From Verrucomicrobiia bacterium (GTDB taxonomy: Bacteria > Verrucomicrobiota > Verrucomicrobiia > Opitutales > Cerasicoccaceae): a stretch of DNA of 64,000 bases. The notes under the pieces were generated by a model. That model made no database searches and was not told where the DNA came from. It saw nothing but the letters and a program-made list of their open reading frames with translations. The DNA is taken from NCBI GenBank assembly GCA_030432235.1, contig JAUIHT010000001.1, forward strand, positions 1,550,001 through 1,614,000. The letters are read 5' to 3'. The position numbers were made by a program, and so were the translations under genes. Below, one piece after another: positions 1 to 64,000 of this stretch (position 1 is the first letter of the stretch; each line of letters opens with the position of its first letter).

Positions 1-981
1 CCGGACTTCACCCTCATCTGGTTTATCACCTTGTGGGACTATTATTGGCAGACCGGAGAGACCGAGGCACTGCTCGCGCATCATGAGCAAGTGCAGCGTG
101 CCTTGAATTACTTTCGTGACTGGACGGACCCGCAATCCGGCCTCCTCACCTACGACGACCGCTACTGGCTGTTTCTGGACTGGACGGGGATATTCAAGGA
201 CGGCACGCCGACCCTCTATAATCTGTGGTTGCTCATAGCGCTGGATAAGCTGGTGGAGCTCTACCGTGTAGCCGAGCGGCCCGCCGATGCCGAGCCTCTG
301 GAAAAATGGGCTGCTGAGCTGCGTGGTGCACTGGGCGAATTGGTGGGGAAGGACGGCTTCATCCGCGACGGTATCGATCGCCAAGGCAAACGCGTGGAAA
401 GCACCTGCCTGCATAATCAGGTGCTCGCGTTGTACGCAGGTTTAGACGGCGTTTCCGCAGAGGTTGCAGAGGAAAAGCTCTTGTTGCCGTTTATTCGTCG
501 TGAATGGGTGCCCGAGGTGCATCCCTCGGCATATTGGATCACCTACGTTTTTTCCTATCTGATAAAAGCAGGCTACGAAGAGGAAGTCCTGGCTTATATC
601 AAGGAGCGCTGGCAGCCCATGGTGGGTCATGGAACCACGTGGGAAAACTTCGAACCGGTTATTGCCACGGAAAGTTTTTCACATGCCTGGTCGGCACATC
701 CGCTATTTCATTGTATGGCTACCGTGGGAGGAGTTCGGCAGGCCGCGCCCACCTGGAAGCGTATTCTCTTCCGTCCGGTTTTCCATGGAGATACCGGTGG
801 CGCGGTGATTCCTTCGCCGCATGGCCTTATCGAAAGTTCGTGGGAGCGCCTTGCGAACGAAAAAATCCATGTGACTCTCCGTCTTCCCGAGGGAGTTGAG
901 GCGGATGTATCGCTGTCCGGTTTGGCCCCGGAGGTTGTTTCGGGCTCGCGGGAGTGGGACATCGCGCTGATGACGGCCTAG
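1..981 (+). CDS. Alpha-L-rhamnosidase-like glycosidase (GH78), C-terminal part
   Basis: The reading frame is open to the left edge (Pro-Asp-Phe-Thr from base 1), so this is the 3' part of a longer gene; the TTG at 31 is not a real start. About 326 residues are visible. They resemble the end of the (alpha/alpha)6 catalytic barrel and the following small beta domain of GH78 rhamnosidases: an early DYYWQTGETEAL segment, a GTTWENF segment and the typical ESFSHAWSAHPLF segment, followed by beta-strand-rich sequence with ILFRPVF and IHVTLRLPEG. GH78 enzymes release terminal alpha-L-rhamnose from polysaccharides and glycosides. A signal peptide cannot be judged because the N-terminus is missing. It precedes an agarase/beta-glycosidase/sulfatase operon on the same strand, separated by 126 bases with a hairpin and an operator-like motif. 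The family is fairly sure; the substrate is not. Confidence 0.8.
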   Translation, partial: PDFTLIWFITLWDYYWQTGETEALLAHHEQVQRALNYFRDWTDPQSGLLTYDDRYWLFLDWTGIFKDGTPTLYNLWLLIALDKLVELYRVAERPADAEPLEKWAAELRGALGELVGKDGFIRDGIDRQGKRVESTCLHNQVLALYAGLDGVSAEVAEEKLLLPFIRREWVPEVHPSAYWITYVFSYLIKAGYEEEVLAYIKERWQPMVGHGTTWENFEPVIATESFSHAWSAHPLFHCMATVGGVRQAAPTWKRILFRPVFHGDTGGAVIPSPHGLIESSWERLANEKIHVTLRLPEGVEADVSLSGLAPEVVSGSREWDIALMTA

Positions 982-1032
982 GCCGCTTAGGGGAGAGTGC
1001 CTAGTTGAGATTTTTTTGCTTGAAATTATCTT

Positions 1033-1049
1033 AATCACACGTTTAATCA
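1033..1049 (+). promoter_or_regulatory. Operator-like 17-mer AATCACACGTTTAATCA
   Basis: The 17-mer lies 58 bases before the start of the GH50 gene. Near-identical copies occur at 6920-6936 (one mismatch, before the Verru_Chthon A gene) and, inverted, at 16830-16846 (one mismatch, between a LacI gene and a sulfatase gene). It contains the central CG common in LacI-family operators and a direct repeat of TTAATCA. Function is inferred from position and repetition only. Confidence 0.45.
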
Positions 1050-1060
1050 ATGGCATATCT

Positions 1061-1078
1061 CCTGAGTAAATGCTCAGG
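1061..1078. repeat. Inverted repeat CCTGAG-N6-CTCAGG upstream of the GH50 gene
   Basis: A perfect 6-bp stem with a 6-base loop lies 29 bases before the GH50 ATG and is followed by CTTTAAT. It could be a weak terminator for the rhamnosidase gene, a leader hairpin, or an operator. Nothing in the sequence decides between these. Confidence 0.35.
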
Positions 1079-1107
1079 CTTTAATCCAACCCCTTCCAGA
1101 ATACTCC

Positions 1108-3747
1108 ATGAATAGATCCCTGTTTATCCCACGTATTTACACGTCAATATCTCTGCTTTCCCTTGCTTTATTGACGACGCTGACCGCTAAAGCTCAGCCA
1201 AGCCTGATGCCTGCCAGCAGCGAGTCCCTGCAGGTGAGAGACGCTACCGCCGAATTAGTCGAGGTGGATGGTGAGTCGGCACTCAAGATGGAATTCGGCC
1301 CCAGTGAAAAGTACTCGAATGTGTTCATTCAGGCACCCGATGGCGTATGGGATTTATCCCAGTACGCCGGTATCGAAGCGGTGGTGACCAACCAAAGCGA
1401 CGAGATGCTGAAGTTCGGAATGCGCGTGGATAATAACCGGCCGAAAAACGAGCGGGCCTGGAATCAGACCGGTGCGAGAATCCAGCCGGGCGAAACGGCC
1501 ACGGTGCGCGTGACCTTCGGCATGGATTACGGCAAGCCTGGCTTTCAACTGGACCCTGCCTCGGTGGAGTCGGTGTTGTTTTTTATGGGTAAGAGCCCCA
1601 AGTCCAGCGCTGTTCTGCTGAAGAGCCTGAAGCCTTGGGGGACTGCCAGCGAGCAGGTCAATATCGATGATCTGAAGGGGACGGCGCCGCAAAGCTCCAT
1701 CCTTTTTGACTTCAAAGGGGCGAACCCGCTCCAGGGGGTCAAGGGTCTCGATTCGACCTATGAAGTGGAGGAGTATGAAGGTAAGCCGGCATTGAAGTTT
1801 ACTCTCGGCCATAACAACCCGTACCCGAATGTTTCCTTTACTCCGAGTGAGCCGCTGGATCTGTCCGCCTACGAAAGCATCGAGTTCGACATCGTCAACC
1901 TGAACGACGAATCCGTCGGTATCGGTGCGCGTGTGGACAACCCCAATGCCACCGGTCGTTCCAACTCCAATAGTGGCTCGGTAACGCTGGACCCGGGCCA
2001 GTCCGGCACGCTTACTGTCAAGTTTTACCGCACCTATGCGGAGGATATCAAAAGCCAGTTGAAGGGGCTCGACTATACACCTTGGGGGCCTCGCGGTCGG
2101 CGTGGCAGCTCGATCAATCCGGCTTACATCGTGAGGATGAACGTCTTTATGAACAAGCCGCATCAGGACCACAGCTTTGTCATTACTGCGGTCCGTGCCG
2201 CCGGCAAGTTCGATCCTGACAGCCTGAGCAAGCCTGAGCCCTTTTTTCCGTACGTTGATAAGTACGGCCAGTATATCCACCAGGATTGGCCTGACAAAAT
2301 TCATTCGGATGAAGACTTCGCTGCCATTCGCGCGCGCGAAGAAAAGTCGATGAACGATTTTCCCAAGCCCGAGGATTGGGACAAATACGGTGGCTGGGCG
2401 ACCGGCCCTCAGCTTGAAGCCACGGGTAATTTCTACACCACGCGCTGGAACGATGCCTGGTATTTGGTCGATCCGGAAGGCCACTTGTTTTTCTCTCTCG
2501 GCATGGATGTCATCCAGGCCCGGGGCTCGACCTTCATCGGAGAGGAGACCGGGCGCGAGGGCTGGTTTGCTGATGAGCCTTGGCTGAACGAGCCGGAAAT
2601 GGCCCAGTACAAATCCACCGGCAAATCCGTGCGTGGTGACTACGGCGGCGTCGAGGCAACGACCTTCGAGTTTTACTCTGCCAACCTCCACCGCAAATAT
2701 GGCCCGGACTGGCGCCAGACCTGGCTGGAGGTTACCCCGCATCGCCTGATGAACTGGGGCTTCAACACCATCGGCAACTGGTCCGATCCCGAGCTTCTCC
2801 AGCAGGCGCAGATCCCGTACACGCACTGGGTGCACTACTGGCCGCCGAGCAAGATGGGCGGCCCCAAGCCCGTGCCCGATCCCTTTGACCCCAACTTTTA
2901 CGAGGCCGTCCGCAAACGCGCGGAGACGATGACCCGCGGCACCACCGACGATCCCTACTGCATCGGATACTTCGTGGACAACGAGCTGTCGTGGGGCGAC
3001 GAAACCGAGATGGCCCGACAGGCTCTCGCCGCCGGCGCCAAGATGTATGCCAAGCAGGCCCTGGTTGAAAGCTTACAGGCACAGTACAGCGATATCGCCG
3101 CACTCAACACGGCGTGGGGTACTGACATTGCCAGTTGGGATGCGTTGTTGAAAAAGCCGGTCAAGGATGTGCCGGACACACAACAGGCAAAGGCGGACCT
3201 GCTTGCCTTCAATGAAAAGCTCTTGAGCACCTACTTTGAAAAGGTTCGTGACGCAGTCAAATCCGTGGCTCCGGACAAGCTTTACCTGGGTTGCCGCTTT
3301 GCCGACAACAATCCGCTGGTGGTCAAAGTCGCAGCGGAATACTGCGACGTGGTTTCCTTCAACATCTACCGTGGCTCGGTCGCTTCCTGGAAGCCGCCGT
3401 ACGCTATCGATAAGCCTGTAATTATCGGCGAATACCACTTCGGAGCAACAGACCGCGGCGTCTTCGGCCCGGGCTTGCGCGGTGCGAAAACGACGGAGCG
3501 ACGCGTCGAGATGTACCGCAATTACATCGACGGCGCGATCAAGAACCCGATTTTTGTCGGCGCGCACTGGTTCCAACTGATGGATGAGCCGGTTTCCGGC
3601 CGCACACTGGAAGGGGAGAATCACGGCATTGGTTTCCTCACCATCACGGACACGCCTTATCAGGTGATGATCGATGCTTCCCGCGACGCCGCCAATAGTC
3701 TTTACGACATGCGGTCCAACCCGACTAAGCTCACCCTCAACCAGTAG
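1108..3747 (+). CDS. Secreted GH50-like beta-agarase with two N-terminal CBM-like modules
   Basis: An 879-residue protein with a Sec signal peptide (residues 1-29, ending AKAQ). Residues about 40-170 and 195-365 are two related beta-sandwich modules of the CBM-like type seen N-terminal in GH50 agarases; both carry a 'LS.Y..IE' segment and a 'RVDN' strand end, which suggests an internal duplication. The catalytic TIM barrel follows from about 420: WYLVDPEGHLFFSLGMD, the RLMNWGFNTIGNWSDPE segment, YFVDNE with likely acid/base E626, and VIIGEYHFGA with likely nucleophile E775. GH50 enzymes cleave beta-1,4 bonds of agarose. It is first in a tight three-gene operon with a GH1 glycosidase (2-base gap) and a sulfatase, which fits an agar/porphyran-like sulfated galactan. 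The family is likely; the exact substrate could be a related galactan. Confidence 0.75.
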   Translation: MNRSLFIPRIYTSISLLSLALLTTLTAKAQPSLMPASSESLQVRDATAELVEVDGESALKMEFGPSEKYSNVFIQAPDGVWDLSQYAGIEAVVTNQSDEMLKFGMRVDNNRPKNERAWNQTGARIQPGETATVRVTFGMDYGKPGFQLDPASVESVLFFMGKSPKSSAVLLKSLKPWGTASEQVNIDDLKGTAPQSSILFDFKGANPLQGVKGLDSTYEVEEYEGKPALKFTLGHNNPYPNVSFTPSEPLDLSAYESIEFDIVNLNDESVGIGARVDNPNATGRSNSNSGSVTLDPGQSGTLTVKFYRTYAEDIKSQLKGLDYTPWGPRGRRGSSINPAYIVRMNVFMNKPHQDHSFVITAVRAAGKFDPDSLSKPEPFFPYVDKYGQYIHQDWPDKIHSDEDFAAIRAREEKSMNDFPKPEDWDKYGGWATGPQLEATGNFYTTRWNDAWYLVDPEGHLFFSLGMDVIQARGSTFIGEETGREGWFADEPWLNEPEMAQYKSTGKSVRGDYGGVEATTFEFYSANLHRKYGPDWRQTWLEVTPHRLMNWGFNTIGNWSDPELLQQAQIPYTHWVHYWPPSKMGGPKPVPDPFDPNFYEAVRKRAETMTRGTTDDPYCIGYFVDNELSWGDETEMARQALAAGAKMYAKQALVESLQAQYSDIAALNTAWGTDIASWDALLKKPVKDVPDTQQAKADLLAFNEKLLSTYFEKVRDAVKSVAPDKLYLGCRFADNNPLVVKVAAEYCDVVSFNIYRGSVASWKPPYAIDKPVIIGEYHFGATDRGVFGPGLRGAKTTERRVEMYRNYIDGAIKNPIFVGAHWFQLMDEPVSGRTLEGENHGIGFLTITDTPYQVMIDASRDAANSLYDMRSNPTKLTLNQ

Positions 3748-3749
3748 GC

Positions 3750-5225
3750 ATGAGTGTGGACGGGGACGCTTCCACCCGCGCGAACGCTTTCCCGGAGACT
3801 TTTCTCTGGGGCTCGGCTTCGTCGGCCTACCAGATTGAGGGGGCCTGGGACACGCATGGGCGTGGTCCGTCCGTCTGGGATGCGTTCAGCCAGACGCCGG
3901 GCAAGGTAACCAACGGCGAGACCGGTGACGTGGCCTGCGACCATTATGGGCGATATCAGGAAGATGTCGCCTTGATGGCGCGGGTGGGCCTGCAGGCCTA
4001 TCGCTTTTCCGTGTCGTGGTCACGGATTCTGCCCGAGGGCGTGGGCACGATTAATCGGGAGGGCCTGGATTTCTACGACCGTCTGGTGGATGCGCTTCTG
4101 GCCGAGGGCATTGAACCGTGGGTGACACTGTTCCATTGGGATTTTCCGCAGGCGCTATTCCAACGGGGTGGGTGGCTCAATCCTGACAGCCCGCACTGGT
4201 TCGCCGAGTACACCCAGGTCGTGGTCGACCGTCTCAGCGATCGTGTCCAGCGGTGGATGACCTTGAACGAGCCGCAGTGCTTTATCAGTCTCGGGCACCA
4301 GTCCGGTTATCATGCCCCGGGGCTGAAGCTGAGACTGGCAGATGTGCTGTTGGCAGGGCATCACGCATTGTTGGCGCATGGGCTGTCCGTGCAAACCATA
4401 CGCGCGCGCGCCCACAGCGAGCCCAAGGTCGGTTGGGCTCCCTGCGGCATTGGCAATTATCCGGTAACGGATTCCCCGGAAGACATCGAGGCGGCGCGCA
4501 AAGGCACCTTTTCGATCAAGGAGGGTTCGCTCTGGAACACGACCTGGTGGTGCGACCCGGTTTACCTGGGATGCTATCCGGAGGAAGGCCTGGCGGCCTA
4601 CGGTGCGGACGTCCCTTCTATCGGCCCGGACGACATGGACACCATTTGCCAGCCCCTGGACTTTTTCGGCTGCAACATCTATTCCGCCAAGCCCACGCGG
4701 GCAGGGGAGGGTGGCAAGCCCGAGGTGATTCGGCATGCTCCGGGCACACGCGAAGTGCTCTTTCCTCTGTCCATGGAACCAGAAGCGTTCTATTGGTTGC
4801 CGAAGTTTTTCCAGGAGCGCTACGAGCTGCCCATTGCCATTACCGAGAACGGTATGGCCTGTATGGAGTGGCCCAGCCTCGACGGCAAGGTGCATGACCC
4901 GATGCGCATCGATTTCATCGAGCGCTATCTGTTGCAACTGCGCCGCGCCATTCAGGACGGCGTGGATGTTCTTGGGTATTTTTATTGGTCGATTCTGGAC
5001 AACTTTGAATGGAGCAAGGGCTATAGCCATCGGTTCGGCTTAACGCATGTCGATTACGACACGCTACGCCGGACGCTCAAGGACTCCGCCCACTGGTATA
5101 GCTGGGTCATCGAAAGCAACGGTGCACTTCTCGGCTCCGAAGCAGTACCGCCCCCTACCCATTCGCATCGACAAGGGAAAAGCCTGCCTGAGCTTGTCAA
5201 CGTGTCTGGCCAGGACTCAGTATGA
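3750..5225 (+). CDS. GH1 family beta-glycosidase
   Basis: This 491-residue protein covers a complete GH1 barrel (usual length 440-500). Visible hallmarks are the N-terminal FLWGSASSAYQIEGA signature, the acid/base E174 in TLNEP and the nucleophile E366 in ITENG, then YFYWSILDNFEWSKGY near the C-terminus. There is no signal peptide, so it probably acts in the cytoplasm on imported di- or oligosaccharides. The ATG lies 2 bases after the GH50 stop and the gene overlaps the following sulfatase ATG by 4 bases, so translation of all three is probably coupled. Beta-glucosidase, beta-galactosidase and 6-phospho activities all occur in GH1. Given the agarase upstream, a beta-galactosidase-like role on agar oligosaccharides is plausible but inferred. 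Confidence 0.93.
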   Translation: MSVDGDASTRANAFPETFLWGSASSAYQIEGAWDTHGRGPSVWDAFSQTPGKVTNGETGDVACDHYGRYQEDVALMARVGLQAYRFSVSWSRILPEGVGTINREGLDFYDRLVDALLAEGIEPWVTLFHWDFPQALFQRGGWLNPDSPHWFAEYTQVVVDRLSDRVQRWMTLNEPQCFISLGHQSGYHAPGLKLRLADVLLAGHHALLAHGLSVQTIRARAHSEPKVGWAPCGIGNYPVTDSPEDIEAARKGTFSIKEGSLWNTTWWCDPVYLGCYPEEGLAAYGADVPSIGPDDMDTICQPLDFFGCNIYSAKPTRAGEGGKPEVIRHAPGTREVLFPLSMEPEAFYWLPKFFQERYELPIAITENGMACMEWPSLDGKVHDPMRIDFIERYLLQLRRAIQDGVDVLGYFYWSILDNFEWSKGYSHRFGLTHVDYDTLRRTLKDSAHWYSWVIESNGALLGSEAVPPPTHSHRQGKSLPELVNVSGQDSV

Positions 5226-6850
5226 AGGAAATGAGTAAAGCCCCGCTAAACGTTATTTGGATTTCCCTGGAGGATACCTCTCCCCGGTTTGGTTGTTATG
5301 GCGACACGGTGGCGCGTACGCCTAATATCGACCGGCTGGCCGCCGAGGGCACACGATTTCCGAACGCCTTTTCCCCCGCGCCGGTGTGCTCGCCCAGCCG
5401 TTTGGCTGTGATTACGGGCCGTTACGCCACAGAGCAAGGTGGCCATCACATGCGTACCACCGCCTACGCCAATTACGACGCCAGTGTGGAAGCGGCAGGC
5501 CGTACTCCGTACTGCGCGGTGCCGTACGCTCACGTCAAATGCCTGACTGAAACGCTGCGTTCCGCCGGTTACTTTTGCACCAACAACGGCAAGACCGACT
5601 ACAACATGCCAACGCCATTTGCTGCCTGGGACCGTAACCGCAATAACGGCCCCTGGGAAGAAACTCACTGGCGTGCACGGCCCGATCCCGAACAGCCCTT
5701 CTTTGCCGTCTTTAATCTGGAGAGCTCCCATGAGAGCTGCATGTGGCCTGAAAAGGCGCTCCCGGCCCAAACCCATCCCGCCGATGTCGAGGTGCCGCCT
5801 TTCCTGGTCGATACGCCCGAGACCCGCGCGGCTATTGCGCGGCAGTACGATAACATCGCCTACAACGACGAATTCGTCGGCAGGATACTTAGCGAATTGG
5901 AAGAGGACGGCCTGGCGAAAAACACCGTCGTCTTCCTGTGGTCGGACCATGGCGAGGGTCTGCCGCGGGCTAAGCGTTTCCTTTACGATTCCGGTACGCG
6001 CGTGCCGATGATCGTGCGCTGGCCGGGTAAGGTTCTGGAAGGTGTGACCAACGAGCGCTTGGTCAGCCTGCTTGATTTGCCGGCGACCACGATGAGCCTG
6101 CTTGGCTTCCCGCTGCCCGCTGATTACTCAGGCGCGCCTTTCATCGGCCCCGCCGAACGCCCGCGCGAAGCTTGCTTCTCGCATGCAGACCGCTTCGATG
6201 CGGATTACCTGAAAAACCGCAGCGTCCGCACGGAGCGATACCGCTATATCCGCAATTACTACGACGGTCGCGAGCGCTACGGGCATATGGATTACCGTGG
6301 CCGGCATGACGCCATGCGCGCCATCCGCGCTGCCCAGATTCGTGGTGAAACTACGCCCGCCATCGACACGCCTTTTCCCCCGGAGGAGCTTTTCGATGTC
6401 GTCGAAGATCCGCATCAAATGAATAACCTGGCCGCGGTGCCGGCCATGCAGGATGTCCTGCTGGAGTTGCGTGAGCGCCTGGAACAATGGCAGCTTCGTC
6501 ACGACCCGTACCTGAACACTCCCGAGGCGGAAATTGCGCAACGCTTTTGGCCCGGTGGAGTTCAACCGGATACCCTGACGCCCCAGGTGGTGTTGTACGA
6601 TCTCGACTGCCTCGAAGGCAGAGTTGTGGACCAGGATATCAATGGCCCCGGGCCGGTTCTCCTGCAACTGCACTGCCTGACCGAAGGCGCAACCGTGGCC
6701 TATCGCTTTCACCCCGAAGCCCCCTGGACGATTTATCGCGAAGCCCTGCGCCTGGAAGCCGGTGACCGCAGCATCGAGCTCTGTGCCGAGCGCTACGGCT
6801 TCAAAACCTCGCCAGTGCGTACGCTCAAGATTCAGTTAAGTGCCTCCTGA
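5222..6850 (+). CDS. Sulfatase (S1 family, Cys-type)
   Basis: A 542-residue sulfatase. The formylglycine motif is C56-S-P-S-R60, followed by the usual ITGRYATEQGGH segment. Metal-binding features include LED near residue 17 and WSDHGEG in the middle of the protein. No signal peptide is present, and the 4-base ATGA overlap with the upstream GH1 gene fixes the start (an in-frame ATG at 5231 is an alternative), so a cytoplasmic enzyme is predicted. The Cys needs conversion to formylglycine by a maturase, which is not encoded here. The C-terminal ~90 residues are an extra region after the usual sulfatase fold. In the operon it would desulfate oligosaccharides released by the agarase. The sulfatase subfamily cannot be assigned by eye. 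Confidence 0.92.
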   Translation: MKEMSKAPLNVIWISLEDTSPRFGCYGDTVARTPNIDRLAAEGTRFPNAFSPAPVCSPSRLAVITGRYATEQGGHHMRTTAYANYDASVEAAGRTPYCAVPYAHVKCLTETLRSAGYFCTNNGKTDYNMPTPFAAWDRNRNNGPWEETHWRARPDPEQPFFAVFNLESSHESCMWPEKALPAQTHPADVEVPPFLVDTPETRAAIARQYDNIAYNDEFVGRILSELEEDGLAKNTVVFLWSDHGEGLPRAKRFLYDSGTRVPMIVRWPGKVLEGVTNERLVSLLDLPATTMSLLGFPLPADYSGAPFIGPAERPREACFSHADRFDADYLKNRSVRTERYRYIRNYYDGRERYGHMDYRGRHDAMRAIRAAQIRGETTPAIDTPFPPEELFDVVEDPHQMNNLAAVPAMQDVLLELRERLEQWQLRHDPYLNTPEAEIAQRFWPGGVQPDTLTPQVVLYDLDCLEGRVVDQDINGPGPVLLQLHCLTEGATVAYRFHPEAPWTIYREALRLEAGDRSIELCAERYGFKTSPVRTLKIQLSAS

Positions 6851-6919
6851 GTTGAGATAACATTCCGAGCGATCCCGGTTCGGGTATAAAAACTCGCAAT
6901 ATTAGCTTGAAAATCTATG

Positions 6920-6936
6920 AATCACACGTTAAATCA
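6920..6936 (+). promoter_or_regulatory. Operator-like 17-mer AATCACACGTTAAATCA
   Basis: This is the second copy of the motif at 1033-1049 (one mismatch), 93 bases before the likely ATG of the Verru_Chthon A gene, in a 178-base intergenic region that otherwise shows only AT-rich sequence. Its right half, CGTTAAATCA, recurs in the palindrome at 19416-19433. Confidence 0.4.
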
Positions 6937-7028
6937 CATCTATTCCAATTCGCTGATTTATACCCCGAAGATTTAACTGATTGGTACCCCTAGCATTAAC
7001 GGCATTTTTGCCGATATTACTTGATAAG

Positions 7029-10000
7029 ATGCCCCGTAGACCCCAGCAGACCCGATGCGGATTTGCGCTCATCGTTGCGATGGTGCTGCTCTCGTTTGTC
7101 TTGTTGCTGATGCTTTCGCTGTCGAGCCTGGTTAATATCGAGCTCTCCAGCACGTCCCAGCAACGTGCCATGCTGGAGGCGGAGACCAACGCCCTGCTGG
7201 CGGTTAACCTGGCGCTGGGGGATCTGCAAAAGTATGCCGGGCCCGACCAGCGCGTGACCGCACGCGCGGACGTTCTCGGTGGCACCAATAGCGTTTACTG
7301 GACCGGTGTTTGGTCTGCCGAGCCGGATGCGAGCGGTACTCAGTCAGCGATAAAAGATCGTGCGCCGTTGAAGTGGCTGGTCAGCGAACCAGGCGCAAGT
7401 GACGGTGAATTACCTGACCCGGTTGGCTTCGCTCCGGAGGAAGATCCAATCACGTTACTTGACACGCGTACGAACACCACCGACCCGGTCGAGGAGGGTG
7501 ATCTCATTCAATTAACCAAGCAGCCGGTGAGCGGCGGCCAGGGAGCAGTCAATGGCTACTACGCCTACTGGGTGGCCGACGACGGGGTGAAGGCCAGCGT
7601 GGCACTGCCCGTCGATGAGACGACAACCACCACCAGCTCCAACCTGGAAGCGCGTAATCCGCGCCGTATGGCCCTCGATGCCGTCAGCGATGACTTCGCC
7701 GCTCTGCTCAAGAACGAGAGCGATCCGCAGGCCTACACCGATAACATTGAGCGCCTTGGTTTGCCCGTTGATATGGCCGGGGTGACGCAGGTGCTTGATG
7801 GAAATGAGGAACTCGTCCGTGAACACTTCCACGATCTCACCACCATCGCGCGCGGCGTCCAGGCGAACGTCCGCGACGGCGGTTTGAAGAAAGACCTCAC
7901 TGCCGCCTTCAGCGACGATGCGGAGTTCTCCAAGTTGCTCGCCTTCCACGGAAGCGACCAGATATTCGATCACCAAGGGCCGACTCAAACGGCCAAGGAT
8001 CCCGGCGGCCCCGAGTGGGCGCAGCTGCGCTCCTTCTTTGAATTGCGCCCCGACGCCACCGGCCAGATAAGCCCGCGTCCGCAGCTCGACGACCAGATGG
8101 GCGTCTACCCGGTCATCTCACATTTCTCCCTGCACCAGCACCTACTCGTTTATCAGGAAAGTCCCGGTAGCACCACCTATGTGCCACGCCTGTGCATTTT
8201 TCCCATCGTTGTCCTTTGGAACCCCTACGATACGCCTATCGAAGCGACGACTTATTACATGAAATTAGCCAGCTATAATTGGGCCACTGGCCTGAAAGAG
8301 CAGTTTGAGCAAGACATTAGTCCGCGTATCTACCTCACTCAGGACGATGGTAAGCCGGAAACCATCTCCAATAGTGGTAATGCTCCTTACTATCGAGAAG
8401 CGCCTACCTTCGAAAACACGAAAGAGCCCTACCGGTTTGTTATCAATGCTCCGACGATTCAGCCGGGAGAGGCTCTCATTTTCTCTCCTGGCCAGATCGA
8501 CGAAATGCCCTCCAATCCGGCGGAATCAGTAGAGTTGAGTCTCGGCTTCAACGATGGCATGTACTATTATCGCGAAAGCCCTGGGCGCTTCGTCAATATC
8601 GATCTGAATAACAACCCCCTCTTCGAAGTCAGCGATTTCGCCTTCAACTTGCACAACGCCAATTACATTCGCCTGACTCTTGCTACAGGAAGCATTGCCA
8701 ATTTGGATGACGAAAATTTCCTCCAGCATGTTTCGGGCATGAATTATTTTATCAAGGGTTCTGGAGGTGGCTTAGGGCCAACAAAATTCGCTGCCACCAA
8801 TGCAAATCTTATACGAGATAATGATCTAAGCGAAGTTCAGAATGCCATTACTTTTGGTCATCCTGCCTTAACCGGAGTTGCGGAATTCCCCGGCGCGGGA
8901 ATTTTCATGCATTTGAAGATGGTAGAAAATTTCGCTGAGGTGAATAACAACGACAAGCTCGATAGTAGCTTGCGGAAATACTTGCCTTACATCCGAAGCT
9001 TGGCCAACTACAACCCCCGGGCCCCACGCTCCAGTAAAAGTCCACTGGAAAATGCCCAGCTCGACAGCGACATGGGGTTTAATCCTTCCTATTTTGGAGT
9101 TGAGGAGGCCTACAAGGCAGGAGGTCCGGCAAACCATTCTTACAAGACATTTAATCCAGGTGATACCAGTATTGCATTAGGGTACAGCGATAACCCCTCT
9201 AATTTTGTCGGAGATGGCTGGAGTCTCTTTGATATTCCTCAGGATGGCAGTTACTTCTTGTCCGTCGGTGACTTCTCACAGGCGAATCTGTCGCAGCCTT
9301 TCAATCGACCACCCACGATACGTCCATTTCAGGACTACTTGAAAAAACCTGCCGCATCCTACAACATTCAGAACACTTGGCCAGCCTATGCCATAGGCAA
9401 TTCACTGCAGGACCCGCGCATTCCCGCCGGCCAGTTAGTGCGTGATGTCTGGCCGGATGGTAATAAAAGTTCTGAAGGTGACGGCTATTATCATTACGAT
9501 GTGTCCTATCTGCTAAACGATGTGCTTTGGGATCAGTATTTCCTCTCGGCCTATGACAGCACCACGTTGGATAGTCTGAATCGGCGTTACGACCTCGATA
9601 GCGACTTCGCTTTCGGCTTCGACGAATCCGCAGGCGACTTATTGGTCAACGGCTCGTTCAATGTCAATTCGACCTCGGTAGAGGCTTGGAAAGCCTTTCT
9701 CTCCAGCGCCCTCGGAGTTGAGATTGTCTATGAAGGGGGCACCTTTTACAGCCAGACAGACGTCCCGCTCCTACGGACGGGGAAACCACAGAACGCTGAT
9801 GCACCGAACGACCGTAGCAACGACACCGACGAGGTCTACAATGGCTTCCTCACTTTGGATGAGGACGATATCGAAGCGCTGGCCGTGGCTATTGTGGAGC
9901 AAGTCAAGCAGCGCGGGCCCTTCATCTCCTTGTCACACTTCATCAACCGTGTCGTGGCCGATCCCGACTATCGTTCGACAAAGGAGGGCACTTTCGCCGG

Positions 10001-10517
10001 AGCCGACCCACACTCTATGATCGTTGGGGCTCTTCAGGCGGCCATCGACGCCTCGGAAGTCAACCAAGTCTCGCCGGAAGATAGCAGCCTGAAGCGTTTT
10101 AACCAGTCCGATTCCTTCACAGGAAAGTACAACAAGCTAACAGATGACGATACGGGTTACAATATAGCCGCCTTCTATCGCTACCTCGACGTTGATGCCA
10201 GCCTGGGTGACATCGCCGCAGGCAACCCCGGCTATCTGACGCAGGCGGATTTGCTCAAGGCGATGGGGCCGTATATCTCGGTGCGCTCGGATACGTTTAC
10301 CATTTACGGCTACGGAGAGTCTGTCAGTGCGCTGACCGGCAAACCGTTGGCGACGGCTCGTTGCGCGGTGACGGTTCAGCGCGTGTCGGACTTTGTTGAT
10401 GACTCCAGCGGTGATGAACCGAGTGCGGACCTGTCCACCGTTTCGACGATAAACCAGAATCTGGGCCGCGCTTTTCGCGTGGTGGACTTCCAGTGGCTCA
10501 ACGAGGAAAACGGCTGA
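7029..10517 (+). CDS. Verru_Chthon cassette protein A homologue
   Basis: A protein of about 1160 residues from the ATG at 7029 (a TTG 48 bases upstream would add 16 residues without gaining anything). The N-terminus resembles a type IV prepilin: a short basic stretch, then a long hydrophobic helix beginning FALIVAMVLLSF and the region LSSLVNIELSSTSQQRAMLEAETNALLAVNLALGDLQ. Length and N-terminus match the Verru_Chthon cassette protein A family (TIGR02600), known from Verrucomicrobia as part of four-gene pilin/secretion-like cassettes of unknown function. The C-terminal part contains a helical SLSHFINRVV-type segment and ends FRVVDFQWLNE. Cassette proteins B, C and D are not next to it. Instead it overlaps by one base the start of a small secreted protein and then a LacI regulator. 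Probably membrane-anchored. Confidence 0.75.
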   Translation: MPRRPQQTRCGFALIVAMVLLSFVLLLMLSLSSLVNIELSSTSQQRAMLEAETNALLAVNLALGDLQKYAGPDQRVTARADVLGGTNSVYWTGVWSAEPDASGTQSAIKDRAPLKWLVSEPGASDGELPDPVGFAPEEDPITLLDTRTNTTDPVEEGDLIQLTKQPVSGGQGAVNGYYAYWVADDGVKASVALPVDETTTTTSSNLEARNPRRMALDAVSDDFAALLKNESDPQAYTDNIERLGLPVDMAGVTQVLDGNEELVREHFHDLTTIARGVQANVRDGGLKKDLTAAFSDDAEFSKLLAFHGSDQIFDHQGPTQTAKDPGGPEWAQLRSFFELRPDATGQISPRPQLDDQMGVYPVISHFSLHQHLLVYQESPGSTTYVPRLCIFPIVVLWNPYDTPIEATTYYMKLASYNWATGLKEQFEQDISPRIYLTQDDGKPETISNSGNAPYYREAPTFENTKEPYRFVINAPTIQPGEALIFSPGQIDEMPSNPAESVELSLGFNDGMYYYRESPGRFVNIDLNNNPLFEVSDFAFNLHNANYIRLTLATGSIANLDDENFLQHVSGMNYFIKGSGGGLGPTKFAATNANLIRDNDLSEVQNAITFGHPALTGVAEFPGAGIFMHLKMVENFAEVNNNDKLDSSLRKYLPYIRSLANYNPRAPRSSKSPLENAQLDSDMGFNPSYFGVEEAYKAGGPANHSYKTFNPGDTSIALGYSDNPSNFVGDGWSLFDIPQDGSYFLSVGDFSQANLSQPFNRPPTIRPFQDYLKKPAASYNIQNTWPAYAIGNSLQDPRIPAGQLVRDVWPDGNKSSEGDGYYHYDVSYLLNDVLWDQYFLSAYDSTTLDSLNRRYDLDSDFAFGFDESAGDLLVNGSFNVNSTSVEAWKAFLSSALGVEIVYEGGTFYSQTDVPLLRTGKPQNADAPNDRSNDTDEVYNGFLTLDEDDIEALAVAIVEQVKQRGPFISLSHFINRVVADPDYRSTKEGTFAGADPHSMIVGALQAAIDASEVNQVSPEDSSLKRFNQSDSFTGKYNKLTDDDTGYNIAAFYRYLDVDASLGDIAAGNPGYLTQADLLKAMGPYISVRSDTFTIYGYGESVSALTGKPLATARCAVTVQRVSDFVDDSSGDEPSADLSTVSTINQNLGRAFRVVDFQWLNEENG

Positions 10518-11239
10518 TGCGGACACGACTAGTGATTACGTGCCTGGCGATCGCCCTGCTGGGCCTGGTCCGGGTAATGGCACAGACGGAGGCCTATCCG
10601 TGCAACCTTTCGTTCAAGGTCATGTGCTTTGCCAAACGTATGCAGATGAGCCCGATGGCGGCGGAATTTGAGAACTGGGCCCCGGAGATGCCGGAGCTGT
10701 TTTACCGCAACGGCAGCCAGTATGAGCCCGTCAATTTCCAAGTAGGCAGGCTGTCTCCGTCCATTCCGTACAGCGGTGCGGAGAAACTTACTTTCTACAC
10801 CTCGCGTCTTTCACCCGAAGGCGAAACGCTTTACGAACCAGCCTTCACCGTACAGCTCAAGGCGTCCTGGAGCGAGGCGCTTGTCTTTGCGGTGCCAGAC
10901 CTCGGTGGCAGCGGGCGCTTTGCTGCGTTGGCGGCGGATGCTTCGTCGGACTCCCTACCACCGGGTACCATTGCGGTTTATAACCTTTCCCCGCTCGATA
11001 TCGTTTTCAAGGCGGAGGATAGCATCTACAATCTGGGGCCGTTGAAGTCCGTCGATCTGGATATCAGTGGCATCAAAAACAACCTGCTGCCCATCGCGTT
11101 AGCCATCAAGGACCGCGAGGAGTTCAAACTCGTTTACCGGCGGCGTTGGAGCATGCGCCCGGATGCACGCGGCATCTATTTGCTTTACCCGTCCCCCAAA
11201 CGCGAGGATCGTTGGTTTGCCGACCGTATTCCGCTATGA
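10517..11239 (+). CDS. Secreted protein of unknown function, partner of Verru_Chthon A
   Basis: A 240-residue protein from the ATG at 10517, which shares one base with the stop of the preceding gene. The N-terminus is a clear signal peptide (RTRLVITCLAIALLGLVRVMAQ, cleaved near residue 23). The mature part has no recognisable enzyme motif; it looks beta-rich (LTFYTSRL, VAVYNLSPLDIVFKAED, VDLDISG) and has two Cys near the start (PCNLSF, VMCFAK). The tight coupling to the cassette protein A gene upstream and the 4-base overlap with LacI downstream suggest a shared transcript. An assembly or minor-subunit role next to protein A is a guess from context. Confidence 0.65.
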   Translation: MRTRLVITCLAIALLGLVRVMAQTEAYPCNLSFKVMCFAKRMQMSPMAAEFENWAPEMPELFYRNGSQYEPVNFQVGRLSPSIPYSGAEKLTFYTSRLSPEGETLYEPAFTVQLKASWSEALVFAVPDLGGSGRFAALAADASSDSLPPGTIAVYNLSPLDIVFKAEDSIYNLGPLKSVDLDISGIKNNLLPIALAIKDREEFKLVYRRRWSMRPDARGIYLLYPSPKREDRWFADRIPL

Positions 11240-12339
11240 AAGGCCGTACCGACGTCGATCAGAACATTACCCTTCGGGATGTCGCCCATGCCGCCGGGGT
11301 GGGGCTGGCCACTGCGTCCCGGGCTTTGCGGGACGATCCCTCGGCGGCGGCCACAACCCGGGACAAGGTCAAGCAGGTGGCACATAAACTCGGCTATCGG
11401 CCGGACCCGGCGCTGCACAGCCTGATTGAGAGGCGTTGGCGGGGGCGACGCCGTGGTGGTGATCTCAACCTTGGGTATGTCTTCGATAGCCGTTCGATTT
11501 TCGCCGATATGGCTGACTTTCAATTCCGGCGTTTCAAAAAAATGGCTGAGGCGCGTGGCTACTGCCTGATCCGTGAAGATCTGGCCGATTTTAGAAATAC
11601 ATCGGATTTGATGCGACGGCTGCACGCCCAGGGGATTTCTGGAATTCTGGTGTCGCTGCTGACGGAGGTGAGTTATCCTCTGGATGGGTTGTTTGCCAGT
11701 TATCCGGCGGTCAGTATTAACGTTGCCAGTTATCAGCCCAACTGCCCTATCGTGATGCAGGACGAGTTCGTCAGCATCGGTGAGGTCTGGTCGCAGCTGA
11801 TCCAGTCGGGCTATCAGCGTATTGGTGTGCTGCTCAAGGCTCACCCTAATTCGATTTCTGTTCAGCAACGCAAAGGGGCCATCCTGTGCCAGCAGCTAAA
11901 CTGTCCGCAGGAGAGTGATCGCATTCCGTTTTTTTCCTTCAGCGATTTCAACGAGGAAGAGCGCCATGGCCTCAAACGCTGGCTGGAGCGCTATAGGCCT
12001 GATGTGATTCTGGGCAACGCTCACAACGAGTCATGGGTGCTCAACGAACTCGGATACCGCATACCGGAGGACATTGCCTTTGCGGCCGCCAACCTGTGGG
12101 ACATTAACAAGCTGGGTGTCATTGCAGGCTACTTCCGGGATAACGGCCTGATTTTCGAGCGGGGCCTGCATCTGTTGAAAATGATGATTGGCTCCGGCAG
12201 CGCGGGGGCCAAGCACAGCAGCCTAATGGAGCTGGTCAAAGGGGAGTGGTCGCCTGGAGACAGTTTGCCTCAACGTGTCGATAAGACCGGTCGGCTTTCT
12301 CCTCGTGAGAAAAAGCCGACCATTACGCTGGTCACCTGA
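11236..12339 (+). CDS. LacI-family transcriptional regulator
   Basis: A 367-residue regulator from the ATG at 11236, which overlaps the previous stop (ATGA). Residues about 12-60 are the LacI helix-turn-helix and hinge helix: LRDVAHAAGVGLATASRALR followed by KVKQVAHKLGYRPDPAL. The rest is the periplasmic-binding-protein-like effector domain, including GISGILVSLL and a YQRIGVLLKAH segment. The basic RRWRGRRRGG linker after the hinge is unusual. LacI regulators respond to sugars, so it probably controls nearby glycan genes. The 17-mer with central CG at 1033, 6920 and 16830 is a candidate operator. The 3' end of the gene contains a strong hairpin (12289-12321), and the stop abuts the convergent PEP-CTERM gene. 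Confidence 0.88.
   Translation: MKGRTDVDQNITLRDVAHAAGVGLATASRALRDDPSAAATTRDKVKQVAHKLGYRPDPALHSLIERRWRGRRRGGDLNLGYVFDSRSIFADMADFQFRRFKKMAEARGYCLIREDLADFRNTSDLMRRLHAQGISGILVSLLTEVSYPLDGLFASYPAVSINVASYQPNCPIVMQDEFVSIGEVWSQLIQSGYQRIGVLLKAHPNSISVQQRKGAILCQQLNCPQESDRIPFFSFSDFNEEERHGLKRWLERYRPDVILGNAHNESWVLNELGYRIPEDIAFAAANLWDINKLGVIAGYFRDNGLIFERGLHLLKMMIGSGSAGAKHSSLMELVKGEWSPGDSLPQRVDKTGRLSPREKKPTITLVT
12289..12321. terminator. Strong hairpin inside the 3' end of the LacI gene
   Basis: GGTCGGCTTT (12289-12298) pairs perfectly with AAAGCCGACC (12312-12321) around a 13-base loop that can extend the stem with CTC/GAG. It ends 16 bases before the LacI stop, which directly abuts the stop of the convergent gene, leaving no intergenic room for a terminator. 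No clear T-run follows on either strand, so the terminator role is tentative. Confidence 0.4.
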
Positions 12340-13116
12340 TCAGCGCTTGTGCCGACGATAGAACGCAACTCCAAACAGAATCAATGCGGCGAAGCACAGT
12401 GCGTACGTCGATGGTTCGGGGACGTTGGACGTGATGGAGAAATCGTCCAAAGTGATGGTGACGGGCGCGTTCCAGTCGCCGGATGTGTCACCGGATGAAG
12501 TGCGGAACACGATTTGATCGAAGAGGGTGGAAGTGGGAGTACTGTTTGCCTCTTTGCTGATATTGCCGCCGGTGATGTAGCTACCCGCTGCGCTTAGCTC
12601 CAGGCCACTGGTCGCTGGCTGCTCCGTCAAGGTGAGTGTGAAACTGAAAACGTTGGGCGAGCCTGCATTGGCGGACATCGCGTCGATGCCAAAACGTCCG
12701 CCATTGTTGGCGTTTAGGGACGTCGGGAAAATACCACCAGTTCCACCTCCAGGCGTCCGCAACGAAATAGCGGCCCAATAACCCGTATCGGAGTTCTGCA
12801 GTCGGATATCTAGGGAGGGGATTTGAGTGGCAGATTCAGGTGATAGGGCGGCATCGAGTGACAGTGCTACATCGACTGAAATCCAGTGGCCCACTTCAGT
12901 CAGATCCACGCTTGGTAAGTCCCAAGTAATATCCTGGTTTCTGTTCGATGTCAGGGTGATATACGAACTAGCACCGGAGCCGGTGACGTTTCCTGTTATG
13001 CCGCCTTCTACTTTGTTGGTCAGGTCGCTCGCGTAGATGGTCGTTTGGGCGGTGGCGATACCCGGAATGGCTACCGTCAGGATACTCAGGGCTAAAACAG
13101 AAAGTTGGAATCGCAT
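12340..13116 (-). CDS. PEP-CTERM sorting domain protein
   Basis: A 258-residue exported protein. Residues 1-23 form a signal peptide (AIPGIATAQ). The mature region is beta-rich and Thr/Ser-rich with no enzyme motif. It ends with a PEP-CTERM tail: V-P-E-P-S-T, a hydrophobic helix (LCFAALILFGVAF) and a basic YRRHKR end. In known systems such tails are processed by an exosortase, which is not in this window, and the proteins go to the cell surface or extracellular matrix. The mature domain resembles carbohydrate-binding beta-sandwich proteins only in general character. It is convergent with the LacI gene with zero bases between the stops. AT-rich upstream DNA holds TAAAATATCT at 13172, a weak relative of the TGAAATATCA motif. 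Confidence 0.85.
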   Translation of the reverse strand: MRFQLSVLALSILTVAIPGIATAQTTIYASDLTNKVEGGITGNVTGSGASSYITLTSNRNQDITWDLPSVDLTEVGHWISVDVALSLDAALSPESATQIPSLDIRLQNSDTGYWAAISLRTPGGGTGGIFPTSLNANNGGRFGIDAMSANAGSPNVFSFTLTLTEQPATSGLELSAAGSYITGGNISKEANSTPTSTLFDQIVFRTSSGDTSGDWNAPVTITLDDFSITSNVPEPSTYALCFAALILFGVAFYRRHKR

Positions 13117-13299
13117 GGGGTGTATGTCTGTTAGTGGGTTCTAGTCGGGGTAGAATTTACGATTTTAAAGATAAAATATCTGCCTGTATTTTTCAAGGCT
13201 CTAGCTGCGTTTTTAAGCAATGAATATCTGGTTGCAATTGAGTATCGATGGAACCATATCCAGCATTTTATAAGTGTTTATTGGTAAAGTTATTAAAGT

Positions 13300-14031
13300 T
13301 TAGACGTCCGGTGTCGGCAGGCTGCGATTGCCTGGGTCGTAGACGGCCCGATAGGCTTCCTCCAGTGTTATCGCTTCTACGTGGCCGTCAAAGAAGACGC
13401 CGTTGATGAAGCCATTGTGATGTCGTTGTACATCGACCATGCCTTCCTCAAGAATGCGGTTGGGATTGAGCTGCCATTCGTTGGCATCGAAAAAGAAGAG
13501 GCGGCTGGTCGGGTGCGTGATTTCCTGCATGGTCCACGGGCCGAAATTACCTTTCTTGGTTCCGTCATCATCGTAGACGATTCGATTTGTCTGCTTCTGG
13601 CGCTTGGTCGTTCTCGTACCTTCGTATCCTGGAGTGTCATTAATTGCGTAACCCCAGTCCCAGAAAGTTGTCTGCGGGTCATACCATTCCGGGCAGCTGA
13701 TTTTCTTTTTGATCTGCGTCTTTACCTCGGGGGTACCGTCATCAGGGATACCGAGGTAACCGATAAGCAAGTCCTTGTTCCACTGGAGTGCATTTGCGTC
13801 GCCACCGGGCCGAATGAGTGTGGGGGCTACCCAGCCATTGTTTTCAGCACTCCATATGAGAGCGGCGGAGCCTATCTGACGGAGGTTGGACTGGCAGTTC
13901 ATGGTTCTTCCCCGTTCCATCACGCTGCTGACCGTGGGGACAAGGATAGCCACCAGCACAGCCACGATGGTGAGGGACACCAGCAGCTCGACCAGAGAAA
14001 AGCCGGGGGCACTGTTTTTGCGGGAAATCAT
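13300..14031 (-). CDS. Type II secretion/prepilin-like protein with FFDGHVE C-terminus
   Basis: A 243-residue protein from the ATG at 14031; ATGs at 14070 and 14100 would only lengthen the leader. Residues 1-10 (MISRKNSAPG) are a short basic prepilin leader, cut before the Phe of FSLVELLVSLTIVAVLVAIL, the classic N-methylated helix with Glu at +5. The mature part follows the pattern of the abundant PVC-group pseudopilin-like proteins: NLRQIGSAALIWSAENNGW after the helix, and GVFFDGHVEAITLEE near the C-terminus (an H-x9-DG-type end). These are thought to be exported by type II/IV pilus-like machinery; their role is unknown. It stands alone between a PEP-CTERM gene and an SGNH hydrolase gene. 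A second protein of the class is at 50731. Confidence 0.87.
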   Translation of the reverse strand: MISRKNSAPGFSLVELLVSLTIVAVLVAILVPTVSSVMERGRTMNCQSNLRQIGSAALIWSAENNGWVAPTLIRPGGDANALQWNKDLLIGYLGIPDDGTPEVKTQIKKKISCPEWYDPQTTFWDWGYAINDTPGYEGTRTTKRQKQTNRIVYDDDGTKKGNFGPWTMQEITHPTSRLFFFDANEWQLNPNRILEEGMVDVQRHHNGFINGVFFDGHVEAITLEEAYRAVYDPGNRSLPTPDV

Positions 14032-14234
14032 GGGGTGGTTATAAGTTTTGGGATAATGCTTATTAGGCATAATATATCGGCTAAATTGCCCGAGAGGCAA
14101 CTACCGCGAATTGGAACCATATCCAAAGAGTGGATTATTCTCCCGTATCCAGCTGCTCAGGCCCATCCAAGCCACTGAATATGGTTTCGGTGACAGCGGT
14201 TTGAAATGCCTCTGCATTCTGCCATTTTAGATGA

Positions 14235-15770
14235 GTGATTAACCTCCCCAAAGCGTGCCACCTGGTACTTTTGCCCTTCCTTCTATGGTCCGTCCCGGTA
14301 CAGGCTTCGGTGCAAATACCACCGGGCGATCCGGGCATTGAAGTCGACGGCGCGCTGATTGTCCGTCAGGCCGATGACAGCCTGCAGTTTCAGCGCTTCA
14401 CGGATAACTTGTTGGAGCGCAAGCGGACCGACGGGAGCGTCATTTTCAAGTCCTATTACAACGAGTTCAAAGCCAAGACATCTTCTGGCATTACACTCCG
14501 ATTTACAACGGGCAGCCCCACCGTCGAGATTCACTTACGGGAAGTTCCCGAGGATAATCGTGGCCATGAGGTGGGAGTGATCCAGAACGGAACTTTAACC
14601 GACAAGGTGAATGCCGGCAAACACCCCGGCGACTACACCGTCAGCGTCGCCTCGGCGCATCCCGGGGAATCGGTGACGTACGAAGTCACGCTTCCCAGTT
14701 GGGCCAACGTGGCCTTACTGGGGTTGACGCTTGAGGACGGTTACGGCTTGGAGGCGAATCCCGTGACGGATCGTCCGATATATGCGGCCTTTGGAGATTC
14801 GATTACGCACGGCACCGGCCAGGGCAGCCGTACCTTTGACACCTATCCGTACCAACTTGCGCGCAGACAGGGCTGGGAACTGTACAATTTCGCCATCGGT
14901 GGATCCACTACCACGCCTGAACTGGCCTATGTGCTGGACGATGCACAGGTCGATACCTGGCTGAACGGAAAGCCTGATATCATTAGTGTGCTCTGGGGCT
15001 ATAATGATCGCGGTAACCAGGTGTTTACGTTGAGCGATTTTCGTGAACGCTACACGACATTTGTCGAATCTTTGGTAGAGGAGTGTCCGGATGCGGTCAT
15101 CTTCTGCATCTCGCCTTTAACGACTACCGTGGATGCTGCCAACGACGGCTCGGATAACGGCAAAAAGATAGCCGACTATCGGGTGACTGTTCAGGAAATC
15201 GTAGCCTCGATGCGCTCAGAGGGGTATGATCAGGTCTTCTTTATCAATGGGGAGCCGCTGGTGGAGGGAGGCGATTTGCTCGACGGCGTCCATCTCAAGC
15301 CCTCCGGCGCCGACAAGCTGGCCGGAGCCCTGCAGGCGGCCATGCAGCCGGTATTGACGCCGGATGACGACATGTCCGGGTTGGAACAATGGAAGAACGG
15401 TTTGGGGATGCCCGGTGCGGAGCCTGCGTCCGACGAAGATTTCGACGGCTTACCCTTGATATTCGAATATATGTTGGATGCCAATCCATGGTCCAGCGAT
15501 GCCCAGTACTGGACACGCCTGGTGGGGATGGATAACAGCTCACGGCTTTTTATTTCCCTGGCCGGCAGACATATGACGATACCGGATGACCTGAGTGTCG
15601 TGCTGGAAGGCAGCGACGATCTAGGCCTCACCGAGGCTTGGACTCCGGTCGAAACCGATCTGCTCGTGGCACAGACATTCGACGGCCGGTGGTCGCATTC
15701 GTGGGTGCAGGCCGCTCCCGTAGGCGAGGGAGGAAGGCGCTTTGTGCGTCTGTCGGTCGTGCCGCGCTAG
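14235..15770 (+). CDS. Secreted SGNH/GDSL-type esterase with C-terminal Ca-loop module
   Basis: A 511-residue protein starting at the GTG at 14235 (the ATG four bases upstream is out of frame and closes at once). Signal peptide residues 1-24 (LLPFLLWSVPVQA). Residues 40-165 are a beta-sandwich typical of N-terminal domains of two-domain carbohydrate esterases. The SGNH domain follows: block I FGDSITHG with S189, G222, block III N257 in GYND, and block V D350-x2-H353 in LDGVHLKPSG. Such enzymes remove acetyl or other acyl groups from polysaccharides. Residues about 375-511 form an extra module with DEDFDGLPLIFEYML, also found at the ends of the proteins at 53189 and 56454. It sits between a prepilin gene and a convergent LacI gene (8 bases between stops). 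Confidence 0.85.
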   Translation: MINLPKACHLVLLPFLLWSVPVQASVQIPPGDPGIEVDGALIVRQADDSLQFQRFTDNLLERKRTDGSVIFKSYYNEFKAKTSSGITLRFTTGSPTVEIHLREVPEDNRGHEVGVIQNGTLTDKVNAGKHPGDYTVSVASAHPGESVTYEVTLPSWANVALLGLTLEDGYGLEANPVTDRPIYAAFGDSITHGTGQGSRTFDTYPYQLARRQGWELYNFAIGGSTTTPELAYVLDDAQVDTWLNGKPDIISVLWGYNDRGNQVFTLSDFRERYTTFVESLVEECPDAVIFCISPLTTTVDAANDGSDNGKKIADYRVTVQEIVASMRSEGYDQVFFINGEPLVEGGDLLDGVHLKPSGADKLAGALQAAMQPVLTPDDDMSGLEQWKNGLGMPGAEPASDEDFDGLPLIFEYMLDANPWSSDAQYWTRLVGMDNSSRLFISLAGRHMTIPDDLSVVLEGSDDLGLTEAWTPVETDLLVAQTFDGRWSHSWVQAAPVGEGGRRFVRLSVVPR

Positions 15771-15778
15771 ACGTTTCG

Positions 15779-16789
15779 TTAATCGAATTGGCTGCGTGTG
15801 CTGGATTCGCGAACGACCAGCTTGGGCGTGAGCAGCGCGGACTGCGGCTCTTTACCGGCCCGTTTATCGTACAAGGCCATAACGGCGGCACGGGCGGTTT
15901 CCTCTACTTCGGAGGTCACGGAAGTCAGAGGCACCAGGCAACTGGTAGCGATGGGGGAGTTATCGACACCGGTGATGCGGGGCCAATCGCTCAATCGGCC
16001 CGTGCGTTGAAACCAGAGATTGAGCGCGCCGGCGGCTTGCCCATCGGAGTCGGTTACGATACCGTCATATTGGATGCCGCTATCCATCAGGCGCTGCATG
16101 CATTCCCGTCCGTCCTCATAATGGTACTGCTTGGCCTGTATGTAGAGGCTGGGATCAGGGGTGATGCCTAGTTCTTCGTGGGCTTGGAGAAAGCCCGCCT
16201 GTCGACCCGGCATGACGTAAAAATGGGCCAGCCGGCGGCAGCCTTGCTCCAGCAAATGTTTGGTGGCCAGGCAGGCTTGCATCGAGTGATCTACTTGGAA
16301 GTTGGGCAGGTTCGCCAAGATGTCTACATTGTGGAAGGCGCAGATGACGGGCAGCCCGCTACGGTCGTAATCTGCCAATATCGAGGCCATTTCGGGGTGG
16401 GGCACGCCACCGACAATGAGGCCGTCTACCTGGTTCTTGATGCCGGGGGAGCAGAACTTTTCAAAGTCATCCTTGTTGCGAAAGTAGCGCAGCATGAGCC
16501 GGTCCCCGTATTCATCCAGCATGTTGGAGGCGATGTTTGCGAACAGGTGGCTCATTTCACTGCCCGGAGTGCCAATGCGATGCAGGAATAGCCCGACGAC
16601 GCCTTTGCGGCCTTCCTGCAGGGCCATAGCCAGGCGGTTGGGTTGGAAATCGAGCTCTTTGGCCCGCTTTAAAATCGCTTGCCGCGTGCTTTCACTGACG
16701 CGTGTGGTGCCCATGCGACCACTGATGACACGAGAAACGAGGGTGTGTGACACCCCCAACTCCTTGGCGATACCTTTTAATGTTACCAT
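15779..16789 (-). CDS. LacI-family transcriptional regulator
   Basis: A 336-residue LacI/GalR regulator of standard length. The N-terminal helix-turn-helix is MVTLKGIAKELGVSHTLVSR with the hinge region around ARELDFQPNRLAMALQ; the effector domain contains the GVVGLFLH strand, a VDGLIVGGVPHPEMASILADY segment and YDGIVTDSDGQAAGAL. It is divergent from the sulfatase at 16957. The 167 bases between them carry the operator-like 17-mer (16830-16846), a natural position for autoregulation and control of the sulfatase. The ligand is unknown, probably a sugar from the sulfatase substrate. Confidence 0.9.
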   Translation of the reverse strand: MVTLKGIAKELGVSHTLVSRVISGRMGTTRVSESTRQAILKRAKELDFQPNRLAMALQEGRKGVVGLFLHRIGTPGSEMSHLFANIASNMLDEYGDRLMLRYFRNKDDFEKFCSPGIKNQVDGLIVGGVPHPEMASILADYDRSGLPVICAFHNVDILANLPNFQVDHSMQACLATKHLLEQGCRRLAHFYVMPGRQAGFLQAHEELGITPDPSLYIQAKQYHYEDGRECMQRLMDSGIQYDGIVTDSDGQAAGALNLWFQRTGRLSDWPRITGVDNSPIATSCLVPLTSVTSEVEETARAAVMALYDKRAGKEPQSALLTPKLVVRESSTRSQFD

Positions 16790-16829
16790 GGTTAACTAAA
16801 GCAACGAAATGGCCTTCAAGCAGGCTTGC

Positions 16830-16846
16830 TGATTAAAGGTGTGATT
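16830..16846 (-). promoter_or_regulatory. Operator-like 17-mer (inverted copy)
   Basis: On the minus strand this reads AATCACACCTTTAATCA, one mismatch from the copy at 1033-1049. It lies 41 bases before the divergent LacI start and 111 bases before the sulfatase start, so it could control both. Confidence 0.45.
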
Positions 16847-16956
16847 TCATAGTGCATCGATGTGATTATACGTCAATCCTCTTGATCCATGGAGCAGATT
16901 TGCCAAGATAGCGTTGCCCTGAAGGTCCCTTGCGGACGCATCCACTCAAGTCGCTT

Positions 16957-18411
16957 ATGAAGTCACCCCAGCCCAACATTCTCCTGATTTCTTCGGACCA
17001 GCATCGGGCCGACTCACTCGGCTGCTCCGGCCACCCTTGCGTGAGTACGCCACATCTCGATGCGCTGGCTTATCAGGGCACGCGTTTCGAGCAGGCTTGC
17101 ACGGACTGCCCCGTCTGCATTCCGGCGCGGACGACCTTGGTGACTGGTATCCAGTCACACCATTATGGCATGCCGGAGTACAACGATGCTTTCCGTATCG
17201 ACCGTTCGCGGGAGCAATTTTTGGGCAGCTTGGTTACGGCAGCCGGTTACCAGACGCATCTGGTCGGCAAGACGCACTGGCACACCGATCCGTTTTTCCG
17301 GGGTGGGTTTGAATCGGTCGACTGGATGGCCTTCCTCCGTCGCCAGCGTATGCTCGAATGCGGACGTGCCACTACTTTGGACGGATTGGGATTCAACGAA
17401 CTGAGCACCACCTGTTCGGAGCTGCCGCCGCATTTACAGATGACGAACTGGATCGTGGATCGCTCTCTGGACTTTCTGGCCACGCGTGACCGCGAGCAGC
17501 CTTTTTTCCTCTGGGCCTCCTTCCAGGACCCGCATCCGCCGCTTTCCATTCACGAGCCGTACTACAGCATGTATGCCGGGGCGGACATACCCGAGCCGGT
17601 GGTGCCCGACTGGTGTAACCGCGACGATGTGCCGCTGGCGCTTTACCAGCACCGCTGGATGTGGAATGCCAAACCGCTCAGCCCTGCCGAGATTCGGCAG
17701 GCACAGGCCGTGTATTACGGCATGATCACCAATCTCGACCACCAGTTGGGCCGTCTTTTCGGACAGCTCATCGCTGATGGTGACTGGAACAACACCCTCG
17801 TCATTTATCTGTCCGACCATGGTGAGCAGTTGGGGGATCACGGTGATGTCGCCAAGAGCACCTTCCTGGAAAGCTCTACCCGCATTCCGCTGATTATTCG
17901 TCCGCCCAAGGATGATGACGCGCCCGCCGGTGCCACTTCCGGGGCGTTGGTCGAGCTGGCCGATATTTTACCGACTATCTGCGATTACGCCGGTGCCGAT
18001 ACCCCCACCGACATCGATGGGGCCAGCCTCCGTGGCATCCTGCAGGGCGACAGCACCCGCGTCCGTGACGCTATGCATGGCCAAATCGGCAAGCACCACA
18101 TGTACCGGACCGAAGACCGCAAGTACCTTTACTTCACCGACGATGGTGCCGAGCTGGCATTTGATACTCAGGCGGACCCGCGCGACGAGAATCCGTTGCC
18201 TCAAGCTGACATCGGCGAACTGCGTGATGCCTTCATCGAACACTTGCGCTCGGAGAACCACGCCGATCTCAACGACGACGGTAGCCTGCTCAATCGGGGA
18301 ACACCTCGCCCCTCCAAGCAGGAGTTGGCCGCATCCTACCTGAACGTCCAGGGGCTCTCGCCTACGGTTATCGGCAACGAGTACCTGCGGACCGTCCTGC
18401 CTATTCACTAG
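16957..18411 (+). CDS. Sulfatase (S1 family, Cys-type)
   Basis: A 484-residue sulfatase from the ATG at 16957; the TTG at 16930 would add nine residues and no signal peptide. The fold begins PNILLISSDQHRADSLGC with the metal-binding SDQ segment. The formylglycine motif is C54-I-P-A-R58 followed by TLVTGIQSHHYG, and the second metal site is in IYLSDHGEQLGDHG. It has the full usual length of the family. With no leader peptide it is predicted cytoplasmic, which is unusual for sulfatases. It is divergent from a LacI regulator and convergent with a PEP-CTERM gene (22 bases between stops). The substrate is probably a sulfated sugar taken up as oligosaccharide; the exact position specificity cannot be read from the sequence. 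Confidence 0.92.
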   Translation: MKSPQPNILLISSDQHRADSLGCSGHPCVSTPHLDALAYQGTRFEQACTDCPVCIPARTTLVTGIQSHHYGMPEYNDAFRIDRSREQFLGSLVTAAGYQTHLVGKTHWHTDPFFRGGFESVDWMAFLRRQRMLECGRATTLDGLGFNELSTTCSELPPHLQMTNWIVDRSLDFLATRDREQPFFLWASFQDPHPPLSIHEPYYSMYAGADIPEPVVPDWCNRDDVPLALYQHRWMWNAKPLSPAEIRQAQAVYYGMITNLDHQLGRLFGQLIADGDWNNTLVIYLSDHGEQLGDHGDVAKSTFLESSTRIPLIIRPPKDDDAPAGATSGALVELADILPTICDYAGADTPTDIDGASLRGILQGDSTRVRDAMHGQIGKHHMYRTEDRKYLYFTDDGAELAFDTQADPRDENPLPQADIGELRDAFIEHLRSENHADLNDDGSLLNRGTPRPSKQELAASYLNVQGLSPTVIGNEYLRTVLPIH

Positions 18412-18433
18412 GCAGGGGAGGGCGCAGCGCCGC

Positions 18434-19399
18434 TTACTTGCGGCGGCGAATGCCGAGGGCGAGCAGCGCCACGCAACCGGCCATCAGTGCATAGGTCTGT
18501 GGCTCGGGTACGGCGGTGAAGGTGAGGAGGCCATCGCTGACCGTGAAGTAGTCGCCAAAGTCGCCAGTGTTGCCCCCATCGACGGTTAAAAAGCCATCGT
18601 CCCATTGAGTCTCCCACTCCAACTGGCTCAAAAAGCCACTGGCTACATTAATGAAACTGCCGTCGGCAGCAGTAGCAAAGTCGAAATTAATGCTTTTGAT
18701 ACGTGTGGCCGAAACTGCTGTGATAGATGAGACACCGGAGCTGAAACTCACCTGTCCTAAACCGGGGGTGCTGGTATTCACATAACGGAATTCACCATTG
18801 GCACCGCCATCGGTATTGGCCACAATGGAGCCGCCGTTCGAAAGATTCAGTATGGGATCCGGTGTCCCGTTAATTCCGTAGTAGTATGAGCCTACGGTCA
18901 TCGTCATGCTGTCAACATTGACGGTCGAGGTGCGTTGATTAAATCGTCCTCCGGTCAAGTCGAAGCTGCCTGAGAGCAGGTTAACCGTTGAGGTATTGTT
19001 CATCTGGAACGAGTCCGCTGCGATTTCGCTATCGGATTGCGTGACACTGCCACCATTCACGGTAAAGACGGAATCGTTGTTGATGTTCAGGCGCCCACTG
19101 GCGATATCGAAGCTGCCGCCAGTAAGATTCCACGTTCCGCCTGCCATCGTGTTGTTGCCTCCCGATACGAAGCTGACCGCCCCGTTGGATTGATTGATAT
19201 TAGCAGTGAAGTTTGCCGAAATTACAGGCGTGCCGCTATTGATGGTTCCGGTATTGCCACTGGTGTCAGGAGCGCCGCTGCTCCAGTTACTGCTATTGGC
19301 AAAGTTTTCGCTGTCAAACCCGCCTACCCAAGTGGTCTGGGCGGAGGCGAGGGGTATGAGGATAGCAAGTGCGAGGGGGGTAGAAATCAACTTTTTCAT
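18434..19399 (-). CDS. PEP-CTERM sorting domain protein, Asn/Ser/Gly-rich
   Basis: A 321-residue protein with a signal peptide (residues 1-20, ending ASAQ). The mature part is low-complexity and beta-helix-like, made of irregular repeats of the type GTWNLTGGSFDIASGRLNI and LLSGSFDLTGGRF, as in autotransporter-like passenger domains. The C-terminus is VPEPQTYALMAGCVALLALG plus IRRRK, a typical PEP-CTERM signal. It is a probable surface or matrix protein; no enzyme motif is visible. The promoter region on the minus strand contains the palindrome at 19416-19433, which shares the CGTTAAATCA half-site with the 17-mer family. Confidence 0.85.
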   Translation of the reverse strand: MKKLISTPLALAILIPLASAQTTWVGGFDSENFANSSNWSSGAPDTSGNTGTINSGTPVISANFTANINQSNGAVSFVSGGNNTMAGGTWNLTGGSFDIASGRLNINNDSVFTVNGGSVTQSDSEIAADSFQMNNTSTVNLLSGSFDLTGGRFNQRTSTVNVDSMTMTVGSYYYGINGTPDPILNLSNGGSIVANTDGGANGEFRYVNTSTPGLGQVSFSSGVSSITAVSATRIKSINFDFATAADGSFINVASGFLSQLEWETQWDDGFLTVDGGNTGDFGDYFTVSDGLLTFTAVPEPQTYALMAGCVALLALGIRRRK

Positions 19400-19415
19400 G
19401 ATAAGATGTGGAGTA

Positions 19416-19433
19416 TGATTTAGCGTTAAATCA
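19416..19433. promoter_or_regulatory. Palindromic operator candidate TGATTTAGCGTTAAATCA
   Basis: An 18-bp palindrome with a central CG and a single mismatched pair, 17 bases before the start codon of the PEP-CTERM gene on the minus strand. This shape is typical of LacI-family operators. Its right half equals that of the motif at 6920-6936. Confidence 0.5.
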
Positions 19434-19521
19434 CATGGAAAAGGCTATGTCAACTCCTATCGCTGTCGAGGTGTAGCCAAGGCTCAGAGCGGTGCTTACT
19501 ATTCATAGGGCTATCTGACAC

Positions 19522-19550
19522 TTGACATATTTGTGGGTATATCGAATAAT
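19522..19550 (+). promoter_or_regulatory. Sigma-70-like promoter of the GntR gene
   Basis: TTGACA (19522-19527), 17 bases, then AATAAT (19545-19550). The -10 box ends 10 bases before the ATG, so the transcript would have almost no leader. Confidence 0.55.
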
Positions 19551-19560
19551 TCGTCCTTGA

Positions 19561-20232
19561 ATGGTTGCCGCCAAACCCAAAAAGAAACGTAAGAGTAAGA
19601 CCGCACCTCGCATCAGTCTTTCCCAGAAAGCGTATGACTACCTGCTGGAAAAGTTGATGACCAACCAGTTGGCCCCGGGGGACTTGCTGAATCGCCGGGA
19701 GATCGCCGAAGAGCTGAACATCAGCGTCGCGCCGGTCCTTGAGGCCGTTGTGCAGCTGGAGGCCGATGGTATTCTGGAGTCCATTCCGCGCAAAGGCACA
19801 CGTGTTTGCGGGGTTCGCATGGAGGATTTGCGTGGGCAGATTATTATCCGTGAAGCGCTTGAGTGTGCGGCCGCAAGAATCTACTGCGGCAAGCGTGTTC
19901 AGGACAATCACGGCGATCTGGAGGTGCTCGCGCTCAAGGCGGACAAGTCCGACAAAGACATCCGTGTCGGCTGGAACGTCGAAAACGAATTCCACTGTGC
20001 TTTGGTGGCCCTGACCGGAGTGCCGATGCTCCTGAATGCGTTTACCAATGTGATGCGCAAGAAGCTCTTTATGGGCATCCAGCTCTATCAGCAGGTGCAT
20101 CCCGAGGGGGTGAGGGATAGTCATATCCGCCTCCTGGATGCTCTCAAGTCCGCGTCGCCGGACGAGGCCGAGCGCCTCATTCGCAACCATATCCGCAACG
20201 GTAAGGAAACGCTCTTCCAGGACCTGCGTTAA
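19561..20232 (+). CDS. GntR-family transcriptional regulator (FadR/FCD type)
   Basis: A 223-residue regulator. A Lys/Arg-rich N-terminal tail (residues 1-15) precedes the winged helix-turn-helix: AYDYLLEKLMTNQLAPGDLL, NRREIAEELNIS and LEADGILESIPRKGTRV. The C-terminal half is helical with an FCD-like pattern: IIIREALECAAARIYCG, NEFHCALVALTG and HIRLLDALKSASPDEAERLIRNHI. FCD-type regulators usually sense carboxylates or sugar acids, such as glucuronate, galactonate or sialic acid in well-studied relatives. That fits the sugar-acid dehydratase and aldolase genes further along, although control of those genes is inference. It is transcribed alone from its own promoter, with a secreted esterase gene 62 bases downstream. 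Confidence 0.88.
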   Translation: MVAAKPKKKRKSKTAPRISLSQKAYDYLLEKLMTNQLAPGDLLNRREIAEELNISVAPVLEAVVQLEADGILESIPRKGTRVCGVRMEDLRGQIIIREALECAAARIYCGKRVQDNHGDLEVLALKADKSDKDIRVGWNVENEFHCALVALTGVPMLLNAFTNVMRKKLFMGIQLYQQVHPEGVRDSHIRLLDALKSASPDEAERLIRNHIRNGKETLFQDLR

Positions 20233-20294
20233 GGCTTAAAAGACCTAGAGTGGGAGTCGGATTTTTATTGTAAATATTTCACAAGGTATTTCAT

Positions 20295-21671
20295 ATGGTG
20301 GAAATGCCCTTGTTCCAGATGCGATTCGGTTGTCTTTTTTTCGCGATTTTGGTTCTCATGTCTGCGTTATCCAGTGCGGAGCAACCCGACGGCAAAAACC
20401 TGCTGGCAAATCCTGACTTTTCCACCGGGTTAGATGGTTGGACAGTCAGTGCCCCGGACGGAACGTTTTCGATCAAAGAGGCATCCGGTGTGTCCTCACT
20501 GGCTTTTTTCCGAGGGAGCGATGAAGCACGAGCTAACCCCTATGTGGCCCAGGGGGTCGATATTGAGCGCTGCTACTACCGCCTGTCCTTGCGTTACCGT
20601 ACGGATGGCCAGCTCGCGCCGACCATCCTGTTTTACCTGGTGGGCCGGGAGGGTAAAGCGCCGGGCCCGATCCGCATCATTCGCTTGCCAGCAGCCACGG
20701 AGTGGACGGATTTTAGCGTCGAGTTCCTGGGCGGAGGCACTGATTTGATCGCGGATGTGGAAATGCGGTTGTACCCGGGGACGGTCGATCCGCTTCGCAT
20801 GAACAATGTCTACGAGGCCGGCTCTTTTGTCCCCGCCGGTGGCCATTCAGGCACGGCTGAGTTTACCGATTTCCATTTGGAAAAACTCCCCAAGGAAACT
20901 GAATCTGCCGCGCGTGGACCTTTCAAAGTACAGTCGGAAGAGTTTACTGTCGCAACCGTGGACGGCCTGCCGCTGAAAGCGTGCGTGGACATGCCTGTGG
21001 GTGATAAGCGTGAGCCGCGTCCGGTCATCGTGTGGATTTTTGGAGGAGGCTGGGTACATGGTGATGTCAACTCGCTCAAGGGCTGGTCCGGCTTGTTTGC
21101 TTCGCGGGGCTTCCCTGGGGTCCGTGTTCAGTACCGCTGGCTTTCCCAGGGCGGTAACGTCGACACGGTTCAGGATGACCTGCGTGCTGCCATTGCGTGG
21201 GTCAAGGAGCACGCGGAGCAATTCGGCTGGGATCCGGACCGGATGATCTTTGCCGGATCTTCGGCGGGCGGGCACCTGGCCGCTTTCCTCGGTGTACAGA
21301 CACCGGAGTGTATCGGCATCATCGGCTTTCCCGGCATGTATGACCTCGTGGATAAATACGACGGCAATTTTGGTCGTTCCTCGAAGTGGCTGAAGGGCAC
21401 CTCGCGTGAGAACTGGGAAAGCGGATCGCCAGCCTATCATATGCGCGAGCCGTCGCCGAATGCCTTTCTGCTACACGGCGCCATGGATCCGGCTATCGAC
21501 GTACGTCAGGCGGTAAATTTTGCCGAAGTGGTCAATGCTCACGGGGGCCATGGCGAAGCGGTTATCTTTCCCGAAATGGCCCACGGCATTGCCCTCACGC
21601 CGGAAATCGCCGACAAGATGGAGGCCTTTATGCTGACCTGCTGGCAGGATAAAGAGCCGACCGACAACTAG
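20295..21671 (+). CDS. Secreted alpha/beta-hydrolase esterase with N-terminal CBM-like domain
   Basis: A 458-residue protein with a signal peptide (residues 1-29, ALSSAEQ). Residues 34-200 form a beta-sandwich of the carbohydrate-binding type (LLANPDFSTGLDGWTV start; YYRLSLRYRTDG; EWTDFSVEF). From about 210 there is an alpha/beta-hydrolase related to the carboxylesterase/BD-FAE group: oxyanion-hole IFGGGWVHG, nucleophile S323 in GSSAGG, D398 in HGAMDPAID and H430 in MAHGIAL. It probably removes acyl groups from an extracellular polysaccharide. Upstream, TGAAATATTT on the minus strand (20272-20281) resembles the TGAAATATCA motif. Its stop overlaps the stop of the convergent AraC gene by 4 bases. 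Confidence 0.85.
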   Translation: MVEMPLFQMRFGCLFFAILVLMSALSSAEQPDGKNLLANPDFSTGLDGWTVSAPDGTFSIKEASGVSSLAFFRGSDEARANPYVAQGVDIERCYYRLSLRYRTDGQLAPTILFYLVGREGKAPGPIRIIRLPAATEWTDFSVEFLGGGTDLIADVEMRLYPGTVDPLRMNNVYEAGSFVPAGGHSGTAEFTDFHLEKLPKETESAARGPFKVQSEEFTVATVDGLPLKACVDMPVGDKREPRPVIVWIFGGGWVHGDVNSLKGWSGLFASRGFPGVRVQYRWLSQGGNVDTVQDDLRAAIAWVKEHAEQFGWDPDRMIFAGSSAGGHLAAFLGVQTPECIGIIGFPGMYDLVDKYDGNFGRSSKWLKGTSRENWESGSPAYHMREPSPNAFLLHGAMDPAIDVRQAVNFAEVVNAHGGHGEAVIFPEMAHGIALTPEIADKMEAFMLTCWQDKEPTDN

Positions 21672-22462
21672 CCGCGCACGCGGTGGGTCAGGCGGTATTG
21701 ACCGGGGGTCATGCCGGTACGGTTTTTGAAGGCCCGATGGAATGCCACCGGGTCGGCGTAGCCCAGCCGCGCGGCAAGCACCTTGAGTGGTTCGTCGCCC
21801 TCGGCTAATTGCCGCCGTGCCTCGCGCTCGCGAAAGGCCTGCACGTATTTCCCCGCGCTGATGCCGTGCTCCTGCCGGAATAGATCGCGGAAGCGGCTGA
21901 GTGACAGGTCGAAGTGCCGCGCCATGGATTCCAGCGGTGCGCCCTGAGGCAACGCATCCAGCAGCCAGCGTTGCACTTCCTCCAGAGGAATGCGGCTTTC
22001 GATCTGATTACCGGCCTGCAGGAAACCGCCTTCAGTAAGGATGAGGGCCAGGAGCGCGCTTCGGACCTGTATCAAACTGGAGTGATCTGTCTGGTATGCC
22101 AGCTCCTGCGCGCGATCAATGTCCCGTTCAAGCACCCGGAGCGGCGCCGTAGACTGCTGGCGGCGGATGCCGCCCCGTCGGCCGAGCAGGGTGTCGAAGG
22201 GAGGGCCGTCCGTACCGAGAACGGCGAAGTGTTGCACGGAGGCTCGCGCGTTGCGGGTGACTGCATGTCCGCTGAAATCCGTTTCCGGCCAGATGAGTAC
22301 ACCTTCGCTCTTTCGTAAAGTCAGGCGGTCTCCGGTGCTGGCGATATCCAGCTGCAGTGCACCGCGGTGGACAAAGAGAAGGTCGAAATGCGGCCAGCGC
22401 GCCGGACCGACGAGATTGCGATTATTGAAGGTGCCGTAGCCATGAAGCAGGAACTGAGGCAT
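21668..22462 (-). CDS. AraC-family transcriptional regulator
   Basis: A 264-residue regulator. The N-terminal half is a cupin-like effector domain (WPHFDLLFVHRGALQLDI, EGVLIWPETDFSGHAV). The C-terminal ~100 residues hold two helix-turn-helix motifs: LESMARHFDLSLSRFRDLFRQ and LKVLAARLGYADPVAFHRAF, then KNRTGMTPGQYR, the AraC signature end. It ends 4 bases inside the esterase gene on the other strand and is divergent from the PhyH dioxygenase gene (106 bases between starts), so it may regulate that gene. Effectors of this class are typically sugars. Confidence 0.9.
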   Translation of the reverse strand: MPQFLLHGYGTFNNRNLVGPARWPHFDLLFVHRGALQLDIASTGDRLTLRKSEGVLIWPETDFSGHAVTRNARASVQHFAVLGTDGPPFDTLLGRRGGIRRQQSTAPLRVLERDIDRAQELAYQTDHSSLIQVRSALLALILTEGGFLQAGNQIESRIPLEEVQRWLLDALPQGAPLESMARHFDLSLSRFRDLFRQEHGISAGKYVQAFREREARRQLAEGDEPLKVLAARLGYADPVAFHRAFKNRTGMTPGQYRLTHRVRG

Positions 22463-22568
22463 CAGGCGGAATTATCAATAGATAGGCGAGAAGGTCAATA
22501 GCTTGTTTGAGGCACTTATGGTATGCTTAAGGCGTACTGATATTGAATTTAACCCTTAAAACAAGACT

Positions 22569-23375
22569 ATGCAAAGTACAATGAACTCCATTACCCCGTC
22601 TGTAGAGCCTGGTTTCGATCAGGAAACGGTTAGCCGGCTTCGTCAGGATTATCAAAAAGATGGTTATGTCCTTCTCAAGGGATTCCTTTCTCCGGAGGAG
22701 GTTAGCGAGACCCTTGAACAACTCGCACTCTTCCGTCGCGAGGTCCTGCCCACCATGCCTGACCACCATGTTTTTTACGAGGACAAGGATAAGCCGGATA
22801 CGCTTAAGCAGCTTCAGCATTTGGACGAATACCATCCCTTTTTCCACGACTTGCTGCATGGCAGCCGCTTCCAGCGCGTAGCGGAAATTCTGCTGGAGGA
22901 TGCGGTGGTGCCACGCAATTTCCAATATTTCAACAAGCCACCGCTGGTCGGCCAGCCCACGCCGCCGCACCAGGATGGCTACTACTTCATGCTCAACCCT
23001 TGCGAGGCCGTTACCATGTGGCTGGCTCTCGAGTCCGTTGACGAAATCAATGGCTGCGTACGCTACATTCCCGGATCGCATCAGCGTGAGATGCGTCCGC
23101 ACACGCGCACGGGCACGCTGGGCTTTTCACAGGGGATACTCAATTATGGTCCGGATGACTTTGCACAGGAGCGGTCCTTTCCCGCTGAAGCTGGCGACCT
23201 GTTGGTGCATCATGCCATGACGATCCATCGGGCCGACCGCAACAACTCATCCACGCGCACGCGGCAGGCTCTGGGGTTCATCTATTACGCCGAGCGAGCA
23301 CGTGAGGATAAAGCTGCACACGAGGCCTATGCCGAAAAACTCCGCCAGGAAATGCAGGCGGGTAACCGTATCTGA
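22569..23375 (+). CDS. Phytanoyl-CoA dioxygenase (PhyH) family protein
   Basis: A 268-residue Fe(II)/2-oxoglutarate-dependent oxygenase. The facial triad is visible: H134-x-D136 in PPHQDGYYF and the distal H220 in AMTIHRADRN, with R232 as likely 2-oxoglutarate ligand. The segments GYVLLKGFLSPEEV and INGCVRYIPGSHQ are typical of the family. No signal peptide, so cytoplasmic. An in-frame ATG at 22581 is an alternative start. In glycan regions of the PVC group, PhyH enzymes are common but their substrates are mostly unknown; oxidative removal of a methyl or similar group from a sugar is possible. It is divergent from AraC and abuts the convergent DUF6259-like gene with no base between. Confidence 0.88.
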   Translation: MQSTMNSITPSVEPGFDQETVSRLRQDYQKDGYVLLKGFLSPEEVSETLEQLALFRREVLPTMPDHHVFYEDKDKPDTLKQLQHLDEYHPFFHDLLHGSRFQRVAEILLEDAVVPRNFQYFNKPPLVGQPTPPHQDGYYFMLNPCEAVTMWLALESVDEINGCVRYIPGSHQREMRPHTRTGTLGFSQGILNYGPDDFAQERSFPAEAGDLLVHHAMTIHRADRNNSSTRTRQALGFIYYAERAREDKAAHEAYAEKLRQEMQAGNRI

Positions 23376-26300
23376 TCAAGGCTTGATGCTCGCCTGCAAC
23401 TGGACATCCGCAAGGTTGTAGGTCAGGGCGCCGGTGGTCGCGACTTTCAGTCCAATCGTCCCCATGATCGCGGAACTGGGCTCCAGGCTCAGTCCACGTT
23501 CGGAGAAGATGACTTCGGGCTGGTTGCCCAGGCGCTCAATCTTGAGGTCATAGTACTGGCGTCCGGCGGCGCCACCGGCATAGGTGGCGCCGAGGGTGCC
23601 GGTATAGGTGACGCGGTACCAGGCGTTGGCGTCAGCCCCGACGCGCCGGCCATTGAGGATGAGGTCCCTGAAGGAGTTGAAGGACCCGGTGGTTTGCACC
23701 TGAAACTTGCCGTTGCTATTGGAAGTGCCCACCAGGCGCAGGCCGAAGAACGGTGAGTTTGCCGTGGGCCCGCCCATGAGCTGGACGATGCAGGAGGCAC
23801 CGCTTTGGATATCCGTTAAGGACAAGTCGAAGCTTAGTTGCAACTGGTCATCGCTGTAGGGCTCCCAAGGCTGGACCGCCGGACTGTTTGCGGTGGTGAC
23901 CAGCTTCATGGCTGGTGCGCCGGCTTCTTTGGTGTCGGGACGGCTGATTGTTAGTTGCTTCCCGGCAGGCGTGAACCCGTCCAGAGGAGTGCTGGCGGTA
24001 ACTATTTCGCTGGCCGTACCCTTCTTCCCCAGGCCGTCGTAGGTAATCGTCCAGGGATCGCCGAGGGGGCCGTCGGCATAGGCGAACTCTTCGTCGATGA
24101 CCGTCTGCGGCGTGCCGTCTCCGCGGTTTTTGCGCTCTGGTTTCTCGAGAATGCTTGGCTCGACAACGCGCACGGTGAAGTCACCCCGGATGTCCTTACC
24201 CACGAGCGTGAGGGACAAGACCACATTCTGTCCGGCATAGGCTGCGAGGTCGAAGCTCAGCGGCACGGATTCCTTGCCGCCGGGCAGTTTTATGCGGTTA
24301 AGCTCCTGGTCGTTGACGGAGAGGACGGCATAAAGGGAGCCGGTGCCGCCGGGGCCGGAGCGATTCGAGACCTGGGTCTGGAAAATAGCAGGCGTATCCG
24401 GAAGCTGTAGAAGCCAATCGACAATCAACTGGGTGCGAAGCGGCAGATGTACTTCGAAGTTTTCGCCTTGTGGCGTCAAGGTCGGTGCGGGCTCGCCTTC
24501 CGGCAGTGGCCAACCCCAGACGTCGAGTTGTGTGAGTGTGTAGGGGAGGTCAGCGAGGGCTTGTCCCGGCTCAACGGCGAGCGGCGCGCGATTTCCTGCC
24601 ACGGTCAGGCCTGCCTTGGCTGCGATCTGCTTGCTGTCGCCGTCAGCTTTCACCTCAAGCGATTCGTTTACGTTGAAGGCGTGTGACCAGTCTTTCGGCA
24701 GGCCGGCCAGGGTGGTATCCCCGCTGTCGTCGGAGGCAAACTGCACGACGCGCGGCTGGTACCAGATGCCCCGGTCCTCCGTGGCGTCTTCCCGGGGGCC
24801 GGCACCCGCGATAAGCTGCAAGGTGATCGTCTTCCCGGCGAAGGGGGCGAGGTCGAGGTTTAGCGGGAGCTTGGCGTCGTCCGGGGCGAAAACACCTGCC
24901 TCGCGACTTTCGTCACCGGCGGTGGCGCGGACGGTGAAATCCATGCCGTCGCATTGGCGGGTGCGCACGGCGCGTCCATCCAGACCGACCTCCGAAATGA
25001 AGGCCGCATGGCCGTCCTCAGGGACGTATACCTGATAGCTGGCGTAAATTTCGCCGACGGCTTTAGCCTGGTTGCCAACGGTGCTTTCCAGATCGGTGGC
25101 CAGCCGGGCCTTGGACGGCGGCGTGATGGCCAGTGTGCCTGCCGCGCCGGAAAGGTTCGAGCCATAGCGTCCGCTGACGCCGCCCGTTTCCGTGTACGTT
25201 TCGCCGCTGTCGAGAAGCAGCCCGCATTGTGCCTCGGGCAGAGCCTCGACCAGGGAGAGCAAGGGCGCCTCGTTGCGCCGGAGTTGGAAGAGCAGGAAGT
25301 CCGGGCTCAGGCGCGCGCCGTCAGGCCGCAATCCGTCCGGGATACTGTCTACGTGTGGTGCGTGCAGGTCGCGCGGCTCGTTGAAGTAGGCGTAGAAGCG
25401 TTCCGGTTCCAGGCCGTAGATTTTCGTATCGTTGTAAAAAAGCCAGCCGTCGACCTTGCCAGGCAGCTCGACTTCGCTGACGTCGATCAAGGTGCGGAAC
25501 TTTTCTTCGCCGTCCACAACGAAGGAGCGATTGCTCATCCAGCGCACGGGGGTGCCGTCCTCGCCGATAAAAGGAAAGAGCACGTCGTCGGGCCAGGCGC
25601 CGTCGAGGTCGGGCTCGAGTCGGAGCCGTTGGAAGGTCTTAAGCTGTTCGACAAGCTGTTGATGAAAGCCCACGGGCTGGGCGAGTTTCAACGGAGAGTC
25701 CTCGCGGAAATAACGTAGGTACGGATAGATGCCCCAAACCATGTAGTTTTCCATCCAGGCATTGTAGGGTTGCGGTTTTTCCATGGGGTGGGGGAAGCCC
25801 AGCCAGCCATAATGCCGCGTGTAGGGCTGGAACAGGTAGGAGTCGATGGGGTGTGCGATGCTCAGCGCGGCGCGGTCGACGGTGCCACCCATGGCGCTCC
25901 AGACGTGGCGCTGGGCGAAGTCCATATAGGCGAAAGTGAGCTCGTTCAGGCCTTCGCCGCCGAGTGCGATGCCGGGCAGGGCTTCACGGACTTCCTTGTG
26001 GTATTGGAGGATGCCTTCGTTAAAGGTCAGCCCGTCGATGATGCCGTTGAAGTCGTTGTGGGCGTGGAAATTCTGGTCCAGGTGGATGGCGTCGGCGCCG
26101 GTGGCCTCAAGGGTACGCTTGAGTTCGCCGATGAAGAACTCCCGCCACTTTTTGCTGGCCGGGCTGATGTAGTTCATGATCACCGGCGGGTTTTGGTTAT
26201 AGTTCGCATAGCGACCGCGGGAGCCGTCCTGTTTGAGCAGGTGATAGGGCGCCATCTCCGCATAGATCGGATGATCCGGGGAGACGCCCCAGAAATTTAC

Positions 26301-27365
26301 GTGCACCATGACCTTGAAGCCGAGGGCTTGGGCTTTCTTGATGAAGGCAAGGTAGTTCTCGGCGGGCTCGTGGTAGTTGGGAGCGTCACGATCAAAGTGC
26401 TGATTGCGCCAATGGTGCATGTAGAGCAGCGTCTGCTTCGGATCGAATTGGCGGGCCAGCTCTTGCAGCAGCTCATCGTTGACGAATTCGATGGTGGTGA
26501 AAGCGTAGATGTCGGCGACCCAGGCCGGGTTATGGTCGGCCAGGGGTTTCGCGCCAAAGGCTGCCGCGGCCCAGGCACGATAACGCTGAGCGGGCACGCG
26601 CCAGTCGCCCTCGTAGGTATTGATGTACCAGCGCCGTGGCTGCAGCGTTGTCTTATCGTCGAAGGGGGCGTCGTTGATGGAGGTGCAGACGATTTTCCAT
26701 CCCTTGTCGCTACGCTCTACACGGACGTTCTTGGGGGAGCCGTGAGTATCGTCGCCGAACAGGTAAAAGCCGTGGTCCTTGCCTTCAACGATGAGCAGCT
26801 GGGCATCCCAGCCCAGGGGATAGTCATAGTTGCGAACTTTGTAAGGAGAGTTACGGGTCAACTTCTCCCCGCCGCCTCGGGTGCTGATGATATTGTACTC
26901 AAGAGGGATATACGCGATGGTCCAGGAGGCGGATTCGAGCCCGGTCTCGGTCTGGGCAGTCGGCAGTACATACAAGTCGCCTTTTTCGGTGACACTTATC
27001 TGGAGTGCGCCCTCCGCATCGGTCAGTTTGGGGAACTGGCTGAACTCTATCTTGGCAATGCCTTCCGCCGAAGCCTCGTCAATGAAGGTCTTGCGCGGAA
27101 GGTAGGTCTTCCCGTTGACATGCAGCTCGAAGGAGCGCCCGGTGTCGCCAACGGTGACCAAGTCGCGGTCCTGGGCGTCGACCAGCCCGACCAGCGCGCC
27201 GTGCCGGAAGGTGGCTTGCCAGGCATCCGTTTCCACTCGCAGGATGTCGTTTTGCGCCAAGGCGGCCGGCGCCAGAAGCATGATGGACAACAGGCTAAGG
27301 CCTGCTTGGAACAGATGCGACGGGCGCGGCGTTTTTTTAATCGGGGAAGGTTTTACAGGGGGCAT
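23376..27365 (-). CDS. Large secreted putative glycosidase (DUF6259-like TIM barrel, multi-domain)
   Basis: A 1329-residue protein with a signal peptide (to about residue 38, APAALAQ). An N-terminal beta-sandwich (40-270, with YPLGWDAQLLIVEG and EGDWRVPAQRYRAW) precedes a barrel of about 280-560. The strand ADAIHLDQNF carries D430 and the strand LGGEGLNE carries E471; these acidic residues are invariant in the paralogue at 37872 and are the best catalytic candidates. After linkers come an NPCBM-like domain (about 760-870), a second beta-sandwich (about 990-1090) and a C-terminal jelly roll (about 1100-1329). The last closely resembles the complete ectodomain of the PEP-CTERM protein at 28550. 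The family name DUF6259 is from memory of the barrel pattern and is tentative. A TGAAATATCA motif lies 26 bases upstream of the start. Confidence 0.7.
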   Translation of the reverse strand: MPPVKPSPIKKTPRPSHLFQAGLSLLSIMLLAPAALAQNDILRVETDAWQATFRHGALVGLVDAQDRDLVTVGDTGRSFELHVNGKTYLPRKTFIDEASAEGIAKIEFSQFPKLTDAEGALQISVTEKGDLYVLPTAQTETGLESASWTIAYIPLEYNIISTRGGGEKLTRNSPYKVRNYDYPLGWDAQLLIVEGKDHGFYLFGDDTHGSPKNVRVERSDKGWKIVCTSINDAPFDDKTTLQPRRWYINTYEGDWRVPAQRYRAWAAAAFGAKPLADHNPAWVADIYAFTTIEFVNDELLQELARQFDPKQTLLYMHHWRNQHFDRDAPNYHEPAENYLAFIKKAQALGFKVMVHVNFWGVSPDHPIYAEMAPYHLLKQDGSRGRYANYNQNPPVIMNYISPASKKWREFFIGELKRTLEATGADAIHLDQNFHAHNDFNGIIDGLTFNEGILQYHKEVREALPGIALGGEGLNELTFAYMDFAQRHVWSAMGGTVDRAALSIAHPIDSYLFQPYTRHYGWLGFPHPMEKPQPYNAWMENYMVWGIYPYLRYFREDSPLKLAQPVGFHQQLVEQLKTFQRLRLEPDLDGAWPDDVLFPFIGEDGTPVRWMSNRSFVVDGEEKFRTLIDVSEVELPGKVDGWLFYNDTKIYGLEPERFYAYFNEPRDLHAPHVDSIPDGLRPDGARLSPDFLLFQLRRNEAPLLSLVEALPEAQCGLLLDSGETYTETGGVSGRYGSNLSGAAGTLAITPPSKARLATDLESTVGNQAKAVGEIYASYQVYVPEDGHAAFISEVGLDGRAVRTRQCDGMDFTVRATAGDESREAGVFAPDDAKLPLNLDLAPFAGKTITLQLIAGAGPREDATEDRGIWYQPRVVQFASDDSGDTTLAGLPKDWSHAFNVNESLEVKADGDSKQIAAKAGLTVAGNRAPLAVEPGQALADLPYTLTQLDVWGWPLPEGEPAPTLTPQGENFEVHLPLRTQLIVDWLLQLPDTPAIFQTQVSNRSGPGGTGSLYAVLSVNDQELNRIKLPGGKESVPLSFDLAAYAGQNVVLSLTLVGKDIRGDFTVRVVEPSILEKPERKNRGDGTPQTVIDEEFAYADGPLGDPWTITYDGLGKKGTASEIVTASTPLDGFTPAGKQLTISRPDTKEAGAPAMKLVTTANSPAVQPWEPYSDDQLQLSFDLSLTDIQSGASCIVQLMGGPTANSPFFGLRLVGTSNSNGKFQVQTTGSFNSFRDLILNGRRVGADANAWYRVTYTGTLGATYAGGAAGRQYYDLKIERLGNQPEVIFSERGLSLEPSSAIMGTIGLKVATTGALTYNLADVQLQASIKP

Positions 27366-27390
27366 GAGCCTATTACTTTAAAACTTCATG

Positions 27391-27400
27391 TGAAATATCA
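27391..27400 (+). promoter_or_regulatory. TGAAATATCA motif upstream of the 1329-residue enzyme gene
   Basis: A near-palindromic decamer (TGA-WATW-TCA). Identical copies lie at 28396, 48878 and 50641, and a 9/10 copy at 27462. All lie in gaps in front of genes. Confidence 0.4.
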
Positions 27401-27461
27401 ATCATTTTCTGCGTTTGAGTCTCAAGTCCGGCTAACGGCATCAGGCAGGATGGAGTTGCAT

Positions 27462-27491
27462 TGAAATATCTCAAAATATTTTCACTTGACG
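27462..27491 (+). repeat. Promoter block, copy 1 (TGAAATATC...ACTTGACG)
   Basis: The 30 bases TGAAATATC, three variable bases, AAATATTTT, one variable base, ACTTGACG match those at 28396-28425 at 26 of 30 positions. TTGACG at the end looks like a -35 box. It lies 53 bases before the PEP-CTERM gene at 27545. Confidence 0.5.
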
Positions 27492-27544
27492 ACAGTGGGG
27501 ATTTAGGCGGTGATAAAGCTACATTTAAACCCCAAAGTACCCCT

Positions 27545-28345
27545 ATGAAAAAAAGTCTCTTTGCGCTACTCTCTTTACTCATGGTTTTGGGCACGGCCCA
27601 GGCGACAGTCCTCGTGACCGGATTTGATGGCTATGACAATGCAGCTCTGATTGGACAGGATAGCCCGCAGGGGCAGACTTGGACTTATCTGCAAAATGCC
27701 AATCATCCTTTGACTGTTTCCAGTGGAAGCCTGCCGTTTGTTGCCGCCGGTGAAGACGTCACGGTGGGCTTCAGTGGGGGAGCGGTTTATCAAAATACCA
27801 CCCTCTATGTAGGCATGGACCTGACTATCGCTTCCGGTCTGGCTGCGGATACGGAAGGCTATGTCGGCGCTTTTTCCGCAAATACTGAGCCCACTGCTCT
27901 CGCTTATGGCGCCCGGATTTACGGTAAGACCATCGATGCGAGTACATTGAATTTTGGGATTTCGGCCGGCTTCCGTGGAGGCAGAACCTATGGTGCGACG
28001 GCATACAATCTCGATCAGTCCTATCGTATCGTCGTGGCCTACAGTTTTTCCGACGCTGCCAGTAACAACGAGACTGTGACGATGTACGTCAATCCCACAT
28101 CGGGTGACGAAGGCGAGCAAACCATCTACGCTACCTACACGCGTACATCCGCTATCGGCACCTATCCGCTGGTCGATACGGTAAGCCAGTTTCAGGTTTT
28201 TCAGGATGTGTTTAGTGGCTCCATGGAGGATCTGGTCGTGGCCACCACGTTCTCGGAGGCGGCAGCGATTCCCGAGCCGACAGCCTTTGCCTGGTGTGCG
28301 GGTATCCTCGTCGTCCTCTTTGTTGCTTATCGCCGCCGCCGATAA
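27545..28345 (+). CDS. PEP-CTERM sorting domain protein
   Basis: A 266-residue protein from the ATG at 27545 (MKKSLFALLSLLMVLGTAQA signal peptide; upstream in-frame codons would spoil it). The mature part is beta-rich, with segments such as VLVTGFDGYDNAAL and TLYVGMDLTIASG, resembling concanavalin-like/LamG-type PEP-CTERM proteins. The tail is I-P-E-P-T-A, a hydrophobic helix (WCAGILVVLFVA) and YRRRR. It is divergent from the large glycosidase gene and shares a duplicated promoter block with the PEP-CTERM gene that follows, so the three are probably co-regulated. A carbohydrate-binding or matrix role is likely but unproven. Confidence 0.85.
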   Translation: MKKSLFALLSLLMVLGTAQATVLVTGFDGYDNAALIGQDSPQGQTWTYLQNANHPLTVSSGSLPFVAAGEDVTVGFSGGAVYQNTTLYVGMDLTIASGLAADTEGYVGAFSANTEPTALAYGARIYGKTIDASTLNFGISAGFRGGRTYGATAYNLDQSYRIVVAYSFSDAASNNETVTMYVNPTSGDEGEQTIYATYTRTSAIGTYPLVDTVSQFQVFQDVFSGSMEDLVVATTFSEAAAIPEPTAFAWCAGILVVLFVAYRRRR

Positions 28346-28395
28346 ATCATTCCTCTGATAACCCGATTGAGCGAAAGGAATGCTCTCTCGCCCAC

Positions 28396-28425
28396 TGAAA
28401 TATCAGCAAATATTTTAACTTGACG
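28396..28425 (+). repeat. Promoter block, copy 2
   Basis: 26 of 30 bases match 27462-27491. It contains an exact TGAAATATCA (28396-28405) and ends in TTGACG (28420-28425), with TACCTT 16 bases further on as a possible -10 box. It is 124 bases before the PEP-CTERM gene at 28550. Confidence 0.5.
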
Positions 28426-28513
28426 GCGTTGCATTCGTGAATACCTTAGAGAACAATATTATTTATCTGCGTTAGCAGTCCAGTAATCACCCCAAAATCC
28501 CGAATCGTTATCC

Positions 28514-28530
28514 TTTAATCACTGATTAAA
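28514..28530. promoter_or_regulatory. Perfect palindrome TTTAATCACTGATTAAA
   Basis: Two 8-bp arms around a single central base, 19 bases before the ATG at 28550. The arm TTTAATCA is also the right half of the 17-mer at 1033-1049, so the same or a related regulator may bind. Confidence 0.5.
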
Positions 28531-28549
28531 CTCCAAGCCTTAAAATATC

Positions 28550-29431
28550 ATGAAAAAGTTCAAATACCTCACTCCCCAAATTGTCGTGGCATCCTGCCTC
28601 TTCTCGGCCTCAGCTTTGTGTGGCCAGACTTACATCGATGAACAATTTGATTATTCCGACGGCCAGCTCGGCTCGCCCTGGGTCATCACCTACGGTGGTA
28701 TCGGTGAGCAGGGAACGGCTGTTGAGAATGTCGAAGCGGCTGATACCTTAAACAGCTATACGCCTTCCGGTAAGCAGGCGTATGTCGATCGCCCGAGTAC
28801 AGGAACGGCGGGTGCTCCGGTACTCACCTTGGCCACCGACACGGCGAGTCCCGTAACAAACGAGTGGACCGTCACCGAAGGCGACATGGTACAACTGACT
28901 TTCGATGTGGCCCAAAGCAACTTTACGAACGGTTCTTCCACCGCTTTCCAATTGAAGGGCGGCTCATCCACCAACGTTACTTTCTTCGGTATGCGAATTG
29001 TAGGCACCAGCGTCAGCGCCGGTAAATTCCAGGTCATGACAACAGGTTCGACCGCTTCATTCACGGACTTGCTGGTTGAGAGTAACCCGGTGAGTGCGTC
29101 TATCGATACCTGGTACCGTGTGACGTACTTGGGAACCATCGGCAATACTGTCGGAGGCGGACAGGAGCAGACGTATGATCTGCAAATCGAGCAGCTCGGC
29201 ACTGGCGGCGGCATCGTCTACAGTGGCACCGATTTGAGCCTGACGACGACGGCGTCTATTGGCGGTCCTGGCGGCTTTGCCTCCTTCACTGGTGGTGTCA
29301 CGGGTTATCGTTTTGCCGATGTAAATCTCGCTGCCGTACCCGAACCCGAGCATAGCGCTGCTATGTTGATGGGCCTGGCCGGTCTTGCCTGGTTGATGCG
29401 CAAGCGCTTCTTCCGGAAGAGCCGCGGTTAA
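28550..29431 (+). CDS. PEP-CTERM protein homologous to the C-terminal module of the 1329-residue enzyme
   Basis: A 293-residue protein with signal peptide (residues 1-25, SALCGQ). The ectodomain (26-265) lines up along its full length with residues about 1095-1329 of the enzyme encoded at 23376. Shared segments include IDEQF-YSDG-LGSPW-ITY-G-G, SYTPSGKQ, TGTAGAPVLTLAT, KFQVMTTGS, DTWYRVTYLGTIG and YDLQIEQLG. It ends with a VPEPEHSAAM tail, a hydrophobic helix and MRKRFFRKSRG. The fold is probably a concanavalin-like jelly roll that could bind a sugar polymer, so enzyme and surface protein may target the same ligand. The region before the gene holds the promoter block, a perfect palindrome and TAAAATATCA overlapping the start. 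Confidence 0.87.
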   Translation: MKKFKYLTPQIVVASCLFSASALCGQTYIDEQFDYSDGQLGSPWVITYGGIGEQGTAVENVEAADTLNSYTPSGKQAYVDRPSTGTAGAPVLTLATDTASPVTNEWTVTEGDMVQLTFDVAQSNFTNGSSTAFQLKGGSSTNVTFFGMRIVGTSVSAGKFQVMTTGSTASFTDLLVESNPVSASIDTWYRVTYLGTIGNTVGGGQEQTYDLQIEQLGTGGGIVYSGTDLSLTTTASIGGPGGFASFTGGVTGYRFADVNLAAVPEPEHSAAMLMGLAGLAWLMRKRFFRKSRG

Positions 29432-29536
29432 GCTTCCGTAATCTCCAAATACATTTGAGTAAGGCTGGATTTGCCGGGGGATTTTTCCCGGTAGTGGGCG
29501 CGTGATGGCGGGTTTCAACGGTTACGAACTTTTCCA

Positions 29537-30469
29537 ATGATTCCCCTGTCCACGTCCACGTTATCCGGTGTCTGGGCGCCACTGCTGCTCCCGCTGGATG
29601 AACAGCAACACATCGACTACGCCTTACTGTCGGAGCAGCTCAATCGCATTTCCGAAGCCGGCGTGCACGGCGTTTATTCCAACGGCACGGCGGGGGAGTT
29701 CTATAACCAGACGGAGGATGAGTTTGACCAAGTGCAGGGTATCCTGGCGGAGCGTTGCGAGTCGGTCGGGTTGCCTTTTCAGATCGGTATCAGTCATCCC
29801 AGTCCATTGACCATGCGCCAGCGGCTTGAGCGCACCTTAGTGCTCAAACCCGGTGCCTTTCAGGTGATTCTGCCTGATTGGCTCCCGCCTACGATGGATG
29901 AGAATGTTGCTTTCCTACAGGAGATGGAAGCTCTCGCCGGAGGTATTCCGCTGGTGCTGTATAATCCGCCTCATGCCAAGAAATGCCTGAGTATTGCGGA
30001 CTTCGCGGCTTTGAAAAAAGCCGTCCCTGGGCTCATCGGTATTAAGGTGGCCGATGGCAATGCCAGTTGGTATGCCTCTCTTCGTGGCCAGTTACCGGAT
30101 GTTTCGGTCTTCATTCCTGGGCATCACATGGCAACCGGTATCTTGCGTGGAGCGCGCGGCAGCTACTCCAACGTGGCCGGCCTACATCCCACCGCCACTC
30201 GACGCTGGTTCGACCTGATTGCGTCTAATCCGGCCGAGGCGATTCGTATCGAGCACGAAATCCTGGACTTCTTCGAGGAATACATCGCGCCACTGGGACG
30301 GGCGGGGTACTCCAATCCTGCTCTCGATAAGCTCCTCTGCTTCATGGGGGACTGGTGCCCGATATCCCCGCTTATCCGTAGCCCTTACCGTTCCGCTCCC
30401 ATGGAAGAGGCGTTGCGCCTGCGCGCGCTTGCCCGGGAGCGTCTCCCCGCTTTCTTTGCGCTTGCATGA
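29537..30469 (+). CDS. DHDPS/N-acetylneuraminate lyase-family aldolase
   Basis: A 310-residue class I aldolase-like protein. Family signatures are visible: SNGTAGEF (49-55), corresponding to the GTTGE loop; Y142 in LYNPPH; and the Schiff-base K170 in LIGIKVADG. The first Thr of the loop is kept but the second is Ala, so it differs from true dihydrodipicolinate synthase. Cytoplasmic. It overlaps a GH33-like sialidase gene by 4 bases, followed by a clan-A glycosidase gene 11 bases later, so a three-gene operon is clear. The family cleaves or forms 2-keto-3-deoxy sugar acids, sialic acid or lysine precursors. In this context a pyruvate-releasing aldolase for a sugar acid is most likely. Confidence 0.85.
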   Translation: MIPLSTSTLSGVWAPLLLPLDEQQHIDYALLSEQLNRISEAGVHGVYSNGTAGEFYNQTEDEFDQVQGILAERCESVGLPFQIGISHPSPLTMRQRLERTLVLKPGAFQVILPDWLPPTMDENVAFLQEMEALAGGIPLVLYNPPHAKKCLSIADFAALKKAVPGLIGIKVADGNASWYASLRGQLPDVSVFIPGHHMATGILRGARGSYSNVAGLHPTATRRWFDLIASNPAEAIRIEHEILDFFEEYIAPLGRAGYSNPALDKLLCFMGDWCPISPLIRSPYRSAPMEEALRLRALARERLPAFFALA

Positions 30470-31563
30470 TGAAACCTTACTTTCATCGACAGGACCTTTT
30501 CGAGGGAGGGATTGATGGCTATCAGACCTGCCGCATCCCGGTTATTACGGCCACACCGAAAGGCACTTTGCTGGCCATTTGCGAGGCGCGCAAAAACTGG
30601 GGCGACTGGGCCGATATCGACATCCTGATGCGCCGTAGCGAGGATGGCGGCGAAACCTGGTCGGCGCCCCGCATCGTAGGCGACGGCGGCGTGTTGCCCG
30701 CGCACAATTCCAACTTGCTCATAGACCGACATGGCCGGGTGCATTTTCTGTTCTTCATCAATTACCAGCACGCCTTTCACTGCGTCAGCGAGGACGACGG
30801 GCTAAGCTTTAGCGAGCCGCGCGCTATCACGGAAGTCTTCGAGGCCTTTCATGCGGACTACCTGTGGAACGTCATTGCGGCAGGGCCTGGGCACGGTCTG
30901 CTCATGCGCGATGGCCGCCTGGTCGTGCCTGTCTGGCTGTCCAACGGAGGACGCAAGCACCGCCCCTCAGTCGTTTCAAGCATCTATAGCGACGATGACG
31001 GCCAGACCTGGCAGCGTGGCGACATCCTGCCGCCTCTGCTGGCGCACATGAGCGAAACCACTGCGGTGGAGCTGGAAGACGGCTCCGTGCAGTTCAACAT
31101 CCGCAGTGAGGACCGCGCGCATCGCCGCGCACTCTGCGTCAGTCCTGACGGCGCCACCGGCTGGACTAAGCCGATCTTCGACGAGGCCTTGAAAGAACCG
31201 GTCTGCATGGGCCAGCTCTTGCGCCTGAACTTTGCTACGCAAAGCGAGCCGGGGCGTATCCTTTTTTGCAATCCCGACAACGACGTCTACTCCGGCAAGT
31301 TCGGCGAGAGCTGGGACAACAACAAGGACCGCGTCAACCTGACCGTCAAGCTCAGCGAAGACGATGCGCAGACGTGGCCGGTGTCCAAGGTGGTCGAGCC
31401 GGGTATCTCCTCGTATTGCGACCTGACGCAACTGCCGGACGGGACTGTTTGCCTGCTTTACGAGCGGGACGGATTTGATAACTCAATGTGGGTGACACGC
31501 TACGTGTCGCTGGCCCGCTTTAACCTGGCCTGGCTGCAAGACCCGGCCGCTCCCAATACATAA
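30466..31563 (+). CDS. Sialidase-like glycosidase (GH33/BNR type)
   Basis: A 365-residue six-bladed propeller. Residues 20-41 match the sialidase start: a C-R-I-P segment with R23 followed by KGTLLAICEAR and the ADIDILMRRS strand. Asp-box repeats are SEDGGETW (58-65), SDDDGQTW (175-182) and SEDDAQTW (297-304). Probable active-site residues are R213 in NIRSE, Y317 in SSYCDL and E333 in LYERD. No signal peptide, so it may act in the cytoplasm on imported sugars. It is translationally coupled to an aldolase of the N-acetylneuraminate lyase family. Sialic acid or another ulosonic acid is an obvious substrate idea, but GH33-like proteins of the PVC group often have unknown specificity. Confidence 0.82.
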   Translation: MMKPYFHRQDLFEGGIDGYQTCRIPVITATPKGTLLAICEARKNWGDWADIDILMRRSEDGGETWSAPRIVGDGGVLPAHNSNLLIDRHGRVHFLFFINYQHAFHCVSEDDGLSFSEPRAITEVFEAFHADYLWNVIAAGPGHGLLMRDGRLVVPVWLSNGGRKHRPSVVSSIYSDDDGQTWQRGDILPPLLAHMSETTAVELEDGSVQFNIRSEDRAHRRALCVSPDGATGWTKPIFDEALKEPVCMGQLLRLNFATQSEPGRILFCNPDNDVYSGKFGESWDNNKDRVNLTVKLSEDDAQTWPVSKVVEPGISSYCDLTQLPDGTVCLLYERDGFDNSMWVTRYVSLARFNLAWLQDPAAPNT

Positions 31564-31574
31564 AACACCCAGAC

Positions 31575-33593
31575 ATGAAACGCATTTTGCCTTTCTTATG
31601 TATGACTCTAGCCCTTGCCAAAGCCGATGTTTTGGTCGAACCCGTCGCGGACACTGGCGAGGAGTTTAACTACCATGTTTTCGTCGAAGGCGAACCGGTG
31701 ACCGTTACTTTACGCCTCACGGGCGCCATGGATACCACCGCGCCTGTCGCCTATCGCGTGTACGACTACTTGGGCGAAGTCGTTGCCAAGGGAGAGAAAA
31801 CGCTGGAGCCGGCCAGTCATCTGCAGTCCCGCCTGCTACGCCTGGAGAACCTGCCTGCTGCGCCCGGCTGGTACCGTATTGTGATCGGTGGCGCCGAAGG
31901 GGTGACTTGGCAATACGCGGCGACGCGTGCTCCATCTATGGATCACGGAGCCTATGTCTCCTATGCGGTCGTGCCTGAGCCCCGCCACATCGCACAGTCG
32001 ACGAGTCCGTTCGGTATGGATGTCGCCATGTCCAGCACTTCTCCCATTCCGGCGGACGCGATGATCCGGCTGACGCGGTTGAGCGGTGTGAAGTGGCTGC
32101 GCGATCGCATATCCATCGATAGATCCTTTCCCTCTCCGAACGAGCGTAACTGGCAACCGCCTCTAGGAAACGACACCGTTGCCACTGCGGCGGGGTTAGG
32201 TGTATTGCAGGTCTTTCAGGATTCGCCGGACTGGTCGCTCAAGCCAGGGGACGTGCGGATGACGAAGGACCTGCTGGCCTCGTATCGGCAGGCTCGGGAG
32301 TTGTGCGATGCGTTTGGGCCGAACGCCGCAGCCTGGGAAATCTGGAACGAGCACGATATCGCGCACTTTGGCGACAGCACGCCGGATCACTATGCGGCCT
32401 TCCTCAAGGCATTCTCGCTTGGTTTGTCTTCGGGAGAGTTTCAGCCGTTGCGTCTCCTGGGGCCCATCGCCCGGGACCCGAATACGGGCGACTATGCGAA
32501 GGTGCTTTTTTCCGCCAATGTCGCCGCCTATCTGGATGCCTACAGTTACCACTCCTATGCACCCATCGAAAGCGGGCTCTACGAACGCATCATCGAGGTT
32601 CATGAAGCCCTGGCCCAGCAATACGGATTCGCCAACAAGCAGATTTGGATGACGGAAACGGGCATGCCCTTCGCGCGCAACGTTGCGCCCTCAAAGCCGC
32701 TCGAGGTGGCCCGGCAGCAGGCGGACTACGTGGTGAAGTCTTTTGCACTCGGCCGCGCATTGGGGCTTGATCGCATTTTCTGGTTCCTGCTCAAGCCCTA
32801 TGTCGGCGGCGGACCTTCCCAGTTCGGGCTTATGCGGCTGGACCTGACTCCCTTTCCGTACTATTCCGCTCTGGCGACCCTGACGCATCGGCTCGGGGAG
32901 GGCGTCTACCTCGGGAAGCTGGAGAGCGAGCAATACAGTGCCTATCTCTTTGCCGACGGGGAGGAGCGTGTCGCAATCGTTTGGGCTCCCTTCCGTCGTA
33001 CGCGTACATTGCCCGGACCCGCGGACGGAGTACAGGTCTTTAACGTGATGGGGCAACCGGTGAAACTGGATGCCACCGAAGAAGAGTTGAAGTTGAACAT
33101 CAGCCAGTCACCCCTCTACCTGACCGGTGTGCAATGGGACGAGCTCGTCACCAAGCCGTCCGTGCCGCAACCCGACGCGCAGACGAACCTGGATTTGGAA
33201 ACGGTCATCCTGCCGGATATCCCGGCTGGTTTTGTCGACCGCGATCCGGGGCGTCCTCAGGAGAACTGGGACGGGCTGGCCACGAAATGGTCGCCGCGCG
33301 GCTATGTGCTGACTCAGGGCCAGACGATGCCGTTGACCGTACGGGTCTTTAACTTTGGCATAGAGAGCAAAGTCGGTGCCTACACCATCGAAGCTCCCGA
33401 AGGTTATGTGGTCGAGCCCGCGAACTTTTCCCTGACCGTGGAGCCGATGGGCGAGGCGTTCTGCGAGGTAACCGTCACCGCTACGGAGCCCTCCACCGAG
33501 CCAGCCTTTTTCACCATCAAGGGACAGGTTGGGGAGCGTGACTGCACACCGTCAGTTTTCCAGGTCTTCCCCAAGACTGCTGGGGTCGAGTAG
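31575..33593 (+). CDS. Secreted clan GH-A glycosidase (GH39/GH5-like)
   Basis: A 672-residue protein with a short signal peptide (residues 1-17, TLALAKA). An N-terminal beta-sandwich (20-120) is followed by a TIM barrel (about 140-450). The acid/base is E259 in WEIWNEHD and the nucleophile is E361 in IWMTETGMPF, the two-Glu pattern of clan A (GH5, GH39, GH30 and relatives). YHSYAP and LDRIFWFLLKPY are additional barrel segments. The C-terminal ~130 residues form beta-sandwich domains (LTQGQTMPLTVRVFNFG...). It is last in the operon with an aldolase and a sialidase-like gene, and convergent with an enolase-superfamily gene (5 bases between). The exact GH family is not certain. Confidence 0.75.
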   Translation: MKRILPFLCMTLALAKADVLVEPVADTGEEFNYHVFVEGEPVTVTLRLTGAMDTTAPVAYRVYDYLGEVVAKGEKTLEPASHLQSRLLRLENLPAAPGWYRIVIGGAEGVTWQYAATRAPSMDHGAYVSYAVVPEPRHIAQSTSPFGMDVAMSSTSPIPADAMIRLTRLSGVKWLRDRISIDRSFPSPNERNWQPPLGNDTVATAAGLGVLQVFQDSPDWSLKPGDVRMTKDLLASYRQARELCDAFGPNAAAWEIWNEHDIAHFGDSTPDHYAAFLKAFSLGLSSGEFQPLRLLGPIARDPNTGDYAKVLFSANVAAYLDAYSYHSYAPIESGLYERIIEVHEALAQQYGFANKQIWMTETGMPFARNVAPSKPLEVARQQADYVVKSFALGRALGLDRIFWFLLKPYVGGGPSQFGLMRLDLTPFPYYSALATLTHRLGEGVYLGKLESEQYSAYLFADGEERVAIVWAPFRRTRTLPGPADGVQVFNVMGQPVKLDATEEELKLNISQSPLYLTGVQWDELVTKPSVPQPDAQTNLDLETVILPDIPAGFVDRDPGRPQENWDGLATKWSPRGYVLTQGQTMPLTVRVFNFGIESKVGAYTIEAPEGYVVEPANFSLTVEPMGEAFCEVTVTATEPSTEPAFFTIKGQVGERDCTPSVFQVFPKTAGVE

Positions 33594-33598
33594 GGCGC

Positions 33599-34717
33599 TC
33601 AGGCCGTCAGCACATCGATGGTGTGATTGTCCATCCAGTCCCAGTCGATTTCGACGCCCAGCCCGGGGCCTTCGGGAGCATGTTGGCAGCCGTCCTCATG
33701 CACGCGGAGCGGGTCTCCTTTGAGGCCGAAGCGAAACATGTCGTGATGCGATTCGACGAAGCGCGAGCCGCGTAGACCGCAGGCGACCTGAAGATTGGCG
33801 ACGTCGAGCAACGGTGTGGCAGCCGTATGGATTTCCAACTCGTAGCCGAGCATCTCGCATAGTCCTAAAGCTTTGGACAGTCCGGTGACGCCGCCTTTGT
33901 GGTGTACGTCGCCTCGGGCCAGATCGATTTGCCCCTCGGTCAGATAATGCGGTAGTTCGAAAAGGGAGACGGTTTCGCCCGCCAGCACCGGTGTGCGAAT
34001 GTCTTCAGCCAGCTTTTTGAGTTGGAGGATATAGGCGTCGGGTATGGGTTCCTCGAACCATTCGTACTCCAGCTCGTCCAGCGCATGACCAATGCGAAGG
34101 GCATCCTCGAATGTCAGCACGGCGGAAGAGTCGACCATCAGCGGGTAGCCCTCGCCAACGATCTCGCGGGCCTTTCGCAGGCGCGGTATGTCGAGGGCGG
34201 AGCCGCCGGAGAGCTGCAGCTTCACGCCGGAGTAACCGGCGGCTTTTTTCATGGCAACCTGCTCGGCGACCTCTTCGACGGTCGTGATGGATTGAGGCGG
34301 GCAAGTTGCGTAAGCAGGCACTTTGTCGCGATAACCGCCGAGAAGCTTTGCGATGGAAAGTCCGGTGACCTTGCCCTTGATATCCCATAGCGCGATATCG
34401 AGCGCGGACCACAGGCAGGGCGTGACGTTGTACAGGTGGCGTTGTTTGCCACGAAGCGTTTGCCAGATGGCCTCGTGGTTCAAGGGGTCCTGCCCTATGA
34501 AGTCGGCGGCAAAGATATCCCTTAGCTGATGGGCCGTGCCGGGTCCCTGGCCCAGCGGGCAGTACTCCATGGTGTAGCCGGTAATGCCCTCGTCGGTTTC
34601 GAGGCTGACCAGCGGGAAATCAAAGTGGGGTGTCGCGCCCTCGGGGATGGGCCTCGGCGCATACCAGGCTTCGGCGCTTTGACGTACGAGGCGCACGGTG
34701 AATGAGGTGATTTTCAT
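33599..34717 (-). CDS. Enolase-superfamily sugar acid dehydratase/cycloisomerase (MR/MLE type)
   Basis: A 372-residue member of the mandelate racemase/muconate lactonising group. Visible residues are K166-x-Q168 in GVKLQLS, metal ligands D196 (LMVDSS), E222/E223 (WFEEPIP) and E248 (LAGETV), and H297 in LEIHTAA. The usual KxK base pair is K-x-Q here, pointing to single-base chemistry such as dehydration or cycloisomerisation rather than racemisation. Candidates from family knowledge include fuconate, rhamnonate or galactonate dehydratase and 3,6-anhydrogalactonate cycloisomerase. It is the last gene of a five-gene minus-strand operon (2 bases after the dehydrogenase gene) and has a counterpart at 42895. 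Cytoplasmic. Confidence 0.87.
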   Translation of the reverse strand: MKITSFTVRLVRQSAEAWYAPRPIPEGATPHFDFPLVSLETDEGITGYTMEYCPLGQGPGTAHQLRDIFAADFIGQDPLNHEAIWQTLRGKQRHLYNVTPCLWSALDIALWDIKGKVTGLSIAKLLGGYRDKVPAYATCPPQSITTVEEVAEQVAMKKAAGYSGVKLQLSGGSALDIPRLRKAREIVGEGYPLMVDSSAVLTFEDALRIGHALDELEYEWFEEPIPDAYILQLKKLAEDIRTPVLAGETVSLFELPHYLTEGQIDLARGDVHHKGGVTGLSKALGLCEMLGYELEIHTAATPLLDVANLQVACGLRGSRFVESHHDMFRFGLKGDPLRVHEDGCQHAPEGPGLGVEIDWDWMDNHTIDVLTA

Positions 34718-34719
34718 GA

Positions 34720-35685
34720 CTAATCGAGTAAATTGCCCGGCAGCTGATTCATGAGTGGCTTGCCGTCGCGAAGACGCATGAGGTTATCAATGAAGAGACG
34801 GGTCAGGCGTTCGTTCAAGTGACGTGACAGGCCGGCGCTGTGCGGAGATACGATGACGTTCGGGAGTGTCCACAATGAGCTTTCCGGTGGTAGGGGTTCA
34901 ATCTCGAAGACGTCAATGCCGGCGCCGCCCAAGAGTCTGCTTCGGAGGGCGTCCACGAGATCGGATTCATGGGTCACACTTCCCCGACTGGCGGTGTAAA
35001 AGCATGCGCCCGGTTTCATTGCATCGAAGACTTCCTTGCGAAACGTATGCAGGGTCTCCTGGCCGCCCGGAAGCAGGGCGAAGACGTGATCGGCCTCGCG
35101 AACAGCGTCGATGAGCCTATCGGCGGAATACAACACGTCGGCCTTATTCTGATGCCTGTCGGGATTGCGACAGACGCCGATGACGCGTTGACCAAGTGCG
35201 CGGCAGCGTTGCGCCAGTGCCGTGCCGGAGCCGCCCAAGCCAACGATGCAGGCGGTGCTGCCTGCGATCTCGCGGGCTTTCCAGCGGCGCTCATAGTGCT
35301 TGTCCGTTTGCTGCTTCAGGATGATGTTCAGCTCGCGGGCGAGGGCGAACTGCATGGCCAGGCAGTGCTCGGCGATGGTGGCCCCCATGATATCACCGGC
35401 ATGCGTCAACTGAAAGTCGGGCTTGCGGCTAAGTCCACGGTGTTGGTAAGCGTCGTAGCCGGCGCTGCCGCATAAGTAATGCGTCACCGGTGAGCGGAGT
35501 AGCGCGTCGGTGTTGGTCCAGCCCACAACGATATTCGTCCGGCCCAGGACGGTTTCCAGCTCACTGCCGGTCACCGATTGCGGGAGGCGTTCCCAGGTGG
35601 TCCAGCCTTGGCAGGCTTGACCGATTTCCTCCACGTTCTCCTCGGTAAGCTGGTCGGCGGAAATGACGACGTGCAGGCTCATCAA
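34720..35685 (-). CDS. D-isomer-specific 2-hydroxyacid dehydrogenase family protein
   Basis: A 321-residue NAD(P)-dependent dehydrogenase. The Rossmann motif GLGGSG starts at about residue 149, preceded by AGSTACIV. Catalytic features are the Arg in YTASRGSV, the Glu in DVFEIEPLP and the His in VSPHSAG. The family reduces 2-keto acids or oxidises D-2-hydroxyacids. The gene overlaps the BNR gene by 4 bases and is followed after 2 bases by an enolase-superfamily gene, the same pairing as at 41932-44088, so it most likely acts on a sugar acid in the same pathway. Cytoplasmic; two adjacent ATGs are possible starts. Confidence 0.88.
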   Translation of the reverse strand: MMSLHVVISADQLTEENVEEIGQACQGWTTWERLPQSVTGSELETVLGRTNIVVGWTNTDALLRSPVTHYLCGSAGYDAYQHRGLSRKPDFQLTHAGDIMGATIAEHCLAMQFALARELNIILKQQTDKHYERRWKAREIAGSTACIVGLGGSGTALAQRCRALGQRVIGVCRNPDRHQNKADVLYSADRLIDAVREADHVFALLPGGQETLHTFRKEVFDAMKPGACFYTASRGSVTHESDLVDALRSRLLGGAGIDVFEIEPLPPESSLWTLPNVIVSPHSAGLSRHLNERLTRLFIDNLMRLRDGKPLMNQLPGNLLD

Positions 35686-36923
35686 GCTAACGCTTTCAAT
35701 TCGTCGATGGTGGGGAACTGGTCAATGTCTTCCTTTTTGAAAGTTACATGGAGAACTTGCCGCATCTGATGATCGACGAAGAGGTGCAGGTTGTCGCCAT
35801 CGACAAACAGGTCCGCGTAGGAAACCATCGGGGTGCAGCCGTTCCAGCCGTGCATCGTGGGTGCCTCGCAGGCGTTGGCCAGCAGCCAGCGGGGCTCCGA
35901 CCAGGTGCGCCCCTCGTCATGGGAGACGACCACCCAGAGCTCGCTGCGCAGCTCATGGGCAAAGACATGGGCCGCATTGGCTTCGCGCACGCGATTGTGT
36001 ATAAAAGCTATGAGGCTCTTGCCTTTTTCCAGATGAAAGAGCATGGGCGGCGCGTCGAGGTGACGCAGTGACGTGGGTTCCCATTCGGACCAGGTGCGAC
36101 CGCCGTCCTCGCTTCGAATGGTCCATAGGTGACCTTCGGGTGTGCGCGCCATGAAGAGCCAGCGATTGTCGCCGAGGTGAATCGGTCGGCCTTCGTCCAT
36201 GCGTTGGAAGCCAGGTGTTTGCCAGCCGTCTGGATAGTCCGGCATCACAGTCCAGGTGTCACCCTGGTCCCGCGAGCAAAGGATGTACTGGTTCGTGATT
36301 ACCTTGTTGTCGGTAATCCATGTGCCGGCGTGGCTTCCGACCAGCCAGGTGCCGTTCGCTCCTTCGTCCATACGCATGGCGGACATGCCGCGAAACTCAG
36401 GGGCGTTGTCGGGCTCGATGACTTTTGGCGGTGACCAGGTGACCCCGTGGTCGTCCGAGTAGCGCATGGCGATGGCGGCACATTCTCCACCGGTGAAAGA
36501 GCCTTTCTCCGGCTCCGTACCGATGGCATAGATGCGTGCTTCGCCCGAACGACGATGTGGGATGGCCGCATGTTGGCCGTAGGTGGAATTCCACACCTGT
36601 ATTGGCTCGGACCAGGTTTTGCCTCGGTCCGAAGAACGCCGCACATACATGGGGCTGCCCGGTTGCTTGGCCTCCGTCCAGGCGTAGTGCATTGGGCCGG
36701 CTGGATAAAAAAGCAGGATGTCTCCGTTGTCCGCCTCGATGGCGCGCGGGTGGCAGGTGAACCAGTCGATGTGCATGCGCTCGACGGACAGGCATTTATG
36801 GCCAACCACACCCAGCTCCTTGCAAAAGCTCATGGGCTCGGGAAGGGCGGCAGGCTGAAAGCGTATACCGGAGATGAAGATTTCCTCCAGAGGGAGGATG
36901 GATTTGTCGCAGGTTGTGCTCAT
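35682..36923 (-). CDS. BNR/Asp-box sialidase-like protein
   Basis: A 413-residue propeller with repeated Asp-boxes: SSDRGKTW, SDDHGVTW, SRDQGDTW, SEDGGRTW and SHDEGRTW. The N-terminal third includes a HPRAIEADNGDILLFYPAG strand in place of the classical RIP motif, so the arginine triad of GH33 is not clearly conserved. It might be an exo-sialidase relative or a different propeller glycosidase. There is no signal peptide. It sits in the middle of the five-gene operon, overlapping by 4 bases both the mutarotase-like gene before it and the dehydrogenase gene after it. A second BNR protein in the neighbouring operon (30466) is clearly more like GH33. Confidence 0.78.
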   Translation of the reverse strand: MSTTCDKSILPLEEIFISGIRFQPAALPEPMSFCKELGVVGHKCLSVERMHIDWFTCHPRAIEADNGDILLFYPAGPMHYAWTEAKQPGSPMYVRRSSDRGKTWSEPIQVWNSTYGQHAAIPHRRSGEARIYAIGTEPEKGSFTGGECAAIAMRYSDDHGVTWSPPKVIEPDNAPEFRGMSAMRMDEGANGTWLVGSHAGTWITDNKVITNQYILCSRDQGDTWTVMPDYPDGWQTPGFQRMDEGRPIHLGDNRWLFMARTPEGHLWTIRSEDGGRTWSEWEPTSLRHLDAPPMLFHLEKGKSLIAFIHNRVREANAAHVFAHELRSELWVVVSHDEGRTWSEPRWLLANACEAPTMHGWNGCTPMVSYADLFVDGDNLHLFVDHQMRQVLHVTFKKEDIDQFPTIDELKALA

Positions 36924-37864
36924 GGGGATGCTTCTCCCTGCGGTACGGATTCGACCGCTTTTTCGATTTGTTGTATCCAGGTTTCGGGAGAACTGTCTTC
37001 AGGGGCGCGAACCAGTTGCCAAACTGATCGGCTGGTCAGCGTTTCGCCCGGTTGCAGATGTTGGTTGACGCTCAGGGTTTCGATTTCGGTGAAGTCTTGG
37101 TTGGCATAGGCCTGCATGGAGGTGCCGTCCGGATAGCAGCCGCTATTTTCCAGAGGGACAGACTTCACCAGCGCCAGACCGGGACGTACGATGGTGGCAA
37201 CCCAGTCGCCGAGAGTGCCGAGTTTCGGATTGTCGAATGTCTGCCCCTTGACCCGAAACATGACGGCGCCCTCGAGGGGCTGGCGCATGTAGGATTCGAG
37301 ACGGCCCGGGCGGCTGAGTTCCTTCCACGGAAGCAGGTAATCGGGGCCGGGCATTTCTTCGACGTCCAACAGGACATAGTTGGGGCGTTTTAGCTGCGTG
37401 ATGGACCAGACGTGAACAGGGTAGGGGTTGGGCGCGACGCGCTTGAGGGTCGTGGTCACTTCCAACGCTGGTTGATCGCCCAATAGTTGATAGGTGCGTG
37501 TGGCCTTGAGTTTGAGCAAGGGGCTGACTTCGCTTTCGAGCACAAGCGCATCACCTGTTTGAGAAATAACCTTCCACGGGCTGTCCCAAAAAGTCGGGTC
37601 GGGCTGAAGCGGGCCGATGACGGGGCCGGTGAGGAACCACAGCTGTACTTGCTGCAATGGGTGAAGCGCTTCGCCGCCCAGATCGCCATCCGCTTCGTAA
37701 AGCAGATTGGGTTCGTTGGGCGGAGCCAGGGAAATCGTGTGCCCTGTCTGCGTGGACACTTTGACCTCAATGGCGTCATTCGTCAGCGTGATAACTTTGC
37801 CGTGCAAAGTCAATCCGGTCAACAATATCGCGGAAAGGATGCAAAGGGGTTTCATGTCGAACAT
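36920..37864 (-). CDS. Exported protein with galactose mutarotase-like fold (DUF4380-like)
   Basis: A 314-residue protein with a signal peptide (MKPLCILSAILLTGLTLHG; the ATG at 37855 is a good alternative start). The mature part, IEVKVSTQTGHTISLAPP at the start and a repeated beta-strand pattern, resembles the galactose mutarotase-like superfamily that includes DUF4380 proteins. No catalytic His pair typical of true mutarotases was identified. It follows the DUF6259-like gene by 7 bases and overlaps the BNR gene by 4. It may bind or process the sugar released by the upstream enzyme. The assignment is tentative. Confidence 0.6.
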   Translation of the reverse strand: MFDMKPLCILSAILLTGLTLHGKVITLTNDAIEVKVSTQTGHTISLAPPNEPNLLYEADGDLGGEALHPLQQVQLWFLTGPVIGPLQPDPTFWDSPWKVISQTGDALVLESEVSPLLKLKATRTYQLLGDQPALEVTTTLKRVAPNPYPVHVWSITQLKRPNYVLLDVEEMPGPDYLLPWKELSRPGRLESYMRQPLEGAVMFRVKGQTFDNPKLGTLGDWVATIVRPGLALVKSVPLENSGCYPDGTSMQAYANQDFTEIETLSVNQHLQPGETLTSRSVWQLVRAPEDSSPETWIQQIEKAVESVPQGEASP

Positions 37865-37871
37865 GACGGGG

Positions 37872-40625
37872 TCAGGAGTCGATGGGCGGGGCAGGCTTTT
37901 TCAGTAGTATCTCACCCGGCATGGGGATGTGCAAGATGAGCGTTTCACCGGACGGCTCGGCGGCGTATCCGTTTTCCAGAGCCACGCCAGCGAGCCAGTC
38001 GGGAGCCTGGCTGACGGCGAGCAGTCCTTTGGGGGTTTGCAGGTTGTGCTCGATGCGAGGGTTGTCCCAGATGCCGCGATCTTCGGTGGCGTCATTGGCC
38101 GGACCTGCCCCTGCGCTGAGTTCCAGCGTGATGGTTTGGCCGGCGAAGCGCGCGAGGTCGAGTTCCAGGGCTTGGGGTGTGGCGGTGTCGTTGTGGAGCT
38201 CGGCCCCGACGTATTCCGTTTTATTGCTGGCCACGACTTTAAAGGTGACGCCGTCGGTCTTGTCTTTACCAATGGAGCGGCCGTCCATGTAGACATCGGC
38301 GTAGAATCGCAGATTGCCACTGTCCGGCAAGGTAACCGTGAATGAGGCGTAGACCTCGCCGAGGCCGCGTGCGCGATTGGCGGCGTCGGACTCGAAGTCC
38401 TCGGACATGCCGGTGGCCGAGGGGGGCGTACTCCGCATGGTGCCCGCAGTGCCATTGAGGATGGCGTTGTGGGACAGATTGGAGTCCCCCGGAGGCAGCG
38501 CCGTTTTGCGGCCGTTCATGAGCAGTCCGACGGTAGCCTTCTGAAGGTGTTCGACACAGTCGAAAACGAGTCCGCCGGTCTGGAATGTTTCCAGGCTCAA
38601 CTGCGCTTCGTCCACCACGACGTCCTTTGCGGAAAAGCCGTCTTGCAGCTCACTGATGTGTGGCACGGACAAGTCGCGCGGCGTTTCGAAGTAGGGATAC
38701 CAGGCGGACGGGTTCAGGCCGAAAATCTTTTCGGCATTGTAGAGTTTCCAGCCCGGAATCGTGCCGGGCAGCTCGACTTCGGTTACGCCGCTGACGGTAC
38801 GCGCGATCTCTTCGTCGTTGGCCAGAACAGCGCCGTTTTTGGTTTCGATGACGGCCAGGCCGTCGTCTGTTTGATAAGGGAAGGCGATGTCCGCGCTCCA
38901 GTCTCCATCCGTATCAGGGACGACCAGGTGTTTTTGCCAGTACTGTGCCTTGTCGAGGGCCTGACGCATGCCAGGGGAGGGGTCGAGCAGATCCTCGTGA
39001 TTTGAGCGAATGGTCTTTACCGTCGGCAGGATGCCCCAGGGGCGGTAGTTTTCCCACCATACGTTGTAGAGTGTCCAGTTGTCGTCCGGCGAGGGTTGTC
39101 CAAGCCAGCCGTACAGGTAGCAATAAGGTGAGAATAGGTAGGACGATATCGGGTGGGCCATGCTGAGCGCGGCGCGGTCGATGGTGCCGCGCATGGCGCT
39201 GTAGACATGGCGCTGGGCAAAGGCCATGTCGCGCGAGCTGACTTCGTTAAGGCCTTCGCCACTGAGCGCGACTTCGGGCAATGCTTCGCGGACGGCCTGG
39301 TGAAAGGCGATGATGCCCTGGCTCATCGTCATGTCGTCGATGAGGCCGTTCTGGTCATTGTGGACGTGGAAATTCTGGTCGAGGTGGATCGCGTCGATTT
39401 TGAGGTCTTCCACCAGTGCCTGGGTGCGCTCAATGAACAACTCCTGCCACCCCGGGCTGGCCGGATTGATGTAGGCGAGCTCCACCGGCGGATTCTGACG
39501 GGTGTTTTTATAGCCGAGTGTTTTAAAAGGTGCGCTAGGTGAACGGATATGGTGCTTGCTCAGGCTCTCGTAGACGGGGTGTGTCGGGTCGACGGCGAAG
39601 AAGTTCATGTGAACCATGATGCGGAAGCCCAGCTCGTGGGCGCGTTCGATGTACTGGCGCACGCCGGAAGCGTACTGGTCGTAATCGGGGTACATCCGGT
39701 CGAACTCCTGCTTGCGCCAATGATTCAGGTAAAGCACGGTTTGCGGCGGATTGAAGACCTGGGCCAGAGAATCGAGCAGCTCGATATTGCTACCTGAATA
39801 AACCATGGTACGAACCCCCGCGACCCAAGCGGGTGTCTGCTCGGCGAGCGGGATGAAGTTTTCCTGTGCCTGCATCCAGTCGCGGTAGCGTCTGGCCGGG
39901 ACGCGCCAATCGCCCTGGTATACGTTCAGGTGCCAGGGCTTGGATTGGCAACGGGTCAGTCCGGCGAAGGGGGCCTGATTGGTGGAGGAGAAGGTGAGCA
40001 GCCAGCCTTCCGGGCTGCGACGTACGACCAGGCCTTTGAAATTTCCCTCGGTGTCGTCCGCCCAGACGTAAAAGCCTCCCGTTTGCCCTTCGATAATGAC
40101 AAGCTGTGCTTCCCAGCCCATAGGGTAGCTGTAGGAGTGAAAGTCTCCCGGTGAATCCTTGGTCAGGCGTACACCTCCGGCGCCGGGCACGATGATATTG
40201 CTATCCAGCGGAATCATGCCGATGGACCACTGCACCTGCTTTAGGCCGGATTTGGTCGACTCGGCTGTCTGGGTGAGAATCAAATCTCCTGAGCCGGGCT
40301 CGGTGGTGATTTGCTCTATGAGCGTGGCGTTGCCCAAGTCATAGTCCAATGCCAGGTCCAGATTCGGCGTATTTTTCAGGCTGACGGACTCAGAACCAGA
40401 AGCTTTTTCATGCCCGGATTCCCAGGATATGCCTGCGCCGGAAGTTTCGCCGGAGTCCACGACCAGCGTATGGCCGTCATCGTCAATTAGAGAGACCAGG
40501 GAGCCGTTTCGGAAGGTGGCTGAGAATCCAAGGTGCCCGGCGGATTCTTCCGTGCCGGCTGACGTCAGGCATTGCATTAAACAAAGGGCGATGAGGGCGG
40601 GTGCGGGGTTGCGCAATCGGGTCAT
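37872..40625 (-). CDS. Secreted putative glycosidase (DUF6259-like), paralogue of the 23376 gene
   Basis: A 917-residue protein from the ATG at 40625, which gives a good signal peptide (ALIALCLMQCLTSAG); the longer frame from 40712 would not. Domain order is N-terminal beta-sandwich, TIM barrel (about 260-540) and NPCBM-like domain (about 720-850). Against the 1329-residue paralogue, conserved segments are YPMGWEAQLVIIEG, QGDWRVPARRYRDW, DAIHLDQNFH with D416, LSGEGLNE with E457, and AGAGPANDATEDRGIWDNPR. It lacks the C-terminal jelly roll. It heads a five-gene operon with mutarotase-like, BNR, dehydrogenase and enolase-superfamily genes. Reaction unknown; a retaining or inverting glycosidase on a sugar acid-containing glycan is plausible. 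Confidence 0.72.
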   Translation of the reverse strand: MTRLRNPAPALIALCLMQCLTSAGTEESAGHLGFSATFRNGSLVSLIDDDGHTLVVDSGETSGAGISWESGHEKASGSESVSLKNTPNLDLALDYDLGNATLIEQITTEPGSGDLILTQTAESTKSGLKQVQWSIGMIPLDSNIIVPGAGGVRLTKDSPGDFHSYSYPMGWEAQLVIIEGQTGGFYVWADDTEGNFKGLVVRRSPEGWLLTFSSTNQAPFAGLTRCQSKPWHLNVYQGDWRVPARRYRDWMQAQENFIPLAEQTPAWVAGVRTMVYSGSNIELLDSLAQVFNPPQTVLYLNHWRKQEFDRMYPDYDQYASGVRQYIERAHELGFRIMVHMNFFAVDPTHPVYESLSKHHIRSPSAPFKTLGYKNTRQNPPVELAYINPASPGWQELFIERTQALVEDLKIDAIHLDQNFHVHNDQNGLIDDMTMSQGIIAFHQAVREALPEVALSGEGLNEVSSRDMAFAQRHVYSAMRGTIDRAALSMAHPISSYLFSPYCYLYGWLGQPSPDDNWTLYNVWWENYRPWGILPTVKTIRSNHEDLLDPSPGMRQALDKAQYWQKHLVVPDTDGDWSADIAFPYQTDDGLAVIETKNGAVLANDEEIARTVSGVTEVELPGTIPGWKLYNAEKIFGLNPSAWYPYFETPRDLSVPHISELQDGFSAKDVVVDEAQLSLETFQTGGLVFDCVEHLQKATVGLLMNGRKTALPPGDSNLSHNAILNGTAGTMRSTPPSATGMSEDFESDAANRARGLGEVYASFTVTLPDSGNLRFYADVYMDGRSIGKDKTDGVTFKVVASNKTEYVGAELHNDTATPQALELDLARFAGQTITLELSAGAGPANDATEDRGIWDNPRIEHNLQTPKGLLAVSQAPDWLAGVALENGYAAEPSGETLILHIPMPGEILLKKPAPPIDS

Positions 40626-40858
40626 TAGAGGTGCGGGGACTTGCGGTTGGCTTGTCGGGGTAACAGGGATACAGCGAATACATTCCCGAAAATAGTTCAA
40701 GTAATATATCAAAAAAGTCGTTTAAATATATTCACTGCCGTTGGATGTGGCGCAGGTCGCATGGTTATTGGAAGCCGATCGTAGGCTCGGTGCAATCCGT
40801 GTCCGGGGGCATGATATTTTTCTCGACGTAAGGCTTGAAATTGTGAAAAACGTATCAT

Positions 40859-40870
40859 GTAATATATTAC
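40859..40870. promoter_or_regulatory. Palindrome GTAATATATTAC before the aldolase gene
   Basis: A perfect 12-bp palindrome 5 bases before the ATG at 40876. A partial copy, GTAATATATC, lies at 40701-40710 in the same divergent intergenic region, 75 bases before the start of the minus-strand operon. One regulator could act on both operons. Confidence 0.4.
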
Positions 40871-40875
40871 TCAAA

Positions 40876-41874
40876 ATGAAAGATATACCTGAAAGTGCAT
40901 TGCCGTCGTCGCGCTACCCCAAATTGGCGGGATTGATTGCGGCGCCGTTTACCCCTTTTGATGCGTCAGGCGCCGTTGTCTGTGATAAGATAAAAGCCTA
41001 CGCTAAGTATTTGCAGGAGAGCGGTGTTTCCGGGGTATTCGTCTGCGGCACGACCGGAGAAGGTGTCTCGTTGACCATAAACGAGCGTCGACGTGTGCTT
41101 GAGGCCTGGGTCGATGCCGCTGGAGGCCGGATGAAAATCATCGCTCATGTCGGGCATTCTTCCGGGGCGGATTCCTGCTCCCTGGTGGCTCATGCGCTCG
41201 AATGCGGTGTGGATGCCGTGGCGGCCATGCCCAGCAGTCGTATGGTGGCGCCCAATTTGGAAACCCTGGTGCGTAGCGTCGGAGCGATTGCAGAGGCGGC
41301 GGATTCGCTGCCGTTCTATTATTACCACATTCCGAGCGTTTCCGGAGTCTCTTTCCCGATGTATCGCTTTCTGGAATTGGCCGCGGATCGGATTCCCAAC
41401 CTGGCCGGCATTAAATTCACTTACGAAGACCTGCTGGATTTCCAGATGTGCCAACGGGTACTGGACGGTGCTTTCGATATCGCCTTCGGCAGGGACGAGT
41501 GCCTGCTGGCGGCTTTGGCGCTGGGTGCGCAAGCGGCAGTTGGCAGCACCTATAATTTTGCTGCGCCCCTGTACCTTGCTGTGATGGATGCTTTCAGCCG
41601 GGGCGATATGGTGGAGGCCCAGCGTCTTCAGGGGATTGCGGCACAGCTGATCAGTGTTTGCATTGATTTCGGTGGCCTGCCGGCGATCAAGGCGGCCATG
41701 GCCTTCGTCGGCCACGATATGGGCCCGATGCGTCTGCCAATGCGCTCTCTGAGCCATGCCGAAAGCACGCGTTTTCGGGGAACTCTGGAAGATGCAGGTC
41801 TGCTTTCCGCTATCACCGAGCCTCAGCAATTCCGAGCGACGCGTGCATCCGGCAAGGCCTTGCAGAGCGTTTAA
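40876..41874 (+). CDS. N-acetylneuraminate lyase-like aldolase
   Basis: A 332-residue class I aldolase from the ATG at 40876. Signatures are CGTTGEG (57-63), the catalytic Y150 in YYYHIPSVSG and the Schiff-base K180 in LAGIKFTYEDLLDF. The YYYHIP and GIKF segments, the AFGRDECLLAALALGAQAAV stretch and the following GSTYNF match the N-acetylneuraminate lyase subgroup better than DapA. Lyases of this group split sialic acids into an N-acetylmannosamine-type sugar and pyruvate. Cytoplasmic. It heads a three-gene operon with a D-2-hydroxyacid dehydrogenase and an enolase-superfamily enzyme, which could instead point to 2-keto-3-deoxy sugar acid cleavage. No ManNAc kinase or epimerase is in the window. 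Confidence 0.82.
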   Translation: MKDIPESALPSSRYPKLAGLIAAPFTPFDASGAVVCDKIKAYAKYLQESGVSGVFVCGTTGEGVSLTINERRRVLEAWVDAAGGRMKIIAHVGHSSGADSCSLVAHALECGVDAVAAMPSSRMVAPNLETLVRSVGAIAEAADSLPFYYYHIPSVSGVSFPMYRFLELAADRIPNLAGIKFTYEDLLDFQMCQRVLDGAFDIAFGRDECLLAALALGAQAAVGSTYNFAAPLYLAVMDAFSRGDMVEAQRLQGIAAQLISVCIDFGGLPAIKAAMAFVGHDMGPMRLPMRSLSHAESTRFRGTLEDAGLLSAITEPQQFRATRASGKALQSV

Positions 41875-41931
41875 TCGTTTTTTTCTACCCCGCATAGAGT
41901 ACGCTCTCATCGGCGTTCCGTTACCTTTGGC

Positions 41932-42882
41932 ATGAATCTCTATTTTCAAGTCCCCGCCTCCGATACCGAAAAAGATGGCCTGCGGGCCTCCCTGCCCAAC
42001 GACGAACTCTGGTTCGCGGATCCTTCCAATCCGGATGAGCGGGATCGGGGAGCCTTCGAAAAGGCCGAGGTTGCCTTTGGCTATTGCCCCCCCGACTGGG
42101 TGACTGCCAGTGAGCATCTGCGTTGGCTGCAACTGCTTGGTGTGGGCTTCGACGGTTACCTGTCGCTTGATTGGGAAACACTGGAGAAACGAATCCAGTG
42201 GACCAACATGCGCGGTGTTTTCAGCAGCTCCGTGGCCGAGACCTGCGTGGCGGGCATCCTGGCGTTCACGCGCGGCATCAAGACCGCCGTTGAACTGTGC
42301 CCCCGGCATGCCTGGGAAAAGGATAAGCTGCGCACGTCGATTCGCAGTTTGGATGGCGCCCGGGTGCTGATACTCGGCTCCGGCACCATCGCGCAATGTA
42401 CCCGCGAACTACTGTTGCCCTTCGGCTGCGAGGTCCGTCTTTACGGTCAGCGTGCGGAAGTGGCCGATGTCACGGGATTGCAGGATTTGGACCGGGCGCT
42501 GAGCGAGTCCGACATCGTTTGCTCGCTGCTGCCGGAAACGGAGAAGACAAAACAACTGCTCAACGCCGAGCGCCTCGGCCTGTTGCCGGCGCAGTGTTTG
42601 TTCGTCAACGCAGGGCGGGGCAGTGTGGTTGACGAAGCGGCGCTCATCGAGGCCCTGCAGGGTGGGCGTCTGGCCGGGGCGGTACTCGATGTGACGCAGA
42701 CCGAACCCCTTCCGCAGGATCATCCGCTATGGGATTGTCCCAATGTCATTCTCACCCAGCACAGTGCCGGCGGTTCCAATGATGAAATCGCTCGCGCCAT
42801 CCGCTTCTTTTTGAAGAATCTTGAGCGTTACCGTGCCGGACAGCCTCTGCAAAATACGGTGGACTGGCGTCGCGGCTACTGA
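41932..42882 (+). CDS. D-isomer-specific 2-hydroxyacid dehydrogenase family protein
   Basis: A 316-residue NAD(P)-dependent dehydrogenase. The nucleotide-binding stretch is LDGARVLILGSGTIAQC, where the usual GxGxxG reads G-S-G-T-I-A, a small deviation at the third Gly. The rest is regular: the Arg in VNAGRGSVVDEAAL, the acidic residue in VLDVTQTEPLP (Gln-Thr-Glu) and the His in LTQHSAGG. It follows the aldolase gene by 57 bases and precedes the enolase-superfamily gene by 12, the same gene pair as in the divergent operon (34720, 33599). Likely acts on a sugar acid or its keto form. Confidence 0.87.
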   Translation: MNLYFQVPASDTEKDGLRASLPNDELWFADPSNPDERDRGAFEKAEVAFGYCPPDWVTASEHLRWLQLLGVGFDGYLSLDWETLEKRIQWTNMRGVFSSSVAETCVAGILAFTRGIKTAVELCPRHAWEKDKLRTSIRSLDGARVLILGSGTIAQCTRELLLPFGCEVRLYGQRAEVADVTGLQDLDRALSESDIVCSLLPETEKTKQLLNAERLGLLPAQCLFVNAGRGSVVDEAALIEALQGGRLAGAVLDVTQTEPLPQDHPLWDCPNVILTQHSAGGSNDEIARAIRFFLKNLERYRAGQPLQNTVDWRRGY

Positions 42883-42894
42883 TCCTTTGCCCCC

Positions 42895-44088
42895 ATGAAG
42901 ATCACGTCGATTCGTCCGGTGCTTTTGAGCGCGCCTTATGCCTGCGATACCAACCTCGAGGTTCGTTACCATCTGCCAACCGGCTACCGTACCTGCGGCT
43001 TGGTGGAAGTGTGCCTGGATAACGGTATCACCGGACTCGGAGAAGGCTACCTGCCGGTCTTCGCACCGCATGTCTTCGAGTCGATTGTCCGGCTCGTCGC
43101 GCCGCATATGATCGGCACTCCGGCGGAGGATTTCGCTGCGTCCTACAATCGTCTGTGCCGCATCTGCGACTATTGGAGTTTTCAGGGAGCGGCTCGCCAC
43201 ATCACCAGTGCGGTAATGTCCGCGCTGCTTGATGCCGTGGGCAAAACAAAGGGAGTTCCCGCCTGGCAGTTACTCGCGAATGGTGCGGCTCCGCCCGAGC
43301 GCATCGCGCTTTACGGCAGTGGTGGAGATTCCGACGGCCCCGTGGCCATGGCGCAGGAAATCGACCTGCTGCAGGGGATGGGCATCAAGCTCTTTAAGAT
43401 TCGCGCTCGCAACCATGAGGTGGCGAAGGCGCGTTGGGTTTTACACGAGGCGGCAGACAAAGGCATCAGCATCGGCATCGATATGACGCAGAATCTGGCC
43501 CGGCCCTCGCAGTCGATTGACGACATCGTGCGCTTTCTGGCAGAGCTTGAGGGCATGCCAGGCGTGGCGTTTCTGGAGGAGACATTCGGGCCGGAAAACC
43601 TGACCGACTTTCCCCAATTGCGCGAGCGCATCGACGTTCCCGTGACGGGCGGCGAGATCGTCACCACAGCGGAGGAGCTCTTGGCACGCATGGACGCCGG
43701 CTTCTACGACTGGGCGCAACCGGACGCCACGGTGCTGGGCGGTCCGCACGAGGTCATGCGCTGCTTCGAGGCGGGCAAGCGCCTGGGGGTGCGCGTGGTC
43801 GTGCATTGCTGGGGTGCGGGCGTCTGTCAAATGGCCAACTACCATGCGGCTTTCGCCGGAAGCGCGGATTTGGCGGAGTGGCCCATGCCGACCTATCCGC
43901 TACGAGAGGCGCTGATGGTGGAGCCTTTGCCCATCAAGGATGGCTTCCTGACACGCTCGGATGCTCCGGGCTTGGGCGTGCAACTTACTCCGGAAGTCGA
44001 GGCGGAGTATCACTTCCGCGAGGACGCCATCTACAACTGCTTCCCGACCAACGTTGTGACGCAGGACCCTGCGTTATGGGCGTTGTGA
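42895..44088 (+). CDS. Enolase-superfamily dehydratase (MR/MLE type)
   Basis: A 397-residue protein. Key residues are K168-x-R170 in LFKIRARN, D196 (IGIDMTQN), E228/E229 (FLEETFGP), E254 (TGGEIV) and H304 in VVVHCWGAG. K-x-R and the His are typical of acid-sugar dehydratases rather than racemases. The C-terminal part PMPTYPLREALMVEPLPIKDGFL is also characteristic of these enzymes. The sequence differs clearly from the 33599 enzyme, so the two genes probably act on different acid sugars or at different steps. The last 15 bases overlap the end of the convergent SASA gene. Cytoplasmic. Confidence 0.87.
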   Translation: MKITSIRPVLLSAPYACDTNLEVRYHLPTGYRTCGLVEVCLDNGITGLGEGYLPVFAPHVFESIVRLVAPHMIGTPAEDFAASYNRLCRICDYWSFQGAARHITSAVMSALLDAVGKTKGVPAWQLLANGAAPPERIALYGSGGDSDGPVAMAQEIDLLQGMGIKLFKIRARNHEVAKARWVLHEAADKGISIGIDMTQNLARPSQSIDDIVRFLAELEGMPGVAFLEETFGPENLTDFPQLRERIDVPVTGGEIVTTAEELLARMDAGFYDWAQPDATVLGGPHEVMRCFEAGKRLGVRVVVHCWGAGVCQMANYHAAFAGSADLAEWPMPTYPLREALMVEPLPIKDGFLTRSDAPGLGVQLTPEVEAEYHFREDAIYNCFPTNVVTQDPALWAL

Positions 44089-46095
44089 CGAATCCCTTGA
44101 GGCAGGGAAATCGGTTCGAAACGGTGTGACCGGTAAACCCGCCATGTTGTACAGGTTGCAATCTGGATTGTTGGCCCATCCGTAGCGAACCGCCACGGGG
44201 TGCTCTACCTGAGGGGAGAAAACGTGAACGCTGCTGCCTTCAATTTTTACGGTAGCCCGGACCCACGGACCATCGGAGCCGCGTATGGCAAACCCAGTAA
44301 TTTCATCGGAGTTTTCCGAACCGTTCTGCGGGGATGATTGGGCCTTCAGCCCGTCTTTGGCATTGCTGAAGGTTATGCGGATGGCGTTGCCCTCAATACG
44401 CATGCTTTCATACAGCGGGCTTTCTGATGCGACATCCCGGCTATAAGCCTTGTCCAGTGCCAGCAGGCCCAGGCGATGTCCGGGTGTTTGCTTGTCGAGA
44501 GGATGCACATCCACCGCCCCTGATTCGATCAGTACGGCTTGCCCGGTATTGGGAACGGACAAGGTCATGGTCTGCGCTTCGCGCAATTCCGCCCATTTGC
44601 TTTCCCCGGGCGACTCGCTTTTCTCTCCGTAGTTTGCCAACTGGCAGTAAAGAAAAGGAAAATCTCCCTGTCCCCAACGGGTCCGCCATTCGCGGATGAC
44701 CATGGGAAATAGTCTGCGGTACAGGCCGGCATGGCCGACGTTGGCTTCGCCTTGATACCAGATAACGCCAGCAATGGCATACGGGCTGATAGGGTGCACC
44801 ATGCCGTTGTAGAGCAGGGTGGGGATCTTAATGTCGGGGTCGACCTCCGGCGGGGGCTGCGGGCAGTTGCGCCGCGCCTCTTCCGTCATGGGCGGTAAGT
44901 TGTATTCGACCGTGGCCTCCCATTCGCCGGATAGTTTCTCGGGTCCTATAAAAAGCTGATGCGGTTCGCCGGGAAAGCCTCCGTTATCGAAGGGCGAGTA
45001 TACGCGTATGACGATTTCAGCGGGGCCGGCCTGGACCCAGTCGGACTGTACGCGGTAAGAACGCCGGTAAGCTGTCCATGCGCCGTTGGAACGTGGTGTG
45101 GTTTCGCCGACTTTATGGCCGTTGTAATAAACCGTGTCGTAGCCGTTGATCGGGCCGAACTGGAGCGACAGGGCCCTGCCTTCCATATCCGGGGATATGG
45201 TGACCGATTTCTTTAGCCAGATGACGCCGGATACGGGCAGGCCTTCCTCGTTGAAGAGCCCCGGTAATCGTACCGTTTGCCAGGATTCTGATTCCGTGGA
45301 TAATACTTGGTCGAGACTCATGCCGGGGGTCGGGGCCGCTCGATCATACTGCTCGCACCAACGGTTGAAGTCCTGGAAATAGCGGCTGCGCATGAGCGGC
45401 GCTTGGGTCCGATCCCGCAATTCCGTCTCCATGTTTTCTTTCAAATCCGGATCGGTAGCCAAGGTTTCCGCGCTGACCCAGGTTTCGGCGGCGGAACCGC
45501 CAATGGAGGTATCAACCAGGCCAATGGGCATATGCAGTGCCTGGCGTAGCTCTTTGCCGAAGTGGTAGGCCACGCCGGAGAATCGACCGATGTTCTCCGG
45601 GCTGGCGATTACCCATTCGCCCTCGTAGTCATCGAGAGGCGTTTCGGAACTGCGGGTTCTGACGCGGAAGTAGCGCAGGTATGGATCTGCAGGGCGTTTC
45701 AACTCTTCATTGAGCCCATTGGTTCGCGACATCGGCCACTGCATGTTAGATTGACCGCCACATAGCCAGACTTCGCCGGTTGCGACATCGGGAATCTCCA
45801 GGCGGTTTTTTCCGGTAAGGATCAGAGAATGGACTTGGCCCGATTCCCGGCTTAAATCGAGATGTAGTCGCCATTCGCCGTTCTCGTCCGCCTGAGTGGA
45901 CGCGGTCACTTCTCCCCAGGAAACGGCTACGGCCTCCCCGGGTGCTGCCCGGCCCCAAACGGGTGTTTCTTCAGAAGCCTGCAGGACGGCGTGCTCCGAA
46001 AAGAGAGCTGAAACGGAGACATCTCCGTGCACAAGGGTAGAGATGCCCGCGAAGACTACACTGATGGCAAATGGCTTTAGGGATGGCGAAACCAT
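44074..46095 (-). CDS. Sialate O-acetylesterase-like enzyme (SASA family)
   Basis: A 673-residue protein with a signal peptide (residues 1-24, STLVHG). The SASA/DUF303 SGNH-type hydrolase shows nucleophile S116 in LCGGQSNMQWPM, the GLVDTSIGGSAAETW block, VIWYQGEANVGHA, and the catalytic His in VDVHPLDKQTPGHRLG. A jelly-roll insertion (about 270-400) contains YNGHKVGETT, as in many homologues. Such enzymes remove O-acetyl groups from sialic acid or, in other members, from plant or algal polysaccharides. The 7-base gap to the preceding beta-helix gene indicates an operon. Next to a neuraminate-lyase-like gene it strengthens, but does not prove, a sialic-acid reading. Confidence 0.88.
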   Translation of the reverse strand: MVSPSLKPFAISVVFAGISTLVHGDVSVSALFSEHAVLQASEETPVWGRAAPGEAVAVSWGEVTASTQADENGEWRLHLDLSRESGQVHSLILTGKNRLEIPDVATGEVWLCGGQSNMQWPMSRTNGLNEELKRPADPYLRYFRVRTRSSETPLDDYEGEWVIASPENIGRFSGVAYHFGKELRQALHMPIGLVDTSIGGSAAETWVSAETLATDPDLKENMETELRDRTQAPLMRSRYFQDFNRWCEQYDRAAPTPGMSLDQVLSTESESWQTVRLPGLFNEEGLPVSGVIWLKKSVTISPDMEGRALSLQFGPINGYDTVYYNGHKVGETTPRSNGAWTAYRRSYRVQSDWVQAGPAEIVIRVYSPFDNGGFPGEPHQLFIGPEKLSGEWEATVEYNLPPMTEEARRNCPQPPPEVDPDIKIPTLLYNGMVHPISPYAIAGVIWYQGEANVGHAGLYRRLFPMVIREWRTRWGQGDFPFLYCQLANYGEKSESPGESKWAELREAQTMTLSVPNTGQAVLIESGAVDVHPLDKQTPGHRLGLLALDKAYSRDVASESPLYESMRIEGNAIRITFSNAKDGLKAQSSPQNGSENSDEITGFAIRGSDGPWVRATVKIEGSSVHVFSPQVEHPVAVRYGWANNPDCNLYNMAGLPVTPFRTDFPASRDSSQRP

Positions 46096-46102
46096 GTTTC
46101 AC

Positions 46103-47935
46103 CTAGCGCATGATGCCGATGTAGCCCAGGTCCCAGTGGTAGTCCTTCTCATCGCTCTCGACGGTCAGGTTTTCGTTGTCCGACACGGTGACGTCTCCGA
46201 CGGTGCGGTTGAGCACAGCCAGTGAAGGGGTATCGGAATTATTGTCCGTTAAGGTCAGGTTTTTGATGTTCTCCAGAAACACGGGGATTTCATAACCGGA
46301 AAAGCTGTTGTCGCTCACGGTGAGGTCGCTGGTGGAAGTCAGGCAGATGCCGGCGTACCAGTGCATCCAGTCGGGCCGCCGGGCTTTCAGACGCATTTTA
46401 GCCATCCTTGGGTCTTCGGTAATGGTGTTGCCGGTGATGGTGATGTTGTTCATGGCGTCGGTGCCGGGATCGGGCACGAAGACATAGCCGTAGATGGCCG
46501 CACCGCCGGTGTTGCTGAAGCGGTTGTTGGCGATGCGGACATTGCGAGGGGAGGGGCCTTGGCGTTCGTGGCGCGCGCCCGAGGTCAGCAGCATGCCGGT
46601 GTAGCACGTGCCGATGATGTCGCAGTTCTCGACCACCACATTACCGGTGGAAATGACAATGGCGCGCCCCAGCATGCCGCGGAAATAGCTGTCGCGTATT
46701 TCAAAGCTCGGTACGTAGCGGGAGCTGTTGATCCAGTCGCCGGGCTTCAGGCCTTCCGGTAGTTTTCCGCTGAAGCGGACACGGAATTTTTTCGTGTTTG
46801 GATTCCAGTTGGCGTTGACTACTTGGGCGCTGCCAATTGGCTGCATGGAATCTTTTTCCCAGAAGTTGAGGGTTTCGCCGCTGAGCGGGGTGGGGCCCTG
46901 CCAGCCGCGATTGCGATCAAAAATCATTTCGATGGAGGAGTTGTCCGTAATTTTTGAAACGTTGCGGTACTTCGAGTACACATTGATGGCGTCGTCGCCG
47001 ATGGCGTCGAAATAGCAGTCTTCAACGATCACTTTACCGATGGCGTGGGTGAAGTGCACACCGTCCTTGACGGCGGAGATGAGCACCCCGCTGTCCTTCC
47101 TCGGCGCGATGGTGAGCCGCCGCAGGATGTGGTCGCTCGAGAGTGCGGATTTCACACCCATGCCGGCAACGGCATAGATGGTGACGTCCTCCACCGTGAT
47201 GCCGTCGCACTTGTCGTACTCGAGGGTGTATCCGCCATAGGAAAACTGTCGGAGGACGACCGAGTGGCCGGGCAGCACGGTTTCGATTTCCTGCATCTCG
47301 CGTTTGCGGTTGGGATCGTTGGCGTCCATGTGCAGCTTGAAATTGACCACCAGGAGATTAGGCTCGGGTGTCTCGGTCGAAACGATGGCGACCTTGTAAA
47401 GGTCGATATTGGCGAGCATAAGACCCGTTTGGGGATCGCCATCGATGATGGACTCAATGGGCAGCCCTTCGATAAGCGGGTACTTGGGGTCTATTTCGAT
47501 TTCGATTAAGCCGTCGGCGTCGAAGCGCTTGATGATACCTTGCGCGCACATGGGGTATTCGCAATCAAAGACGATTCCCTTGACCACGGTGTCCGCGCAG
47601 TCTTCGAAGTAGAAGTTGGTCACGTACGTAGGATTGCCGGTGAGGAGGACCGTGGTGTCGTTGCCGATGATTTCGAGGCCCTTTATGCCCTTGAATTGAA
47701 CCACGCGCTTTGGCGATTCGAGTGAAGTGGCATCAAAGCGCAGCGTGCCCTCCGGCAGAATCAGCCGGACGTCGCTCCCGGCCTTGTGGCAGGCTGCCAC
47801 CGCGCTACGTAAAGCCGCGGTGTTATCCGGTGCGGCGGGGTCGACGCCGTAAGCGGCCGCCTCGATGGTGGTGGGGTCGGCTTCGGACACAAGAGGCATC
47901 AGGGCAAGAACGAGACAGGCAAGTATGCTTTTCAT
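46103..47935 (-). CDS. Secreted parallel beta-helix protein, possibly GH110-like
   Basis: A 610-residue exported protein (signal peptide residues 1-19, ALMPLVSEA). The body is a right-handed parallel beta-helix, with regular short strands such as ITVEDVTIYAVAG, VIVEDCYFDAIGDDAINV, VVVENCDIIGT and LTVSDNSFSG. The acidic group D310, D314 and D315 in the FDAIGDD segment resembles the Asp cluster of GH110 alpha-galactosidases, whose length (about 600) and fold also fit. GH28-like or polysaccharide lyase-like alternatives remain open. It is the middle gene of an operon between a LamG-like gene and a SASA esterase gene, so it probably acts on the same exported glycan. Family membership is inferred. 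Confidence 0.6.
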   Translation of the reverse strand: MKSILACLVLALMPLVSEADPTTIEAAAYGVDPAAPDNTAALRSAVAACHKAGSDVRLILPEGTLRFDATSLESPKRVVQFKGIKGLEIIGNDTTVLLTGNPTYVTNFYFEDCADTVVKGIVFDCEYPMCAQGIIKRFDADGLIEIEIDPKYPLIEGLPIESIIDGDPQTGLMLANIDLYKVAIVSTETPEPNLLVVNFKLHMDANDPNRKREMQEIETVLPGHSVVLRQFSYGGYTLEYDKCDGITVEDVTIYAVAGMGVKSALSSDHILRRLTIAPRKDSGVLISAVKDGVHFTHAIGKVIVEDCYFDAIGDDAINVYSKYRNVSKITDNSSIEMIFDRNRGWQGPTPLSGETLNFWEKDSMQPIGSAQVVNANWNPNTKKFRVRFSGKLPEGLKPGDWINSSRYVPSFEIRDSYFRGMLGRAIVISTGNVVVENCDIIGTCYTGMLLTSGARHERQGPSPRNVRIANNRFSNTGGAAIYGYVFVPDPGTDAMNNITITGNTITEDPRMAKMRLKARRPDWMHWYAGICLTSTSDLTVSDNSFSGYEIPVFLENIKNLTLTDNNSDTPSLAVLNRTVGDVTVSDNENLTVESDEKDYHWDLGYIGIMR

Positions 47936-47975
47936 AGGGATAAGTTCGGGGAAGGAAGAGGTGACGGACGGGGTG

Positions 47976-48734
47976 CTATTTTTTCAGATCGTCCGCTTTG
48001 ATGGTGAAGTCGCCTTTGGAAATGCGAACGGCCTGGATGAGTCCGTCGAAATAGAAACCGGGATTCTCCGCCCCGCTGTGCTTGCCGACGAATAACTCCA
48101 TGTCATTCGTGAGATCAAGGCCGTGGGTCGCGCCTTCGGCGACCTGGTCGCCGTTGATGTAGAGCGCTATGCGTCCGTCGTCCGTGCGCGTACCCGCGAT
48201 TTGTATCCACTCGTTTAAGGGGAGAGGCGTGCGGGTCTTGATGACTTTAGCCGGCTTGCCTTCCGCTGCCATCGCCATGACCAGGCTGCCGTCACCGAGT
48301 ACCGCCAGAGACCATCCGGGATAGGTGCCCGTGCGAGCCCGTTTCATGATGATTTGACGCGCGGTGCCCTCGGTAGGTGCATAGGTATATATCTTTAATA
48401 GTACTTCGATTGCGAACGCGTCGTCCGCGCCAAAGTTGTAAGGGCCGTCGGCGGGAGCCTGCAGGAACTGCTTTTGGTCCGAATAGAATTCCAATGCCGT
48501 ACCGGGGAAGTCCGCGGACTCGGGATTGACCACGTAAGGACTGCGATAGTCGGTGGGCTGCGTTAGGGCGGGGCCACCGGGCAGGGCGCTGGCAACCTTC
48601 TCGGCCTTATCGCCGGCGCTCAAATCCTGGAAGCTCCATTCGACGACGACTTCAGCCCGAGCTGAAGTGAAAAACAGGCCGGTGGCTACCAGGCCGAGGA
48701 GTCCGGATACACGGAGGGAGGATGGGATTTTCAT
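47976..48734 (-). CDS. Secreted LamG/concanavalin A-like protein
   Basis: A 252-residue protein from the ATG at 48734, which gives a signal peptide (LRVSGLLGLVATGLFFTSARA). The mature part looks like one LamG domain: VVEWSFQDLSAGDKAEKV at the start, FAIEVLLKIYTYAP, GWSLAVLGDGSLVMAMAAEG, EWIQIAGTRTDDGRIALYINGDQ and LFVGKHSG near the end. LamG domains bind carbohydrates; catalytic residues are not evident. It is the first gene of the operon with the beta-helix and SASA genes (40-base gap). Its upstream region, shared with the divergent FAD oxidoreductase gene, contains TAAAATATCA (minus strand, 48820-48829). Confidence 0.8.
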   Translation of the reverse strand: MKIPSSLRVSGLLGLVATGLFFTSARAEVVVEWSFQDLSAGDKAEKVASALPGGPALTQPTDYRSPYVVNPESADFPGTALEFYSDQKQFLQAPADGPYNFGADDAFAIEVLLKIYTYAPTEGTARQIIMKRARTGTYPGWSLAVLGDGSLVMAMAAEGKPAKVIKTRTPLPLNEWIQIAGTRTDDGRIALYINGDQVAEGATHGLDLTNDMELFVGKHSGAENPGFYFDGLIQAVRISKGDFTIKADDLKK

Positions 48735-48877
48735 AGGTAAAGCTACAGGGTTTATCTTGATAAAGTATGACCTCAAGCATGGCTGCTGTGTTCGATTTTT
48801 GTCAATAAGATATTGTAGGTGATATTTTAGTGGCCTTTTTTGTTTGGTCCGCACTTGACCTTGTCTCGCAAATGCTT

Positions 48878-48887
48878 TGAAATATCA
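48878..48887 (+). promoter_or_regulatory. TGAAATATCA motif directly before the FAD oxidoreductase start
   Basis: An exact copy of the decamer, ending 2 bases before the ATG at 48890; TTGACC is at 48855-48860. In this position it would lie in or at the start of the mRNA, so it might also act on translation. Confidence 0.4.
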
Positions 48888-48889
48888 CT

Positions 48890-50284
48890 ATGTATATCGA
48901 ATACCCCGGCAAAGTTCCCGTCATTGATAGTTACGATGTGGTTGTGTGTGGAGGCGGTCCGTCCGGCGTTCCGGCAGCACTGGCCGCGGCGCGCGCAGGC
49001 AGCCGCGTGTTGCTCCTGGAAGGAACGGGGCAGCTCGGTGGCACGGGCACCAGCGCGGGTGTCAGCGGTCTGCTGGGCGGACGCATGCGCCATTCCGGAC
49101 GCCCCTGCGTCGCCGGTATTTTCGAGGAGGTGGCCCAGGCTTTGATTGCGCGAGGCGAGGGCGTGGACCCTGAAACCGTCGCCAACGAGGCTTATCAACC
49201 GTTCGGCTGGGCCCATGGTGACCTCGCGGTGGGCTTCTACTTCGATCCCAAGGCCATGGTTTGCCTGCTTGATGAGATGATGATTCAGGCCGGCGTGGAT
49301 GTCCTGTACTTCACGGGTTTCGTCGATGCCGTCACGGAAGGTGATCGTGTCCGGCAGGTAATCTTCTTCAACAAAGGCGGCCTGCAAGCGGTCGAAGCCG
49401 CTACCGTGGTGGATGCTACCGGTGATGGTGACGTAGCCGCGCGCACGGGCTGCGACTTTATTAAGGGCCGCGATTCGGACGGCCTGATGACACCCGCGAC
49501 GCTGATGTTCCGCGTGGATCAGGTCGACCAGGCCGTGCTGGAGACTTACATGCGCGAGCACGAATCCATCCGCCTCAAAGACATCATCCAGCGTCTGCGC
49601 GCGGAAGGTGAGTGGCCCTTCGACTTTGATATTTTCATCAGCCAGCAAGCGCCGGAACCGGGAACGTTCATGATTAACACCACGCGCATTTGCGGTGTAG
49701 ACGGCACCGACGGCCGTTCTGTTTCCCATGGGATGATGGAGGGCCGCTCACAGGTTACGCGACTCTTCGCGATCATGAAGAAGCACTTCCCCGGTTTTGC
49801 GGACAGCCGTATTGTTGAGATATCGCCGTCGCTCGGGGTGCGCGAAACGCGGCGCCTCCGCGGTGACTATTACTACACGGTCGACGACCTGATGAGCCGC
49901 AAGAACTTTGACGACGTCATCGGCTTCAGTGGCTACGGCTTCGATTTACCCGATCCGCAAAAGCCAAGCTACCAACCGGAACACGAGGAAGGCGTGGTCG
50001 CCCCGGAGCTGATTCCGATTCCCTACCGGGTGATGCTGCCCAAGCCGGTGCGCAACGTTATTTGCCCCGGGCGGGCCGTCAGCGTGGAACGTCCGGTCCT
50101 CGGGCCGTTGCGGGTAATGGCGCCTTGCTATGCCATGGGTGAGGCCGCCGGCAATGCCGCCGCTATGGTGGCCCAAAAGGGCCTCGGCTTCAACGAAGTC
50201 GATGTCACCGCCTTGCGGGAAAAGCTGCGTCAGACCGGGGCGCTGGTTGATGCCGAAGAGATTCTGGGCGCTGCCGCGGGTTGA
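48890..50284 (+). CDS. FAD-dependent oxidoreductase
   Basis: A 464-residue flavoprotein of the FAD_oxidored type (PF12831-like). The N-terminal dinucleotide fold is YDVVVCGGGPSGVPAALAAA followed by VLLLEGTGQLGGTGTSAGV; a second motif is VVDATGDGDVAARTG, and the C-terminal FAD stretch is CPGRAVSVERPVLGPLRVMA. No signal peptide. Members of this family in glycan regions of the PVC group are common but mostly uncharacterised. Oxidation of a sugar or sugar acid, using FAD, is a plausible role. It is divergent from the LamG operon and is not clearly in an operon itself. Confidence 0.85.
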   Translation: MYIEYPGKVPVIDSYDVVVCGGGPSGVPAALAAARAGSRVLLLEGTGQLGGTGTSAGVSGLLGGRMRHSGRPCVAGIFEEVAQALIARGEGVDPETVANEAYQPFGWAHGDLAVGFYFDPKAMVCLLDEMMIQAGVDVLYFTGFVDAVTEGDRVRQVIFFNKGGLQAVEAATVVDATGDGDVAARTGCDFIKGRDSDGLMTPATLMFRVDQVDQAVLETYMREHESIRLKDIIQRLRAEGEWPFDFDIFISQQAPEPGTFMINTTRICGVDGTDGRSVSHGMMEGRSQVTRLFAIMKKHFPGFADSRIVEISPSLGVRETRRLRGDYYYTVDDLMSRKNFDDVIGFSGYGFDLPDPQKPSYQPEHEEGVVAPELIPIPYRVMLPKPVRNVICPGRAVSVERPVLGPLRVMAPCYAMGEAAGNAAAMVAQKGLGFNEVDVTALREKLRQTGALVDAEEILGAAAG

Positions 50285-50566
50285 ATCGTAAGCGTTAGTT
50301 TTCGTATCTCAAGGGAGGCCCTTGCGTGGTGGCTTATTTGCCGTCCCAGGTGTTTTGCCAGGGCAGGAGCCTCGCCGTTGTGCCCGGTGGTTCAGGTGGC
50401 CCCGGCAGGGACGTGAAAATGGTGCTGTTCGATTTGCGTATGTACCCGCTTGGCGGTATAATATTCTCGCCTTAATTATTCCACCGATGCTTCCTCAGTG
50501 GGTTAAAAGTACGCTGAAAATGGCCGCGCTGAAGCTGCTTTGGGATATCGTTGAAAGAGGCCCGAG

Positions 50567-50583
50567 AGGCCTGTTTTAGGCCT
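50567..50583. terminator. Hairpin AGGCCT-GTTTT-AGGCCT
   Basis: Two AGGCCT arms around GTTTT, followed by GATTTTAGG and an AAAAAGC/GCAGTTTTT dyad. It may end transcription from the FAD oxidoreductase gene. The distance of 280 bases and the weak T-run make this uncertain. Confidence 0.3.
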
Positions 50584-50621
50584 GATTTTAGGCAAAAAGC
50601 AGTTTTTAGCTCTCGAAAAAC

Positions 50622-50651
50622 TTGACATTGATGGTTCAACTGAAATATCAC
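50622..50651 (+). promoter_or_regulatory. TTGACA box with overlapping TGAAATATCA motif
   Basis: TTGACA (50622-50627) and TATCAC (50646-50651, 18-base spacing) could form a promoter for the prepilin gene at 50731. The TGAAATATCA motif (50641-50650) overlaps the -10 position, where a bound protein would block it. Confidence 0.4.
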
Positions 50652-50730
50652 AGGTCTTGTCGCTTGCAAAATCCTCAGCAGGCTATTATTATCCCCCTTG
50701 ATTCTGTCGTTGATATCCCATTTTCGTTGT

Positions 50731-51471
50731 ATGCGTAGTTTCCCCAAAGTGTATCGAGCTTTTACTCTGACCGAGTTACTGGTCGCCATTTCCATCATCG
50801 CTATCCTGGCTTTGATCCTCTTCCCATTGATCGGGAGCGTAATCCGGCGTGGTTACGCCACGAAGTCACTCAGCAATAAGCGGGTTATCTATTCCGCCTT
50901 TGCTCTGTACCACGCCGAAAATGGGCACCTGCCTCCGCTGAATAATGCGAAAGATACTGGCAGCTCGATAACTTGGGATACATCTACGGGATGGAGTGCA
51001 ACGATGGCGCCGTACCTGGAATTTACTGCGTACCCACAATCGAATAATCATAATGTCATGGTTGCTTCTGACATACTTTATTGCCCCGCCCAGGATGTAC
51101 ATAACACGAGGCGGGGAGACTATGGGGTCGCGTATAATGAAAACACTTATGGTGGCCCCATTCGCAAGGACATTAAGGATGATGACGGCAAGAAAACTGC
51201 AAACCATAAAGGTTCTCTCTCTTTTTCAGATATAAAAGAACCAGGGAAAGCGCCTCTGCTTGCTGACTGTGAACAATATGGAGGGGGTGAACTAGTAGGT
51301 AGTTGGTTTTTCGATCCTTCGAAGTCCACATATGCTCCTGCTGCTGGTAGTAATCCGGTTCTGTCATTTCGGCATGACGGTAAGGTCCAAATGGTTTTCG
51401 CTGACGGCAGCTCTGGCAGCTACACGGTGGAAGAATTGTTTCGGGACGTTCTTCCTTGGGATAACCGGTAA
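50731..51471 (+). CDS. Prepilin-like protein
   Basis: A 246-residue protein from the ATG at 50731. Its leader MRSFPKVYRA lacks the usual Gly before the cleavage site (Ala instead), followed by FTLTELLVAISIIAILALIL with Glu at +5. The rest matches PVC pseudopilin-like proteins: YSAFALYHAENGHLPPL in the middle and VQMVFADGSSGSYTVEEL near the end. It differs from the 13300 protein in sequence and has no other pilus gene next to it. Probably exported by a type II/IV pilus-like system. It precedes a sulfatase gene by about 110 bases on the same strand. Confidence 0.85.
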   Translation: MRSFPKVYRAFTLTELLVAISIIAILALILFPLIGSVIRRGYATKSLSNKRVIYSAFALYHAENGHLPPLNNAKDTGSSITWDTSTGWSATMAPYLEFTAYPQSNNHNVMVASDILYCPAQDVHNTRRGDYGVAYNENTYGGPIRKDIKDDDGKKTANHKGSLSFSDIKEPGKAPLLADCEQYGGGELVGSWFFDPSKSTYAPAAGSNPVLSFRHDGKVQMVFADGSSGSYTVEELFRDVLPWDNR

Positions 51472-51580
51472 ATAGCTTTTCCGCCGGACGGTGTTGTCCG
51501 TGTCCTGTCGGGTCGGGTAAGTGGGGTCTTGTCAAGGGGGACTGGGTATGTTGGGACTATTCTCTGACAAGATTGCCCGT

Positions 51581-53068
51581 ATGAAAGTCATATTTGCCCT
51601 TTTTGATTCCCTCAACCGCCATATGTTGCCGCCCTACGGTGGCAAGGCCATCGCGCCGAACTTCCAGCGTCTGGCCGAGCGGACCGCTACTTTTGATACC
51701 TCCTACGTTTGCAGCATGCCCTGCATGCCGGCGCGACGGGACATGCATACGGGCCGTCCGAACTTCCTCCATCGCTCCTGGGGGCCGCTAGAGCCCTGTG
51801 ACGACTCTCTGCCAAGGCTGTTGCAGGAGGCAGGCGTTTACACGCACCTGATCAGCGACCACCAGCATTACTGGGAGGAAGGCGCCACCAATTACCATAC
51901 CAAGTACAACACTTGGGAAATGATTCGCGGCCAGGAGGGCGACCCTTGGGCGGCGGAGGTACGCTCGCCCGAGCTGCCCGATGCGGTGTTCAAGCGCACT
52001 GACAAGATGGGCGTGCAGGATTTCAAAAACCGCCAGTCCATGCCCGAGCCGCATATGCAGCCCATGTCGCAGACCTTTACTCAGGCGCGCCACTTCCTGG
52101 AAAAGAACCACGATGCGGATAACTGGTTCCTGCAGATCGAAACCTTTGACCCGCACGAGCCTTTCTTCACCCATCGCCGTTACAAGGACCTCTACGCCGA
52201 ACACTATCGCAACTACAAGGGCTTGCCCTTCGACTGGCCGCCGTACCGTCCGGTCGAGGAAACACCCGAGGAAGTGGAGCATGTTCGCCACGAATATGCC
52301 GCACTGGTATCCATGTGTGACGAAAAGCTCGGCGACTTGCTCGACTTTATGGACAGCCACGCCATGTGGGACGACACCATGTTGATCGTCGGCACCGACC
52401 ACGGCTTCCTCCTCGGTGAGCACGACAGTTGGGCCAAGTGCTGGATGCCTTTTTATGAGGAAATCGCGCGCACGCCGTTTTTCGTATGGGATCCGCGTAG
52501 TAAGGTGCGCAACGAGCGGCGCAAGGCCCTCGTGCAGCCAGCCATCGATCTGGCCCCGACCGTTCTGAATTTCTTCGGGCAGGAGCCCACGCCGCGCATG
52601 ACTGGTCGCGACCTTGCCGCCACCGTGGCCGACGATACGCCCGTGCGCGAGACCGCTATCTTTGGCATCTTCGGCGGCCACGTGAACATCACCGATGGCC
52701 GCCACGTCTATATGCGCGGCAACCCGGAAGGGCAGGGCAACCTACCGCTGGCTGACTACACGCTGATGCCTACTAACATGCGTCACGCCTTTACCATGGA
52801 CCGATTTCAGGAGCCGCTGGAGAGTCGTAGCTTTGACTTTACCCAGGGCTGTCATCTGATGCGACTACCCTCGCAAACGGTCATGCCTGGAGACGAGAAA
52901 ATCAAGGTGGGGCACGAGACCTGGCTCTATGATCTCCAAAACGACCCCAAACAGGAGACACCGATTCGCGATGAGGCCGTCGAAGCGCGCTTCTGCCAGG
53001 CGCTGAATGAACACCTACGTGTGCTGGATGCTCCCGAAGAGCAGTGGGAACGTCTTGGTCTGGAATAA
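51581..53068 (+). CDS. Sulfatase (S1 family, Cys-type)
   Basis: A 495-residue sulfatase from the ATG at 51581; upstream in-frame starts add no signal peptide. The sequence starts directly with the first strand (KVIFALFDSLNRHMLPPYGG), and the formylglycine motif is C48-M-P-A-R52 followed by RDMHTGRPNF. The metal/second-half motif is IVGTDHGFLLGEHDSWAK. Predicted cytoplasmic, like the two other sulfatases here. It belongs to a different branch from those at 5222 and 16957, as shown by the HMLPPYGG and FLHRSWGPL segments. The substrate is unknown. It is followed by the strong promoter of the 53189 gene. Confidence 0.9.
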   Translation: MKVIFALFDSLNRHMLPPYGGKAIAPNFQRLAERTATFDTSYVCSMPCMPARRDMHTGRPNFLHRSWGPLEPCDDSLPRLLQEAGVYTHLISDHQHYWEEGATNYHTKYNTWEMIRGQEGDPWAAEVRSPELPDAVFKRTDKMGVQDFKNRQSMPEPHMQPMSQTFTQARHFLEKNHDADNWFLQIETFDPHEPFFTHRRYKDLYAEHYRNYKGLPFDWPPYRPVEETPEEVEHVRHEYAALVSMCDEKLGDLLDFMDSHAMWDDTMLIVGTDHGFLLGEHDSWAKCWMPFYEEIARTPFFVWDPRSKVRNERRKALVQPAIDLAPTVLNFFGQEPTPRMTGRDLAATVADDTPVRETAIFGIFGGHVNITDGRHVYMRGNPEGQGNLPLADYTLMPTNMRHAFTMDRFQEPLESRSFDFTQGCHLMRLPSQTVMPGDEKIKVGHETWLYDLQNDPKQETPIRDEAVEARFCQALNEHLRVLDAPEEQWERLGLE

Positions 53069-53128
53069 TTTAGTGGCTCAGAAGCTCTAAGGACAGAGTG
53101 TATTCCCGCTAAGTTAGTTGACAAAGGC

Positions 53129-53163
53129 TTGACTACGGGCTCTTTAATTGCATAATATTGCAT
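53129..53163 (+). promoter_or_regulatory. Promoter with overlapping ATTGCAT direct repeat
   Basis: TTGACT (53129-53134), 18 bases, TAATAT (53153-53158). Two ATTGCAT heptamers at 53147-53153 and 53157-53163 are spaced 10 bp apart (one helical turn) and overlap the -10 box. A further TTGACA lies at 53118. The same heptamer occurs upstream of the genes at 56454 and 60821. Confidence 0.5.
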
Positions 53164-53188
53164 AAATTATCCACCCCTGCAATCTCGT

Positions 53189-56100
53189 ATGAATCCATCC
53201 TATCGTGCTAATTTTCTCTGGAAACTCTGCCTGCTCTCACTGTTAGGGTTCGTTTTTTCATCCAGTACGGGACTGCGCGGAGATTTCTCCGACCCGAACT
53301 TCGTAGAGGAGGAAATCTATCGGGGCAACGGCATGATCTCTATGGCCTTTGACGATACCGGCCGCCTTTACGTGACCGAGAAACAGGGCCGTCTGCTGCT
53401 CTTTGAGCCCAACGACATGCCCGAGCTACCCATCACCTACCAGTACTTCGAGGGTAGCTGGAACGAGCTGCCGGACTTCGACAGCCTCACGCCGGTGGCC
53501 AGCGGCTCGGTTAGCGGGTTCAGCCTCGAGCCGCGCCTGCAGGATGACAATTTTGCCTTCCGCTACAACGCCACGCTGACCATCACCACGGAGGGCGATT
53601 ACACCTTCTACACGACCTCTGACGACGGCAGCAGCCTGAGCATCGACGGCGCTCTTATCGTCGACAACGACGGCGCGCATGGGAATCAGGAGCGCTCCGG
53701 CACCATCAACCTCACGCCCGGCACCTATGACCTCGTCGTCGAATTCTTCGAAGCCGGTGGCGGTGAGAATCTCGACGTGGAGTGGGAGGGCCCCAACTTT
53801 GCGCGGCAAACCCTCGGCGGTGCGGCGGGCGATTTCGTTGGGCCCACCATCGTGGCCGACCTGTCCGGTGCCGTCAACACCGACGGCGAGCGCGGCATGC
53901 TGGGCCTGGCCCTCGACCCGGATTTTGCCAACACGCGCCTCGTCTATCTCTTTTACTCGACCGGCAGCGACCAGCGCCTGACTCGCATCACGCTCGAGCC
54001 CGATTTCTCCACCATGACGCCCGGCTCGGAAATAGTCCTGCTGTCCGGCCTGCCCAACGTCAACCCGGTCCACAACGCCGGCGATATCCACTTCGACCCC
54101 GCCGATCCCTTCACCATCTATGTCATGCTCGGTGACGATGGCGACCGCTACCTGGTCGACGACCTCGATCTCTACAACGGCAAGCTTCTGCGTGTCGACG
54201 CCGCCACCGGTGAAGGCCTGTCCGACAACCCCTTCTGGGACGGCAACCCCGACTCGGTTCGCTCACGCATCTGGGCGCACAGCTTCCGCAACGCCTTTCG
54301 CTTTTGCTTCGACCCGGCCACGCCCATCGCCGACGTGCTCTATGTCTCCGAGAACGGTGACGGCACCGACCGCCTGGCCCGCATCGAAAAGGGTGCCGAC
54401 GGTGGTTGGCCCGACGAGTTCACTACGGACTCCGTGGACGGCAAGCGCCGCATCCTACGCACCACCGATCCGTCCGTCACTGGCATTGCCATCATCCGGG
54501 GTGGCCCCTTCGCGCCCGACGGTCCCGTCGTCTACCAGGGGCGCTACGGCGGCGATGACCGCAAGGAAATCCGCCGCTGGAATCTGACTGGAGCTGACCT
54601 CGATACGTTGGAGGAGATTGCCTCCGACAACGGCGAGCCCTTCCTCGATAACTTTTCCGGCTTCAACATCGTCAGTCTGACCGAGGGCCCCGATGGCGCG
54701 CTTTACTTTACCGACAGCAACCAGGGCAACTCCACCGGCACCGGCTACCTGCTCGGGCGCATCCGCTACATCGGTGGCGAGCCTCCCGTGGCCGCCTTCA
54801 GCATAGACGGTTCCGCGCGCGGCGAAGCGCCTTTCACGGTCGACTTCACTGACGAGTCCACCGCGCCCGACTCCACCGTCGCCACTTGGTCGTGGGACTT
54901 CGGCGATGGCGGCACCTCCACCCAGCCCAGCCCGCAGCACACTTTTGATGACCCCGGCGTCTACACCGTCAGTCTGACCGTAACGAACACCGACGGCTTG
55001 CCCGGAACCACGACCGCCACCGTCACGGTTTACCGCACCGTCACACTCAACCTCACTGGGACCATCGACGACGTCACCGCGGGCACGCCCTCCGCGCCCG
55101 GTGTCACGCTCGACCTGCACCTTTACCAATCGGACGGGATCACGCCCGCGCCTGCCAGCGGTGGCAGCGGGACGGACGGCAACGCCTTCACCGTGCCCGC
55201 CAACGGCCTCATCGACATCACCACCGACATACAACTCAGCGCCGCGGGCCTGGTTGTGACGGTAGGCGAGGGCAACAGCGCGGACTTCGTTCCGGCCACC
55301 AGCGGCTTTGAAATCGACCTTGATGAGGCTAACGACATCGCGGCGGATTTCCATCTCGCCACCACCGCTTTGCATGGCAAAGTGCTCGACACGCTTGGGT
55401 TGCCCGCCGTGACGGACATCGGCCTTGCCCGCGACGGCGTGCCCTTCGCCGTGGCCGGGGGACGCGACTTCGTTGCCCATTCGCCGCAGCCCCCGACCGG
55501 GGTGGCGCACCGCCACGACGTGGATGCGCTGGGTTACTTTTACTTCGCCATCCCCGCCGCCGATGCTGACGCGGACTTTACCCTCGACGCCCCCGGCGAC
55601 ACCGGCGCGTCGGTCTATGGTCAGGTCACGGAAACCGTAGCCGTTTCCACAGTCGGCAGCTACGATGAAAACCTCGTCCTCGGCCTTTACGATGGCGGCA
55701 CAGGTGTGGACGATCTTTCCGGCATCGCGGTCACGCCGGATGTCGATTACGAGACGCAAATCCAGCCCATCTTCACCTCGCAGTGCGTGGCCTGCCACAA
55801 CGACATTGCCACCAACAGCGGCGGGCTCGACCTCCAGGCCGGGGCCAGCTACAGCGAGCTGGTCAACCGCATCAGCGTGGAAGCCAAAGGCGTCATGCTG
55901 GTTGAGCCGGGTTCGTCATTGCGCAGTTACCTGATGGAAAAAATCGGCTCGGCCCAGCCACAACGCGGCACCCGCATGCGCCCCAACGACCCACTCGCGC
56001 TGGAGTCGCAGGCGCTCATCCGCGATTGGATTTCCCAACTCAGCCCCTACGGCGTCTGGCGCGACGAGACCTTTGGTGTTAACGCCAACGATCCCGAAGC

Positions 56101-56449
56101 CGAGGAAGCCGCGGACTTCGACAATGACGGCATCCCCAACCTGGCCGAATTCACGCTGATGCTTAACGCGCTCACGCCCGAGCCCACGCCTTGGCAATTC
56201 GTGGTCACGGACGGCCCGGCGCTTCACCTGCCCGCGCCGCGCAATGACGTTGCCATCGCCTGGGAGTACGCCGACACCCTCCCGCCCGTCGAGTGGCTCA
56301 CCGTGGCCAGCCGCCCTGCCTACGGCGCGTGGACCGCGGAGGCAGGCTTTGCCGTGCAAAGTGACCCCGCCACCGGCGCGCTTTTACTCATCGCACCCGA
56401 GCCTGGTGAAACCGCCAGCTTCTACCGCCTCCGCTTCGGCGACGAGTGA
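53189..56449 (+). CDS. Secreted PA14/glucose-sorbosone dehydrogenase/PKD/cytochrome c fusion
   Basis: A 1086-residue exported protein with an N-terminal hydrophobic signal (LWKLCLLSLLGFVFSS). The propeller of the glucose/sorbosone dehydrogenase type starts at residue about 45 (MISMAFDDTGRLYVTEKQG), is interrupted by a PA14 domain (about 80-215, TTEGDYTFYTTSDDGSS) and continues with ERGMLGLALDPDF, VNPVHNAGDIHFDP and NAFRFCFDP. A PKD domain follows (about 535-620, WSWDFGDGG), then an Ig-like region and a haem-binding C866-VA-C869-H870. The C-terminus has a Ca-loop module (DFDNDGIPNLAEF) shared with two other proteins here. It could oxidise a sugar and pass electrons to its own haem. Codon usage is strongly C-ending and GC-rich, unlike most of the window. 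Confidence 0.8.
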   Translation: MNPSYRANFLWKLCLLSLLGFVFSSSTGLRGDFSDPNFVEEEIYRGNGMISMAFDDTGRLYVTEKQGRLLLFEPNDMPELPITYQYFEGSWNELPDFDSLTPVASGSVSGFSLEPRLQDDNFAFRYNATLTITTEGDYTFYTTSDDGSSLSIDGALIVDNDGAHGNQERSGTINLTPGTYDLVVEFFEAGGGENLDVEWEGPNFARQTLGGAAGDFVGPTIVADLSGAVNTDGERGMLGLALDPDFANTRLVYLFYSTGSDQRLTRITLEPDFSTMTPGSEIVLLSGLPNVNPVHNAGDIHFDPADPFTIYVMLGDDGDRYLVDDLDLYNGKLLRVDAATGEGLSDNPFWDGNPDSVRSRIWAHSFRNAFRFCFDPATPIADVLYVSENGDGTDRLARIEKGADGGWPDEFTTDSVDGKRRILRTTDPSVTGIAIIRGGPFAPDGPVVYQGRYGGDDRKEIRRWNLTGADLDTLEEIASDNGEPFLDNFSGFNIVSLTEGPDGALYFTDSNQGNSTGTGYLLGRIRYIGGEPPVAAFSIDGSARGEAPFTVDFTDESTAPDSTVATWSWDFGDGGTSTQPSPQHTFDDPGVYTVSLTVTNTDGLPGTTTATVTVYRTVTLNLTGTIDDVTAGTPSAPGVTLDLHLYQSDGITPAPASGGSGTDGNAFTVPANGLIDITTDIQLSAAGLVVTVGEGNSADFVPATSGFEIDLDEANDIAADFHLATTALHGKVLDTLGLPAVTDIGLARDGVPFAVAGGRDFVAHSPQPPTGVAHRHDVDALGYFYFAIPAADADADFTLDAPGDTGASVYGQVTETVAVSTVGSYDENLVLGLYDGGTGVDDLSGIAVTPDVDYETQIQPIFTSQCVACHNDIATNSGGLDLQAGASYSELVNRISVEAKGVMLVEPGSSLRSYLMEKIGSAQPQRGTRMRPNDPLALESQALIRDWISQLSPYGVWRDETFGVNANDPEAEEAADFDNDGIPNLAEFTLMLNALTPEPTPWQFVVTDGPALHLPAPRNDVAIAWEYADTLPPVEWLTVASRPAYGAWTAEAGFAVQSDPATGALLLIAPEPGETASFYRLRFGDE

Positions 56450-56453
56450 GAAC

Positions 56454-59400
56454 TTAGTTTGACTGCGTCGCATCTACACGGGCAAACCCGCTATCTCCAG
56501 GCATAGGCACACGCTCGATGCAGCGATAAAGGCCGTTGCCCATATCGGTCATTTCGACCAATTCTGTGCCGGCAATATTTGCGGTTCGGCTGACGCCCAG
56601 GCCGGTTCCGTTGGGCGTGAAGGTCGTCGCCACGGTCCAGCCATCGGTGAGATTGCCTGTGGTTTGTACGGTATAAGTGGCATCGTCGGCATCCTCACGA
56701 ATGAAGAACTCCACCTCCATGCCATCGCCGGGTGCGGCATCGCGCAGCTTTGTTTCAGCACGTGAGCCTGGCTTGGTGGGGTCGCCGCCCAGCAAATACT
56801 CTCCCTCGTTGCTCAAGCCGTCGCCGTCGAAATCCGCCTCTGGCAGCGTTTCTCCGCTACGGTGAGCAATTCCGTCGAAGGACGCGTCTAGCCAACTCAC
56901 ATAGTTCGCCCCTAGCATAACGCAGGGGAGGCCGTTCCACGTTGGAGTTGTAAACCCTGTCGCTCCTTCGTAAAAATATGCAGTTGGCCCAAAATCGTTC
57001 TGGGTGAAATTATATGAACTAATGTTAGCTGGGACATCACCCCTGAAAATAATGCTACGTAAGCTGTCGCCGGATGGAATGGCACTTTGCCCGACATCCA
57101 TGAGCGTAGAAGGTATGGTGATACTTTGCATACCGTCACAATGTGAAAAGACACTTGAATACATCGTTGTCAGCCCTTCCGGTAACGTAATCGATAGAAG
57201 ACTCGTGCAACCTTGAAAGGCACTTTTTCCAATAGTCATCAAGCTTTGAGGAAATTCTATGCTTTTCAGGCCTGTGCAGTTCAGGAATGCCCACTCGTCG
57301 ATCAAGTTAACGTGATTCCCTATTCTAACGGATTCAAGTTGATTGCAGGCATCGAATGCATGGGCTGGAATAGTGGTTACACCACTGCCGAGGAATACAC
57401 TTTTTAGACTGTAGCAACGCAGGAATAGGTGGTTTCCTATGCTTGTTACTCCATTGGGTATCGTTATTTCGACAAGGGAAGAGCAGTCGAGAAATGCGTA
57501 TGAACCAATGAACGTTACACTTTCGGGGATATTAATAGATTCCAGACTTGTGCATTTGTAAAAGGCATAGCCATTGATAGCCTTGAGTCCCTCAGCCAGC
57601 TCAATATTCGTCAGGGAGCTGCAGGCTTCAAAGGTATTGAAGTCCAAGGTGATAACGCTCGGAGGGATACTTACGCTCTCCAGAGCGGAACAACCTTCGA
57701 AGGTGTTTCGCCCGATGATGGTTAAGCCATTTGGCAACGCTATGCTCTTCAATTTTTCGCAATTGTAGAAAGTGCTTTCTCCTACACTCGTAAGATTGGC
57801 ACTAAATGTCACGTTCTCCAATTCGCTACACCCAGAAAATGCCTCATCTTCAATGGTTGTGACACTGTCGGGGAGTTCGATGTTTGTCAGAGATATGCAG
57901 TCCTTGAAGGCGGAGTCGCCTATGGTGGCAACATTTGTTCCTAGGGAGATGATTCGCAGCTTTGGGCAATTGAAGAATGCAACGTCATCAATTGTCACTA
58001 CTGTGTTGGATACGGTTACTTCCTCCAAGCCGGAGCAATGTCCGAAGGCCAAGAAACCAATGGTTTCCATGCCTTCAGGTATAATTACACTCTTCAATTC
58101 ATGAAAGTAACTCAGTGCGTAGCTGACGATGCTTGTAACTGGTAGTCCCTCGATGGTTTCAGGGATTATGAGGTCCACATCCGCCGAATCGGAGTGGTCA
58201 GTGATGCTAACCTTGCCTTGAATGGAAATCTGATAAACCAGGCCGTTGTTCGTCGTTGCTGTGTATACTTCAGGATCGAACAGTGACCAAGAGGAACGGT
58301 TAAAACCAGTTGCGCCGGAATAATAATAGATCACTTGGTCGAATCCAAAGGAGGAAAATGAAATCGTGGGTGCATTGCCTTCGAAACGGACGTAGTTAAG
58401 ATTGGTGGTACCAAATGCACCGCTGCCGATTGAGGTCACGCTGGCGGGGATGACTATTTCCGTCAGTCCGGTGCAGCCGCGAAAGGCGGAGGTGCCGATA
58501 GTTGAAACGCCATCAGGGATGGTCACTGCGGTCAGCAGGGACGCATCGTAGAACGCATATGAGTAAAGGTTTGCGACCCCATTGGGGATAGCATAGCTTC
58601 CAGCCTTTGCCGCCGGGTAGATGAGCAGAGTGGTTTTGTCCTTATTGAAGAGCACACCGTCCTGGTTGCTGAAAGACGCGTTGTCGTCGGCAACCGTAAT
58701 GGAGGTTAGCGAATGGCAGACGCCAAAGGCGCTGCTAGAGAGCGTGGCGACATTGGCCGGCAGGTGGAGGCTTTGCAGGGACCTGCAAAAATAGAAGGCA
58801 AAATTTCCGACCGACTCCAAACTCTCGGGAAAGATTACCGAGGTTAGGCCTTCATTCATGTAGAAAGCGTAGTCGCCTATGGTCGTCACGCATTCCGGAA
58901 TCACAAAGGTCGTTGCTTTGCCGAAAGGGAATGCGACGAGTGTGCTCTCATCTTTGCTGAAGAGCACGCCATCCACGCTGGCATAGGCAGGATTATTGGC
59001 TGAAACGGAGATGGCCGATAGCGCCGGTGCATCCGTGAAGATGCGCGCGCTAACGGAGGTTATGCTATCTGGAATCGCGATGGTAGCGAGTTGGTCGCAG
59101 CCTTGAATGAAGGCGTTGCCGATGCTGGTGACGCCATCGCGCAGCGTCAGACTGGTCAGGTTATAACAGTTGGCGAACGCGTAGCTACCGATGTCGGCAG
59201 CGGAAACTTGTGCACTGAGTAAACCGGAGCAGTCGCTGAAGGCGTAGGCACCCACTGCGCTGACGTTCGCCGGGATGTTGAGGCCGGTGAGGGCATTGCA
59301 ATCGGCAAAGGCGCTTTCGCCTACGACGATGGTGCCGCCACCGAAAGTCAGATTGGTCAGCTTGGCGCAGCCGGTAAAGGCGTTTACCCCGATATCGCCG

Positions 59401-60659
59401 CCGTTGATTAGCACGTCAACAAGCTCCGGACAATAGCTGAAGGCCTCCTCTCCGATGCTGGTGACGGTGGTTGGGAGGGTTACCGCTGCCAGATCGGCAC
59501 ATTCGGAAAAAGCCTGTTTGCCGATACTGGTCACCCCTTCGAGCAGTTTCACGCTCGTCAAATTGTCGCAGCCTTCGAAAACGCGCTCGCCGATAGAGCC
59601 TCTGCTGACGGTAATGGTAGTGAGTTCGCTGCAGCCACCGAAAGCGCCCATGCCAATGCTTGTTACGCTATCGGGTACCACGACACTGGTCAAGCTGCTG
59701 CAATTTGCGAACGTCCAGGAGCCAATAGATGTCAGTTGGTTGCTCAGGGTTATGGAAGTAAGCTGGGTGCAGCCGTAAAACTCATAACCGGTCAGCGTGG
59801 TTATGTTCTCGCCGAGCACGATGCTAGTCAAGCTGCTGCATCCATAAAAGCCGCGGACGCCAATGCTGAACAGGCTCTCAGGTAAGGCATCCAGGGTCAT
59901 GGCGTGACATCCGGAGAATGCATAATCTCCAATCGTAGTCAGCCCTTCCGGTAAGCATAAAGTCGTCAAGCCATCGCATTGTTTAAAGGCACTATTGCCA
60001 ATGGTGGTCACGCCATTCGGGACATTATAGGGGCCGCTTCTCCCGGGAGGACACCGTAAAAGACTGCTCCCGCTCTTGTTGAAAAGGATACCGTCAGTGC
60101 TCGCGTAAACCGGATTGTCACTGGCGACTTGGATAGATGTCAGCGCCTCGCAGTTCGAGAAGGTCTCATCGGAAATGGACGTTATTCCGGCCGGAATGAA
60201 AAAACTTTCGAGGCTGAGGCAGTTCTTGAAGGCATCATCTTTGATGGTCGTCACGTTGCTTCCAATAGCGACATCGGTCAAACTGTCGCAGCTCTCGAAG
60301 GTGCCATGTTGGATGGTCGTTATTCCGTTGCCGGTAACGACACTGGCCAAGCTGTCACAGGTCGAGAATGCATTCATTTCCATGATCTGGACGCTATCAG
60401 GGATGACCGCTCGTGTTATGGAACGGCAGGCGTAGAAGGCGTAATTCTTAATACGATAAACCGGATAGCCGCCGATGGTTTCCGGAATATTGAGCTCTCC
60501 GACAGCGTCGTAGTTACAGTCTGTAATCGTTACGAGCGAACTATAGACCTCGTAGGTCAGAACGATATTTGTGTCTGGAATCGCGTATTCGGCTCCGCTA
60601 GCCCATGATAGCAACAGGATGGATAATAGGGTGGGAACGATACGTGACCAAGTAGGCAT
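56454..60659 (-). CDS. BspA-like leucine-rich repeat surface protein
   Basis: A 1401-residue protein with a signal peptide (residues 1-23, LLLSWASGA). It is built of LRR_5/BspA-type repeats of about 23 residues with the pattern I-G-x-x-A-F-x-x-C-x-x-L-T-x-V-x-L-P-x-x-V. The repeat tract consists of two blocks with similar caps: block 1 begins VTITDCN...LNIPETIGGYPV and ends near residue 785 at YYYSGATGFNRSSW; block 2 begins near 806 with VSITDHS...LIIPETIEGLPV and ends near 1230 at YFYEGATGFTTPTW. The C-terminal ~170 residues carry the Ca-loop module (DFDGDGLSNEGEYLLGGDP). BspA-like proteins typically mediate adhesion. It is convergent with the 53189 gene, with 4 bases between the stops. Confidence 0.85.
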   Translation of the reverse strand: MPTWSRIVPTLLSILLLSWASGAEYAIPDTNIVLTYEVYSSLVTITDCNYDAVGELNIPETIGGYPVYRIKNYAFYACRSITRAVIPDSVQIMEMNAFSTCDSLASVVTGNGITTIQHGTFESCDSLTDVAIGSNVTTIKDDAFKNCLSLESFFIPAGITSISDETFSNCEALTSIQVASDNPVYASTDGILFNKSGSSLLRCPPGRSGPYNVPNGVTTIGNSAFKQCDGLTTLCLPEGLTTIGDYAFSGCHAMTLDALPESLFSIGVRGFYGCSSLTSIVLGENITTLTGYEFYGCTQLTSITLSNQLTSIGSWTFANCSSLTSVVVPDSVTSIGMGAFGGCSELTTITVSRGSIGERVFEGCDNLTSVKLLEGVTSIGKQAFSECADLAAVTLPTTVTSIGEEAFSYCPELVDVLINGGDIGVNAFTGCAKLTNLTFGGGTIVVGESAFADCNALTGLNIPANVSAVGAYAFSDCSGLLSAQVSAADIGSYAFANCYNLTSLTLRDGVTSIGNAFIQGCDQLATIAIPDSITSVSARIFTDAPALSAISVSANNPAYASVDGVLFSKDESTLVAFPFGKATTFVIPECVTTIGDYAFYMNEGLTSVIFPESLESVGNFAFYFCRSLQSLHLPANVATLSSSAFGVCHSLTSITVADDNASFSNQDGVLFNKDKTTLLIYPAAKAGSYAIPNGVANLYSYAFYDASLLTAVTIPDGVSTIGTSAFRGCTGLTEIVIPASVTSIGSGAFGTTNLNYVRFEGNAPTISFSSFGFDQVIYYYSGATGFNRSSWSLFDPEVYTATTNNGLVYQISIQGKVSITDHSDSADVDLIIPETIEGLPVTSIVSYALSYFHELKSVIIPEGMETIGFLAFGHCSGLEEVTVSNTVVTIDDVAFFNCPKLRIISLGTNVATIGDSAFKDCISLTNIELPDSVTTIEDEAFSGCSELENVTFSANLTSVGESTFYNCEKLKSIALPNGLTIIGRNTFEGCSALESVSIPPSVITLDFNTFEACSSLTNIELAEGLKAINGYAFYKCTSLESINIPESVTFIGSYAFLDCSSLVEITIPNGVTSIGNHLFLRCYSLKSVFLGSGVTTIPAHAFDACNQLESVRIGNHVNLIDEWAFLNCTGLKSIEFPQSLMTIGKSAFQGCTSLLSITLPEGLTTMYSSVFSHCDGMQSITIPSTLMDVGQSAIPSGDSLRSIIFRGDVPANISSYNFTQNDFGPTAYFYEGATGFTTPTWNGLPCVMLGANYVSWLDASFDGIAHRSGETLPEADFDGDGLSNEGEYLLGGDPTKPGSRAETKLRDAAPGDGMEVEFFIREDADDATYTVQTTGNLTDGWTVATTFTPNGTGLGVSRTANIAGTELVEMTDMGNGLYRCIERVPMPGDSGFARVDATQSN

Positions 60660-60782
60660 GGCTGGCTTATTATCGTATCATGATTCATTGCATCAGCGAT
60701 GCGTTCAATCTTAATGCATTAGGCTAAGTGCGTATTAGAGATGATATTCAGTTACGGCTTGCTGTGTAATGCTTGCAATTTA

Positions 60783-60801
60783 ATGCAATATTCGATTGCA
60801 T
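60783..60801. promoter_or_regulatory. Inverted repeat ATGCAAT-N5-ATTGCAT before the GH81 gene
   Basis: A perfect 7-bp inverted repeat with a 5-base spacer, 19 bases before the ATG at 60821. The same heptamer occurs as a direct repeat before the 53189 gene, and one copy (60687-60693) lies before the start of the minus-strand LRR gene. Operator role inferred. Confidence 0.5.
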
Positions 60802-60820
60802 GGCTCTGTTTATTACCCGT

Positions 60821-63700
60821 ATGAAAGCACTCTGTCTTGTTTGTCTCGCCTTGCCATTTTTTAATACGTTGCACGCCCAAGAGGCGGTGTCGGTGGGGAA
60901 GGGGAGCTACGCCGCCTTTCCGCCCAAGCACGAGGACTTTGAAAACCGCGACGGCAAGGATACTGATGTCGGCAAGATCACGAAGGTCTTGGAAAAGGAG
61001 CTGTTCGTTGGCGGCGACATGGTGGGCCAGCCCGTGCCCACGAACCAGTGGTGGACCGACCTCATCATGAGCCGTTACGCGGGCGACCTCTGGGCCATGC
61101 CGCTCATGGTCAACGCCGAGGCCGACCGCGTCTCGGTTTACCAACCTCGGGACTGGAACGCGGACGGCACGCACATGGAGAAGGGCCCGGCGCTGCAACT
61201 GCGCGCTCGCAAGCAGGACGCTCCCAACGACACGGCCGTGGTGCTGGCGGACTTCGAGGCAGAGAAATTCCCCGACGGCTGGAAGGCCACAGGCGACGCT
61301 TTTAAAAACGGCCCCAGTGCCGGGACCGCCCCCGGGCAGACGCCGGTCAGCAAATACCAGGGGGCGCGGTTGGCAAACTCCTTCAACGGCGGCGACGGAC
61401 CGACGGGCACCTTGACCTCGCCTGCCTTCACGGTGGACCGCGCCTACCTGCACTTCCTCGTTGGCGGGGGCAACCACCCGGGCGAGAGCGAGGTGCGCCT
61501 GCTCATCGATGGCAAAACGGTGCTCGCGACCACGGGTGAGAACTCCGAGACGCTGCAATGGCGCACCTGGGACCTGTGCCCCTTCCAGGGCAAACGCGCC
61601 ACGCTGGAGATCGTGGACGGCTCCACCGGCGGCTGGGGGCACATCATGGCCGACCAGTTCACGCTCAGCGACGCCCCCGAGCCGGAGCGCTCCGGCGACT
61701 ACTGGACGGCTGCCGACGCCCGCGCCCTGCGGCATGGTGACTGGACGCTCGCCTTCGCCTGGAGCCAAGCCAGCGGCGACGGCGCGGAGGTCACCCTGGC
61801 GCGTGGCCAGCCCTTCGTCTGGATGCGCTTCCGCGGCATCGAGCCGCTCCTGCAGGGCGACGGCCCGGCGGAGGTCACGCCGCTGCCCGGTACACCCGGC
61901 GCGTATTTCGTCAAAGCCAGCGGGCGCACCTGGGGGCTCTATTTACCCAAAGACTTTACCGCCAAAGCCAGCGGCGCGGACATCACCTTCGACGGCAAAG
62001 GCAGCCCCGGCTGGCTCGTTCTGGCCGCCGCGCCCACGGCGGAGATTGCCGCGAAGTTCGCCCCCTACGCCCTGCGCCGCCCCACCGGCAGCCGCATCGC
62101 CTGGGACTACGATCCCGCCGCTGCCGAGGTCCGCACCACCTGGCACATCGACACCGAGCCCCTGCCCGGCGGCGTGGCGGGGCCCGTGTTGCAGGGCTTC
62201 ATCCCACACCACTACCGGGGCACGCAGCACGCGCTGCCCTTCATCGAGGGGCTCACCTGGCCCACGCCGCGCGGCGAGCTGCGCCTGGCCCGCGGCAACG
62301 ATTTCACGATTGGGTTCCCGTTCCAGGGATTCTTGCCAGTCGTTCCTGCGCCCCTGCCGGAGCCCGGCGCGGAGCCCGCCTTTAATAAAGCCCGCATGGA
62401 AACCTACTGCGCTGATTACGCCGCCGACGCCAAATACGGCGGCGACACCTATTGGGGCGGCAAAGACCTCGTCCGCATGGCGCGGTACATGGGCATGGCG
62501 CGCCAGCTCGGGTCCACGCTGGTGGCCGACAAGTTGCAGACGAAGCTACGCGCCGCGCTGGCCGACTGGTTTACCTACACCGACGGCGAGGTGGAGCACT
62601 ACTTCGCCCGCTACCCGCAGTGGGGCGCGCTGGTCGGCTTCAACGACAGCTACTGGTCCTTCCAGTTCACCGACCAGCACTTCCACTACGGCTACTTCAC
62701 GCTCAGCGCCGCGCTGCTGGGGCTGGACGACCCGGCGTTTTTAAAAGACTTCGGCGGCATGGCCACGCTGGTCGCACGCGAGTACGCCAACCCCCGTCGC
62801 GACGACCCCGAGTTCCCCTTTATGCGCACCTTCGACGTCTGGGAGGGCCACTCCTGGGCGGGCGGCTTCAGCTCCCCGGGCGGCAACAACCAGGAGTCCA
62901 GCTCTGAGGCCATGCAAGCCTGGGCCGGGGTCTTCCTCCTCGGCCTCGCCCTGGATGACGCCGAGCTGCGCGACGCCGGCGCGTTGGGCTTCGCCATGGA
63001 GCGCGCCGCCGTCATGCAGTATTGGCAAAACATCGACGCCTGGCGCGACGGCCCCGCCGCCAGCAACTTCCCCGCCGCCTACGCCCACACCATCGCGGGC
63101 ATCGTCTTTGGCAACGGCCAGGCCTACGCCACCTACTTCAGCGGCGACCCGGCCTGGATTTACGGCATCCAGTGGCTACCCATCGGCCCGCAGCTCGACT
63201 ACCTCGCGCAGGACCCCGCCTTCGCCCGCGCCCAGTGGGACGCCATGATGGCCGACCGCGTGGAAAAGGAAGGCGCCAAGGCCCCCGTGGCCGAGTCCGG
63301 CGGCGCCCTCGGCAACGTCCTGCTCGGCTACCAGACGCTCTACGACCCCGCGAGCGTTGCCCGGCAGATGGAGGTTTTATGGAGCGAGCAAAACCCTATC
63401 GCGCGGGACAACTACACCGGCGGCATCACCTACTACTACGCCCACGCCTTTCGCTCGCTCGGCCCGCGCCAGTGGGACATCTACGCCGACCTCCCCAGCG
63501 CCGCCGCCTACGCCAAAGACGGCCAAACCACCTACGCCGCCTACAACCCCGGCCCCGCCCCCCGCACCGTCACTTTCTACCGCAAAGCAAACGGCAACGA
63601 TGGCGATAGTGATAAAGGTAAAGATAAAATCCCCCTCGGCCAACTGACCGCCGCCCCCCATCGCCTAACCACCGCCCCCACGCTGGAACCCGTGGAGTAG
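60821..63700 (+). CDS. GH81 endo-beta-1,3-glucanase with an inserted sugar-binding-like domain
   Basis: A 959-residue protein from the ATG at 60821, which gives a clean signal peptide (ALCLVCLALPFFNTLHAQ). GH81 hallmarks: PVPTNQWWTDLIMSRY at the start; the catalytic D618 in FTDQHFHYGY; the EGHSWAGG loop; E692 and E696 in NQESSSEAMQAW. The family cleaves beta-1,3-glucan such as laminarin. Residues about 140-287 are an extra jelly roll inserted in the N-terminal half (VVLADFEAEKFPDGWKATGD ... GGGNHPGESEVRLLIDG ... GGWGHIMADQFTLSD). A similar domain is known from other PVC glycosidases. The Ala/Pro-rich, strongly C-ending codon use differs from most of the window. Laminarin use fits a marine algal-polymer degrader. 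Confidence 0.88.
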   Translation: MKALCLVCLALPFFNTLHAQEAVSVGKGSYAAFPPKHEDFENRDGKDTDVGKITKVLEKELFVGGDMVGQPVPTNQWWTDLIMSRYAGDLWAMPLMVNAEADRVSVYQPRDWNADGTHMEKGPALQLRARKQDAPNDTAVVLADFEAEKFPDGWKATGDAFKNGPSAGTAPGQTPVSKYQGARLANSFNGGDGPTGTLTSPAFTVDRAYLHFLVGGGNHPGESEVRLLIDGKTVLATTGENSETLQWRTWDLCPFQGKRATLEIVDGSTGGWGHIMADQFTLSDAPEPERSGDYWTAADARALRHGDWTLAFAWSQASGDGAEVTLARGQPFVWMRFRGIEPLLQGDGPAEVTPLPGTPGAYFVKASGRTWGLYLPKDFTAKASGADITFDGKGSPGWLVLAAAPTAEIAAKFAPYALRRPTGSRIAWDYDPAAAEVRTTWHIDTEPLPGGVAGPVLQGFIPHHYRGTQHALPFIEGLTWPTPRGELRLARGNDFTIGFPFQGFLPVVPAPLPEPGAEPAFNKARMETYCADYAADAKYGGDTYWGGKDLVRMARYMGMARQLGSTLVADKLQTKLRAALADWFTYTDGEVEHYFARYPQWGALVGFNDSYWSFQFTDQHFHYGYFTLSAALLGLDDPAFLKDFGGMATLVAREYANPRRDDPEFPFMRTFDVWEGHSWAGGFSSPGGNNQESSSEAMQAWAGVFLLGLALDDAELRDAGALGFAMERAAVMQYWQNIDAWRDGPAASNFPAAYAHTIAGIVFGNGQAYATYFSGDPAWIYGIQWLPIGPQLDYLAQDPAFARAQWDAMMADRVEKEGAKAPVAESGGALGNVLLGYQTLYDPASVARQMEVLWSEQNPIARDNYTGGITYYYAHAFRSLGPRQWDIYADLPSAAAYAKDGQTTYAAYNPGPAPRTVTFYRKANGNDGDSDKGKDKIPLGQLTAAPHRLTTAPTLEPVE

Positions 63701-63850
63701 CGGGGGGAGATTGAGAGTCTCGCGCAGAGCCGCCGAGAGGCAGAGGATAAAAGGGTAGGGCAGCAGACCCCCGTCTAGCCGTAGATGCTAAATATTAGCA
63801 ATTACGCTTGCCTGATTATCATATACCACATTATAAAATATTCATACTAC
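63701..63850. other. Intergenic region after the GH81 gene
   Basis: About 150 bases with no gene. The stretch GCAGAGCCGCCGAGAGGCAG (63725-63744) resembles purine-rich repeats found in spacers of many genomes, but no second copy is visible in this window. The rest is AT-rich. Confidence 0.4.
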
Positions 63851-63876
63851 TGAACGACGCCATCCTCAAGCAGCGC

Positions 63877-63999
63877 ATGGACAACCTCGTGCCCATCCTC
63901 GCTGCCGCCAACCCTGCCTTCGCCGACGCCTACCGCTTCGCCCGCGTCATCATCGACCGCTCCGGCCCGAAAGAGGACGAAGGTGACGAAGCATCTTAA
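63877..63999 (+). CDS. Short coding-like ORF, unknown function
   Basis: 40 residues from the ATG at 63877 to the TAA at 63997. The frame with high-GC, C-ending codons actually begins near 63852 (LNDAILKQR...), and the only upstream start in it is a TTG at 63808 in AT-rich DNA. The codon pattern matches the GH81 gene, so it looks like real coding sequence, either a very small protein or the 3' remnant of a longer gene. The visible part (VPILAAANPAFADAYRFARV) suggests an amphipathic helix followed by an acidic tail. No family was recognised. Confidence 0.35.
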   Translation: MDNLVPILAAANPAFADAYRFARVIIDRSGPKEDEGDEAS

Positions 64000-64000
64000 G

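Follow-up and report, generated by a model that had tools for sequence, protein, structure and literature searches.

Concanavalin A-like (ConA-like) domains are known to occupy accessory positions on carbohydrate-active enzymes, as exemplified by the sialic-acid-binding domain of the V. cholerae sialidase (2w68) and the ConA-like domain of BT_1020 (5mqr). PEP-CTERM proteins, the surface proteins of the PEP-CTERM/exosortase system, have been linked to exopolysaccharide production; they vary widely and show little homology to proteins already known (Haft et al., 2006, PMC1569441). Literature searches for DUF6259 and for PEP-CTERM with LamG each found no paper. In a 64,000-nucleotide stretch of a Verrucomicrobiia genome (hereafter the window), two known elements, accessory ConA-like domains of enzymes and surface proteins of the PEP-CTERM type, are linked by one module. 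This module is found at the C-terminus of a putative secreted glycosidase and as the ectodomain of a PEP-CTERM protein encoded nearby, which we call the 28550 protein after its start position (Table 1).

Table 1. Features of the enzyme–surface protein locus, in window coordinates.
Feature	Position	Strand	Basis
Putative secreted glycosidase, 1329 aa: DUF6259 TIM-barrel-type core and C-terminal module	23376..27365	-	ORF, PF19773
C-terminal ConA-like module of enzyme (residues 1087-1329)	23379..24107	-	BLASTP, AlphaFold2
DUF6259 match in enzyme (residues 247-435)	26061..26627	-	PF19773
TGAAATATCA, candidate operator between enzyme and P0003	27391..27400	+	motif search
33-bp promoter-like repeat copy 1, ends CTTGACG, upstream of P0003	27459..27491	+	85% identical to copy 2
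Interposed gene P0003, second PEP-CTERM-like protein; ends IPEP...hydrophobic...YRRRR	27545..28345	+	ORF
33-bp promoter-like repeat copy 2, upstream of 28550 gene	28393..28425	+	85% identical to copy 1
TGAAATATCA, candidate operator upstream of 28550 gene	28396..28405	+	motif search
PEP-CTERM protein, 293 aa: signal peptide, one module, PEP motif, transmembrane helix, basic tail	28550..29431	+	ORF, TIGR02595
Module copy in 28550 protein (residues 26-266)	28625..29347	+	BLASTP
PEP-CTERM sorting signal of 28550 protein (Pfam residues 262-286)	29333..29407	+	Pfam, TIGR02595
Enzyme paralogue P0007, DUF6259, 946 aa, without module	37872..40712	-	40% identity over ~900 aa

The enzyme has a hydrophobic N-terminus that by eye resembles a signal peptide, followed by a core that it shares with DUF6259 enzymes (Pfam accession PF19773; E 1.8e-17, 63.8 bits against a gathering score of 28.7). 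The enzyme has full-length homologues in the family. A weaker match to GH31 (E 5e-4) was also found, and the activity is likely that of a TIM-barrel glycosidase. The paralogue encoded in the same window also matches GH66 weakly. Further window genes encode sulfatases, a GH1 enzyme, a GH42-like enzyme with an agarase-type CBM, BNR proteins, an SASA esterase, and mandelate-racemase-type and DHDPS-type enzymes. Because of this enzyme set, the locus would appear to serve a sulfated polysaccharide, probably a marine one. The window also encodes a 1401-aa protein (56454-60659) that consists largely of BspA-type leucine-rich repeats (PF13306).

The 28550 protein resembles PEP-CTERM/exosortase surface proteins in its signal peptide, PEP motif, transmembrane helix and basic tail. 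Its sorting signal scored 19.7 bits with TIGR02595 (cut-off 16) and 14.9 bits with PF07589, which is below the Pfam cut-off of 20.7. With TIGR02595 over its cut-off and exosortases encoded in the genome (seven PF09721 matches above cut-off), the exosortase-type sorting signal proposed in a preliminary description of this DNA is upheld. PEP-CTERM matches above the Pfam cut-off number about 80 in this genome, which together with the seven exosortases makes for an unusually large sorting repertoire. Where the 28550 protein differs from the PEP-CTERM proteins of Haft et al. (2006) is in sharing its ectodomain with a secreted enzyme. The C-terminus of that enzyme has neither PEP motif nor transmembrane helix and matches no sorting-signal profile, and a search past its stop codon found no PEP-CTERM remnant.

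Residues 1087-1329 of the 1329-aa enzyme align by BLASTP with residues 26-266 of the 28550 protein, with 114 of 243 positions identical (47%), 2 gaps and an E-value of 9e-67. The residue blocks on which the preliminary description had based its proposal of segment homology are all present and in the same order. The enzyme terminates in ...LQASIKP and a stop codon, and from that point the 28550 protein carries on into its PEP motif. A PhyH-family gene on the plus strand (22569-23375) abuts the enzyme stop codon (23376, minus) with zero bases between them; the two genes lie back to back, and the fused module thus extends right to the neighbouring gene.

A module search of the whole genome returned three copies and no more. 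Besides the enzyme, these are the 28550 protein (E 1.9e-62) and a further PEP-CTERM protein encoded on a different contig (33% identity, E 1.2e-21). Conservation within the enzyme/28550 pair is 51% in strands versus 41% in loops. Across all seven known strong copies (three in this genome and the remainder in the relatives described below) 13 residues are invariant, mostly G, W, P, Y and A/V core positions, and these appear to be structural. Among the four PEP-CTERM copies 55 columns are invariant, and the enzyme copy retains 35 of these and has lost 20.

Profile searches matched the module to no Pfam or NCBIfam family. PF13385 reached 17.2 bits (E 0.0058) on one family member, under its cut-off of 27.6, and gave no match to the enzyme module; among solved structures, no PDB sequence matched the family profile. 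AlphaFold2, supplied with an alignment of six natural module copies, predicted an all-beta jelly roll for the enzyme module (pLDDT 86.7, pTM 0.88). The model of the PEP-CTERM copy (pLDDT 75.0, pTM 0.78) has an equal succession of strands and then directly one C-terminal helix. The best Foldseek E-value for the module model was 8.5e-6, and alignment of both copies to ConA-like structures with VIA-align gave Z-scores of 14-17.5 over 177-208 residues at an rmsd of 2.7-3.6. BT_1020 sialidase (residues 413-616) is the top structural match of the enzyme copy and the PEP-CTERM copy alike (Z 16.9 and 17.5), and the next matches (Z ~14-15.6) are the V. cholerae sialidase sialic-acid-binding domain, PL14 alginate lyase, calreticulin and legume lectins.

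The module is therefore best described, on these models, as a predicted two-sheet sandwich jelly roll of the concanavalin A-like lectin/glucanase superfamily. The structure prediction called for in the preliminary description yields the same fold for the two regions, and at 47% identity the enzyme tail and the PEP-CTERM ectodomain constitute one homologous module. The suggestion of a new fold was wrong, because both models match concanavalin A-like structures, with sialidase, lyase and legume lectin domains nearest; the fold is common but the sequence family is without a name. The 2w68 and 5mqr domains share the same jelly roll with this module (Z 14.6-17.5, rmsd ~3) and a similar accessory position on a carbohydrate-active enzyme, but their sequence identity to it is only 8-15%. 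The nearest relatives of this module are PEP-CTERM ectodomains and not enzyme modules. Many ConA-like domains are catalytic or structural, and a fold in common does not establish function.

Three same-family genomes (G004, G006 and G008) encode homologues of the enzyme (1059, 1067 and 1076 aa across the three) that end at about enzyme residue 1072, just short of its linker and module. These homologues and the window paralogue lack the module, and only this enzyme carries it at the C-terminus. Because the homologues in same-family genomes stop before it, the module reads as a recent C-terminal addition in this lineage. A tree of all seven strong copies, whose root is not known, places the enzyme module as sister to the 28550 protein (support 100/99), with a branch length of 1.24 for the enzyme copy versus 0.13 for the 28550 copy. 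Given this far greater divergence, an identical ligand cannot be assumed, and the loss of 20 positions that are constant in PEP-CTERM copies makes a changed or relaxed function possible. The specificity of the enzyme copy may thus have shifted relative to the PEP-CTERM copies.

The adjacency of the copies, the fast evolution of the enzyme copy and the existence of a module-free paralogue and module-free homologues would all be expected if a tandem PEP-CTERM duplicate had been joined to the enzyme simply by proximity and had persisted as a stable C-terminal cap without selected binding. We consider such a passive fusion rather improbable, since the enzyme carries a full-length open module that keeps 35 of the 55 family-invariant columns and has a confident predicted fold, and since a relative has separately coupled the module, in two copies, to another enzyme.

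That relative came to light in a distribution search of some 840 genomes of the order and phylum, in which strong module matches were confined to three genomes of one family, this one included. The other two are Verrucomicrobiia MAG 5_bin.45 (G004) and Verrucomicrobiota bacterium JB024 (G008). In G004, two modules stand at the N-terminus of a 1107-aa protein that also has a beta-helix (PF13229, E 3.5e-11), and 229 bp away from its gene lies a divergently oriented PEP-CTERM gene that encodes a single module. The pairing of module-bearing enzyme and PEP-CTERM protein, which the preliminary description had proposed seeking in relatives, thus recurs with a different enzyme, and this second genome strengthens the case beyond what that description could offer. 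The surrounding G004 contig shares with the window homologues of an FAD oxidoreductase (70%), an MR/MLE enzyme (76%), a PhyH protein (66%) and a BNR protein (51%), as well as AraC and GntR genes, and carries a DUF6259 homologue without the module. That a related locus has the module on a different enzyme suggests that the ligand belongs to the locus as a whole and not to any single enzyme. In the tree, the pair of modules on the G004 enzyme branches as a clade apart, and none of 200 bootstrap trees unites the enzyme modules; since the enzyme copies are not one clade, at least two couplings of the module to enzymes are likely on these trees. With the root not known, one old coupling followed by losses is an alternative history that the tree also permits.

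The third copy in this genome (G000:C20) and the JB024 copy are PEP-CTERM proteins encoded between an FAD oxidoreductase and a DUF5696 enzyme without the module. All four module PEP-CTERM proteins thus adjoin putative carbohydrate-active enzymes (DUF6259, beta-helix or DUF5696). The G000:C20 and JB024 loci (L013 and L012) represent a second syntenic locus type, comprising the FAD oxidoreductase, the module PEP-CTERM protein, DUF5696, BNR and a pilin-like gene; the G000:C20 locus additionally has a LamG protein.

These layouts bear on the possibility that the enzyme and surface-protein modules bind each other as homotypic sandwich dimers and so anchor the enzyme to the surface protein, docking being an idea already raised in the preliminary description. 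Dimers are common among ConA-like lectins, legume-lectin-like dimerisation offers a precedent, and in two cases an enzyme that is secreted and a protein that is sorted bear the same module side by side. Docking nevertheless strikes us as very improbable, since G000:C20 and G008 pair the module PEP-CTERM protein with an enzyme that lacks the module, which a docking pair does not need. Another possibility is that the ligand of the module is an exopolysaccharide or envelope glycan made by the cell itself, by which the PEP-CTERM proteins and the enzyme would be retained in the matrix near the producer. The presence of the module on the unrelated DUF6259 and beta-helix enzyme classes is as compatible with a host-side ligand as with a shared substrate, and PEP-CTERM proteins are tied to exopolysaccharide production (Haft et al., 2006, PMC1569441). 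We regard own-matrix binding as unlikely, because the module is restricted to particular catabolic loci, with three copies in this genome, and is no general tag on many other secreted enzymes.

Additional searches added no further strong copies. A genome contig collection gave no match when scanned with a three-sequence alignment and only the two already known relatives when scanned with five sequences, and viral contigs gave no match with either three or five sequences. Six loci with weak phylum-level matches were inspected. Three of them (L017, L021 and L024) encode PEP-CTERM proteins whose similar N-W-Y-R motif coincides in position with the W-Y-R of the module. These were set aside as being of unclear homology; they perhaps hint at a wider ConA-like PEP-CTERM ectodomain pool. 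We also rejected L018, which looks like a low-complexity chance match, L026, which is another protein without a clear PEP-CTERM tail, and L025, in which no frame could be read.

The enzyme and 28550 genes had been taken for divergent neighbours a few hundred bases apart. Their start codons (that of the enzyme at 27365, minus; that of the 28550 gene on the plus strand) are in fact separated by 1,185 bp with a second PEP-CTERM gene, P0003, interposed, and it is P0003 that is the enzyme's true divergent neighbour. Neither BLASTP nor profile comparison relates P0003 to the module, and a PEP-CTERM protein at 18434 was likewise rejected as a module relative. Relatives of P0003 are found in most genomes of the family (best 41%).

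The shared promoter motifs reported for the locus are real, though they consist chiefly of a 33-bp direct repeat that precedes the two PEP-CTERM genes; what the enzyme has is the shorter TGAAATATCA. The 18-bp core of the repeat occurs at only these two sites genome-wide (≤2 mismatches), and the repeat was not found in the relatives' loci examined. The decamer TGAAATATCA has eight copies in the 5.72-Mb genome, four of which fall inside a 23-kb stretch of the window where ~0.03 would be expected. These four sites (27391, 28396, 48878 and 50641) each lie upstream of a locus gene, namely the enzyme/P0003 pair, the 28550 gene, an FAD oxidoreductase and a pilin-like gene. Since the motif was first noticed at 27391 and 28396, only the sites at 48878 and 50641 count as independent evidence. 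Its eight-base core AAATATCA occurs eight times in the window versus 0.9 expected from shuffles. Given the upstream motifs common to both, the enzyme and the 28550 surface protein are probably co-regulated. A GntR/FCD regulator (19561-20232), with homologues in the relatives' loci, is a candidate binder of TGAAATATCA. AT-rich sites related to TGAAATATCA are also present upstream of DUF6259 genes in two relatives (L055 and L056).

We propose that, within this polysaccharide locus, a PEP-CTERM surface protein gave rise to a neighbouring duplicate of its ConA-like lectin ectodomain, and that this duplicate, stripped of the sorting signal, was added to the C-terminal end of the secreted DUF6259 glycosidase. 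On the enzyme the module would most likely act as a carbohydrate-binding module that keeps the secreted protein on its polysaccharide, while the exosortase-sorted copy would retain that polysaccharide, or one related to it, on the cell surface or within the matrix. The evidence comprises the homology, the fold prediction, the late C-terminal addition, the sister grouping, the recurrence on another enzyme class and the common upstream motif; from it we infer sugar binding, the same ligand for both copies and the surface location of the PEP-CTERM protein. The rarity of the family, found in three genomes of one family among ~840, counts against this explanation, as do the structural look of the invariant residues, the lower conservation of loops than of strands, and the long branch and lost positions of the enzyme copy. 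As a whole, we give the re-use of a surface lectin as a targeting module on a secreted enzyme a probability of roughly one half.

The copying of a PEP-CTERM ectodomain onto a secreted enzyme, with a second case on another enzyme in a relative, suggests glycan binding by ectodomains of this kind, and the same pattern suggests that the ligand is linked to the substrate of the locus. Two soluble modules that are 47% identical offer a direct small-scale comparison of binding. More tentatively, and with considerable doubt, ConA-like PEP-CTERM ectodomains could form a lectin pool that supplies catabolic loci with targeting modules, with one lectin fitted both to the exosortase-sorted protein and to whichever secreted enzyme degrades the polymer, here yielding a matched surface-and-enzyme capture pair under one operator. 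If true, the capture pair would represent a strategy of Gram-negative bacteria distinct from both cellulosomes and SusCD loci. Most PEP-CTERM proteins have no known role, and a lectin pool, if real, would explain what some of these numerous proteins do.
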